Source of the DNA: a virus
Reading direction: 5' to 3' (one strand)
IMG/VR virus record: IMGVR_UViG_3300042887_000857
Span: 1 to 28,997 of that record
Length of the DNA: 28,997 nucleotides
The notes beneath the pieces are model-generated. The model ran no database searches and was not told the origin of the DNA. It was given only the letters and a program-made list of their open reading frames with translations. The first letter of the stretch is position 1. Every line of letters starts with the position of its first letter. Shown here one piece after another: positions 1 to 28,997 of this stretch. A program made the translations under genes and the position numbers.

Positions 1-21
1 TCTGCCACGTTTCCATATTGC
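1..21 (-). tRNA. Possible 5' end of a tRNA cut by the window edge
   Basis: Read on the minus strand, the first bases look like the start of a class II tRNA: a seven-base 5' arm beginning near position 21, followed by GGAAACGTGGCAGA, which resembles the D-arm entry of leucine tRNAs. The anticodon lies outside the window, so the identity is open. Leu or Ser would fit, since no Ser tRNA and only one Leu tRNA are seen elsewhere. Confidence 0.35.
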
Positions 22-34
22 GTTAAAAGTTGAT

Positions 35-108
35 TGGCATCCCGCGAGAGACTCGAACTCCCACCAAGGGTTTTGGAGACCCGTATGCTGCCATTACACC
101 AGCGAGAT
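35..108 (-). tRNA. tRNA-Trp (anticodon CCA)
   Basis: A complete cloverleaf with 7-bp acceptor stem ATCTCGC/GCGGGAT, discriminator G and an encoded CCA. The anticodon loop is CTCCAAA, giving anticodon CCA for UGG. The T loop is a standard GTTCGAGTC. It is the last complete tRNA of the operon in the transcribed direction. Confidence 0.95.
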
Positions 109-113
109 ATTGT

Positions 114-189
114 TGGCGCGCCCGGAGGGACTCGAACCCCCATAAGACACTTTAGAAGAGTGTTGCCTTATCCGTTAGACTACGGGCGC
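114..189 (-). tRNA. tRNA-Arg (anticodon TCT)
   Basis: A cloverleaf with acceptor stem GCGCCCG/CGGGCGC, discriminator G and encoded CCA. The anticodon stem ACACT/AGTGT encloses loop CTTCTAA, so it reads AGA. Only five bases separate it from tRNA-Trp. Confidence 0.95.
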
Positions 190-195
190 AATGTG

Positions 196-271
196 TGGAG
201 CAGGTAGGGAGATTCGAACTCCTCTATTGAGGTTTGGAAGACCGCCGTGTAACCGTAAACACTTTACCTGC
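196..271 (-). tRNA. tRNA-Gly (anticodon TCC)
   Basis: A cloverleaf with acceptor stem GCAGGTA/TACCTGC, discriminator T and encoded CCA. The anticodon loop CTTCCAA gives TCC (codon GGA). The anticodon stem has one mismatch next to its base. Confidence 0.93.
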
Positions 272-277
272 ATTGAA

Positions 278-457
278 TTAATCTTCTTCTACTTTTTCAT
301 CGCGATCAATAACATTACCATGAAGAACTTCTCCATCTTCATTTGTTTTTTCTTTGTCTAAATCGCGACTGAAAATTGCATCCCAACGTCTTTCATATTC
401 GTCTTGGGCAACGCTAAAAGGTCGTGGTCGCGATCCTTTTCCTGCTTCATGCGTCAT
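278..457 (-). CDS. Small conserved phage protein (THEAGKGSRPRP type)
   Basis: A 59-residue hydrophilic protein beginning MTHEAGKGSRPRPFSV and ending in an acidic tail. The N-terminal HEAGKG-R-RP signature followed by a short aromatic segment (YERRWDAIF) is familiar from small uncharacterised proteins of many tailed phages; its function is unknown. I chose the start at 457 because AAAGGAA lies just upstream; a longer frame would run back into tRNA-Pro. It sits between tRNA-Pro and tRNA-Gly and is probably co-transcribed with them. No membrane segment or catalytic motif is visible. Confidence 0.75.
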   Translation of the reverse strand: MTHEAGKGSRPRPFSVAQDEYERRWDAIFSRDLDKEKTNEDGEVLHGNVIDRDEKVEED

Positions 458-476
458 TTTAGTTTCCTTTATACAT

Positions 477-554
477 TGGTCCGAGTGGAGAGATTCGAAC
501 TCCCGACCCTCTGGTCCCAAACCAGATGCGCTAACCAGACTGCGCTACACTCGG
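477..554 (-). tRNA. tRNA-Pro (anticodon TGG)
   Basis: A cloverleaf with acceptor stem CCGAGTG/CACTCGG, discriminator A and encoded CCA. The anticodon loop TTTGGGA gives TGG for CCN codons. The D arm has the usual AGCGCAGTCTGGTTAGCGC form. Confidence 0.95.
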
Positions 555-559
555 ATTAA

Positions 560-994
560 TCATTTATATTCATAGTTTACTGTTTCTTCATTTTCTCTGA
601 AGACTACAGCACCATTTTTAATATGAAATCTTTTTGCCATTTCAGTTTTAGGACTGAGAGTAACAAATCTTTCAATGCCTTTTCTGTTATCTTTTATATA
701 CGATACTGCATCAAAGATCAATGTTCTACCAGCACCTGGCTTATAACTCCATATAGTATAGAAAATTGCAACTTCAGGATTTTCAGTTTTCTCAAACAAT
801 TCTGCTTCGCTTGTTGGAATTGTTTTCTGATAACTCACACAAGTTATAGCCTGCACCTTATCGTCTTCATCGCGCATAACAAAGATATCTTTATTGCTAC
901 CGACACGATCAACATGAGGTATGTTGGGACGTACCGGATCTTCGCTTAGAAAATTAAAAAATTTATCAGTTAAATCACTTATAAGATGCAACAC
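560..994 (-). CDS. GNAT-like N-acyltransferase fold protein
   Basis: A 144-residue cytoplasmic protein. It resembles small acyltransferase-like proteins of T4-type phages: beta-rich N-terminal half, FVMRDEDDKVQAITCV strand pair, a central segment with KPGAGRTLIFDAVSYIKD at about residues 85-102 (where GNAT enzymes place the acetyl-CoA pyrophosphate loop), then FVTLSPKTEMAKRFHIKNGA, similar to the end of GNAT domains. The substrate cannot be predicted. The start appears to be GTG at 994 with an AGG about ten bases upstream; an ATG three bases earlier is in another frame. The gene lies between tRNA-Val and tRNA-Pro. The family call rests on motif resemblance only. Confidence 0.6.
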   Translation of the reverse strand: MLHLISDLTDKFFNFLSEDPVRPNIPHVDRVGSNKDIFVMRDEDDKVQAITCVSYQKTIPTSEAELFEKTENPEVAIFYTIWSYKPGAGRTLIFDAVSYIKDNRKGIERFVTLSPKTEMAKRFHIKNGAVVFRENEETVNYEYK

Positions 995-1020
995 ATTAAA
1001 TTACCTATACTATATGAAAC

Positions 1021-1095
1021 TGGTACCTTGTGACAGGATCGAACTGCCGACCTTCTCCTTGTAAGGGAGACACTCTACCGCTGAGTTAACAAGGC
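1021..1095 (-). tRNA. tRNA-Val (anticodon TAC)
   Basis: A cloverleaf with acceptor GCCTTGT/ACAAGGT (one G-U pair), discriminator A and encoded CCA. The anticodon stem TCTCC/GGAGA encloses loop CTTACAA, reading GUA. Confidence 0.95.
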
Positions 1096-1101
1096 ATTGT
1101 T

Positions 1102-1175
1102 TGGTGCCCCCACCGTGAATCGAACACGGACCTGATGCTTACAAGGCAACTGCACGACCTTCATGCTACAGGGGC
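1102..1175 (-). tRNA. tRNA-Thr (anticodon TGT)
   Basis: A cloverleaf with acceptor GCCCCTG/TGGGGGC, discriminator A and encoded CCA. The anticodon loop CTTGTAA gives TGT (codon ACA). Its first base is also the last base of the TAG stop codon of the peptidase gene upstream. Confidence 0.93.
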
Positions 1176-1918
1176 TAAATTATTTGCTCTATGATACGTT
1201 TTGCTAAATTATCCACATCGGTTCTTGTTTTTCCTCCAAGAATAACAATAGCAATTCTATCTCCATTTTTGTGAACCACCATGACTAGACATTTGCCTGC
1301 GGCATTAGTGGTGCCTGTTTTTGACACTTCAATTATATCATACTTCGTCATCAATTTCAAATTAGTATTGTTGACTGGTATATGTTTCTCTTTATTCTTT
1401 TTATCTACCACAGTAAGATCATATTTACTGAGTGCAGATATTTCACGTATCTTATCATTTTGATAAACATAAGTCAATAGTGTAACCAAATCTTTTGCGG
1501 TACTTGTGTTCTTTGCACTCAAACCAGAAGTATCATCAAAATTCGAATCATACATTCCAAGTGCCATTGCGCGTTTATTCATTTGATAAACCGTCCACAA
1601 CTTACCACCCATACCTTCCGCTAATGCTTCTGCGGCTCTGTTATCACTCTTCACCAACATTAGATTCAATAATTCATCTCTAGTAAATTTCTTATGAGAG
1701 TAGAACATTCCTTTGTATGAGATTCGTTCATTTAATGACAATCCACTTTCTAAGACTACAATCGCAGTCATTAATTTTGTAATGCTTGCAATTGGTCGAA
1801 CAATGCCAATTTCAGAATCAACAATTGGTTGATGTTGTGTAATGTTATAAGCATAAAATGTAATTGCATTTGCACTCATAGAAAACATCATGAGTATAGT
1901 TGCGATTATTTTTTTCAT
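1175..1918 (-). CDS. Exported D-alanyl-D-alanine peptidase (S11, PBP7-like)
   Basis: A 247-residue serine DD-peptidase of family S11, which cuts D-Ala-containing peptide bonds in peptidoglycan. A signal peptide (residues 1-18, ending SANA) sends it to the periplasm. All three catalytic motifs are present: SITK at 45-48, SDN at 91-93 and KTG at 200-202. The sequence ends soon after the catalytic domain and shows no C-terminal amphipathic anchor, so it looks more like the endopeptidase PBP7 (PbpG) than the carboxypeptidase DacA. It lies inside the tRNA operon between tRNA-Cys and tRNA-Thr, and its TAG stop shares one base with tRNA-Thr. No clear Shine-Dalgarno sequence is seen. A near-match to the T4 late box lies at 1944-1951. 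Possible roles are helping lysis or locally remodelling the wall during infection. Confidence 0.9.
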   Translation of the reverse strand: MKKIIATILMMFSMSANAITFYAYNITQHQPIVDSEIGIVRPIASITKLMTAIVVLESGLSLNERISYKGMFYSHKKFTRDELLNLMLVKSDNRAAEALAEGMGGKLWTVYQMNKRAMALGMYDSNFDDTSGLSAKNTSTAKDLVTLLTYVYQNDKIREISALSKYDLTVVDKKNKEKHIPVNNTNLKLMTKYDIIEVSKTGTTNAAGKCLVMVVHKNGDRIAIVILGGKTRTDVDNLAKRIIEQII

Positions 1919-1943
1919 ACGTTTATTTTTTTAGTTGATATAA

Positions 1944-1951
1944 CATTTATA
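1944..1951 (-). promoter_or_regulatory. Possible T4-type late promoter box
   Basis: The minus strand reads TATAAATG, seven of eight matches to the T4 late box TATAAATA, about 25 bases upstream of the peptidase start. It could allow late expression of that gene independently of the tRNA operon. One short motif is weak evidence. Confidence 0.35.
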
Positions 1952-1956
1952 TATCT

Positions 1957-2034
1957 TGGAGGTGCGAGTGAGATTCGAACTCACGATACAAGAGTTTTGC
2001 AGGCTCCGCCGTTTGACCGCTCCGGCATCGCACC
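1957..2034 (-). tRNA. tRNA-Cys (anticodon GCA)
   Basis: A cloverleaf with acceptor GGTGCGA/TCGCACC, discriminator T and encoded CCA. The anticodon loop CTGCAAA gives GCA. The anticodon stem has a C-A mismatch next to the loop. Confidence 0.93.
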
Positions 2035-2044
2035 ATTAATTTTT

Positions 2045-2118
2045 TGGCAGAGGGTAAAGGAATCGAACCTTTGACAACGGAATCAAAATCCGTGGTTATA
2101 CCATTTAACTAACCCCCA
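2045..2118 (-). tRNA. tRNA-Gln (anticodon TTG)
   Basis: A cloverleaf starting TGGGGGT with 3' arm ACCCTCT, discriminator G and encoded CCA. The first acceptor pair is U-U; the weak first pair is typical of glutamine tRNAs, which usually have U-A. The anticodon stem ACGGA/TCCGT encloses TTTTGAT, giving TTG. Confidence 0.93.
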
Positions 2119-2124
2119 ACAATT

Positions 2125-2199
2125 TGGCACCCAATGAGAGAATCAAACTCCCAACTCCTCGTTCGTAGCAAGGTGTGATATTCATTTCACTAATCGGGT
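2125..2199 (-). tRNA. tRNA-Arg (anticodon ACG), unusual elbow
   Basis: A full cloverleaf with acceptor ACCCGAT/ATTGGGT, discriminator G, encoded CCA, and anticodon stem CCTTG/CGAGG around CTACGAA (anticodon ACG, codons CGN if A34 is deaminated). The T loop reads TTTGATT and the D loop AATGAATA, so the universal G19-C56 pair is replaced by A19-U56. G18 and U55 are kept. The paired change suggests a functional tRNA. Confidence 0.85.
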
Positions 2200-2205
2200 A
2201 TTAAT

Positions 2206-2282
2206 TGGTGCCCTAGAGGAGACTCGAACTCCTAAAATTCAGTTTCTAAGACTGACACGTATACCAATTCCGTCACCAGGGC
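2206..2282 (-). tRNA. tRNA-Leu (anticodon TAG) with short variable loop
   Basis: Acceptor GCCCTGG/CTAGGGC, discriminator A (as LeuRS requires) and encoded CCA. The anticodon stem TCAGT/ACTGA encloses CTTAGAA, giving TAG (codon CUA). The D-loop segment GAATTGGTATACG matches bacterial leucine tRNAs. The variable region is only five bases, although bacterial leucine tRNAs normally carry a long variable arm; total length is 77. Confidence 0.9.
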
Positions 2283-2293
2283 TATAAATTTGT

Positions 2294-2368
2294 TGGTACC
2301 GGATATTGGGATCGAACCAATGGCTTATCGCTTATCAAGCGATTACTCTACCGCTGAGTTAATCCGGT
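2294..2368 (-). tRNA. tRNA-Ile (anticodon GAT)
   Basis: A cloverleaf with acceptor ACCGGAT/ATCCGGT, discriminator A and encoded CCA. The anticodon stem ATCGC/GCGAT encloses TTGATAA, reading AUC and AUU. Confidence 0.95.
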
Positions 2369-2378
2369 ATAATTACTT

Positions 2379-2454
2379 TGGTACCACCTGTCGGAATCGA
2401 ACCGACTTCTACGGATTTTCAGTCCGCCGCAATGACCACACTTGCTCAAGTGGC
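2379..2454 (-). tRNA. tRNA-Phe (anticodon GAA)
   Basis: A cloverleaf with acceptor GCCACTT/AGGTGGT, discriminator A and encoded CCA. The anticodon loop CTGAAAA gives GAA. Only one base separates its 5' end from the CCA end of tRNA-His, so the two must be cut apart by processing. Confidence 0.95.
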
Positions 2455-2455
2455 A

Positions 2456-2530
2456 TGGGGAGAAGTATGGGAATCGAACCCATGATAGCGGAATCACAAC
2501 CCGCGGTTTTGCCACTAAACTAACGACTCC
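2456..2530 (-). tRNA. tRNA-His (anticodon GTG)
   Basis: The encoded G at -1 pairs with C73, the hallmark of histidine tRNA. The anticodon stem GCGGG/TCCGC encloses TTGTGAT (anticodon GTG). The acceptor arm GAGTCGT/ACTTCTC has two adjacent mismatches (U4-U69 and C5-U68), which would weaken the stem. CCA is encoded. Confidence 0.9.
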
Positions 2531-2532
2531 AT

Positions 2533-2608
2533 TGGTGGTGATAGAGAGATTCGAACTCCCGACAGTCTCCGTATGAAGGAGGTGTTCTACCAACTGAACT
2601 ACATCACC
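2533..2608 (-). tRNA. tRNA-Met, elongator type (anticodon CAT)
   Basis: A cloverleaf with fully paired acceptor GGTGATG/TATCACC, discriminator A and encoded CCA. The anticodon loop is TTCATAC. G1-C72 and the U11-A24 D-stem pair mark it as an elongator. A modified-C34 tRNA-Ile2 cannot be excluded from sequence alone. Confidence 0.9.
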
Positions 2609-2616
2609 TTTAAATA

Positions 2617-2691
2617 TGGCTCCACAGGCAGGGATCGAACCTACGACCAATTGATTAACAGTCAACTGCACTACCGCTGTGCTACTGTGGA
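2617..2691 (-). tRNA. tRNA-Asn (anticodon GTT)
   Basis: A cloverleaf with acceptor TCCACAG/CTGTGGA, discriminator G and encoded CCA. The anticodon loop CTGTTAA gives GTT. Confidence 0.95.
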
Positions 2692-2702
2692 ATAAAAATA
2701 AC

Positions 2703-2758
2703 AGGATACGCTTTTGCTTTATTTCCAGTAAAGTTTTTGTATTTGCTGAATGTATCCT
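2703..2758 (-). ncRNA. Small stem-loop element between tRNA-Asn and initiator tRNA
   Basis: A perfect 7-bp inverted repeat (AGGATAC at 2703-2709, GTATCCT at 2752-2758) encloses a 42-base segment with an inner CTTTA/TAAAG hairpin. It has no open frame. It is the smallest of several closed structured elements in this tRNA operon and may be a spacer recognised during processing or a small RNA. Confidence 0.4.
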
Positions 2759-2763
2759 AAAAC

Positions 2764-2839
2764 TGGTTGCGGTGGCAGGATTCGAACCTGCGATTCTTGG
2801 CTTATGAGACCAAACGGATGACCACTTCCATACACCGCG
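2764..2839 (-). tRNA. tRNA-fMet-like initiator (anticodon CAT)
   Basis: The acceptor CGCGGTG/CACCGCA leaves position 1 as an unpaired C opposite A72, the bacterial initiator signature. The loop CTCATAA is identical to that of E. coli initiator tRNA, and the D stem has a purine-11/pyrimidine-24 pair. The anticodon stem TTGGT/GCCAA has only two G-C pairs plus a U-G instead of three G-C pairs. CCA is encoded. Confidence 0.88.
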
Positions 2840-2844
2840 TCATT

Positions 2845-2919
2845 TGGCGGTCCTGCGGGGTAACGATCCCCGTCTTTAGGCGTGACAAGCCTACGTGCGT
2901 CCATGAACACTTCAAGACC
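2845..2919 (-). tRNA. tRNA-Asp (anticodon GTC) with non-canonical core
   Basis: All four stems form: acceptor GGTCTTG/CAGGACC, D stem GTGT/GCAC, anticodon TAGGC/GCCTA around TTGTCAC, T stem CGGGG/CCCCG. Discriminator G and CCA are present. Position 8 is A and 14 is U; the T loop is ATCGTTA, so 54 is A and 58 is U. The two conserved reverse-Hoogsteen pairs U8-A14 and U54-A58 are therefore both swapped. Confidence 0.85.
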
Positions 2920-2924
2920 TAATA

Positions 2925-3042
2925 TTTGGCATTACGAACTTTAGCCGTATCTCTTACGCGGATACCGAAAGCAACATCGTTGATGCGCCGTATTCTACAC
3001 GCCAGCACCTTTTGCTGGATTGACACACCTGACGGTGCGAAT
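2925..3042 (-). other. Structured spacer between tRNA-Asp and the Tyr-like element
   Basis: About 118 bases with no convincing reading frame but several strong hairpins on the minus strand: CCAGCA/TGCTGG near 3002-3018, CACC/GGTG near 3025-3036, and GTATC/GATAC near 2947-2965. Its last bases (GTTCGTAAT then GCCA, 2926-2939) are complementary over nine bases to 3205-3213, upstream of the Tyr-like element, so a tRNA-like closing stem with CCA could enclose the whole 2926-3213 segment. Confidence 0.4.
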
Positions 3043-3131
3043 TGGTGGGTCTTGATGGTAACGCTCCACGTGGCAACTTCCTTTCGTAACAAAGCCGACG
3101 GATTTACAGTCCGCTGAAAGGGGCAAGACCC
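3043..3131 (-). tRNA. tRNA-Tyr-like element (anticodon GTA) without normal D arm
   Basis: An 8-bp closing stem GGGTCTTG/CAAGACCC followed by A and CCA makes a tRNA-like acceptor. The anticodon arm CGGA-CTGTAAA-TCCG is that of a bacterial tyrosine tRNA. Only about ten bases separate acceptor and anticodon arm, so no D arm fits. Instead CCTTTC there pairs with GAAAGG (3080-3085 with 3116-3121) beyond the anticodon arm. The T-arm-like hairpin GTGG-AGCGTTA-CCAT has the same odd loop pattern as the neighbouring tRNA-Asp. It could be a divergent tRNA, a decayed one or a mimic. Confidence 0.4.
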
Positions 3132-3138
3132 ATACTAA

Positions 3139-3229
3139 TACCATATAGAAACACACTATCCTAGACTGACTACTTTGGCACAGGCTTTGCTAAAAAGCGA
3201 TACTGTTCGTAATGTGTTTTTATATGGTA
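3139..3229 (-). ncRNA. Stem-closed element downstream of tRNA-Lys
   Basis: Arms at 3139-3154 and 3214-3229 pair over 16 bases with one mismatch and enclose about 59 bases containing a GCTTT/AAAGC hairpin (3184-3199). There is no open frame. The arm nearest tRNA-Lys includes its 3' ACCA (3225-3228), so in the precursor the mature tRNA end would be base-paired. Nine bases at 3205-3213 can pair instead with 2931-2939, so alternative folds compete. Confidence 0.5.
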
Positions 3230-3299
3230 GGGGCACAGAGAATCGAACTCTGATTAATAGGTTAAAAGCCTACTACTTTAGCCGTTAAGTTATACCCCC
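3225..3299 (-). tRNA. tRNA-Lys (anticodon TTT)
   Basis: A cloverleaf with acceptor GGGGGTA/TGCCCCT, discriminator A and encoded CCA. The anticodon stem GTAGG/CCTAT encloses CTTTTAA, giving TTT. Its first ten bases are also the end of a small protein gene, and its 3' end belongs to a long inverted repeat. Confidence 0.95.
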
Positions 3300-3421
3300 A
3301 AAGGTGTTTGCTTTTGCGCCTTTCGCAATGCCTTGTTAGACTTGCGGTGCGCTCCCGCTTTTTTAAATAACGCCAAGATAACGAACGGGTTACGTTTCTT
3401 AGCGATCTGTTTTCGCTTCAT
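3290..3421 (-). CDS. Small very basic phage protein overlapping tRNA-Lys
   Basis: A 43-residue protein with about 14 Lys/Arg residues: MKRKQIAKKRNPFVILALF, then AGAHRKSNKALRKAQ. The start is well supported: AAGGAG lies six bases upstream of the ATG. The composition and the HRKSNKALRK stretch recall small basic proteins of many tailed phages whose function is unknown; nucleic-acid binding is possible. The last ten bases, including the stop TAA, are the first ten bases of tRNA-Lys, so 5' maturation of the tRNA would cut this mRNA. Confidence 0.7.
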   Translation of the reverse strand: MKRKQIAKKRNPFVILALFKKAGAHRKSNKALRKAQKQTPLGV

Positions 3422-3443
3422 TACTTTCTCCTTAAAAATGTTT

Positions 3444-3518
3444 TGGTGGAGGTGGAGAGAATCGAACTCTCAATTTCTGGTTGCAAACCAGATGTGTTCC
3501 CATTAGCACTACACCCCC
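3444..3518 (-). tRNA. tRNA-Ala (anticodon TGC)
   Basis: A cloverleaf with acceptor GGGGGTG/CACCTCC, discriminator A and encoded CCA. The anticodon stem TCTGG/CCAGA encloses TTTGCAA, giving TGC (codon GCA). Confidence 0.95.
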
Positions 3519-3524
3519 ATTATG

Positions 3525-3671
3525 ATTTGTTTAGTGTTATCGCGCCTATTTGCCAACAATGTTGCAAGCACTGGCAAGCGAATAGCAGTTATATCAGACA
3601 GTTTCGGTCGCACCCTTACTGTCGCGTAGTCATAGCGTCCTATGACGATACCTTGATAACACTAAACAAAT
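3525..3671 (-). ncRNA. Structured RNA candidate with perfect 17-bp closing stem
   Basis: Arms 3525-3541 and 3655-3671 are perfect 17-base inverted repeats. Inside are three further helices: a 5+5-bp arm built from CTATT/AATAG and TGCCA/TGGCA, GACAGT/ACTGTC, and GTCATAG/CTATGAC with a four-base loop. The layout suggests a multi-branched RNA of about 147 bases. It has no reading frame or U-tract, so it is neither a gene nor a simple terminator. It sits between the next element and tRNA-Ala in the operon, so it should be transcribed with them. Known background: the T4 tRNA cluster also encodes small stable RNAs of unknown role. Confidence 0.65.
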
Positions 3672-3680
3672 AATAATTTT

Positions 3681-3868
3681 GTACCATTAATAAACATACT
3701 GGCAAATCCCTTCCTAAGATATTGCATTTGCTCTGCTCACTTTTGTTATCACGTATTCCTTGGACTTGAGACTTAACTCTGGAATGCAAACATTGTTAAT
3801 GGGTTACCCCATTGGTTTGACTTACTTCCATCCGCAACGGTACTGGGCAGTATGTTTATTAATGGTAC
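3681..3868 (-). ncRNA. Structured RNA candidate with perfect 21-bp closing stem
   Basis: Arms 3681-3701 and 3848-3868 are perfect 21-base inverted repeats around about 146 bases. Inside, TTGCATT (3722-3728) pairs with AATGCAA (3783-3789), and AATGGG/CCCATT forms a tight hairpin near 3799-3814. No frame is convincing. The right arm overlaps the 3' end of tRNA-Glu by six bases, including its CCA, so the precursor would hide that end in a duplex. A nine-base spacer separates this element from the 17-bp element downstream. Confidence 0.65.
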
Positions 3869-3937
3869 ACCGTACCAGAATCGAACTGGTCTTTTCGCCT
3901 TGAAAGGGCAACGTCCTAACCGATAGACGAACGGTGC
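3863..3937 (-). tRNA. tRNA-Glu (anticodon TTC), first tRNA of the operon
   Basis: A cloverleaf with acceptor GCACCGT/ACGGTGT, discriminator A and encoded CCA. The anticodon stem TTGCC/GGCGA encloses CTTTCAA, giving TTC. It is the promoter-proximal tRNA, 13 bases after the boxA-like sequence. Confidence 0.95.
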
Positions 3938-3950
3938 AAATTGACAGACA

Positions 3951-3964
3951 AATTTTTAAAGAGC
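3951..3964 (-). promoter_or_regulatory. boxA-like antitermination signal
   Basis: The minus strand reads GCTCTTTAAAAATT, one base different from GCTCTTTAACAATT of E. coli rRNA leaders. The similarity continues into the next bases (TGTCTGTCAAT against TATCAGACAAT, from memory of the rrn leader). boxA recruits NusB-NusE so that RNA polymerase can pass through long untranslated RNA, which is what this tRNA operon needs. Confidence 0.65.
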
Positions 3965-3967
3965 GGT

Positions 3968-3983
3968 GACTGATTTTTCAGTC
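3968..3983 (-). promoter_or_regulatory. Hairpin at the start of the tRNA operon transcript
   Basis: A perfect 6-bp hairpin (GACTGA-AAAA-TCAGTC on the minus strand) sits between the promoter and the boxA-like sequence. rRNA leaders have the same order, boxB-type hairpin then boxA. It is expected within the first few bases of the transcript. Confidence 0.5.
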
Positions 3984-3992
3984 TAGATACGT

Positions 3993-4021
3993 ATCTTAAC
4001 ACGCATCTTGGTTGTTGTCAA
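3993..4021 (-). promoter_or_regulatory. sigma70 promoter of the tRNA operon
   Basis: TTGACA at 4016-4021, a 17-base spacer, and TAAGAT at 3993-3998 preceded by TGT, an extended -10. Transcription should begin near 3986 and run through the whole tRNA cluster. The -35 is perfect and the -10 matches four of six bases. Confidence 0.8.
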
Positions 4022-4047
4022 CAACTTTTTGAAATTTTTTTCACTTC

Positions 4048-4063
4048 GTTGTTTTCTAGCAAC
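4048..4063 (-). repeat. GTTG-N8-CAAC palindromic motif, copy 1
   Basis: A 16-base motif (GTTGCTAGAAAACAAC on the minus strand) 26 bp upstream of the -35 of the tRNA promoter. Three similar motifs lie upstream of two other phage promoters. Confidence 0.45.
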
Positions 4064-4068
4064 ACAAA

Positions 4069-4098
4069 GAAAAACCCCCTAGTTTTTACGCTAGGGGG
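4069..4098 (-). terminator. Rho-independent terminator after the MazG-like unit
   Basis: On the minus strand CCCCCTAG (4091-4098) and CTAGGGGG (4075-4082) form an 8-bp G/C-rich stem with an 8-base loop, followed by TTTTTCTTTG. It separates the MazG-like unit from the tRNA promoter. Confidence 0.85.
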
Positions 4099-4147
4099 CT
4101 TGTCTTTGTATTCAGTTGGACTTTTTAGTCCTCAGGTACAAGCCCCC
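4094..4147 (-). promoter_or_regulatory. Possible antiterminator partner of the terminator
   Basis: GGGGGCTTGT (4138-4147) can pair over ten bases with ACAAGCCCCC (4094-4103), which includes most of one arm of the terminator stem. The two helices exclude each other. An inner GGACT/AGTCC hairpin fills the loop. The arrangement resembles a transcription attenuator; no ligand or trigger is apparent. Confidence 0.45.
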
Positions 4148-4251
4148 ATTCCAGGTGTGTGGCTATCGGCAATCTCAAAGCGAGATACACCCTGCCAATT
4201 GCATGACGCTGGCATTGTGTTTCTATATGAGAGTTTCGATAATTGCTTCAT
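4132..4251 (-). CDS. Possible 39-residue peptide in the structured tail of the MazG-like unit
   Basis: An open frame of 39 codons starts at an ATG overlapping the TGA of the MazG-like gene (ATGA) and ends with TGA at 4132-4134, directly after the first arm of the possible antiterminator. The peptide begins MKQLSKLSYR and ends HTPGMGACT; no family is recognised. AAGGA lies further upstream than usual. The same DNA also has hairpin-forming potential (ATCTC/GAGAT inside GGTGT/ACACC), so it may be a leader-like peptide, a real small gene or only structured RNA. Confidence 0.4.
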   Translation of the reverse strand: MKQLSKLSYRNTMPASCNWQGVSRFEIADSHTPGMGACT

Positions 4252-4529
4252 TGAAGTTTGTCTTCCTTAAAAATATCTGACCATTGTGTCAGTCTATTAC
4301 GTTTGTTTAGTTCTGCTTTAAAAATTTCTGAGTCATCTACAACATTATGTTGTTTCAACAATGTAATCATACATTGTAAGTCACCAAGTTCTCCTGCAAG
4401 CCTTTGACGATTGGTTTGATCTAGATACATTTCATCAATACCAAATCGAAAAATCTTACTGATTGCTTGAATCACCTCTGCACATTCTTCCTGTGTGATC
4501 CTAAGAATCTCTTTTTGTTTCTCATTCAT
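4248..4529 (-). CDS. MazG-like nucleotide pyrophosphohydrolase
   Basis: A 93-residue all-alpha protein of the MazG/phosphoribosyl-ATP pyrophosphohydrolase-like group. These enzymes use Mg2+ to cut nucleoside triphosphates to monophosphate and pyrophosphate. The signature EECAE (about residues 14-18) and ELGD (about 47-50) matches the EExxE...ExxD metal-binding pattern, with EVIQAISKIFRFG as the helix between. The start at 4529 is chosen because AAAGGA lies six bases upstream; upstream sequence in this frame runs into the promoter. Phage MazG proteins are thought to adjust nucleotide or ppGpp pools. The length suits the short single-domain phage forms. Confidence 0.8.
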   Translation of the reverse strand: MNEKQKEILRITQEECAEVIQAISKIFRFGIDEMYLDQTNRQRLAGELGDLQCMITLLKQHNVVDDSEIFKAELNKRNRLTQWSDIFKEDKLQ

Positions 4530-4551
4530 TATATATCCTTTGAACACTACA

Positions 4552-4580
4552 ATTATATCACAATCAAAAGTTTTTTTCAA
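4552..4580 (-). promoter_or_regulatory. sigma70 promoter for the MazG-like gene
   Basis: TTGAAA at 4575-4580, 17-base spacer, TATAAT at 4552-4557, with TGA just before the -10 (extended -10). The start of transcription falls near 4545, a few bases upstream of the ribosome site. Confidence 0.8.
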
Positions 4581-4676
4581 GTTTTTTATTAAGGGGCACG
4601 GTTGTCTATTTCACAATAGTCTGCTGTTGTTTAAAACTGAGCCATTGAAGTCCAATTGGCAAGTTCCCCATTCTGA

Positions 4677-4976
4677 TCATTGAATGAATTGTTTCACTAA
4701 GAAACTTTTCACTTCACTCGCATAGCGAAAACTCTTTATAAACTTCTTACCATTAATCCTATACTGCACTTCTACATTCTTAGGTGCTTTCACTAGGACT
4801 GCACCATAACAATCTTTTGATAACCCAAATGGTATCACATATGCATCACCTTTGTCAAGTTTTTGCTTGCGGTAACCATTTGCGCCTTTGATTCGATCTA
4901 GCGCACCGAATCTCACGGTGTCTAAAATCTCTGTGGCAATCGATTGCCTAGGACCCATTCCATCAAAATACATCAT
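4677..4976 (-). CDS. Conserved phage protein of unknown function
   Basis: A 99-residue basic protein, probably cytoplasmic. It contains FDGMGPRQSIATEIL near the N-terminus and a beta-rich middle (DAYVIPFGLSKDCYGAVLVKAP...VQYRINGKKFIKSFRYA). It has no signal peptide or membrane segment. Its ATG overlaps the TGA of the upstream gene by one base, pointing to coupled translation; it is the last gene of the unit starting at 6471-6499. I do not recognise a family with a known role. Confidence 0.65.
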   Translation of the reverse strand: MMYFDGMGPRQSIATEILDTVRFGALDRIKGANGYRKQKLDKGDAYVIPFGLSKDCYGAVLVKAPKNVEVQYRINGKKFIKSFRYASEVKSFLVKQFIQ

Positions 4977-5635
4977 CAGAAATACACCATAATCGTTTTG
5001 TTGTCATTCGGATCGGTACAGTAGTGACATTGCAAAGTAATTCTATGTTCATCCGGCAATGTATAAAACCCACCGATCTTATGCAACATTGTTGATTTCC
5101 ACATGTTGAATTGTCCGTAGTGATAATTTTTGACACACTTGTTGCCAGCATCATCTAGATAATCCAACCACGCACCATTCTTCGGTTTCTCTATAAGTAA
5201 CAATACAGAATGCACCGTATTCATATCTACATCAGGTCGATACAAAAGTATACTTCGATCTTGATGATAGTATGAGGGTGAATATTGTATTGGCACTTTA
5301 CTGATATGAAATCCTGGAACCGTAAGCCCATTATACAACTTAACCTTCTTGCCTGTCAAGTCTTCAATTCGTTTGAAGATACGATCATAAATCCATTTGA
5401 ATTCCTTCAACAGAATTTTTTGCGTATCCCGATTGATATCTTCCTCTTTCTTATCGTTCGATTCCATTTCATACAGAGAATCGCCTAGAGTGTAGAAAAA
5501 AGTTTTCTTCGCAGGAGAATATCCAATTGCATCTTGACCAGTTACCATTGTCCATTTTCGCTTGAGTGCGAGAACAGATTGGCGCAGTTTTAGTCTTTCG
5601 ATCTCACTATAAAAATCTTTTTCAGAATGAATCAT
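4976..5635 (-). CDS. Possible 2OG-Fe(II) oxygenase-like protein
   Basis: A 219-residue protein. The N-terminal half is charged and helical. The C-terminal half has the layout of a double-stranded beta-helix oxygenase: an H-x-D (YYHQDRS), a later His (MLHKIGGFY) about 60 residues on, and an Arg in the next strand (HRITLQCHY). In such enzymes these bind iron and 2-oxoglutarate. The assignment is inferred from this spacing only. The start at 5635 is preferred because the longer frame lies inside the upstream gene; it overlaps that gene by 14 bases. Confidence 0.45.
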   Translation of the reverse strand: MIHSEKDFYSEIERLKLRQSVLALKRKWTMVTGQDAIGYSPAKKTFFYTLGDSLYEMESNDKKEEDINRDTQKILLKEFKWIYDRIFKRIEDLTGKKVKLYNGLTVPGFHISKVPIQYSPSYYHQDRSILLYRPDVDMNTVHSVLLLIEKPKNGAWLDYLDDAGNKCVKNYHYGQFNMWKSTMLHKIGGFYTLPDEHRITLQCHYCTDPNDNKTIMVYF

Positions 5636-5864
5636 CCACCGAACCACCATAGTCTTCATCGGTACCCCAACCTGCCGATGCAAGTGCCGATTGTGCATCA
5701 CCGTCCATTGAATCGTCATAACCAGAGTCATCATATTCAATTGAATTGATAACCTCTTCGATCCAACGCATTGGCCATCCCTTCAAATCACGAATTTCGG
5801 TAGCGGTATATCCTGCGATATACATTTCCTCAATATCAATCATAACTTCAGACATTTTACTCAT
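5622..5864 (-). CDS. Small acidic protein with HTH-like segment
   Basis: An 80-residue protein. Residues 15-40 (MYIAGYTATEIRDLKGWPMRWIEEVI) look like a helix-turn-helix of the type found in small phage and sigma-like DNA-binding proteins; the C-terminal half is very rich in Asp, Gly and Ser (DDSGYDDSMDGD). The start shares ATGA with the upstream stop. It may bind DNA or a transcription partner, but no target is indicated. Confidence 0.6.
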   Translation of the reverse strand: MSKMSEVMIDIEEMYIAGYTATEIRDLKGWPMRWIEEVINSIEYDDSGYDDSMDGDAQSALASAGWGTDEDYGGSVDDSF

Positions 5865-6208
5865 GCTAGTTCCCTTTGTTTATCCAAAACTTGTTGATAC
5901 GTCATTGCTGGTTCTTTGCTAGTGATAGCACCATCAAACTGTAACTGAGACCTCTCAAACCATGAAAGGTAATCATCACTTTCCACAGACCAATCAACCA
6001 TGTATTCACTTGAGTAATCCGTATCAGTTTCAATACCGGTCAAAGCAAACTTCACAAACTCATTATAGTCTATGTTAAGAGGAACGTCAAGTATCTTATA
6101 CTCGGAACCGCCTTTTGCTTTCCAATACTGAGGGCATTCACCTGTACCATCCCAATCATGTGCGCCATAATTTTCGTGATATTGGGTGCGAATAACAAGC
6201 ATAACCAT
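5861..6208 (-). CDS. Conserved phage protein (IRTQYHENYGAHDWDG type)
   Basis: A 115-residue acidic protein with a distinctive N-terminus (VIRTQYHENYGAHDW followed by ECPQYWKAKGGSEY) that I associate with uncharacterised proteins of tailed phages. Many aromatic and acidic residues, no membrane segment. The ATG overlaps the upstream TAA by one base (TAATG), and the stop overlaps the next start as ATGA, so the genes are tightly coupled. A second in-frame ATG lies two codons on. Confidence 0.65.
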   Translation of the reverse strand: MVMLVIRTQYHENYGAHDWDGTGECPQYWKAKGGSEYKILDVPLNIDYNEFVKFALTGIETDTDYSSEYMVDWSVESDDYLSWFERSQLQFDGAITSKEPAMTYQQVLDKQRELA

Positions 6209-6441
6209 TATACAGTCTCCGTGCTTTTTGCGTCCATCATTTCGAACAGAATAAACTTCGCAACATTTAATTGCTTGCGAACATCTTCGGCTCGACCCAT
6301 TGCAGTCAACTCTTGGCAGTCAGAAAGAATACCTGCTACGACCATTTCAAGACCGGACAACTTTGCAGTCAGCCCTTCCATGTAGTCTTCACGAATATCT
6401 TCTTTTGTCATACCGAACATTGCAATTTCTTTAGCGGACAT
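6208..6441 (-). CDS. Small phage protein, first gene of its unit
   Basis: A 77-residue, probably all-helical cytoplasmic protein (LTAKLSGLEMVVAGILSDCQELTAMGRAEDVRKQLNVA, then FILFEMMDA). It could dimerise through its long amphipathic helices. A ribosome site AAAGG precedes the ATG and a near-perfect promoter lies just upstream. No function can be assigned. Confidence 0.7.
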   Translation of the reverse strand: MSAKEIAMFGMTKEDIREDYMEGLTAKLSGLEMVVAGILSDCQELTAMGRAEDVRKQLNVAKFILFEMMDAKSTETV

Positions 6442-6470
6442 AACTTGCCTTTCTCAATTTCAACACAACC

Positions 6471-6499
6471 ATTATATCAACAATCCAAGTACCTGTCAA
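6471..6499 (-). promoter_or_regulatory. Consensus sigma70 promoter
   Basis: TTGACA at 6494-6499, 17-base spacer, TATAAT at 6471-6476, with TGA before the -10. Both hexamers are perfect, so this should be a strong host-polymerase promoter, presumably early. It drives the five genes from 6441 to 4677. Confidence 0.88.
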
Positions 6500-6507
6500 G
6501 TCTTTTT

Positions 6508-6846
6508 TCACAGATACAGAGGACCAGTCCAACGAACGGTGTAGCCACCATCCAGAATGTTACCGCGAGCCGCGTTACGTGCAGGAGCCGCCCAACCAGC
6601 CGCTTTCAGAATGTCGCCTTTACGGAATTTCTTGTCCGTATCAGTCTTCACAATAAAACCCCAAACGGAAGAACCAGTAACAACTTTGATATACTTGCTA
6701 CCTTCATCAATACGAATGCCATTGATAAACTCATCAAGCATACGGGCTTGAATCTCGGTGCGAGGTTTACCGCTTAACGTTTGCCAACCTTCATAGTCAG
6801 CAACAATGTCATTCTTCAAGGTTTCGAGGGCTTCGTTCATCATCAT
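6508..6846 (-). CDS. Conserved phage protein with SH3-like fold
   Basis: A 112-residue protein beginning MMMNEALETLKNDIVADYEGWQ. The C-terminal half (KYIKVVTGSSVWGFIVKT, then KFRKGDILKAAGWAAPARNAARGNILDG) is a pattern repeatedly seen in phage proteins of unknown role and suggests a small beta-barrel: hydrophobic strands with a KKFRKGD turn. The start at 6846 follows GGAG by three to four bases; the next two Met codons are also possible starts. It has its own promoter (6877-6904) and appears monocistronic. Confidence 0.7.
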   Translation of the reverse strand: MMMNEALETLKNDIVADYEGWQTLSGKPRTEIQARMLDEFINGIRIDEGSKYIKVVTGSSVWGFIVKTDTDKKFRKGDILKAAGWAAPARNAARGNILDGGYTVRWTGPLYL

Positions 6847-6876
6847 TTTCTCCGTGTTTCTCAATCAACAGAGTCT

Positions 6877-6904
6877 ATTCTACACGATTCGGAGGGTATG
6901 TCAA
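6877..6904 (-). promoter_or_regulatory. sigma70 promoter for the SH3-like gene
   Basis: TTGACA at 6899-6904, 16-base spacer, TAGAAT at 6877-6882. Two GTTG-N8-CAAC motifs lie directly upstream. Confidence 0.75.
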
Positions 6905-6918
6905 GGGTTATTTTCAAT

Positions 6919-6934
6919 GTTGGGTAAAAACAAC
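6919..6934 (-). repeat. GTTG-N8-CAAC palindromic motif, copy 2
   Basis: GTTGTTTTTACCCAAC on the minus strand, 14 bases upstream of the -35 of the promoter at 6877-6904. Confidence 0.5.
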
Positions 6935-6941
6935 ACAGTAT

Positions 6942-6957
6942 GTTGCAAAAAAACAAC
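6942..6957 (-). repeat. GTTG-N8-CAAC palindromic motif, copy 3
   Basis: GTTGTTTTTTTGCAAC on the minus strand, seven bases further upstream than copy 2, so its start is 23 bases (about two helical turns) from that of copy 2. Confidence 0.5.
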
Positions 6958-7020
6958 GCTTTAGGGCGGTTTTGGGCGGTTTTTGCTAGGGGGTGAGTGT
7001 CAGAGTGTCAATCCAACGAG

Positions 7021-7042
7021 AAAACCGCCTAGAGGGCGGTTT
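7021..7042 (-). terminator. Terminator of the 13.2-7.06 kb operon
   Basis: The minus strand forms AAACCGCC-CTCTA-GGCGGTTT, an 8-bp stem, then one more T and CTCG. The U-tract is short, so termination may be partial. It lies 19 bases after the stop of the last gene in the operon. Two more GGCGGTTTT copies occur at 6964-6983. Confidence 0.65.
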
Positions 7043-7060
7043 GGGGTGTCTAAATTAGTG

Positions 7061-7324
7061 TCAGATATCGGTGTTTGTAGTATGAATGCCGATTTTGGAT
7101 AGTTGTTTTCTAGCCTCTTTCAGGTCAGAATCTTCTACCGCGGCATCACACATACGTAAATGGTACATTGCCATTAACTCTAGTGCATAATGTATATCAT
7201 CTTCGTCAACAACTGACATCCACTTCCTGATTGTGGCTTTGGATGCGTTGATCAGAAACTTTAAATTGTCTAAGTCTCTTTGAGTGAGTCCGTCATAGTC
7301 TCTATTGGTAATCTTCGAATTCAT
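7061..7324 (-). CDS. Helical phage protein of unknown function
   Basis: An 87-residue protein, mostly helical (LTQRDLDNLKFLINASKATIRKW, then DIHYALELMAMYHLRMCDAAVED). No membrane or catalytic motif. The ATG at 7324 follows GAGGA by five bases and lies 22 bases inside the end of the upstream gene. It is the last gene before the operon terminator. Confidence 0.65.
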   Translation of the reverse strand: MNSKITNRDYDGLTQRDLDNLKFLINASKATIRKWMSVVDEDDIHYALELMAMYHLRMCDAAVEDSDLKEARKQLSKIGIHTTNTDI

Positions 7325-7487
7325 CAAAGTCCTCTTCCCTTATATTTTTCGGATCAAGAAACTTAAATTGCTTCTTCATCTTATCTTTTTTCTTTTGGGA
7401 TTCACTTACCTGCTTTACTTTCTTTCGCGGACGATCTTCGTCTTCGTAAAATTCGCGAAAACTGTTATATTTTTTAGTCTTAGCCAT
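7302..7487 (-). CDS. Small charged phage protein
   Basis: A 61-residue protein that opens with MAKTKKYNSFREFYEDED, has a Lys-rich middle (KKVKQVSESQKKKDKMKKQ) and an acidic end. Short proteins of this style accompany the DUF6433-like gene in some T4-like phages, as I recall. It is probably disordered. It starts four bases after the stop of that gene and overlaps the next gene by 23 bases. Confidence 0.65.
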   Translation of the reverse strand: MAKTKKYNSFREFYEDEDRPRKKVKQVSESQKKKDKMKKQFKFLDPKNIREEDFDEFEDYQ

Positions 7488-7491
7488 AGCG

Positions 7492-7938
7492 TTATGAATT
7501 AGGTTCTCCTAGAAAAACTTCTGGTAGTGCTTCTTCTACCAACTTACGGTTGATGCCTTTATATGACAACTTCTTGTCTTTCACCTGAATAACAAGTTTT
7601 GCTTCTTCAGGTGATACTGCTTCCAGAATCTCAATAAAGATTTTTTCTTTTCTGATTCTATTCAGATTTGATGCTGGTAGCAAGTATTCTAGTTTCCGAA
7701 TTTCGGAAGGTAGGCGATTCAATCCCATATTTGCGGGAACTTCCATTTCCTTGTATGGGGGTGAACCCTCAGGTAAATCAAAAGTCACATCTTTGCGAAA
7801 AGCATACCACATCAATACTTTAACCTCTTTGCGTAGATTTGCAATTTGTGTCAAAGCGCCTGACCTTTTAGGGGCAGGTAAATCGGAGACATGTTTTAAA
7901 ATCTCCGGTATAGTCATCTTACCAATATCAATAGCCAT
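7492..7938 (-). CDS. DUF6433-like T4-type phage protein
   Basis: A 148-residue protein. The N-terminus (KMTIPEILKHVSDLPAPKRSGAL) and the segment LRKEVKVLMWYAFRKDVTFDLPEG followed by LPxxIRKLEYLLP match my recollection of the family annotated DUF6433 in marine T4-like phages; its function is unknown. In those genomes it often lies beside RNase H, as here. A ribosome site AGGAA falls in the last codons of the rnh gene just upstream. No database check was possible. Confidence 0.65.
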   Translation of the reverse strand: MAIDIGKMTIPEILKHVSDLPAPKRSGALTQIANLRKEVKVLMWYAFRKDVTFDLPEGSPPYKEMEVPANMGLNRLPSEIRKLEYLLPASNLNRIRKEKIFIEILEAVSPEEAKLVIQVKDKKLSYKGINRKLVEEALPEVFLGEPNS

Positions 7939-7940
7939 AT

Positions 7941-8807
7941 TTAAAATTCCTGAATGTGTTCCATAAGCATTTTCATGCGGTGTTTAATTAAGTAGTCGAA
8001 AATCTTCTCTCTACCGTTTTGTTTAGCGTTCTTATATGTATCTAGAATGTTTTGCTTATATTCCTCAGGAATTTTGGACAAGTCGATCAACATCTCATTT
8101 CTTCGATAGTTTCTCAGCATGTTTTCGTCACAAAAAGCCTCAGGTTCTTGATCCATCCAGTTATTTAGTTTTTTCTCAGTTACAGGTTTCTGCCGACTTT
8201 CAGTAACAAAGCAATCATCACCACTAAGAAAATTAGGAATACCATCGCTTCTATCCCCCTTAATTATATGTTCTTTTAGGAATTTATCGGGTTCGGTATT
8301 ACGAATGAACTTCTTTGCCATAGGACTAAACTGATCAACATTTACGAACTTTTGCAATTGTTGAAAGTCTTTGTCACTTGATAAAATCAGAATCTTTTCA
8401 GTATCGGCATTCTTCAGGTAAACCCCATATTCATGACATAGTGTGCCGATTACATCATCGGCTTCAGTCTTTTCAACTTGAACAACACGATATGGAAAGT
8501 TTTCACGAATCTCATCGCGGACTTTATTCAAAGTCTCAAAGATCATGTTCCAGTCAAATGGTGACGCTTCGCGATCCTTCCTGCGCCCATGCTTGTAGTA
8601 TGGAAACAGGTCTCTGCGCCAATACTTTTTATCATCGGAACAAATGATCATTTCGCCATATTCATCTTTGAATTTGACGTTATACATTCTCAACGAATTG
8701 AGAACCATATGACGAATCAGGTTTTCGTCAATCTGATTTGATGCATTCGAATTGATTTGCATCATCAGGTTTGAAATCATCACCTGATTCAAGTCAACTA
8801 AGATCAT
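7941..8807 (-). CDS. rnh: RNase H / 5'-3' exonuclease (T4 Rnh family)
   Basis: A 288-residue flap-endonuclease-family nuclease. T4 RNase H removes RNA primers and nearby DNA from lagging-strand fragments. The acidic active-site motifs are in order: DLN near residue 5, CSDDKKYWRRDLFPYYK with KHGRRK (about 56-78), EKTEADDVIG (about 112-121), LSSDKDFQQLQ (about 142-152) and KGDRSDGIPNFL (about 183-194). Length is close to T4 Rnh (305). The ATG shares ATGA with the upstream stop. It acts in the cytoplasm with the phage replisome, whose other parts are outside this window. Confidence 0.92.
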   Translation of the reverse strand: MILVDLNQVMISNLMMQINSNASNQIDENLIRHMVLNSLRMYNVKFKDEYGEMIICSDDKKYWRRDLFPYYKHGRRKDREASPFDWNMIFETLNKVRDEIRENFPYRVVQVEKTEADDVIGTLCHEYGVYLKNADTEKILILSSDKDFQQLQKFVNVDQFSPMAKKFIRNTEPDKFLKEHIIKGDRSDGIPNFLSGDDCFVTESRQKPVTEKKLNNWMDQEPEAFCDENMLRNYRRNEMLIDLSKIPEEYKQNILDTYKNAKQNGREKIFDYLIKHRMKMLMEHIQEF

Positions 8808-9370
8808 GCTTCTTCTTCCTCATCGGACCATGTGCCCTTTTTATTTCGATATTCTGCGGCTTCTTCGCCATACGCTTCATCAGCATGTTTGTCGCATAGA
8901 GTTCGGTGCCATCCAAGTGGGTAATACGTGCCAGCATTACCACATTCTTCGCATGTTCGGTAACTCATGTTTTCTGCGAATGAGATATAATTATAATGCG
9001 TTTCGCTGGCTCTGTCAACATAGAAACGTAGTCCGCCGAATTTTTCTTTGATTTGTGATGCCACAGGAATACGTTCGGATTCTTCTTCCATCTTTACTTT
9101 TGCTTCGGCAATCATTTCATTGGTGATAGGCTCGCCACCTTTCCACGGATACGCACCACCTTCTTCTTTCCATTTTACAAGATTTTCGTATCGGTCTTTT
9201 GCGTGTCGATATTGACTATACAACATGCCGCATAGCACATCGATAATGTTATACCAGCCATCACCATGGCTGAATCCCCAACACATTGCAGTTTGTGTCA
9301 TTGGTGCATTGCGATCCCTAAAGATCAGAGGATACTTTTCACACAATGCTTTATCAAGTTTCTCATTCAT
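8804..9370 (-). CDS. Zinc-ribbon-containing conserved phage protein
   Basis: A 188-residue protein. The N-terminal part (KYPLIFRDRNAPMTQTAMCWGFSHGDGWYNIID) and the middle QIKEKFGGLRFYVDRAS are typical of an uncharacterised family shared by tailed phages and some prophages. The C-terminal CEECG...WHRTLCDKHAD (about 150-171) looks like a zinc-binding knuckle using Cys and His. The tail is highly acidic. It overlaps neighbours by 4 and 8 bases. Confidence 0.7.
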   Translation of the reverse strand: MNEKLDKALCEKYPLIFRDRNAPMTQTAMCWGFSHGDGWYNIIDVLCGMLYSQYRHAKDRYENLVKWKEEGGAYPWKGGEPITNEMIAEAKVKMEEESERIPVASQIKEKFGGLRFYVDRASETHYNYISFAENMSYRTCEECGNAGTYYPLGWHRTLCDKHADEAYGEEAAEYRNKKGTWSDEEEEA

Positions 9371-9824
9371 ATTCTTTATATTCTGTAGTGGGTGTATATG
9401 GAAAAGTTACAGGCACTCTGCTTTCTCTACTAGTAAAATAAGACTTGTGTTTATCACCTTCTTCATTTACGTACCAATCGTAGAAAACAATCCCGTTAAT
9501 ATCATATGCGCCGTCATTGTCTTTAAATACATGACTGCAACGTTTATTCTGCCACAGAGTGGCACCATTATGTTCTGCAACATCCACCCATTCCCAATCT
9601 TCACCAGTCAAAGGAACAAGAGGTTCAAATGATGCAAGTTTCTTGAATAGATTAATTGCATATGGAGCAGAAGAACCTGAATGCCCTTCATCACCAAATA
9701 CATCAAGCAATTTCAATACATGCTTGCAAATGGCTTCTTGCATTTCATCTTCAAATTGATTGTTTTCATCAATCCATCCAGCGGCACGAAATTCATCTCG
9801 CGCATGTCGTTCATAATTTGTCAT
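9363..9824 (-). CDS. Conserved phage protein (GHSGSSAPY type)
   Basis: A 153-residue protein starting MTNYERHARDEFRAAGW. It contains DEGHSGSSAPYAINLFKKL, then FEPLVPLTGEDWEW, then WQNKRCSHVFKD, a combination known from many phage genomes without known function. It is probably cytoplasmic. I prefer the start at 9824, where ATG overlaps the upstream TGA; an earlier ATG at 9836 sits directly on the AGAGG that should serve as ribosome site. Confidence 0.7.
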   Translation of the reverse strand: MTNYERHARDEFRAAGWIDENNQFEDEMQEAICKHVLKLLDVFGDEGHSGSSAPYAINLFKKLASFEPLVPLTGEDWEWVDVAEHNGATLWQNKRCSHVFKDNDGAYDINGIVFYDWYVNEEGDKHKSYFTSRESRVPVTFPYTPTTEYKEYE

Positions 9825-10390
9825 GGTCCAGTCCATCCTCTTTCTTTATACTTTTCAACACGGCTAACTAAAATATTACCCATGAAACCTTTCTTGTTTG
9901 GAACAATGCGCTTGTTTTTAATTGAGTCATATTGTTCCCGTGAAATATAGAATTGTTTTTCTTTCAACTTCAAGTATGGCATACAATGAATGAAGTCAAA
10001 TGTAGAACGTGCTTCTTCTGCGGTTGCTTTAGTAATCACTTGAATGCCGTTCTGAAACGTTACCGCATTCTCTGTTATCAACTTTCCGTTTGTATTTGGA
10101 ACTCCTCTGTAATTAGGATTTACATCTGCAATTAGTCGAGTAACAGTTCCATCCATGGTTGTCATGGTTTCAAATTGTTTAATGGCTTCAGCATCAGTCA
10201 AATATACATCATAGTCTTTAGGTGAAGTCATATGAAACGTTGATGAAATGCATCCACCAGTCACAATGCCCTTTTCGATAATAAGATTTTGTAGATGCTT
10301 CGGCATCATACCAAGCAAACTACCAAAGTCATTGTATAGTTTTGTCTTGACAGACAGAATAGATGCCGTCTCAAGTTCAGTAAACATCAT
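9821..10390 (-). CDS. Nucleotidyltransferase-fold protein
   Basis: A 189-residue protein with the core of the polymerase-beta-type nucleotidyltransferase superfamily: an N-terminal helix, then VTGGCISS (about 43-50) and the metal-binding pair in PKDYDVYL (about 57-64, D59 and D61). A possible third acidic residue is in STFDFIHC near 137-139. Homologous-looking proteins occur in T4-like phages. The substrate is unknown; tRNA, antibiotic or protein modification are all possible. The start shares ATGA with the upstream gene. Confidence 0.6.
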   Translation of the reverse strand: MMFTELETASILSVKTKLYNDFGSLLGMMPKHLQNLIIEKGIVTGGCISSTFHMTSPKDYDVYLTDAEAIKQFETMTTMDGTVTRLIADVNPNYRGVPNTNGKLITENAVTFQNGIQVITKATAEEARSTFDFIHCMPYLKLKEKQFYISREQYDSIKNKRIVPNKKGFMGNILVSRVEKYKERGWTGP

Positions 10391-10614
10391 TTAGATTCCC
10401 ATGCCCAATTAACAACAATCCAATCACTCAAACAATCTTCGAATGAATAGTTCTGATCCACATAAGATTGTTCAAACTTCTCACACATTTTTTTGTACCA
10501 ATACGGATAGTAGTTTTTGCGAATATCATCTTCAGAAAGAGTTACAACATATCCGCCACTTTCATCTGCAAGTGGACTATCCGGATCGTATTCATTATAA
10601 CTGTAGTATCTCAT
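10387..10614 (-). CDS. Small conserved phage protein (MRYYSYNEYDP type)
   Basis: A 75-residue acidic protein rich in Tyr and Trp: MRYYSYNEYDPDSP, then SEDDIRKNYYPYWYKKMCEKF, then YSFEDCLSDWIVVNWAWE. The pattern recurs in large phages and has no known function. Four-base ATGA overlaps on both sides show tight coupling. Confidence 0.7.
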   Translation of the reverse strand: MRYYSYNEYDPDSPLADESGGYVVTLSEDDIRKNYYPYWYKKMCEKFEQSYVDQNYSFEDCLSDWIVVNWAWESK

Positions 10615-11741
10615 GATACCCTTACAATAATTGTATCCTCATTAATTCGACCAGTAGCAGGCGATTCTTTTGTAGACAAATCACCCATCAACTTGCGTAG
10701 AATAATCTTACCGCCACCAAGAACATCTTTGAGAGTCACTTCTGGTTTGCGGAGTCGCTTGCTGATTGAAGTGCTTTCTTCAAAATTTTGTAGTGTAGTG
10801 CCTTTAACACTCAAGCCTTTTGCATTGTATGCGTTATATACAGACAACGTGCGGGTCTTGGTATTGAAAGTCCACACTTGCAAAGCACCAATCATCTTTT
10901 CTGGCGGCACACTTGTTAATCCAAGTTCAGCAAAGTCTTTCATATACTTTACTTTCGAAACTAGAACACTTGCGGGCTTTTCTTTCACCTTGCGCTTCTT
11001 ACGCACAGGTTTATTTGTAACACTCAGATTGTTTGTCGCGACAACAATTGAATCCAAAAAGTCTTTGTATCGTTTTAGTTCTGGCTTCTTAAAGTTTGAA
11101 TAACCTTCAACAAGTTGTTCATCAACGCCATTGATAGCATCCATAACTTCTTCGGACACACCAACGTAATGGTCGCAAATTTTCTTTGCAACAACAGAAG
11201 ATAGATTACGTCCTTTGAGATAATTTTCAATGTCAATGGTTGATTTACACTTGTTCATCACAAAGTCATCAACGATGCCTTCTAGTTCACCGATCTCTTC
11301 ACCCGCTTTGTCGCGAATACGATCTTGAATAGAAGGCGCTGGCGCAGTAGATACAGATACTACAACCTGTTTTTCTGCGGAAAGTTCTTTTGCTTTTAAT
11401 AGCAGTTCTTTAAATTGTTCGACAAACTTCTGCTTAACGTTTTCGGTAGGAATCAATCCACGGCTCATCATCCGCGCAATCTTTCCAGTCTGAGAATTAA
11501 ATTCGGAATCTGTCAAAGACTTGATCAAAGCAATTTCATCCTTGCTTCGACCAACACCTTGCATGTATTCGAGTAAGAATGTTCTACATTGTTTTGTATC
11601 AACAAAGTAAGCATACCAATTGAACGCGCCAATGAGTGCAGAATTTTTCTCTGCATCACTCATCGTTTCTTGATTAGTCCAAGACGGTTCTTGACCCAAC
11701 CACTTTTCTTCGCCACCGGTCGAAATTCTCGACAGTTTCAT
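10611..11741 (-). CDS. Large conserved T4-like phage protein
   Basis: A 376-residue protein with no membrane segment. The N-terminal third (EPSWTNQETMSDAEKNSALIGAFNWYAYF, then EIALIKSLTD) is helical. A middle region with Val/Ser/Ala/Pro may be a linker. A basic stretch KPVRKKRKVKEKP near 245-257 precedes a beta-rich C-terminal domain (GALQVWTFNTKTRTLSVYNA). I associate this type with uncharacterised genes of marine T4-like phages, near the replication genes. The basic patch suggests nucleic-acid contact, as inference only. Confidence 0.65.
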   Translation of the reverse strand: MKLSRISTGGEEKWLGQEPSWTNQETMSDAEKNSALIGAFNWYAYFVDTKQCRTFLLEYMQGVGRSKDEIALIKSLTDSEFNSQTGKIARMMSRGLIPTENVKQKFVEQFKELLLKAKELSAEKQVVVSVSTAPAPSIQDRIRDKAGEEIGELEGIVDDFVMNKCKSTIDIENYLKGRNLSSVVAKKICDHYVGVSEEVMDAINGVDEQLVEGYSNFKKPELKRYKDFLDSIVVATNNLSVTNKPVRKKRKVKEKPASVLVSKVKYMKDFAELGLTSVPPEKMIGALQVWTFNTKTRTLSVYNAYNAKGLSVKGTTLQNFEESTSISKRLRKPEVTLKDVLGGGKIILRKLMGDLSTKESPATGRINEDTIIVRVS

Positions 11742-11744
11742 GTT

Positions 11745-12071
11745 TTATCCTATAGAAAATTCAATCCTACGAATCGAATCATAACGGAATGAACGCCATT
11801 CGTTCTTTTCCAGATCGACAACGGAAAGTGTTTCTTCATTTGTCGCACGAACACGCTCAGTCTTTTTCTCATAAGACGGCATATGATCTTCACGCAAAGA
11901 ACACTTCATAACACGCATTGTACCATCTTTCTTTTGGAAAGTCAATGTTGCGGTTTCGTTCTTTAGAATACCCTTCAGAAACTCTCGAAACTTCTTTTGT
12001 TCCTTGGGTGTAGCCTGTGCATAGTATCCATCAATCATAGTATTGATCATTTCTTTATCCTCTTGTGTCAT
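11745..12071 (-). CDS. DUF2693-like SH3-fold phage protein
   Basis: A 108-residue protein. The segment ATLTFQKKDGTMRVMKCSLREDHMP followed by LSVVDLEKNEWRSFRYDSIRRIE matches my memory of DUF2693, a small beta-barrel family of T4-like phages with unknown function. The N-terminal helix is EDKEMINTMIDGYYAQATPKEQKKF. It lies between the large protein and the exported pair, and no separate promoter is evident. Confidence 0.65.
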   Translation of the reverse strand: MTQEDKEMINTMIDGYYAQATPKEQKKFREFLKGILKNETATLTFQKKDGTMRVMKCSLREDHMPSYEKKTERVRATNEETLSVVDLEKNEWRSFRYDSIRRIEFSIG

Positions 12072-12072
12072 A

Positions 12073-12450
12073 TTAATTTTTCACCTTTACAAATTCTCCA
12101 GGATCATAATTCATATTGGTAGTCACAAGTCTACCCTTATATTCATACGTTACCTGATATCCACGAACAACATTTAAAATTTCTTCATCGTGCATAATTT
12201 TGCACCTGATCATATTGTTAGGCGTTACTCTAACAACATTCTCATACTTATCTATATGAACTCGCTCTACAACTTTTTCGCATACGTTTCTGCTTACAAG
12301 TCTAGGCATATGGTCGACAATCATAGACTTCGACACAACCTTTGCCATGTATTCATCGCCAGATTCTTTTGTAGAATCCTGCACTAGCACAACCTCTGCT
12401 TTTGCGGCAACTGCTACAAAAAGCAAAGCATAACATAATTTAGTTTTCAT
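12073..12450 (-). CDS. Exported protein, paralog of the glycine-zipper neighbour
   Basis: A 125-residue protein with signal peptide MKTKLCYALLFVAVAAKA; the mature part is periplasmic or envelope-associated. It aligns with the next gene upstream in two blocks: V-x-R-x-x-C-x-x-V-E-R (about 51-63) and C-x-x-x-HD-x-E...V-x-GY-x-VT-x-EY-x-G (about 83-106). The Gly-rich membrane stretch found between these blocks in the neighbour is missing. Two Cys are conserved in both, so a disulphide is likely. It begins with an ATGA overlap, consistent with tandem duplication followed by loss of the zipper. Confidence 0.75.
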   Translation of the reverse strand: MKTKLCYALLFVAVAAKAEVVLVQDSTKESGDEYMAKVVSKSMIVDHMPRLVSRNVCEKVVERVHIDKYENVVRVTPNNMIRCKIMHDEEILNVVRGYQVTYEYKGRLVTTNMNYDPGEFVKVKN

Positions 12451-12923
12451 TCGATCACATATACACGCTTAACAACTTTTACGGGAACGCGGTCAGCAGG
12501 AGGACGGTGCATACGCACGGTTCTCAACTCACCTTCGTATTCAATCGTGACATTGTATCCAGTCACTTGATTGAAATATTCTCTATCGTGATACGTGGTG
12601 CATTTTTCGCGAGGAACAGTTTGACCTTCAGTAACATGATCTCCGATTACAGCGCCAGCAATTGCACCTACAACAGTTCCTGCGGTTCTGTCTTTCGCCA
12701 TATTGTTGCCAACAGCACCACCGACAATTGCACCCACAACAGGACCAGCATTACTCTGTCTCTCTACAATGGTACATGTGGTTCTAGGAACAGTCCTGTA
12801 TCCAGTAGATTGAAGTGGCTCTGCCGAGATAACTCTAGCATAACCATGTTGAACAATTTCTTGTGCAGATGCACCCATCGCTAAACTTGCAACAACCGCA
12901 CCAACAAGCATTTTCATTTTCAT
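12447..12923 (-). CDS. Exported glycine-zipper 2TM protein
   Basis: A 158-residue protein with signal peptide MKMKMLVGAVVASLAMGASA. Residues about 56-93 contain two Gly/Ala helices (GPVVGAIVGGAVGNNMA and AGTVVGAIAGAVIGDHV), the glycine-zipper pattern of the Rick_17kDa/SlyB group of outer-membrane-associated proteins. No lipobox Cys is seen at the cleavage site. Flanking blocks carry two conserved Cys (TTCTIVERQ and EKCTTYHDRE). It may insert in the host envelope; the role for the phage is unknown. Confidence 0.8.
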   Translation of the reverse strand: MKMKMLVGAVVASLAMGASAQEIVQHGYARVISAEPLQSTGYRTVPRTTCTIVERQSNAGPVVGAIVGGAVGNNMAKDRTAGTVVGAIAGAVIGDHVTEGQTVPREKCTTYHDREYFNQVTGYNVTIEYEGELRTVRMHRPPADRVPVKVVKRVYVIE

Positions 12924-13180
12924 GATTCTTTTGCCTTACCCACCAAGTGACGAATTAAAAATATAAACCACGCAACTGCAAACATTTGCGGAAACTCAAC
13001 AGCAACAACTTGACCAAACAATGCATTCACGGCATGTAATGTTAGCCAAGATGCACCGAGATACCACAGGAACATTCCTATGGTAATGAAAACAATGAAC
13101 CACAATGCCGCGGCTTTTGCGTCATCAGGATTCATGTTCTTTAGTGATTCCTTCAAAATTTTCTTTGCATCAGCATCCAT
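12920..13180 (-). CDS. Small membrane protein with two hydrophobic segments
   Basis: An 86-residue protein. A charged helix (DADAKKILKESLKNMNPDDAKA) precedes two hydrophobic stretches (about 27-46, ALWFIVFITIGMFLWYLG, and about 60-78, FPQMFAVAWFIFLI), so it is probably an inner-membrane hairpin. The start at 13180 fits GGAGAA four bases upstream better than the ATG at 13192. It is the first gene of the long operon ending at 7061. Holin-like size and topology are compatible but not evidence of lysis. Confidence 0.7.
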   Translation of the reverse strand: MDADAKKILKESLKNMNPDDAKAAALWFIVFITIGMFLWYLGASWLTLHAVNALFGQVVAVEFPQMFAVAWFIFLIRHLVGKAKES

Positions 13181-13204
13181 AATGTTCTCCATTCATACGA
13201 TATA

Positions 13205-13233
13205 ATAATAACATATTTATAGAGCCGTGTCAA
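13205..13233 (-). promoter_or_regulatory. sigma70 promoter of the 13.2-7.06 kb operon
   Basis: TTGACA at 13228-13233, 17-base spacer, TATTAT at 13205-13210. The -35 begins two bases after the stop of the GIY-YIG gene. A late-type box lies inside the spacer. Confidence 0.78.
13214..13221 (-). promoter_or_regulatory. T4-type late promoter box inside a sigma70 promoter
   Basis: The minus strand reads TATAAATA, the exact T4 late -10 box, located between the -35 and -10 of the promoter at 13205-13233. The operon could be read both early and late. Confidence 0.5.
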
Positions 13234-13234
13234 G

Positions 13235-13549
13235 TCAAAATGTATTCAGGCTAGGTTCGTAAGTGGCAATCAATTCACGCTCACGCTGGTGCGCTGGCTT
13301 ACGACCACGAACAACTTCGACAACTTCATATTGCCATTCACAATCGGCTAAATCGCGAATTGCTTGGCAGAATGTCCAATCTTTAGTTTCGCGCATTGCA
13401 CGACTCACATGCTTTTGCCAGCGAATTTTGACGGACTTAAGATATGCTTGACCGAGTGCGACAGTCAAACCGATATAGGTATCACCGGTGTCTACGCAAG
13501 TCACCTGATAAATTACATGGTTTCTATCTGAACGTTTTTTTCTCAACAT
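13235..13549 (-). CDS. GIY-YIG nuclease-domain protein
   Basis: A 104-residue single-domain protein. VIYQVTCVDTGDTYIGLT (about 12-29) is the GIY-YIG two-strand motif (Tyr in place of GIY, YIG intact), followed by IRWQKHVSRAM with the usual Arg and His, and a later acidic residue region (YEVVEVVRGRKPAHQRERELIATYEP) typical of the domain end. No DNA-binding extension is present, so it is smaller than homing endonucleases such as T4 SegA or I-TevI. The ATG at 13549 is placed exactly where transcription should begin, suggesting a leaderless mRNA. Confidence 0.75.
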   Translation of the reverse strand: MLRKKRSDRNHVIYQVTCVDTGDTYIGLTVALGQAYLKSVKIRWQKHVSRAMRETKDWTFCQAIRDLADCEWQYEVVEVVRGRKPAHQRERELIATYEPSLNTF

Positions 13550-13555
13550 GCTTAT

Positions 13556-13583
13556 AGTATACCACAATGGGACGCTTTGTCAA
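13556..13583 (-). promoter_or_regulatory. sigma70 promoter of the GIY-YIG gene
   Basis: TTGACA at 13578-13583, 16-base spacer, TATACT at 13556-13561. The ATG begins seven bases after the -10. A GTTG-N8-CAAC motif starts 15 bases upstream of the -35. Confidence 0.8.
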
Positions 13584-13598
13584 GTGTTTTTTGCGTTT

Positions 13599-13614
13599 GT
13601 TGCATAAAAACAAC
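13599..13614 (-). repeat. GTTG-N8-CAAC palindromic motif, copy 4
   Basis: GTTGTTTTTATGCAAC on the minus strand, at nearly the same distance from a -35 box as copy 2. It also lies between the divergent minus and plus transcription units. Confidence 0.5.
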
Positions 13615-13676
13615 ACTCTAAGTCATTGATTTTAGTTATGTTAGCGATTACTGACTAGGCAAAAGCGGCAAACTTA

Positions 13677-13684
13677 CTAAATAA
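13677..13684 (+). promoter_or_regulatory. Possible late promoter of the plus-strand module
   Basis: CTAAATAA precedes the plus-strand genes by about 95 bases and resembles the AT-rich late box of T4-like phages only partly. No good sigma70 promoter is visible in the 13615-13770 leader. Confidence 0.25.
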
Positions 13685-13720
13685 GCATTGTAAAATCGTA
13701 ATGGTGGGTAATTTTAAAAC

Positions 13721-13759
13721 ATGAATATGAGAGGACAAATGACTAAAACAAAAAAATAA
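13721..13759 (+). CDS. Possible 12-residue leader peptide
   Basis: A short frame (MNMRGQMTKTKK then TAA) lies just upstream of the repeat-protein gene. The internal ATG at 13739 has GAGAGG at good distance and encodes MTKTKK. Its stop directly precedes another GAGAGG that serves the main gene. It may only be a translational leader. Confidence 0.3.
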   Translation: MNMRGQMTKTKK

Positions 13760-13774
13760 GAGAGGTAAAAAACT

Positions 13775-14941
13775 ATGACAATCGGCAGAAAGACCGCATT
13801 GGCGGTGCTTTTTGTTATGATGTATGGGAATGGTGTAGCCCAAGAAACCACAACGGTGAATACAAATAACACCTCAACAAGCACATCTACAGTAAATAGC
13901 ACGAACAATAGCACTTCAACAAGCACGAATACTAGCGATTCAACTGTAAACAGCACCAGCACAAACACAAATAACAACAATAACGTTAGCACCAGCACTT
14001 CAACTAATGTAAACACCAACAATAACATTAATAGTGGTACTCAGACGTTTAACAACAACAACGTGAATTCTGGAACAATGACGTATAATAACAATAACGT
14101 CAATTCCGGAACGATGACTTACAACAATAACAATGTAAACGCATCGACAAGCACAAACACTAATGTAAACACCAACAATAACATTAATAGTGGCACACAG
14201 ACGTTCAATAATAATAACGTCAATAGTAGCACTTCAACTTCGACAAACGTAAACACTAATAATAACATTAATAGTGGCGATCAAACTATTCGCAACGTAA
14301 TGAGTGGTGGTACAACAAACACAAACAATAACAACAATGTGAATACGTCAACATCTACCAGTGATAATACAAATCGTAATATCAATACTGGTGATATGAC
14401 AAATAGAAATATTAACACATCAACAGTAGCAAGCGATAATAAGAATACGAACGTCAATCAAAACATTAATAGTGGTGATATGACTAATCGCAACATCAAT
14501 GAAAGCACAATTACTCAGCGTGTGATTCAGCCTCCACCAACTGCGGTTGCGCCTGCAATGATGAGTGGTGGTAACAACGACTTATGTACCACAGGAACAT
14601 CAGGTTCAGTTCAGACGCAAATCTTTGGTGTGTCTTCTGGCGGTACAGTTCGTGATATGAATTGCGAACGTTTGAAGTTATCTAAGACACTATTTGATAT
14701 GGGTATGAAAGTTGCGGCAGTCGCTACTATGTGTCAAGATCGTAGAATTTTTGATGCTATGATGGCAGCCGGAACACCATGTCCAGTAGATGGTCAAATC
14801 GGAGTAGCCGCAAGAATGTATTGGGAAGCAAACCCAGAGAAAATTCCTAAACTAGATGAGCCAAAATCAGATGACACATATAAGAAAGTTGGTATCGGCA
14901 GTTTGCTCGGTATTGCTGTGTTTAAGTTATTCGGTATGTAA
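13775..14941 (+). CDS. Exported Asn/Thr-rich repeat protein
   Basis: A 388-residue protein with signal peptide (about residues 1-23, ending GNGVAQ). Residues about 26-255 are made of Asn, Thr, Ser, Val and Gly in repeats; a 12-residue unit N-[IV]-N-S-G-T-x-T-[FY]-NNN recurs, with spacers of TNVNTNN type. Such regular polar repeats suggest a beta-solenoid or fibre. Residues about 275-365 form a compact domain with four Cys (NDLCTTG, DMNCERLKLSKTLFDMGMKVAA, MCQDRRIFDAM, GTPCPVDG), resembling a domain I associate with marine phage exported proteins. A C-terminal hydrophobic helix (VGIGSLLGIAVFKLFGM) may anchor it. Ribosome site GAGAGG. It is the first gene of the plus-strand module. Confidence 0.75.
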   Translation: MTIGRKTALAVLFVMMYGNGVAQETTTVNTNNTSTSTSTVNSTNNSTSTSTNTSDSTVNSTSTNTNNNNNVSTSTSTNVNTNNNINSGTQTFNNNNVNSGTMTYNNNNVNSGTMTYNNNNVNASTSTNTNVNTNNNINSGTQTFNNNNVNSSTSTSTNVNTNNNINSGDQTIRNVMSGGTTNTNNNNNVNTSTSTSDNTNRNINTGDMTNRNINTSTVASDNKNTNVNQNINSGDMTNRNINESTITQRVIQPPPTAVAPAMMSGGNNDLCTTGTSGSVQTQIFGVSSGGTVRDMNCERLKLSKTLFDMGMKVAAVATMCQDRRIFDAMMAAGTPCPVDGQIGVAARMYWEANPEKIPKLDEPKSDDTYKKVGIGSLLGIAVFKLFGM

Positions 14942-16718
14942 TGCACAAGTGACTGCAACGGGTCAACTAGACCCTACGCAAGTTTACACTACCGGCAACG
15001 TTGTTCAGCAGACAACTCAAGGCGGTCCAACGCCTTGGGTGAATGGCGTCTATCAGGATAATCTCACATGTTGGGCATGGGGAGACCCTGGTTATTGCGG
15101 ACCAAATGCAATCGTTCGTCCTGGAGGCAGTATCAATTTCTCATTTGGTCAGACAGACTTATATCAATCTCAAGCGATTGCAAGTATTCTTCCAAACACA
15201 GGAACTGGATTGCGTGTGAATGGATATAATTTTGGTTTCACGGCTAAGAACGGAAACGGATGGGATGATGGTCGCACAGACTCATTGTATGCATATGTGC
15301 ATCTTAAAGACTCTGGCGGCAAATTATTAGAGTATGATACTTATAATCTGAACTATCAATTTAATTGGACCAACTTTAATTATTCAAAGACTTTTACGAC
15401 ACCATATTCAGCACCTACGCTAGGAAATGTTACATATGGATTTGTGGGTCGTGATAACAATGGATGGGCAGGTCCTTATGGTCCCGAAATCTATAACGTC
15501 AGTTTCAGTCTGAAGTATTCTGTAGATCCATGTAGCGTTGACGTATTGAGTTCTCCATCATGTCCTGGATATCTTGATGCGTTGGCTAAGTTAGTTCCAC
15601 CAACACCAACCGCGAGTATAACTTATGAACCAACAACAGCAACCATTACTCCAACCGTCACAACAGCACCTAGCGTATCTGCGCCAGCAACAACCACAAC
15701 AGAAGTTGTCGCAACAACACCTGTCGCAACAACCAGCACTAGTAGCGGTCCAACAACTGGAGCAGGAACGCCTACATCCTCAGTTGCATCCGTAAGTGCA
15801 ACTCCATCTGCAACAAATCCACAACCAAAAGTGGGTGAAGTTCAGACTAGTTCAGCGCCAAAATCTACAGTATCAACATCTCAGATTTTGAGTATTGTAT
15901 CAGGCGAACAATCTAGAATTGGAAACATTGAAAAGACGGTGGTGCAAGAAGCAGTTCAACAGGCAATCTCTGCCGGTGCGTCAGCAACAGCACAAGCAGA
16001 ATCAATAGCCGCTTCTGCACAGGCACAAAGCATTGCGTCATCTAATGCACAACAGAGTTCTGCGTCAACACAAGGCGGTGTAGATCAAAGGACAACACAA
16101 AGTCAATCGTTCGCAATATCGCCAGTAAGAGAAAACAATCCCACAAGTCTTGCCTCATTGAATGCGGCTAGAGATCAGAGTCTATCTGCATCTAATCAAG
16201 GTTCAGTAGATTCTAGCAATTCTTTTAATGGCATACAAATTGGATTGGTATCAAATTCATACTTTCAGAATGCAAGCAGAATGCAAGAAACTTCAACAGT
16301 AGCATCAATCGTTGCGCCAGTGACATATTCTCTTGTTTCACCAAGACAAATTCAAACTACAATTGATGAATTAAAATCTGAGGGTATTAAATTTGGTGAA
16401 AGAAACATCATTGATATGGCAACACAAAAATCTCAAATTGAAGATACATCTTCAAGACAACAAACAGGTCCATCAGTTAAAAAGAATGTGAAAGATAATG
16501 ACGCGGCTGGTGGTGTTACAATTGCATCAATCGCAAAACAGCCACAGGGTTTTGAATCTTATATGGGTGCTTTAGCAGACGCGCAGTTTTATGCACCAAA
16601 AGAAATTTACAGAAATCAAAGAGTGATCGACAATGCTAGAGTATTGAGAGGTTTAACCGGCGGTAGCGATAGATTGCATCAACAAATGATAGACCAACAA
16701 TACAACTTAGGAAGGTAA
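14871..16718 (+). CDS. Large exported surface-type protein
   Basis: A 615-residue protein with signal peptide MTHIRKLVSAVCSVLLCLSY...CNA. The N-terminal domain (about 26-220) is rich in Trp, Tyr, Asn and Gly (TCWAWGDPGYCGPNA, NGYNFGFTAKNGNGWDDGRT, YGFVGRDNNGWAGPYGPE) and looks like a beta-sandwich of a binding protein. A Thr/Ala/Pro linker (about 240-335) follows, then an Ala/Ser/Gln helical region (VVQEAVQQAISAGASATAQ) and a conserved-looking C-terminus (FYAPKEIYRNQRVIDNARVL). The first 71 bases overlap the previous gene in another frame. An in-frame ATG at 14856 would add five residues before the signal peptide. No enzymatic motif is seen. Confidence 0.75.
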   Translation: MTHIRKLVSAVCSVLLCLSYSVCNAQVTATGQLDPTQVYTTGNVVQQTTQGGPTPWVNGVYQDNLTCWAWGDPGYCGPNAIVRPGGSINFSFGQTDLYQSQAIASILPNTGTGLRVNGYNFGFTAKNGNGWDDGRTDSLYAYVHLKDSGGKLLEYDTYNLNYQFNWTNFNYSKTFTTPYSAPTLGNVTYGFVGRDNNGWAGPYGPEIYNVSFSLKYSVDPCSVDVLSSPSCPGYLDALAKLVPPTPTASITYEPTTATITPTVTTAPSVSAPATTTTEVVATTPVATTSTSSGPTTGAGTPTSSVASVSATPSATNPQPKVGEVQTSSAPKSTVSTSQILSIVSGEQSRIGNIEKTVVQEAVQQAISAGASATAQAESIAASAQAQSIASSNAQQSSASTQGGVDQRTTQSQSFAISPVRENNPTSLASLNAARDQSLSASNQGSVDSSNSFNGIQIGLVSNSYFQNASRMQETSTVASIVAPVTYSLVSPRQIQTTIDELKSEGIKFGERNIIDMATQKSQIEDTSSRQQTGPSVKKNVKDNDAAGGVTIASIAKQPQGFESYMGALADAQFYAPKEIYRNQRVIDNARVLRGLTGGSDRLHQQMIDQQYNLGR

Positions 16719-16719
16719 T

Positions 16720-17319
16720 ATGTCAGAAGAAAAAGTAGACGTAAACAAAAAAATTGATGACGCCGAAGCGGCAATGAAAAAATATGCGAGTAAAGATACC
16801 GTCATCAGCATTGGTGGTTACGAATTCACGCCAGCAAAACTTATGGTAGCGTTCACATTAGTGTCATCAACACTAGGTGGACTTTATGGTGCGTTTGAAG
16901 TCTACAAAGACTATCAAGGCATGAAGAAAAAGATTGCGGAATACGTTTCTCCAGATTTGGAAGGCATCTACAAAAAGATTGAAGTGCTAGAAGTTAGCAC
17001 AAACAAAACAGTAGAATACACAAATGAAATCAAGAACGATTTAAAGAGTGATATTCGTAGACTGGAAGGTGTTGTTGAAAGTGTGGAGAGAGGCACTAAA
17101 ACTGATCAAAGATTAACAGATTCATCTATTAAAGAAATTAAAAGAGAGGTTGATGTAACACTCAAAGAAGTTCGTAGATATTCTGATCAATCAATTAAAG
17201 AGATGAATTCGGAATTAGTAAAAACTCAAAAAGAAACTTCAACAGAAATTCGCGCATTACGTAGGGAAGTCGATGACAAAATTAAAAAGGCATTGGACAA
17301 CCCACTTGCTAATCAGTAA
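16720..17319 (+). CDS. Membrane-anchored coiled-coil protein
   Basis: A 199-residue protein: a cytoplasmic charged N-terminus, one transmembrane segment (about 41-60, LMVAFTLVSSTLGGLYGAF) and a long coiled coil (about 85-190, with LKSDIRRLEGVVESVERGTK and later heptads). The topology N-in/C-out with a periplasmic coiled coil resembles inner-membrane spanins, but such layouts also occur in other envelope proteins. AGGAAGG precedes the ATG, which starts one base after the previous stop. I recall similar proteins in marine T4-like phages with unknown role. Confidence 0.65.
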   Translation: MSEEKVDVNKKIDDAEAAMKKYASKDTVISIGGYEFTPAKLMVAFTLVSSTLGGLYGAFEVYKDYQGMKKKIAEYVSPDLEGIYKKIEVLEVSTNKTVEYTNEIKNDLKSDIRRLEGVVESVERGTKTDQRLTDSSIKEIKREVDVTLKEVRRYSDQSIKEMNSELVKTQKETSTEIRALRREVDDKIKKALDNPLANQ

Positions 17320-17512
17320 AGTTTTATTGATTACATTATGCCTTTTTTATGTGTCGCAAGCATTGTCTAAACAGAAAGAACCTCCAGTATACGAATGTAT
17401 TCGTTGGACTTGGTTCGGAGATGTTTACAATCGTAAAGTTGTGTGTTTAGAATGGAAAGAAAAAGATTGTTCGAATAGATTATACAAAAATATATGTAAG
17501 GTAGAAAAATGA
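17273..17512 (+). CDS. Small exported Cys-containing protein
   Basis: A 79-residue protein with a basic N-terminus and hydrophobic segment (about 13-31, LISKVLLITLCLFYVSQAL), likely a signal peptide cut after QALS. The mature part of about 48 residues holds four Cys (YECIRW, VVCLEW, KDCSNR, NICKV), suggesting two disulphides. AGGG lies about six bases before the ATG. It overlaps the previous gene by 47 bases in another frame, as spanin genes often do, but the segment lacks a proper lipobox (ITLC), so an o-spanin assignment is weak. Confidence 0.6.
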   Translation: MTKLKRHWTTHLLISKVLLITLCLFYVSQALSKQKEPPVYECIRWTWFGDVYNRKVVCLEWKEKDCSNRLYKNICKVEK

Positions 17513-18003
17513 TTGATCCAATAACAGCACTTGCGGGCATACAGTCAGCAGTAGCATTAATTAAAAAAGTATCAAAGACTGTAGATGATGTTTCGTCTTT
17601 AGGTCCTGTGCTAGGTAAATACTTTGACGCAAAAAGTGTAGCGTCAAAGGCAGCCGTAGAAGCAAAGAATAGTGGCAAAAAATCTAGTATGGGGGCGGCA
17701 ATTGAAATTGAAATGGCTTTGGATCAAGCCGTTCAATTCGAAAAGGAATTACAATTACTATTCATGCAAGCCGGCAAGATTGATGTGTGGAATAAGATAA
17801 AAATGAGAAGTGCCGCTATGGATGTTGAAGCCGCACATGAGGCTAGAAAAGCAAAAGAAGCCGAGGCTAAACGCAAGAGAGAATTACAAGAGGCTCTTGA
17901 ATGGACTTTTGGTATACTCTTTATTGTTGTCTTTTTTATTGGGGTGGGTTGGGGCTTGCTAGAGTTTATAGATTACTGTAAAGCAATAGGTTGCGGCAGA
18001 TGA
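17509..18003 (+). CDS. Phage membrane protein (MIDPITALAGIQSAV type)
   Basis: A 164-residue protein. The N-terminus MIDPITALAGIQSAVALIKK and the segment GPVLGKYFDAKSVASKA match a type I recall from T4-like marine phages. A long helical region (about 60-130) rich in Lys, Glu and Ala precedes one transmembrane segment (about 131-153, FGILFIVVFFIGVGWGLLEFI) and a short Cys-containing tail. The start overlaps the previous stop as ATGA. Function unknown. Confidence 0.7.
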   Translation: MIDPITALAGIQSAVALIKKVSKTVDDVSSLGPVLGKYFDAKSVASKAAVEAKNSGKKSSMGAAIEIEMALDQAVQFEKELQLLFMQAGKIDVWNKIKMRSAAMDVEAAHEARKAKEAEAKRKRELQEALEWTFGILFIVVFFIGVGWGLLEFIDYCKAIGCGR

Positions 18004-18122
18004 AACCAGATCACAAATACGAAGTTTTCGATTACAAGGATAACTTTGATAAATTGCTTAAAGTTATTTGCGGCGTAATGATTGCATCATGGCTTGTTGA
18101 TGGCTTCAGATTTTTACCATAA
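18000..18122 (+). CDS. 40-residue membrane peptide, last gene of the plus module
   Basis: An open frame of 40 codons coupled to the previous gene by an ATGA overlap. It begins MKPDHKYEVFDYKDNF and continues with a hydrophobic stretch (LLKVICGVMIASWLVDGF) before ending FLP. The terminator begins seven bases after its stop. The coupling, charged start and single membrane segment support a real gene; no homolog is recognised. Confidence 0.65.
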   Translation: MKPDHKYEVFDYKDNFDKLLKVICGVMIASWLVDGFRFLP

Positions 18123-18128
18123 AGTAAT

Positions 18129-18161
18129 GCCGTATAGCCTTTCGGATATACGGCATTTTTT
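18129..18161 (+). terminator. Terminator of the plus-strand module
   Basis: GCCGTATA (18129-18136) and TATACGGC (18147-18154) form an 8-bp stem with a 10-base loop followed by ATTTTTTAT. It ends the plus-strand operon and faces the convergent EF-hand gene; on the minus strand the following tract is weaker. Confidence 0.85.
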
Positions 18162-18168
18162 ATAAACC

Positions 18169-18477
18169 TTAAGCCTTTGGTGCTCTTGGTTTGCGAGTAG
18201 TTTTTGCTTTGACTGCGGCTTTAGCCTTTGTGGCAGTTGTCTTGACTGCCTGAACTGCAACTTTAGCATCAGCAGAATCTACTTTACCATCTTTGTTTAG
18301 ATCGGCTGTCTTTTTGGCTTCATCAACCACGACCTTTGCGGTTTGCTCTAAAGCAACGCCAGCATCTTTAAGATCAATTTTGCCATCTTTATTGGTATCA
18401 AATCCAGTTCCGCGATTAGCGTACCAAACTGCACCAAGAACGACAACAGCAATTAAAACAACAATAATTTCTATCAT
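18169..18477 (-). CDS. Membrane-anchored double EF-hand protein with basic tail
   Basis: A 102-residue protein. Residues 2-20 (IEIIVVLIAVVVLGAVWY) are a membrane anchor or uncleaved signal. Two calcium-binding loops follow: D27-x-N-x-D-G-x-I-D35-x-x-D38 and D59-x-N-x-D-G-x-V-D67-x-x-D70, the dockerin/EF-hand pattern. Residues 71-102 are rich in Lys, Ala and Thr (KTTATKAKAAVKAKTTRKP), like a histone H1 tail. AGAGGAG precedes the ATG and an exact late-promoter box lies 36 bases upstream. The loops probably face the periplasm or the virion; what they bind is unknown. Confidence 0.8.
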   Translation of the reverse strand: MIEIIVVLIAVVVLGAVWYANRGTGFDTNKDGKIDLKDAGVALEQTAKVVVDEAKKTADLNKDGKVDSADAKVAVQAVKTTATKAKAAVKAKTTRKPRAPKA

Positions 18478-18512
18478 AACTTACTCCTCTAAGTAATTAA
18501 ACATTGAACATG

Positions 18513-18520
18513 TATTTATA
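18513..18520 (-). promoter_or_regulatory. T4-type late promoter of the EF-hand gene
   Basis: The minus strand reads TATAAATA, the exact T4 late box, about 36 bases upstream of the ATG. No sigma70 -35 accompanies it, as expected for a sliding-clamp-activated late promoter. Confidence 0.65.
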
Positions 18521-19288
18521 TCAATCCCAAAGCCCACGATAGTATTTACCGAAAAGACGCAATCCATTATCAATTCTTTCAGAATGTTTTGTATAGCCTT
18601 CAGCATCAAATACAGAGGTATGTTCAGGACCTTCTTTTAGGCGATACAGTTTAGGTTTGCCATTTTCATCCCATTCACACACTTCATTGTAGAAGTCGGT
18701 TTTACCAGTATGAAATTGTGATTCCCAATCAGTAGACAATTGCTCGAATGCCCAAATCATTTCATCCATGATATAGTCCCAACGCATGTGAACAAGATCA
18801 CTTGCCGCTTCATCTGCCGCTTCTTTCTTTTCTGGAAAGAGTTCAAGTTGATCCCAATCATATGCATTGTATGTGGTGCGAAACTTTTCGGGAACATCTT
18901 CATCTTCAATCAATTGAGAGCCGTGTTTAGTTTCTTTCAATTGTTTCAGCATAGGTAGAATGATAGGATTCAAAGTAGAATCCATATTCCATGTATCGTA
19001 GCGATCAATCTTTACATAGACAATGCGCTTTTTGAAAGATTCGATCCAACTTAAAAATTTATAAAGCCAAGTTTCTGGACGATCATCTATAAATTTTCTT
19101 ACAGGTTGTCCTGGCACAGGATCAGGCTCTACACTACCATATGCAAGCCATTCACCAAAATTGTGAACCCAATCAGGTTTGCGTTCGAACCCGTATTCGT
19201 CCTTTTCGTTCTTTGCCCAAAAGCAAAGTTTTTCTGCTAATTGATAAGGACCAAACCAATTAGTATATGGACCGATGTAAACTTTCAT
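18521..19288 (-). CDS. Conserved phage protein (MKVYIGPYTNW type)
   Basis: A 255-residue protein belonging to a set seen across many unrelated tailed phages: it opens MKVYIGPYTNWFGPY, has KIDRYDTWNMDSTLNPIILPMLKQLKETKHG in the middle, and RWDYIMDEMIWAFEQL and RIDNGLRLFGKYYRGLWD toward the end. It has many Trp and Tyr residues, is probably cytoplasmic and has no known activity. It is the last gene of the unit starting at promoter 20521-20549. Confidence 0.8.
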   Translation of the reverse strand: MKVYIGPYTNWFGPYQLAEKLCFWAKNEKDEYGFERKPDWVHNFGEWLAYGSVEPDPVPGQPVRKFIDDRPETWLYKFLSWIESFKKRIVYVKIDRYDTWNMDSTLNPIILPMLKQLKETKHGSQLIEDEDVPEKFRTTYNAYDWDQLELFPEKKEAADEAASDLVHMRWDYIMDEMIWAFEQLSTDWESQFHTGKTDFYNEVCEWDENGKPKLYRLKEGPEHTSVFDAEGYTKHSERIDNGLRLFGKYYRGLWD

Positions 19289-19439
19289 GTTTTGTCTCCA
19301 CTCTTTCTTTGCCTAGTAATTCTCTCGCTCTGTCTCGAACTTCAGCAGTAACAGCCCACCCATACATTTCAGGGTGAAGTAAATCTTTCAAAAAACGATA
19401 AACATCTTCATCGTTGAACGTTTTATTTTCTTCAGGCAT
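19260..19439 (-). CDS. Small helical phage protein
   Basis: A 59-residue protein starting MPEENKTFNDEDVYRFLKDLL; the middle contains AEVRDRARELLGKER. Short and charged, with no membrane segment. Its start overlaps the upstream gene by 8 bases and its end overlaps the next by 29. The start at 19439 is preferred because the frame upstream is inside the neighbour. Confidence 0.6.
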   Translation of the reverse strand: MPEENKTFNDEDVYRFLKDLLHPEMYGWAVTAEVRDRARELLGKERVETKHESLHRSIY

Positions 19440-19665
19440 TTTCTTTCTCCTGAATTCGAACCATAAATGGCTTATCATCAAACCATTGAGGCAATACCTT
19501 TGGAAGTAGTTCCAATTGATAGTCATCTGGATAGTGTCTCAGTACCCACAATGCTTGTCTACGAATATCTTTTGGTACCCTTGGAGTTTTCTTTGGATTA
19601 ATCAGATCATAAAGAAATTCTTTACCGCACTTGAGTGCGCGATATCGCTCATCTGGTAGAGTCAT
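19432..19665 (-). CDS. BPSL0761-family protein
   Basis: A 77-residue protein. MTLPDERYRALKCGKEFLYDL followed by KKTPRVPKDIRRQALWVLRHYPDDY matches my recollection of the small BPSL0761 family found in phages and proteobacteria. Function unknown; the regular basic and aromatic helices could bind nucleic acid. It overlaps the upstream gene by 17 bases. Confidence 0.7.
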   Translation of the reverse strand: MTLPDERYRALKCGKEFLYDLINPKKTPRVPKDIRRQALWVLRHYPDDYQLELLPKVLPQWFDDKPFMVRIQEKENA

Positions 19666-20137
19666 AACTATCCTCTTGAATGTGTTCTTCTTTTGTTGTG
19701 AAGAATGCTTCTACCTTTTTTTCATCAGCCCAAACTTTTGCGTAGTCATTGTCTTCATCACACAGTTGCAATGCCTCTTCTTTTGTCACAACGCGATGCG
19801 ATGTGATTGTCTCACCCAAGTGTTTTTGTGAAAATTCTTTTGCTTCTTCTAGCGCAACGGTATCCAACGCCCACAGCGATTTGTCTTTACCATATCTATC
19901 AGTACCCACAGGCACTTCTACCATGTAGCGTTCGCGAAACATAGAAACTGTTTCAACAAGAACCCATTGAGTTTCTTCTTTCTTTCTCATAGTCCATGAT
20001 CCATCTTTGTTATCAATCCATTCGATTGTGTCACCAGTTTTCCAACCTGCATCTTCTAGTATATCATCATTTAAAGGAAGAATCAAATCGCCTGTTTCAG
20101 GGTCTTCTTCCAAAGAAATAATCCATTGCTTACCCAT
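19649..20137 (-). CDS. Phage protein with AbrB/MazE-like N-terminal domain
   Basis: A 162-residue protein. MGKQWIISLEEDPETGDLILPLNDDILEDAGWKTGDTIEW (residues 1-40) has the swapped-hairpin pattern of AbrB/MazE DNA-binding domains: a strand, polar turn, LP..., GW..GD.I.W. The rest is beta/alpha with an acidic end. Such proteins recur in T4-like phages, where no role is proven. The start at 20137 is chosen for the conserved-looking N-terminus; it overlaps the upstream gene by 8 bases. Confidence 0.65.
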   Translation of the reverse strand: MGKQWIISLEEDPETGDLILPLNDDILEDAGWKTGDTIEWIDNKDGSWTMRKKEETQWVLVETVSMFRERYMVEVPVGTDRYGKDKSLWALDTVALEEAKEFSQKHLGETITSHRVVTKEEALQLCDEDNDYAKVWADEKKVEAFFTTKEEHIQEDSYDSTR

Positions 20138-20462
20138 AACGAATCTCCATAAAGTTAGTTTCTTCTGACACAAGTTCCATAGTTGCGCCTGCACTCTCAT
20201 CAATTTGGTTTTGCCAGCGTGAGTAAATGCCCATTGTGTATCCTGTCATACCATACAGTTTTTTGTGACACCGATAAACACTACCACTATAGCCATAAAA
20301 AAGATACCAGTCACCATCTTCTTCAATCTTTGTGCAACCACTATTCAATTTCCATTCAGCACCATCCAGAAAAGTTTCAAGCCATGATGCTAATATTTTG
20401 TATGTAGTCTGACCCTCAGTCACAAACTTCAACATTACCCATTTGTCAGGACAGTATTCCAT
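20130..20462 (-). CDS. Conserved phage protein (YLFYGYSGSVYRCHK type)
   Basis: A 110-residue protein with WVMLKFVTEGQTTYKILASW, WKLNSGCTKIEEDGDWYLFYGYSGSVYRCHKKLYGM and an acidic C-terminal helix. The YGYSGSVYRCHK block is shared by uncharacterised proteins of many phages. It is probably a beta-rich cytoplasmic protein. It is the first gene after the promoter at 20521-20549. Confidence 0.7.
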   Translation of the reverse strand: MEYCPDKWVMLKFVTEGQTTYKILASWLETFLDGAEWKLNSGCTKIEEDGDWYLFYGYSGSVYRCHKKLYGMTGYTMGIYSRWQNQIDESAGATMELVSEETNFMEIRYG

Positions 20463-20468
20463 AGTATT

Positions 20469-20657
20469 CTACCAGTTGTGTATGACGTTCGCCATAATAA
20501 AAAAACATGTGATAACATGTATTATAACCCAAAACGTCTTCAATGTCAATGCTACGTGTGCTTCTCTGATGGTAAGAATAGGAACATCAGGTTTGTCTTC
20601 ATCCGTCTTACCCATCAAGTGATTTGTCGCTCTTGCCCAAATCAACCAAAATCTCAT
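20469..20657 (-). CDS. Small membrane protein with one transmembrane segment
   Basis: A 62-residue protein: MRFWLIWARATNHLMGKTDEDKPDVP, then a hydrophobic segment (about 40-58, KTFWVIIHVITCFFIMANV). It sits at the end of the unit that starts with the ClpP-like gene. A promoter for the next unit lies within its coding sequence, so the DNA does two jobs. I recall similar short proteins in marine phages. Confidence 0.65.
   Translation of the reverse strand: MRFWLIWARATNHLMGKTDEDKPDVPILTIREAHVALTLKTFWVIIHVITCFFIMANVIHNW
20505..20520. promoter_or_regulatory. Palindrome at a transcription start
   Basis: ACATGT-GATA-ACATGT, a perfect 6-bp inverted repeat beginning next to the -10 of the promoter at 20521-20549 and covering the expected start site. 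It could be an operator; on the minus strand T7 follows, so a weak terminator is the alternative. Confidence 0.4.
20521..20549 (-). promoter_or_regulatory. Consensus sigma70 promoter inside a coding sequence
   Basis: TTGACA at 20544-20549, 17-base spacer, TATAAT at 20521-20526. Both hexamers are perfect. It lies inside the membrane-protein gene at 20469-20657 and should drive the five genes from 20462 to 18521. Confidence 0.82.
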
Positions 20658-20679
20658 AATATTTTTTCAATCATAAAGT

Positions 20680-21435
20680 TTATTTACCTAAAAAATATTT
20701 TCTAGATTCAATCGTATCTTTAGGATATGCAACAATATTTCCGGATATAGAAATTCGGTAATCATCTGAAGTATAAAATGGATATACTTCATGCATTAAA
20801 TTCGAAGGAAAAATTGCCATTATTCCTTCATAAGATTTATCTAAAGGAATGGTATGTCTTTTTATTCCACCTCGTAATGAATTCCATCTGAATGTGAAAG
20901 AAGACGCGGCAAATACATCAGATTCTCTTTTTAATTTAATGTTTTCATAGTTCATTTCTGCTTGTCTATCATATGGCATTTTCATCCATATGACAAAACT
21001 TAAGTCTCCAGAATGTGCATGTAGAGGATTATATTCATGTTTTTTTTGAAAATTTACCCAAACATCATATTCATCTTTATTTTTTTGCAGTCTCCAATAA
21101 CTATTATAAACATCCGAATCTTCTGGAAATCTATTAGCCATCCAAAATTTTGGCATTACTTCATCCAAGTAAGAATTTATTAGTTCATGACTTTTCAATT
21201 TATATTCATGTCTAATACTTCCTGCCAATCTTTCATTATATGCAAATTCATTATTAAAATTTGTTTTCAACATATCGTCAATTTCTTCTTGAAGAGCATT
21301 AAAAATGTTATCATCAAGTTTATGTAAAGAATATGTCAATGCGTCCAGCACAACTGGAATTATCTCATGCCGATTAAAATCTAAAGATTCCATCAGTTTT
21401 TTATTTTCTAAATAATCCAAATTATCAATTATCAT
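20680..21435 (-). CDS. 2OG-Fe(II) oxygenase-family protein
   Basis: A 251-residue protein. The C-terminal half fits a double-stranded beta-helix dioxygenase: YNPLHAHSGDLSFVIWMKMP (about 136-155) with the first His, GIMAIFPSNLMHEVYPFY with the distal His, and DDYRISISGNI with the 2-oxoglutarate-binding Arg. The first motif is H-x-H...D rather than a strict HxD. The N-terminal half is helical with many acidic residues. Marine T4-like phages often carry several such oxygenases; targets are unknown. The stop/start overlap with the gene upstream is four bases. Confidence 0.6.
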   Translation of the reverse strand: MIIDNLDYLENKKLMESLDFNRHEIIPVVLDALTYSLHKLDDNIFNALQEEIDDMLKTNFNNEFAYNERLAGSIRHEYKLKSHELINSYLDEVMPKFWMANRFPEDSDVYNSYWRLQKNKDEYDVWVNFQKKHEYNPLHAHSGDLSFVIWMKMPYDRQAEMNYENIKLKRESDVFAASSFTFRWNSLRGGIKRHTIPLDKSYEGIMAIFPSNLMHEVYPFYTSDDYRISISGNIVAYPKDTIESRKYFLGK

Positions 21436-21722
21436 AATATCATCCTTATTAATCCAATAGTATCAATAGTTGTTAACAAGAGGTAGTTAGCCAACATCCC
21501 AAAAGATTTCCGAGTAAAAGCAGCCCAAGCATAGAGACCGCAGCCGATGATCCAAATAGGGTAAAGAATAAGTAAGGGCGGATTCGGGACTGTGAGAGCC
21601 ATGGCAATTGAACAGCCAATAGAAATAGCCCAAGCAAACAACTCAACGACAAAACGAAAAGGGTGAGAATTCCAGTCATCTTTTATCCATTCTATAGTGG
21701 GGCGAAATAAATCATTCAACAT
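21432..21722 (-). CDS. Phage membrane protein with about three hydrophobic segments
   Basis: A 96-residue protein. After MLNDLFRPTIEWIKDDWNSH come three hydrophobic stretches: FVVELFAWAISIGCSIAMAL, LLILYPIWIIGCGLYAWAA and MLANYLLLTTIDTIGLIRM. The pattern with NPPLLILYP between the first two is one I recall from T4-like cyanophages and relatives. Likely inner membrane; role unknown. Confidence 0.75.
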   Translation of the reverse strand: MLNDLFRPTIEWIKDDWNSHPFRFVVELFAWAISIGCSIAMALTVPNPPLLILYPIWIIGCGLYAWAAFTRKSFGMLANYLLLTTIDTIGLIRMIL

Positions 21723-21723
21723 A

Positions 21724-22551
21724 TTAGTCCAAATTAAACAACTGAGGTTGTGTTTTCACAAAATGCATACGAATTGCATTCCATGCGTTAAATGTAATTT
21801 CAGAATCTTGTTCAACAACATGATTTTTTAAAACATTCAGCGAATGTAACACGCGAGTAAATTCACCAACTTGGCTTTCATATACGGAGTAGTCATATGG
21901 CTTTGCATATACTTTGTATTTACTATGTCTCAATACTAAAAATGTTGAAAACAATCTTTCAACTAAGAATGGAAACATATTCAGAGTATTGTCTCTCGCA
22001 TAGTTTGCACTACTATTATAGATTTCTTTTACGTCTTCAGGCAAAGCATCAGTTGCAACAATAATGCGAGAGAGAAAATCGATATAATCTTCCCAAAACT
22101 CTTTACGTGCAACAAAGTAACTGCAATAACAAGTATTGTGTTCTGTCATAAATGCATTAATCGCACTATTATCAAATCCAGCAACAGTCAATACTTCTTC
22201 AGCAACTTTTCTAAGTCCTTTATGAAAGAATTCGCCTTGTTCCCATACATTGTATGTTAATGAATTAACCGCTCTTGCATGATTAAAAATCCAAACATCG
22301 TTTTCTGAATTTTCATCAATAGCACGTTTAATTTCATCCGCAGAATATTTAAGTTTTGCTTCCCATCGAGGACCTAAGAAACCCCAAGCATCTAACCCAT
22401 CTGTGCTACCATTTTCTGTTGCCTTTACAAAAGAGTGATATTCTCTCAGTTCAGGTTTTTCGTTTGCAGTATTGTCAAATGCAGTTAGTGGAGATTGAAT
22501 CAATTCAATCTGTCTAGGCTCAAAGCAAATCTGAAAAATTTTATAGTTCAT
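21724..22551 (-). CDS. Possible glycosyltransferase-related protein
   Basis: A 275-residue protein. It opens MNYKIFQICFEPRQIELI, a strand that could begin a nucleotide-sugar-binding fold, followed by GFLGPRWEAKLKYSADEIKRAI, WIFNHARAVN and CYCSYFVARKEFWEDYIDF. The order is reminiscent of capsule-type glycosyltransferase-like proteins in which a central block is followed by an F-V-x-x-K-x-x-W-x-x-Y motif. No DxD motif is obvious. It starts three bases after the similar-sized neighbour, which supports a joint role in sugar transfer, as inference. Confidence 0.45.
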   Translation of the reverse strand: MNYKIFQICFEPRQIELIQSPLTAFDNTANEKPELREYHSFVKATENGSTDGLDAWGFLGPRWEAKLKYSADEIKRAIDENSENDVWIFNHARAVNSLTYNVWEQGEFFHKGLRKVAEEVLTVAGFDNSAINAFMTEHNTCYCSYFVARKEFWEDYIDFLSRIIVATDALPEDVKEIYNSSANYARDNTLNMFPFLVERLFSTFLVLRHSKYKVYAKPYDYSVYESQVGEFTRVLHSLNVLKNHVVEQDSEITFNAWNAIRMHFVKTQPQLFNLD

Positions 22552-22553
22552 AT

Positions 22554-23321
22554 CTATTCCATTATAGCATGACCATTTGGTGCAATGTTTCCTTGCACAC
22601 CAATTCGTTTTGGTGTCACTATCAATGTGTGATGCAGGTGATGATATAGCAAATGTTCAATGTCAATATATCCGCCATTGTTCAGCCGTTCATTCATATG
22701 ATTAAACATATCAACGTAGGTATCGCGAATATATTCTAAATGACAAGAATCAAAACTCCAGAGTCTACTCATGTATTGTAGAGTAACGCCACCAGTAATT
22801 GTAGAATTGAATTGAGAAGTATATGGACCCCGAATTACAATCTTACCTTCTTGTTGAAGATGAAAGTCATGATCAAATTCATCGGTTAAAGTATATCGCC
22901 CACTCATTTTGAAAATTCTATCGTAATGAGGTAACTTTAAATTTGTAGTTGACATTAGATCAAAGAACGATCCAAACATGACAACCTCAATCATGTTCTT
23001 CACAACATCCCAATTATCAATTTTTTGAATTTGTTTTACTGTATCTTCTTCAGTAAAATCATAAAATCTATGAATGTAATCAGATAAAATTTTCTTTTCT
23101 TCTATGGTTAGAGATTTTTCTCCACCATCCAGAAGAATGATATCTGCGTTACATCTAGATTTAATCGATTTACAAGTTTCGATTGTTTGATTCAGTCTAG
23201 CCTCAGCATCATACACACCATGTTTAGTGTGTATTGCAGAAGATACTAGAAATAAACTTTTATTTTGCTGGTCGCTTTGTGGATTTTGTTGCGAGTTTTC
23301 TTGCTCTTGGTTTTGGCTCAT
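22554..23321 (-). CDS. Possible nucleotide-sugar transferase with Q/N-rich N-terminus
   Basis: A 255-residue protein. Residues 1-21 are almost only Gln, Asn, Ser and Glu. Then LFLVSSAIHTKHGVYDAEARLNQTIETCKSIKSRC and ADIILLDGGE resemble the first strands of a GT-A fold, and HYDRIFKMSGRYTLTDEFD resembles the acceptor region of viral and capsular transferases. The catalytic residues cannot be named. Its first 62 bases overlap the ClpP-like gene in another frame, so the Q/N tail exists only in this overlap. No strong ribosome site is seen. Confidence 0.5.
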   Translation of the reverse strand: MSQNQEQENSQQNPQSDQQNKSLFLVSSAIHTKHGVYDAEARLNQTIETCKSIKSRCNADIILLDGGEKSLTIEEKKILSDYIHRFYDFTEEDTVKQIQKIDNWDVVKNMIEVVMFGSFFDLMSTTNLKLPHYDRIFKMSGRYTLTDEFDHDFHLQQEGKIVIRGPYTSQFNSTITGGVTLQYMSRLWSFDSCHLEYIRDTYVDMFNHMNERLNNGGYIDIEHLLYHHLHHTLIVTPKRIGVQGNIAPNGHAIME

Positions 23322-23895
23322 TTTGTTTCGTCACCTTCTTCAGTATTTTATCAGTCTTCAATTTGATTCTTTTAATAACTTCTTGTCCGTCCATCCAGAT
23401 ATCTTTATTATCTAGTATGGATTTAATTTCATCTTCTGTCAAGAAGTCATCATATACACTACGTAGAATATTTTCTGACCACTTACGTTCATGCACAATG
23501 TTGTCATACATTTCTCCGCCTTTGCCTATTGCCATACCAGAGTAATTATGAAACATGAACATAGAATGTTCAGATACTTCAAAATTTTCTCCTGCTAGAA
23601 AAATCATTGTAGCCGCAGACATACATGCGCCTTCTACTGATACCACAATTGTGGCACTTGATTCTGCTAGAACTCTCATAAATTGAATTGCAGTAAATAG
23701 ATCACCGCCTGGAGAATTTATGTGAATTTTAACAATGTCTGTCTCTCCTGCGTTTCGAATTGTATCAAACCATTCGGTATATTCTTTCGATTCTTCTATC
23801 GTACCACTCAGATAGAATGTATGTAATAGACCGATGGGTTTGCTGTCAACTCCTGCATCACCTGAAAGAAGATTAAGTAAACTGTTTTTCTTCAT
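23260..23895 (-). CDS. ClpP-like serine protease (S14)
   Basis: A 211-residue protein of the ClpP family. IHINSPGGD (57-65) is the oxyanion-region motif; EGACMSAATMIFLAG holds the nucleophile Ser93; MFMFHNYSG holds His116; NKDIWMDGQEV holds Asp165. The length matches ClpP (about 200) except for a basic tail (about 185-211, KPRARKLATKSTKRPAK). Residues that bind Clp ATPases cannot be judged here. T4-like marine phages are known to carry such peptidases; here it lies near RuvC-like and glycosyltransferase-like genes, not among head genes, so a prohead-protease role is less likely. GTGGAG precedes the ATG. Confidence 0.88.
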   Translation of the reverse strand: MKKNSLLNLLSGDAGVDSKPIGLLHTFYLSGTIEESKEYTEWFDTIRNAGETDIVKIHINSPGGDLFTAIQFMRVLAESSATIVVSVEGACMSAATMIFLAGENFEVSEHSMFMFHNYSGMAIGKGGEMYDNIVHERKWSENILRSVYDDFLTEDEIKSILDNKDIWMDGQEVIKRIKLKTDKILKKVTKQNEPKPRARKLATKSTKRPAK

Positions 23896-23912
23896 AATAC
23901 TCCACTTTTGTT

Positions 23913-23942
23913 ATTATAACATTTTTATATAGTGTTCGTCAA
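23913..23942 (-). promoter_or_regulatory. sigma70 promoter upstream of the ClpP-like gene
   Basis: TTGACG at 23937-23942, 18-base spacer, TATAAT at 23913-23918. The -35 overlaps the end of the RuvC-like gene. It drives the unit from the ClpP-like gene to 20469. Confidence 0.72.
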
Positions 23943-24482
23943 GTGATGAACTCCATATTTGCATATGTAATAAGAATCAATTAGATCGGAAGAAGGATTC
24001 CATTGCTTCTCAGTCATGTGTAAAACATCTTTGAGTCTAACGGAATTTTGTTCTTCAAATACCTCTTGCATTCTCTCTTTGTTTGCATTACCTTTACCGG
24101 TTGCAAATTTCTTAATCACGGTAGGCGGTACCGCAACAACTGGAATTTGAAGCATCCATAATCGGTACTTCAACACTCCTGTATTCTCTGCTATGTGAAA
24201 TACTTTGCCTTTTGATCCCAACGAATAATCTTCGATGAAAACGCTGACCACACCGCTATCTAATATTTTATCAATAAAGTAACTAGAAATCAAGTCATAT
24301 CGATGCATACTGTCATTATACTCAAAATATTGACCATGAACATTGTCTAATGGTGAATCATCATACTTTTTGAGTTGAGTCATAAAGAAAAAATCACAAT
24401 TTTCAAATTTGAATTCTTTGTCTGTATCGTAAATACAGATTGCTGGTGAGGTCATTGAATAATCAATGCCTGCAATAATCAT
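23925..24482 (-). CDS. RuvC-like Holliday-junction resolvase fold nuclease
   Basis: A 185-residue RNase-H-fold protein. IIAGIDYSMTSPAICIYD (2-19) supplies the first catalytic Asp (D7), VSVFIEDYSLGSKGK the Glu (about 84), and SSDLIDSYYICKYG near 167-180 the last acidic pair. The middle has VPPTVIKKFATGKGNANKERM, the typical substrate loop of RuvC relatives. It may cut branched DNA during replication or packaging. T4 uses a different enzyme (gp49); RuvC-like proteins are seen in T4-like marine phages. The active residues are inferred by pattern. Confidence 0.72.
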   Translation of the reverse strand: MIIAGIDYSMTSPAICIYDTDKEFKFENCDFFFMTQLKKYDDSPLDNVHGQYFEYNDSMHRYDLISSYFIDKILDSGVVSVFIEDYSLGSKGKVFHIAENTGVLKYRLWMLQIPVVAVPPTVIKKFATGKGNANKERMQEVFEEQNSVRLKDVLHMTEKQWNPSSDLIDSYYICKYGVHHLTNTI

Positions 24483-24491
24483 TCATACCTC

Positions 24492-24962
24492 TTAGTCAAA
24501 AACTTCTTCCCATGTATAATCACCCAACCATTTAACACGACAAATGTAATTATACTCTTGAGGAACACCGGTGCTCCAATCATTCGGACCATGCATCACT
24601 AATCTAGTAAATTGTTTTCTGCTATCAAAAACAAGCCAGTAAATATTTCCATGATATGTTTGGAACTCATATTTAGCGGCATGAACCATGTCAGTTATTT
24701 CTAGCCGTCTTCGAATACTTTCGGCTTGTTTCTGTAACACAGTCACCAATTCCATAATTCGATTATACTCTTGTTGTCCGTGCATACGGGCAACATTAAC
24801 CATTATGTCTTTTTGTTTTGTGATTGGTATAAGATCAAACGCTGGTCCTCCAACTTCAGTCGGATAAGGTGTTGCGTTTCTATTAAAAAACGCAACAACT
24901 GAGTTACCTATATTTGTATCGTAACTATCTCTACCTTTTGCTGAGTTGGATTTTTCTTCCAT
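24492..24962 (-). CDS. DUF2452 phage protein
   Basis: A 156-residue protein. NATPYPTEVGGPAFDLIPITKQKDIM, then AESIRRRLEITDMVHAAKYEFQTYHGNIYWLV match my recollection of DUF2452, a family common in T4-like cyanophages and some bacteria, of unknown function. The central region is a long helix; the end is aromatic. Cytoplasmic. It starts three bases after the upstream zinc-ribbon gene. Confidence 0.75.
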   Translation of the reverse strand: MEEKSNSAKGRDSYDTNIGNSVVAFFNRNATPYPTEVGGPAFDLIPITKQKDIMVNVARMHGQQEYNRIMELVTVLQKQAESIRRRLEITDMVHAAKYEFQTYHGNIYWLVFDSRKQFTRLVMHGPNDWSTGVPQEYNYICRVKWLGDYTWEEVFD

Positions 24963-24965
24963 TGT

Positions 24966-25190
24966 TTAGTCTTTACCTTCCCACTTCCACTCATCATCAT
25001 CTAAGCCTTCATCGGCTAATTTATCCCAATCTTCTTCTGACCATTCCCCCAAATCTTCTTGCTCAGTTACGTTTGTGTCTTCAAGTTTACTTCCACAAAA
25101 TGTGCAAGTTGATGGTGGATCTCTTAATTCTAGTCCTGCAACGGTATATTCAGAACCGCAATCTTCGCAAAATACTGTGTAATGTGCCAT
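24966..25190 (-). CDS. Small zinc-ribbon protein with acidic tail
   Basis: A 74-residue protein. CEDCG at about 8-12 and CTFCG at about 29-33 form a two-knuckle CxxC...CxxC zinc ribbon. The rest, from about 36, is strongly acidic with several Trp (GEWSEEDWDKLADEGLDDDEWKWEG), so it could mimic nucleic acid or contact RNA polymerase. No specific family is recognised. Confidence 0.75.
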   Translation of the reverse strand: MAHYTVFCEDCGSEYTVAGLELRDPPSTCTFCGSKLEDTNVTEQEDLGEWSEEDWDKLADEGLDDDEWKWEGKD

Positions 25191-25205
25191 ACGTTTTAAT
25201 TCCTC

Positions 25206-25835
25206 TTATTCATACATTACTGTTGTAGAGTCTCCCAATGCCCACTTAGGATTTTGTTCCACAACATATTTTCTTGTGCAAACCTTAAAGTCCGGAAACT
25301 TCAGTTCTTTAGGATTGCTTGCCGCATCATGAAATATACAGCGATTATTTGGCTGTGCCGCATACTGACCATTTTCAAGTTCTAAAAAGTTATATGATTT
25401 ATGGTCTTCTGGATTTTCACTATCTCCCATATCTAAGTATTCATCTGACGCACAATTATCAACAGTAAACATGTAGTTGCCCGGATACCATTGTTTATCC
25501 TTTGCGTAAAATTTTCCACTCAGATTTGCTAAAAACGATTTTTGTATTACTGTGAAATCATAAGATAAACAATCCCATATCTGTAAATAATCTAGAGGTA
25601 AAAATTTATCTCTATCTAAATTAGAATTTCTGCTTACGTAAGCATCTAATGGAAGTTTATCATACAATGCGCCATACTCAGGCAAATAAGATTCAATGAA
25701 AAATGCTCTACGGCTCATTGACTTGATTGATACCCAAATACACGGCACATATTCTCCATGACCTTTTTCAAAGTCATAGAGATATTCTTTTCTTATGTAA
25801 CAACGAACTCTTGGTATATTGCCAACTAAAAACAT
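25206..25835 (-). CDS. Conserved marine-phage protein of unknown function
   Basis: A 209-residue protein. MFLVGNIPRVRCYIRKEYLYDFEKGHGEYVP, FFIESYLPEYGALYDKLPLDAY, LPLDYLQIWDCLSYDFTVIQK and SYNFLELENGQYAAQPNNR form a pattern I associate with T4-like cyanophages, where it is uncharacterised. It has no signal or membrane segment; many Tyr and Asp residues suggest a beta-rich globular fold. It starts directly after the stop of the nuclease gene. Confidence 0.75.
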   Translation of the reverse strand: MFLVGNIPRVRCYIRKEYLYDFEKGHGEYVPCIWVSIKSMSRRAFFIESYLPEYGALYDKLPLDAYVSRNSNLDRDKFLPLDYLQIWDCLSYDFTVIQKSFLANLSGKFYAKDKQWYPGNYMFTVDNCASDEYLDMGDSENPEDHKSYNFLELENGQYAAQPNNRCIFHDAASNPKELKFPDFKVCTRKYVVEQNPKWALGDSTTVMYE

Positions 25836-26276
25836 TTAATTGCACCAAGACTGTTTTGCATCGCCAAAATATTCTCTAGCGAAACCATTACGAATTAATT
25901 CCGAACGAAGGCTTGTTCCATTCAGAATGATATCTCCCAATACACGACCACCGAACTTGTCCCAACCGTAGAGTATAACCTGATGTTTTTGTGTAGTTGC
26001 AACTGCATTCTTTGTGAATGCGCTTGCGGCTTGTCCTCGTTTTTCTTCAGAAGGACATTGTGCGCGGTGTCCTTTTTCTGGTGTGTCAACTCCATAGATT
26101 CTAACCGCAAGTTCAGGCTTGAGTGGTGCGGGAAGAAAGGGAGCCGCTATGACAATTGTATCGCCGTCACTTACACGAACGATCTTAGCGTCATAGGTTG
26201 CACCCTGTGGTGTTTTTTGTGCATGTGCTGGAACTACAATTGCAATCAGCAAAGCAAAGAACATGTATAGTTTCAT
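25836..26276 (-). CDS. Exported thermonuclease (staphylococcal nuclease family)
   Basis: A 146-residue nuclease. A signal peptide (residues 1-19, ending PAHA) sends it to the periplasm or outside. SDGDTIVI (36-43) and VRIYGVDTPEK (58-68) carry the calcium-binding Asp residues, Arg59 and Glu67; GGRVLGDI (109-116) carries the second catalytic Arg111. This is the complete SNase active site. It would cut DNA or RNA outside the cytoplasm with Ca2+. Two Cys (C74 and C145) could form a disulphide. Confidence 0.9.
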   Translation of the reverse strand: MKLYMFFALLIAIVVPAHAQKTPQGATYDAKIVRVSDGDTIVIAAPFLPAPLKPELAVRIYGVDTPEKGHRAQCPSEEKRGQAASAFTKNAVATTQKHQVILYGWDKFGGRVLGDIILNGTSLRSELIRNGFAREYFGDAKQSWCN

Positions 26277-26277
26277 A

Positions 26278-26520
26278 TTATTCTCTCTTTTGTAATAGTT
26301 TTATATTTAACACAAAGTTTTCAACAGTCAACTTTGTGATTGTTGCAAGCATTGCGACTTGTTTATCTATCTGCCAAGGTTCATTAAAATTTTCTAAAAC
26401 AGAAGATGCTACTAATTTATATGCATCATTTTCGCTAATATTTAACATCCCCCAATCGATAGGATCTTCTACTTCGACTTCTTTAGCCAATTCAATTAGA
26501 GTAGAGACTTGCATCATCAT
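26278..26520 (-). CDS. Small conserved T4-like phage protein
   Basis: An 80-residue, mostly helical acidic protein: VEDPIDWGMLNISENDAYKLVASSVLENF and MLATITKLTVENFVLNIKLLQ. I recall this DPIDWGML pattern from T4-like cyanophages; function unknown. Three Met codons stand at the start; the first is used here. It lies between the desaturase and nuclease genes. Confidence 0.7.
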   Translation of the reverse strand: MMMQVSTLIELAKEVEVEDPIDWGMLNISENDAYKLVASSVLENFNEPWQIDKQVAMLATITKLTVENFVLNIKLLQKRE

Positions 26521-26530
26521 AATATTTCCT

Positions 26531-27232
26531 TCATCGTATTTTTGCTAAATTTAATTTGACAAGTAATGTTAGCCACATCCAACCCACATCAAACTCCCAC
26601 CACTTCTTACTTAGTTTAGGGTTTGCTGGATCTAGGTGATGATTATTATGTAGTTCTTCACCACCAATGACAAGACCGAAAAAACTAATATTTTTACTAT
26701 TGTCTTTCGTGTCTCCGTTTCTATAACCCCAAAAATGTCCGATGCCATTAATTACTCCGGCTGCCCAAAATGGTATCCATATCATTTGTATCGCCCATAT
26801 GGCGATGCCGATACTACCAAACAAAGTAATATTACCCAAAAGCAAAACCAGTATACCCAAAAAAGCATACTTACTATAAACGTTACGTTCCATCCAATCA
26901 TCAGGAGTGCCAATTCCATATGTGTCTACCATTTCTTTATCTTTCGATGCACGATTATACAAGAATGCACCTTTAAATAAAACTGTCCATATTCCAAACA
27001 CACGCGGACTATGTGGGTCACCATCTTGTTCAGTAAATCTATGATGTTTACGATGAACAGCAACCCACTCTTTAGTGATCATACCAGTTGTTAACCATAA
27101 CCAAAAACGCATGAAGTGTTCTACAATAGGATTGAATTGAATCCCACGATGGGCTTGACCTCTATGTAGAAAAAGTGTAACGCAAATGATTGTAATATGG
27201 GTGCATAACAAAAGATATATGATTTCTATCAT
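26531..27232 (-). CDS. Fatty-acid desaturase (acyl-CoA delta-9 type)
   Basis: A 233-residue membrane di-iron enzyme. The three histidine boxes are present: HRGQAH (23-28), HRKHH (60-64) and HNNHH (195-199), plus GDPHSP after the second. Hydrophobic stretches before box 1, between boxes 1 and 2, and about 115-150 match the usual membrane layout. It introduces a double bond in acyl chains, using host electron donors. It is shorter than typical delta-9 desaturases (about 300). The start at 27232 overlaps the nrdB stop by one base (TAATG), so it is co-translated with the reductase. Confidence 0.9.
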   Translation of the reverse strand: MIEIIYLLLCTHITIICVTLFLHRGQAHRGIQFNPIVEHFMRFWLWLTTGMITKEWVAVHRKHHRFTEQDGDPHSPRVFGIWTVLFKGAFLYNRASKDKEMVDTYGIGTPDDWMERNVYSKYAFLGILVLLLGNITLFGSIGIAIWAIQMIWIPFWAAGVINGIGHFWGYRNGDTKDNSKNISFFGLVIGGEELHNNHHLDPANPKLSKKWWEFDVGWMWLTLLVKLNLAKIR

Positions 27233-28224
27233 TAGGCGGCCTTGCCCCAAACTTCTTCCCATTTACCAGTCAGAGCGCCTTTTGCATAATCTGTTGCTCG
27301 ATTCTCAAAAAAGTTTGTGTGAGTTGGTGCATTGATCATTTCTTCAACCCAAGGCAATGGATTTTTCTTGACCTTGAAAATGCCTTTCATACCGAGAGAA
27401 ATCAAGCGGCGATCTGCAATGTATCGAATGTATTGTTTAACTTCTTCATTAGTAAGACCTTCCATTTTATTCATACCAAATGCAAGATCAATAAACTTAT
27501 CTTCTAGTTGAACCATTCTTTCTGCAATCGTGTAGATTTTTCCTTTGAGTTCATCATTCCAAATCTCGCGATTTTCTTCTATGTATGTTCTAAACAGTTT
27601 AATCATTGACTCTGCGTGTTGTGTCTCATCAACAATTGACCAAGTAACAATCTGTCCCATACCTTTCATCTTGCCTGTGCGAGGAAAGTTTAACAACATG
27701 ATGAATGAGGAGAACAACTGCATACCTTCAGTAAATGCAGAGAACACGGCAATATGTGTAGCAGTAGATTCTGTCGTTCCATTTTTCGAAGAGATGTTCA
27801 AAACATATTCGTGCTTCTCTCTCATTTCAGAATACTCTAAGAATTCTGCATACGTGGATTCAGGCATACCTAATGTCTCAATCAAATGAGAGTATGCGGC
27901 AATGTGTAACGCTTCTCTCGCGGCAAAGCCCATCAACATCATGCGAACTTCAGGTTGAGGAAAGTATGGAAGATAGTTATTTACATAGCCACCAGCAACG
28001 TCAATGTCTCCTTGTGTAAAGAAACGAAAGATGTTTGTGAGAAAACGCTTTTCTTCATCAGTTAATTTTTTCTTCCAATCTTTTACATCTTCTGCCATAG
28101 GCACTTCGGTATGCAACCAATGAGATTGTTCGTGCTTTAGCCAAGCATCGTATGCCCACGGATAATGAAATGGCTTAAACGAATCTCTTGTATCCGTCAA
28201 TCGTGTTTCTGTCTTTTTAATCAT
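27232..28224 (-). CDS. nrdB: Ribonucleotide reductase, class I beta subunit
   Basis: A 330-residue small subunit of aerobic ribonucleotide reductase, which makes deoxynucleotides from ribonucleotides. The iron ligands are D73, E104, H107, E166, E200 and H203, and the radical tyrosine is Y111 in the E-x-x-H-x-x-x-Y motif (EALHIAAY). The C-terminus, which binds the alpha subunit, ends with WEEVWGKAA. It overlaps the upstream membrane-protein gene by ATGA and the desaturase by one base, in the order nrdA, membrane protein, nrdB. Confidence 0.95.
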   Translation of the reverse strand: MIKKTETRLTDTRDSFKPFHYPWAYDAWLKHEQSHWLHTEVPMAEDVKDWKKKLTDEEKRFLTNIFRFFTQGDIDVAGGYVNNYLPYFPQPEVRMMLMGFAAREALHIAAYSHLIETLGMPESTYAEFLEYSEMREKHEYVLNISSKNGTTESTATHIAVFSAFTEGMQLFSSFIMLLNFPRTGKMKGMGQIVTWSIVDETQHAESMIKLFRTYIEENREIWNDELKGKIYTIAERMVQLEDKFIDLAFGMNKMEGLTNEEVKQYIRYIADRRLISLGMKGIFKVKKNPLPWVEEMINAPTHTNFFENRATDYAKGALTGKWEEVWGKAA

Positions 28225-28529
28225 TTTTCTCTTTTCTCTACTAATACGATTTTTCTGCCTGGAAAGTTTTGCGTAAAATATTCAACAATGTCTTCCATTG
28301 ATTTGCCCTGAATCATAAACGTTTCGGTTTCTTTATTCCAAACATAAATCTGGTTATTGATAAGTTCAGTATTACAAATTATTGGTGGCTTGATTGAATT
28401 TAAATATTCCTGTTCAATCAATTCACCTCCGTGTTCTTTTGGTTCTTCCTCTTTTACAACTCGAATACGAATTCGAGATAGAACAAACATTACACTAAAA
28501 AATATAACAACCCATTCTAATGGTGTCAT
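28221..28529 (-). CDS. Membrane protein encoded between nrdA and nrdB
   Basis: A 102-residue protein. One N-terminal transmembrane segment (MTPLEWVVIFFSVMFVLSRIRIRVV) is followed by a soluble part with LINNQIYVWNKETETFMIQGKSMEDIVEYFTQNFPGRKIVLVEK. The segment from about 60 is beta-beta-alpha-beta. The start at 28529 is the first ATG after the nrdA stop. Small unknown genes occur at this place in related phages. Possibly it keeps the reductase near the membrane or is unrelated. Confidence 0.7.
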   Translation of the reverse strand: MTPLEWVVIFFSVMFVLSRIRIRVVKEEEPKEHGGELIEQEYLNSIKPPIICNTELINNQIYVWNKETETFMIQGKSMEDIVEYFTQNFPGRKIVLVEKREK

Positions 28530-28531
28530 AA

Positions 28532-28997
28532 TCAACCTTCACATGCAAGGCACGTATCGCCTTCAATAATTGCTTTCATATCAAGTTCTTTAATTGCTTC
28601 ACGCTCAATGCGCTTTGCAACTTTATCTGCTTTACCAATCTTTTCAGAACGGCAGTAATAAAGTGTTTTGAGTCCTTGCTTCCATGCCATGAAATGAACA
28701 GCATGAAGATACTTCACATTAACATCAGGTCTAAAGAACAGATTGAGGGACTGCGCTTGGTCAATGTAACTTTGTCTGTGAGCCGCATGATCCACAAGCC
28801 ATCTTTGGTCAATCTCCATGGAAGTTTTGAATACATCCTTTGTCCATTGATCGAATAGTTCCAAGTGCTGAATTGATCCGTCGTTAGCGATGATTGAGGA
28901 CCAAATCTCATTGTAGTCGTGTTTATCATCTCCATTACACTTCTCCTTAATGATATTATCAAGGTACTTGTTTTTGTTTAGTGACGAGCCGCTGAGT
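28532..28997 (-). CDS. nrdA: Ribonucleotide reductase alpha subunit, C-terminal part
   Basis: About 155 C-terminal residues, open at the right window edge. The block HRQSYIDQAQSLNLFFRPDV followed by LHAVHFMAWKQGLKTLYYCRSE is the signature end of class Ia alpha chains. The tail ends DTCLACEG, a C-x-x-C pair that is the redox shuttle reducing the active site; E. coli uses a C-x-x-x-x-C. The frame is continuous from base 28996 leftward. It pairs with nrdB downstream to supply dNTPs. Confidence 0.92.
   Translation of the reverse strand, partial: LSGSSLNKNKYLDNIIKEKCNGDDKHDYNEIWSSIIANDGSIQHLELFDQWTKDVFKTSMEIDQRWLVDHAAHRQSYIDQAQSLNLFFRPDVNVKYLHAVHFMAWKQGLKTLYYCRSEKIGKADKVAKRIEREAIKELDMKAIIEGDTCLACEG

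What the first reader, a model, noticed from the sequence alone, without database searches (positions are those of the whole stretch)
3525..3868. Two adjacent structured RNA candidates with perfect 17-bp and 21-bp closing stems in the tRNA operon
Between tRNA-Glu and tRNA-Ala lie two elements (3525-3671 and 3681-3868), each bounded by perfect inverted repeats and each holding further stable helices. They contain no gene and no terminator, so they account for about 340 transcribed but unexplained bases. T4 is known to encode two small stable RNAs of unknown role in its tRNA cluster, which makes phage RNAs of this kind plausible. They may be excised by RNase III at the long stems.
Basis: partly seen in the sequence, partly recalled or inferred. 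Interest (0 to 1): 0.75.

Follow-up and report, generated by a model that had tools for sequence, protein, structure and literature searches.

The report
Paired stalked RNAs in phage tRNA operon
Between two tRNA genes this T4-type phage encodes two unannotated folded RNAs, each closed by a long double-stranded stalk; one belongs to an apparently undescribed RNA family found in more than 100 other viral contigs, and unannotated RNAs of the same design sit in the tRNA clusters of cultured E. coli phages, so their function can be tested.

Summary
Both elements lie on the minus strand, in the tRNA direction (Glu > B > A > Ala). A (3519-3677) belongs to a 152-nt RNA family, 'class I', with no Rfam match. 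Its covariance model matched all 104 viral loci scanned that were fetched by a 19-base motif; no member was found in 84,980 bacterial genomes or in cultured phages at the sensitivity used. In 92 distinct sequences 98.6% of base-pair cells pair (shuffled 78%), 30 of 43 pairs show double compensatory changes, and a pseudoknot holds in 99/99 sequences. B (3680-3869) is a rarer family lying directly upstream of class I wherever found. The usual layout is tRNA-Glu, optional slot 1 (class IV or B), slot 2 (class I, II or III). Copies are sense to the tRNAs; class I is single copy. One phage carries class I about 64 kb from its tRNA array, so it is not merely a tRNA spacer. The same stalk design, with swappable cores, occurs unannotated before tRNA-His in cultured T-even phages such as RB18. 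Best reading: stable trans-acting RNAs released from the tRNA transcript by double-strand cleavage of the stalk, comparable to T4 RNAC/RNAD. Release and function are inferred, not shown.

The parts
3863..3937 (-). tRNA-Glu (TTC), immediately upstream of element B; its UGUACCA end (3863-3869) forms the start of B's stalk
   Evidence: ARAGORN, Rfam, inverted repeat
3680..3869 (-). Element B: class B RNA, slot 1; stalk arms 3848-3869 and 3680-3701 (22 perfect pairs)
   Evidence: homologues in L006, L181/L205, L189, L230, L231; 9 of 21 stem pairs doubly changed
3519..3677 (-). Element A: class I RNA, slot 2 (model R1 match 3522-3674, 161.8 bits)
3655..3677 (-). P1 stalk, 5' arm of A; inner half 3655-3663 (AGUGUUAUC) near-invariant, outer half covarying
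3519..3541 (-). P1 stalk, 3' arm of A, ending at the first base of tRNA-Ala
3629..3646 (-). P2 hairpin of A (7 bp, loop GACG)
   Evidence: 100% of cells paired, 5 of 7 pairs doubly changed
3597..3623 (-). P3 hairpin of A
   Evidence: 99.5% of cells paired, 5 of 6 pairs doubly changed
3608..3611 (-). Pseudoknot strand 1 of A (GCGA in the P3 loop)
   Evidence: complementary in 99/99 sequences with three different 4-mers
3578..3581 (-). Pseudoknot strand 2 of A (UCGC)
3550..3577 (-). P4 hairpin of A (UUGCCA...UGGCAA), present but poorly aligned across the family, not counted
   Evidence: inspection fold and of the alignment
3444..3518 (-). tRNA-Ala (TGC), immediately downstream of A
   Evidence: ARAGORN
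3139..3229 (-). Third stalked element (short class C); its 5' arm starts with the UACCA end of tRNA-Lys
   Evidence: same stalk with a different core in L011

Best explanation
Elements B and A are two phage noncoding RNAs transcribed inside the tRNA precursor. Each is bracketed by a stalk of about 20 bp. The stalk is cut by a double-strand-specific RNase (host RNase III most likely), which frees the neighbouring tRNA ends and leaves a compact RNA of about 130-190 nt (pseudoknotted in the case of A). That RNA acts in trans during infection, probably by binding a protein or RNA of host or phage through its near-invariant unpaired core, and works as a slot 1 plus slot 2 pair. SHOWN from sequence: the structures, the pseudoknot of A, covariation, sense orientation, linkage mainly to tRNA-Glu, single copy of class I, alternative classes in the same slots, one relocated copy. 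INFERRED: stalk cleavage, stability of the product, action in trans, and the target.
For: Covariation and pseudoknot in 92 distinct class I sequences; B stem covariation. Unpaired core bases and inner P1 near-invariant (mean top-base frequency of inner P1 0.96), while outer P1 (0.71) and the P2/P3 stems (0.53/0.61) vary by compensation. All 103 distinct class I loci have every tRNA on the same strand as the RNA. Class I is single copy in 10 of 10 large contigs that have it. Classes replace one another in two slots. One copy sits about 64 kb from the tRNA array between protein genes. The stalk uses the tRNA CCA end (47-50 of 51 cases). The same architecture occurs in cultured T-even phages. E. 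coli RNase III is reported to act in maturation of T4 tRNAs (PMC4810235), and T4 RNAC/RNAD are detected RNAs of unknown function from the T4 tRNA region (PMC9697503 and PMC3014915).
Against: No expression data for these phages; no cleavage or stability evidence. T4 RNAC/RNAD themselves lack such a stalk, so the excision route differs at least there. The usual link to tRNAs leaves room for a cis role.
Confidence: 0.58

Rival explanations
1. tRNA-processing spacers: the stalks only present RNase III sites or protect CCA ends so that the long tRNA transcript is cut correctly, and the cores are filler.
For: Stalks start at a tRNA CCA and end at the next tRNA; pairing reaches the discriminator base in 43 of 51 cases. 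The same stalk carries different cores.
Against: The class I core is under strong structural and sequence constraint with a pseudoknot. A copy persists about 64 kb from the tRNA array between protein genes. Most tRNA junctions have no such element.
Confidence: 0.15
2. Cis-acting anti-termination or transcript-protection elements, in the manner of the put RNAs of phage HK022 (named from general knowledge), that let RNA polymerase pass long untranslated tRNA arrays.
For: Always sense, single copy, compact fold, in long untranslated transcripts; in the window they follow the first tRNA.
Against: Position in the array is not fixed: 5-67% of the tRNAs lie upstream (18 arrays). One copy lies between protein genes.
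Confidence: 0.13
3. Non-autonomous mobile DNA elements (MITE-like) whose inverted ends look like RNA stalks.
For: Inverted-repeat ends, 70-250 nt; the short class C stems recur with different cores.
Against: Class I is single copy; no antisense copies; internal covariation with a pseudoknot; conserved position after tRNA-Glu.
Confidence: 0.04

Closest known systems
T4 RNAC and RNAD (species 1 and 2 RNAs, NC_000866 70908-71171)
   Same: Two non-tRNA RNAs in tandem directly after a tRNA in the tRNA operon of a T4-type phage, 119-139 nt, function unknown (PMC9697503, PMC3014915).
   Different: No class I match, no long closing stalk, and RNAC carries a tRNA-like T-arm.
GOLLD and ROOL RNAs
   Same: Structured noncoding RNAs of unknown function in phages and prophages, often near tRNA islands (PMC12286853).
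   Different: Far larger (many GOLLD RNAs exceed 800 nt); no Rfam match in the window.
RNase III processing stalks of bacterial rRNA operons
   Same: A stable RNA in a mixed operon with tRNAs, bracketed by a long duplex that RNase III cuts (PMC4810235).
   Different: Analogy of design only; no homology, and cleavage is untested here.

Membership tests
T4 RNAC/RNAD | Sequence or covariance-model homology | tested here: not met
   R1 has no match in the T4 tRNA region; only element A was tested with a model
T4 RNAC/RNAD | Tandem non-tRNA RNAs right after a tRNA in a T4-type phage | tested here: met
   gp23 capsid gene in 11 of 16 large contigs examined, not in the window fragment itself
T4 RNAC/RNAD | Accumulates as a discrete stable RNA | not testable with these tools
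   no RNA data for these phages
GOLLD / ROOL | Match to the Rfam family | tested here: not met
   no match
Any Rfam 15 family | Covariance-model match for A or B | tested here: not met
Class I (defined here) | P1-P3 helices plus P3-loop pseudoknot | tested here: met
   window match 161.8 bits (the window is one of the seven seeds)
RNase III-processed stalked RNA | Continuous duplex of about 20 bp bracketing the RNA | tested here: met
RNase III-processed stalked RNA | Cleavage by RNase III in the stalk | not testable with these tools
   needs in vitro or rnc-mutant assay
MITE-like element | Several copies, either orientation | tested here: not met
   one class I copy in 10 of 10 contigs; 0 antisense copies

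The most novel reading that the evidence does not exclude
Slot 1 (IV or B) and slot 2 (I, II or III) are interchangeable parts of a two-RNA machine that T4-type phages release from tRNA operons to act on one conserved host target, such as translation, RNA turnover or a tRNA-cutting defence. T4 RNAC/RNAD and the T-even pre-His RNA would be other versions of the same device.
Probability: 0.2. Interest if true: 0.9.

Novelty: new variant of a known kind. Interest (0 to 1): 0.74.

Why it matters
T4 RNAC and RNAD have been known for decades without a function. These results suggest they are one case of a common feature: T4-type tRNA clusters carry structured RNAs, often stalked onto tRNA ends, that annotation misses. 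They give a new RNA family with a defined secondary structure and pseudoknot, a conserved neighbour (tRNA-Glu), a natural relocation that separates the RNA from the tRNAs, and RNAs of matching design in laboratory E. coli phages where processing and function can be tested directly.

Tried and rejected
Rfam at gathering and permissive thresholds: no match. blastn of classes I-IV, B and a short class C element against cultured phages: none. Mobile DNA element: rejected for class I on copy number and orientation. Permuted tmRNA (weak Rfam hit at 3290-3471, E 0.03, below cut-off): rejected as a shadow of tRNA-Ala. A shared CGUAAGCC 8-mer between T4 rnaC and class II: judged possible chance. The pattern TGTTTATTAATGGTACA returned L006's contig and eight others that were not followed up and are probably chance (17 AT-rich bases). 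Inverted repeat 750-767/999-1016: one arm lies inside a coding ORF, judged chance. Retron-like ncRNA: considered on resemblance only, no reverse transcriptase sought, not pursued. The P4 region of class I aligns poorly and was left out of the pair counts.

Full report
OBSERVATION. The window is a 28,997-base IMG/VR virus record with 20 ARAGORN tRNA genes, all on the minus strand. On the transcribed strand the order is tRNA-Glu, B, A, tRNA-Ala. B closes with 22 perfect pairs (3680-3701/3848-3869) and A with 17 perfect pairs extended to 22 of 23 (3519-3541/3655-3677). B's 5' arm begins with the tRNA-Glu end UGUACCA, and A's 3' arm stops at the first base of tRNA-Ala. Both fold far better than shuffled sequence (z -5.3 and -5.5). 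A third element of this design follows tRNA-Lys at 3139-3229. Rfam has no match.

RELATIVES. A search with the S11-peptidase gene of the array gave 11 loci. L006 is 99.5% identical over the array and keeps A and B; the others, about 77% identical at the protein level, have rearranged tRNAs and other stalked elements at other junctions. A search with the neighbouring 148-aa protein gave 80 loci. In 276 nonredundant tRNA-tRNA spacers, 67 long stems were found, most in recurrent classes whose stalk begins at a tRNA CCA and ends at the next tRNA. With a stricter redundancy filter, stems of score 16 or more occur in 30 of 161 spacers, 0 of 322 shuffles and 1 of 322 other segments. In this set 38 of 57 arrays with 8 or more tRNAs carry at least one element that starts at a tRNA end; they follow tRNA-Lys (20 of 50), Glu (14 of 44) and Leu (14 of 95) and rarely or never others (counts not corrected for relatedness).

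ELEMENT A = CLASS I. Seven members align with 26 of 44 predicted pairs doubly changed. Model R1 found 15 sense members in the gene-selected loci. A related 18-base motif gave one hit in 84,980 bacterial genomes, which R1 did not confirm. In 92 distinct sequences the structure has 98.6% of 3,944 cells paired (shuffled mean 77.9%), 30 of 43 pairs with double changes, and covariation score 0.531 (shuffled 0.163; slid controls at most 0.082). The P3 loop pairs with a downstream strand in 99/99 sequences, with three different 4-mer pairs, GCGA/UCGC, GCCG/CGGC and GCCA/UGGC. Unpaired core bases and the inner half of P1 are near-invariant, whereas the outer half of P1 and the P2/P3 stems vary by compensation. 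The window sequence was one of the seven seeds of R1; most of the confirming sequences were not.

CONTEXT. In 103 distinct class I loci all tRNAs are on the RNA's strand; 43 follow tRNA-Glu directly and 25 follow it through one element. Where class I follows a tRNA directly, P1 pairs with A76, C75, C74 and N73 in 50, 49, 47 and 43 of 51 cases, with N72 in 30 and with N71 in 16: the stalk uses the tRNA's single-stranded end and fades at its acceptor stem. Class I is single copy in 10 of 10 large contigs that have it; gp23, the T4-type capsid protein, was found in 11 of 16 large contigs. In L153 class I lies between two protein ORFs; the contig's 25 tRNAs are at 42-47 kb and class I is at 110.7 kb.

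ELEMENT B AND THE TWO-SLOT LAYOUT. B has homologues in L006, L181/L205, L189, L230 and L231 and directly precedes class I in all of them. Nine of 21 stem pairs are doubly changed in five sequences; inner helices beyond one hairpin are too conserved to test. A profile survey found slot 1 filled by class IV (60 loci) or B (10), never both, and slot 2 by class I (135), II (23) or III (4), with only two loci holding both I and II. The commonest chains are Glu-IV-I (26) and Glu-IV-II (16). No copy was antisense. These loci were partly chosen by the class I motif and some share a contig, so the proportions are biased; the exclusivity is less affected.

CULTURED PHAGES. R1 has no significant match in the tRNA regions fetched from T4, EJP2, Munch, PG7 or CHI14, and blastn of the classes against 50,697 phage records gave nothing. 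Yet PG7 and CHI14 have an unannotated 105-nt stalked element before tRNA-His. The PG7 spacer, which holds two modules, matches 459 phage records, including many Escherichia and Klebsiella T-even phages. RB18, G4507, REP3, SA21RB, KSKp, vB_Ent31, PS49, Merlin, Moon, PM2, Ursula and Melville all show the stalk; nine aligned members have 97.1% of stalk cells paired and 3 pairs doubly changed, which is modest covariation. Moon, Merlin, PM2, PS49 and Ursula carry other cores under the same kind of stalk. These elements share design, not sequence, with A and B.

MECHANISM. Shown: structure, selection on the core, sense co-orientation with tRNAs, single copy, alternative classes, relocation. Inferred: cleavage of the stalk, stability, action in trans. 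RNase III is the natural candidate because the stalk is a continuous duplex of about 20 bp, RNase III cuts such stalks around rRNAs in mixed operons, and E. coli RNase III is reported to act in T4 tRNA maturation (PMC4810235). Because class I persists far from tRNAs in L153 and its core is under strong selection, a spacer-only role is unlikely. A cis anti-termination role remains possible. The target is unknown; that the RNA binds a protein or RNA through its invariant core is inferred from conservation only.

PLACE AMONG KNOWN SYSTEMS. T4 RNAC/RNAD share the arrangement but not sequence or stalk; their roles are reported as unknown (PMC9697503, PMC3014915). GOLLD and ROOL share the association with phage tRNA islands and the unknown function (PMC12286853) but are much larger and unmatched here. 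The finding is therefore a set of new families of a known kind, with a new shared design. The literature held here is partial, so an earlier description elsewhere cannot be excluded.

Noticed in passing
window 3040-3135, minus strand: A probable tRNA-Tyr (GUA anticodon, long variable arm) with an unusual T-arm, missed by ARAGORN and by Rfam at its cut-off.
   Followed up: no
window ~3293-3425, minus strand: A small basic ORF with a Shine-Dalgarno-like AAGGAG (MKRKQIAKKRNPFVILALFKKAGAHRKSNKALRKAQKQTPLGV) between tRNA-Ala and tRNA-Lys, overlapping the start of tRNA-Lys.
   Followed up: no
window 560-994, minus strand; L009:11020-11463: A roughly 148-aa protein of unknown function (weak Pfam MCD C-terminal similarity) sits in tRNA arrays of phages; a scan found 283 viral stretches encoding relatives, a good marker for such arrays.
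   Followed up: partly
L006:11724-12229 against window ~190-195: A roughly 500-nt insert with coding potential between tRNA-Gly and tRNA-Arg in a phage otherwise 99.5% identical to the window over the array; absent from the window.
   Followed up: no
L242 (phage PG7) 6666-6760: A gene annotated tRNA-Met in PG7 overlaps a sequence like T4 rnaC (CCGUAAGCCGAGUAGCGUUUUUGACGGAACGU), probably a misannotation.
   Followed up: partly
L044:3656-3756; L074 after tRNA-Lys (~2331-2428): Some short stalked elements contain a tRNA-like T-arm (GGUUCGAAUCC), suggesting tRNA remnants or tRNA-like RNAs under the stalk.
   Followed up: no
window A 3' part (~3536-3553) and L055:6122-6253 (class II): Classes I and II share GCAAAUAG.GC just before the 3' arm of the stalk and fill the same slot; they may be distant homologues.
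   Followed up: no
L153:~4733-4790: The relocated class I RNA is directly preceded by a second, shorter inverted-repeat hairpin (GCCATTGT...ACAATGGC), so two elements seem to have moved together.
   Followed up: no
relatives: Stalked elements that start at a tRNA 3' end follow tRNA-Lys, tRNA-Glu and tRNA-Leu far more often than other tRNAs (0 of roughly 660 for eleven other tRNA types).
   Followed up: partly
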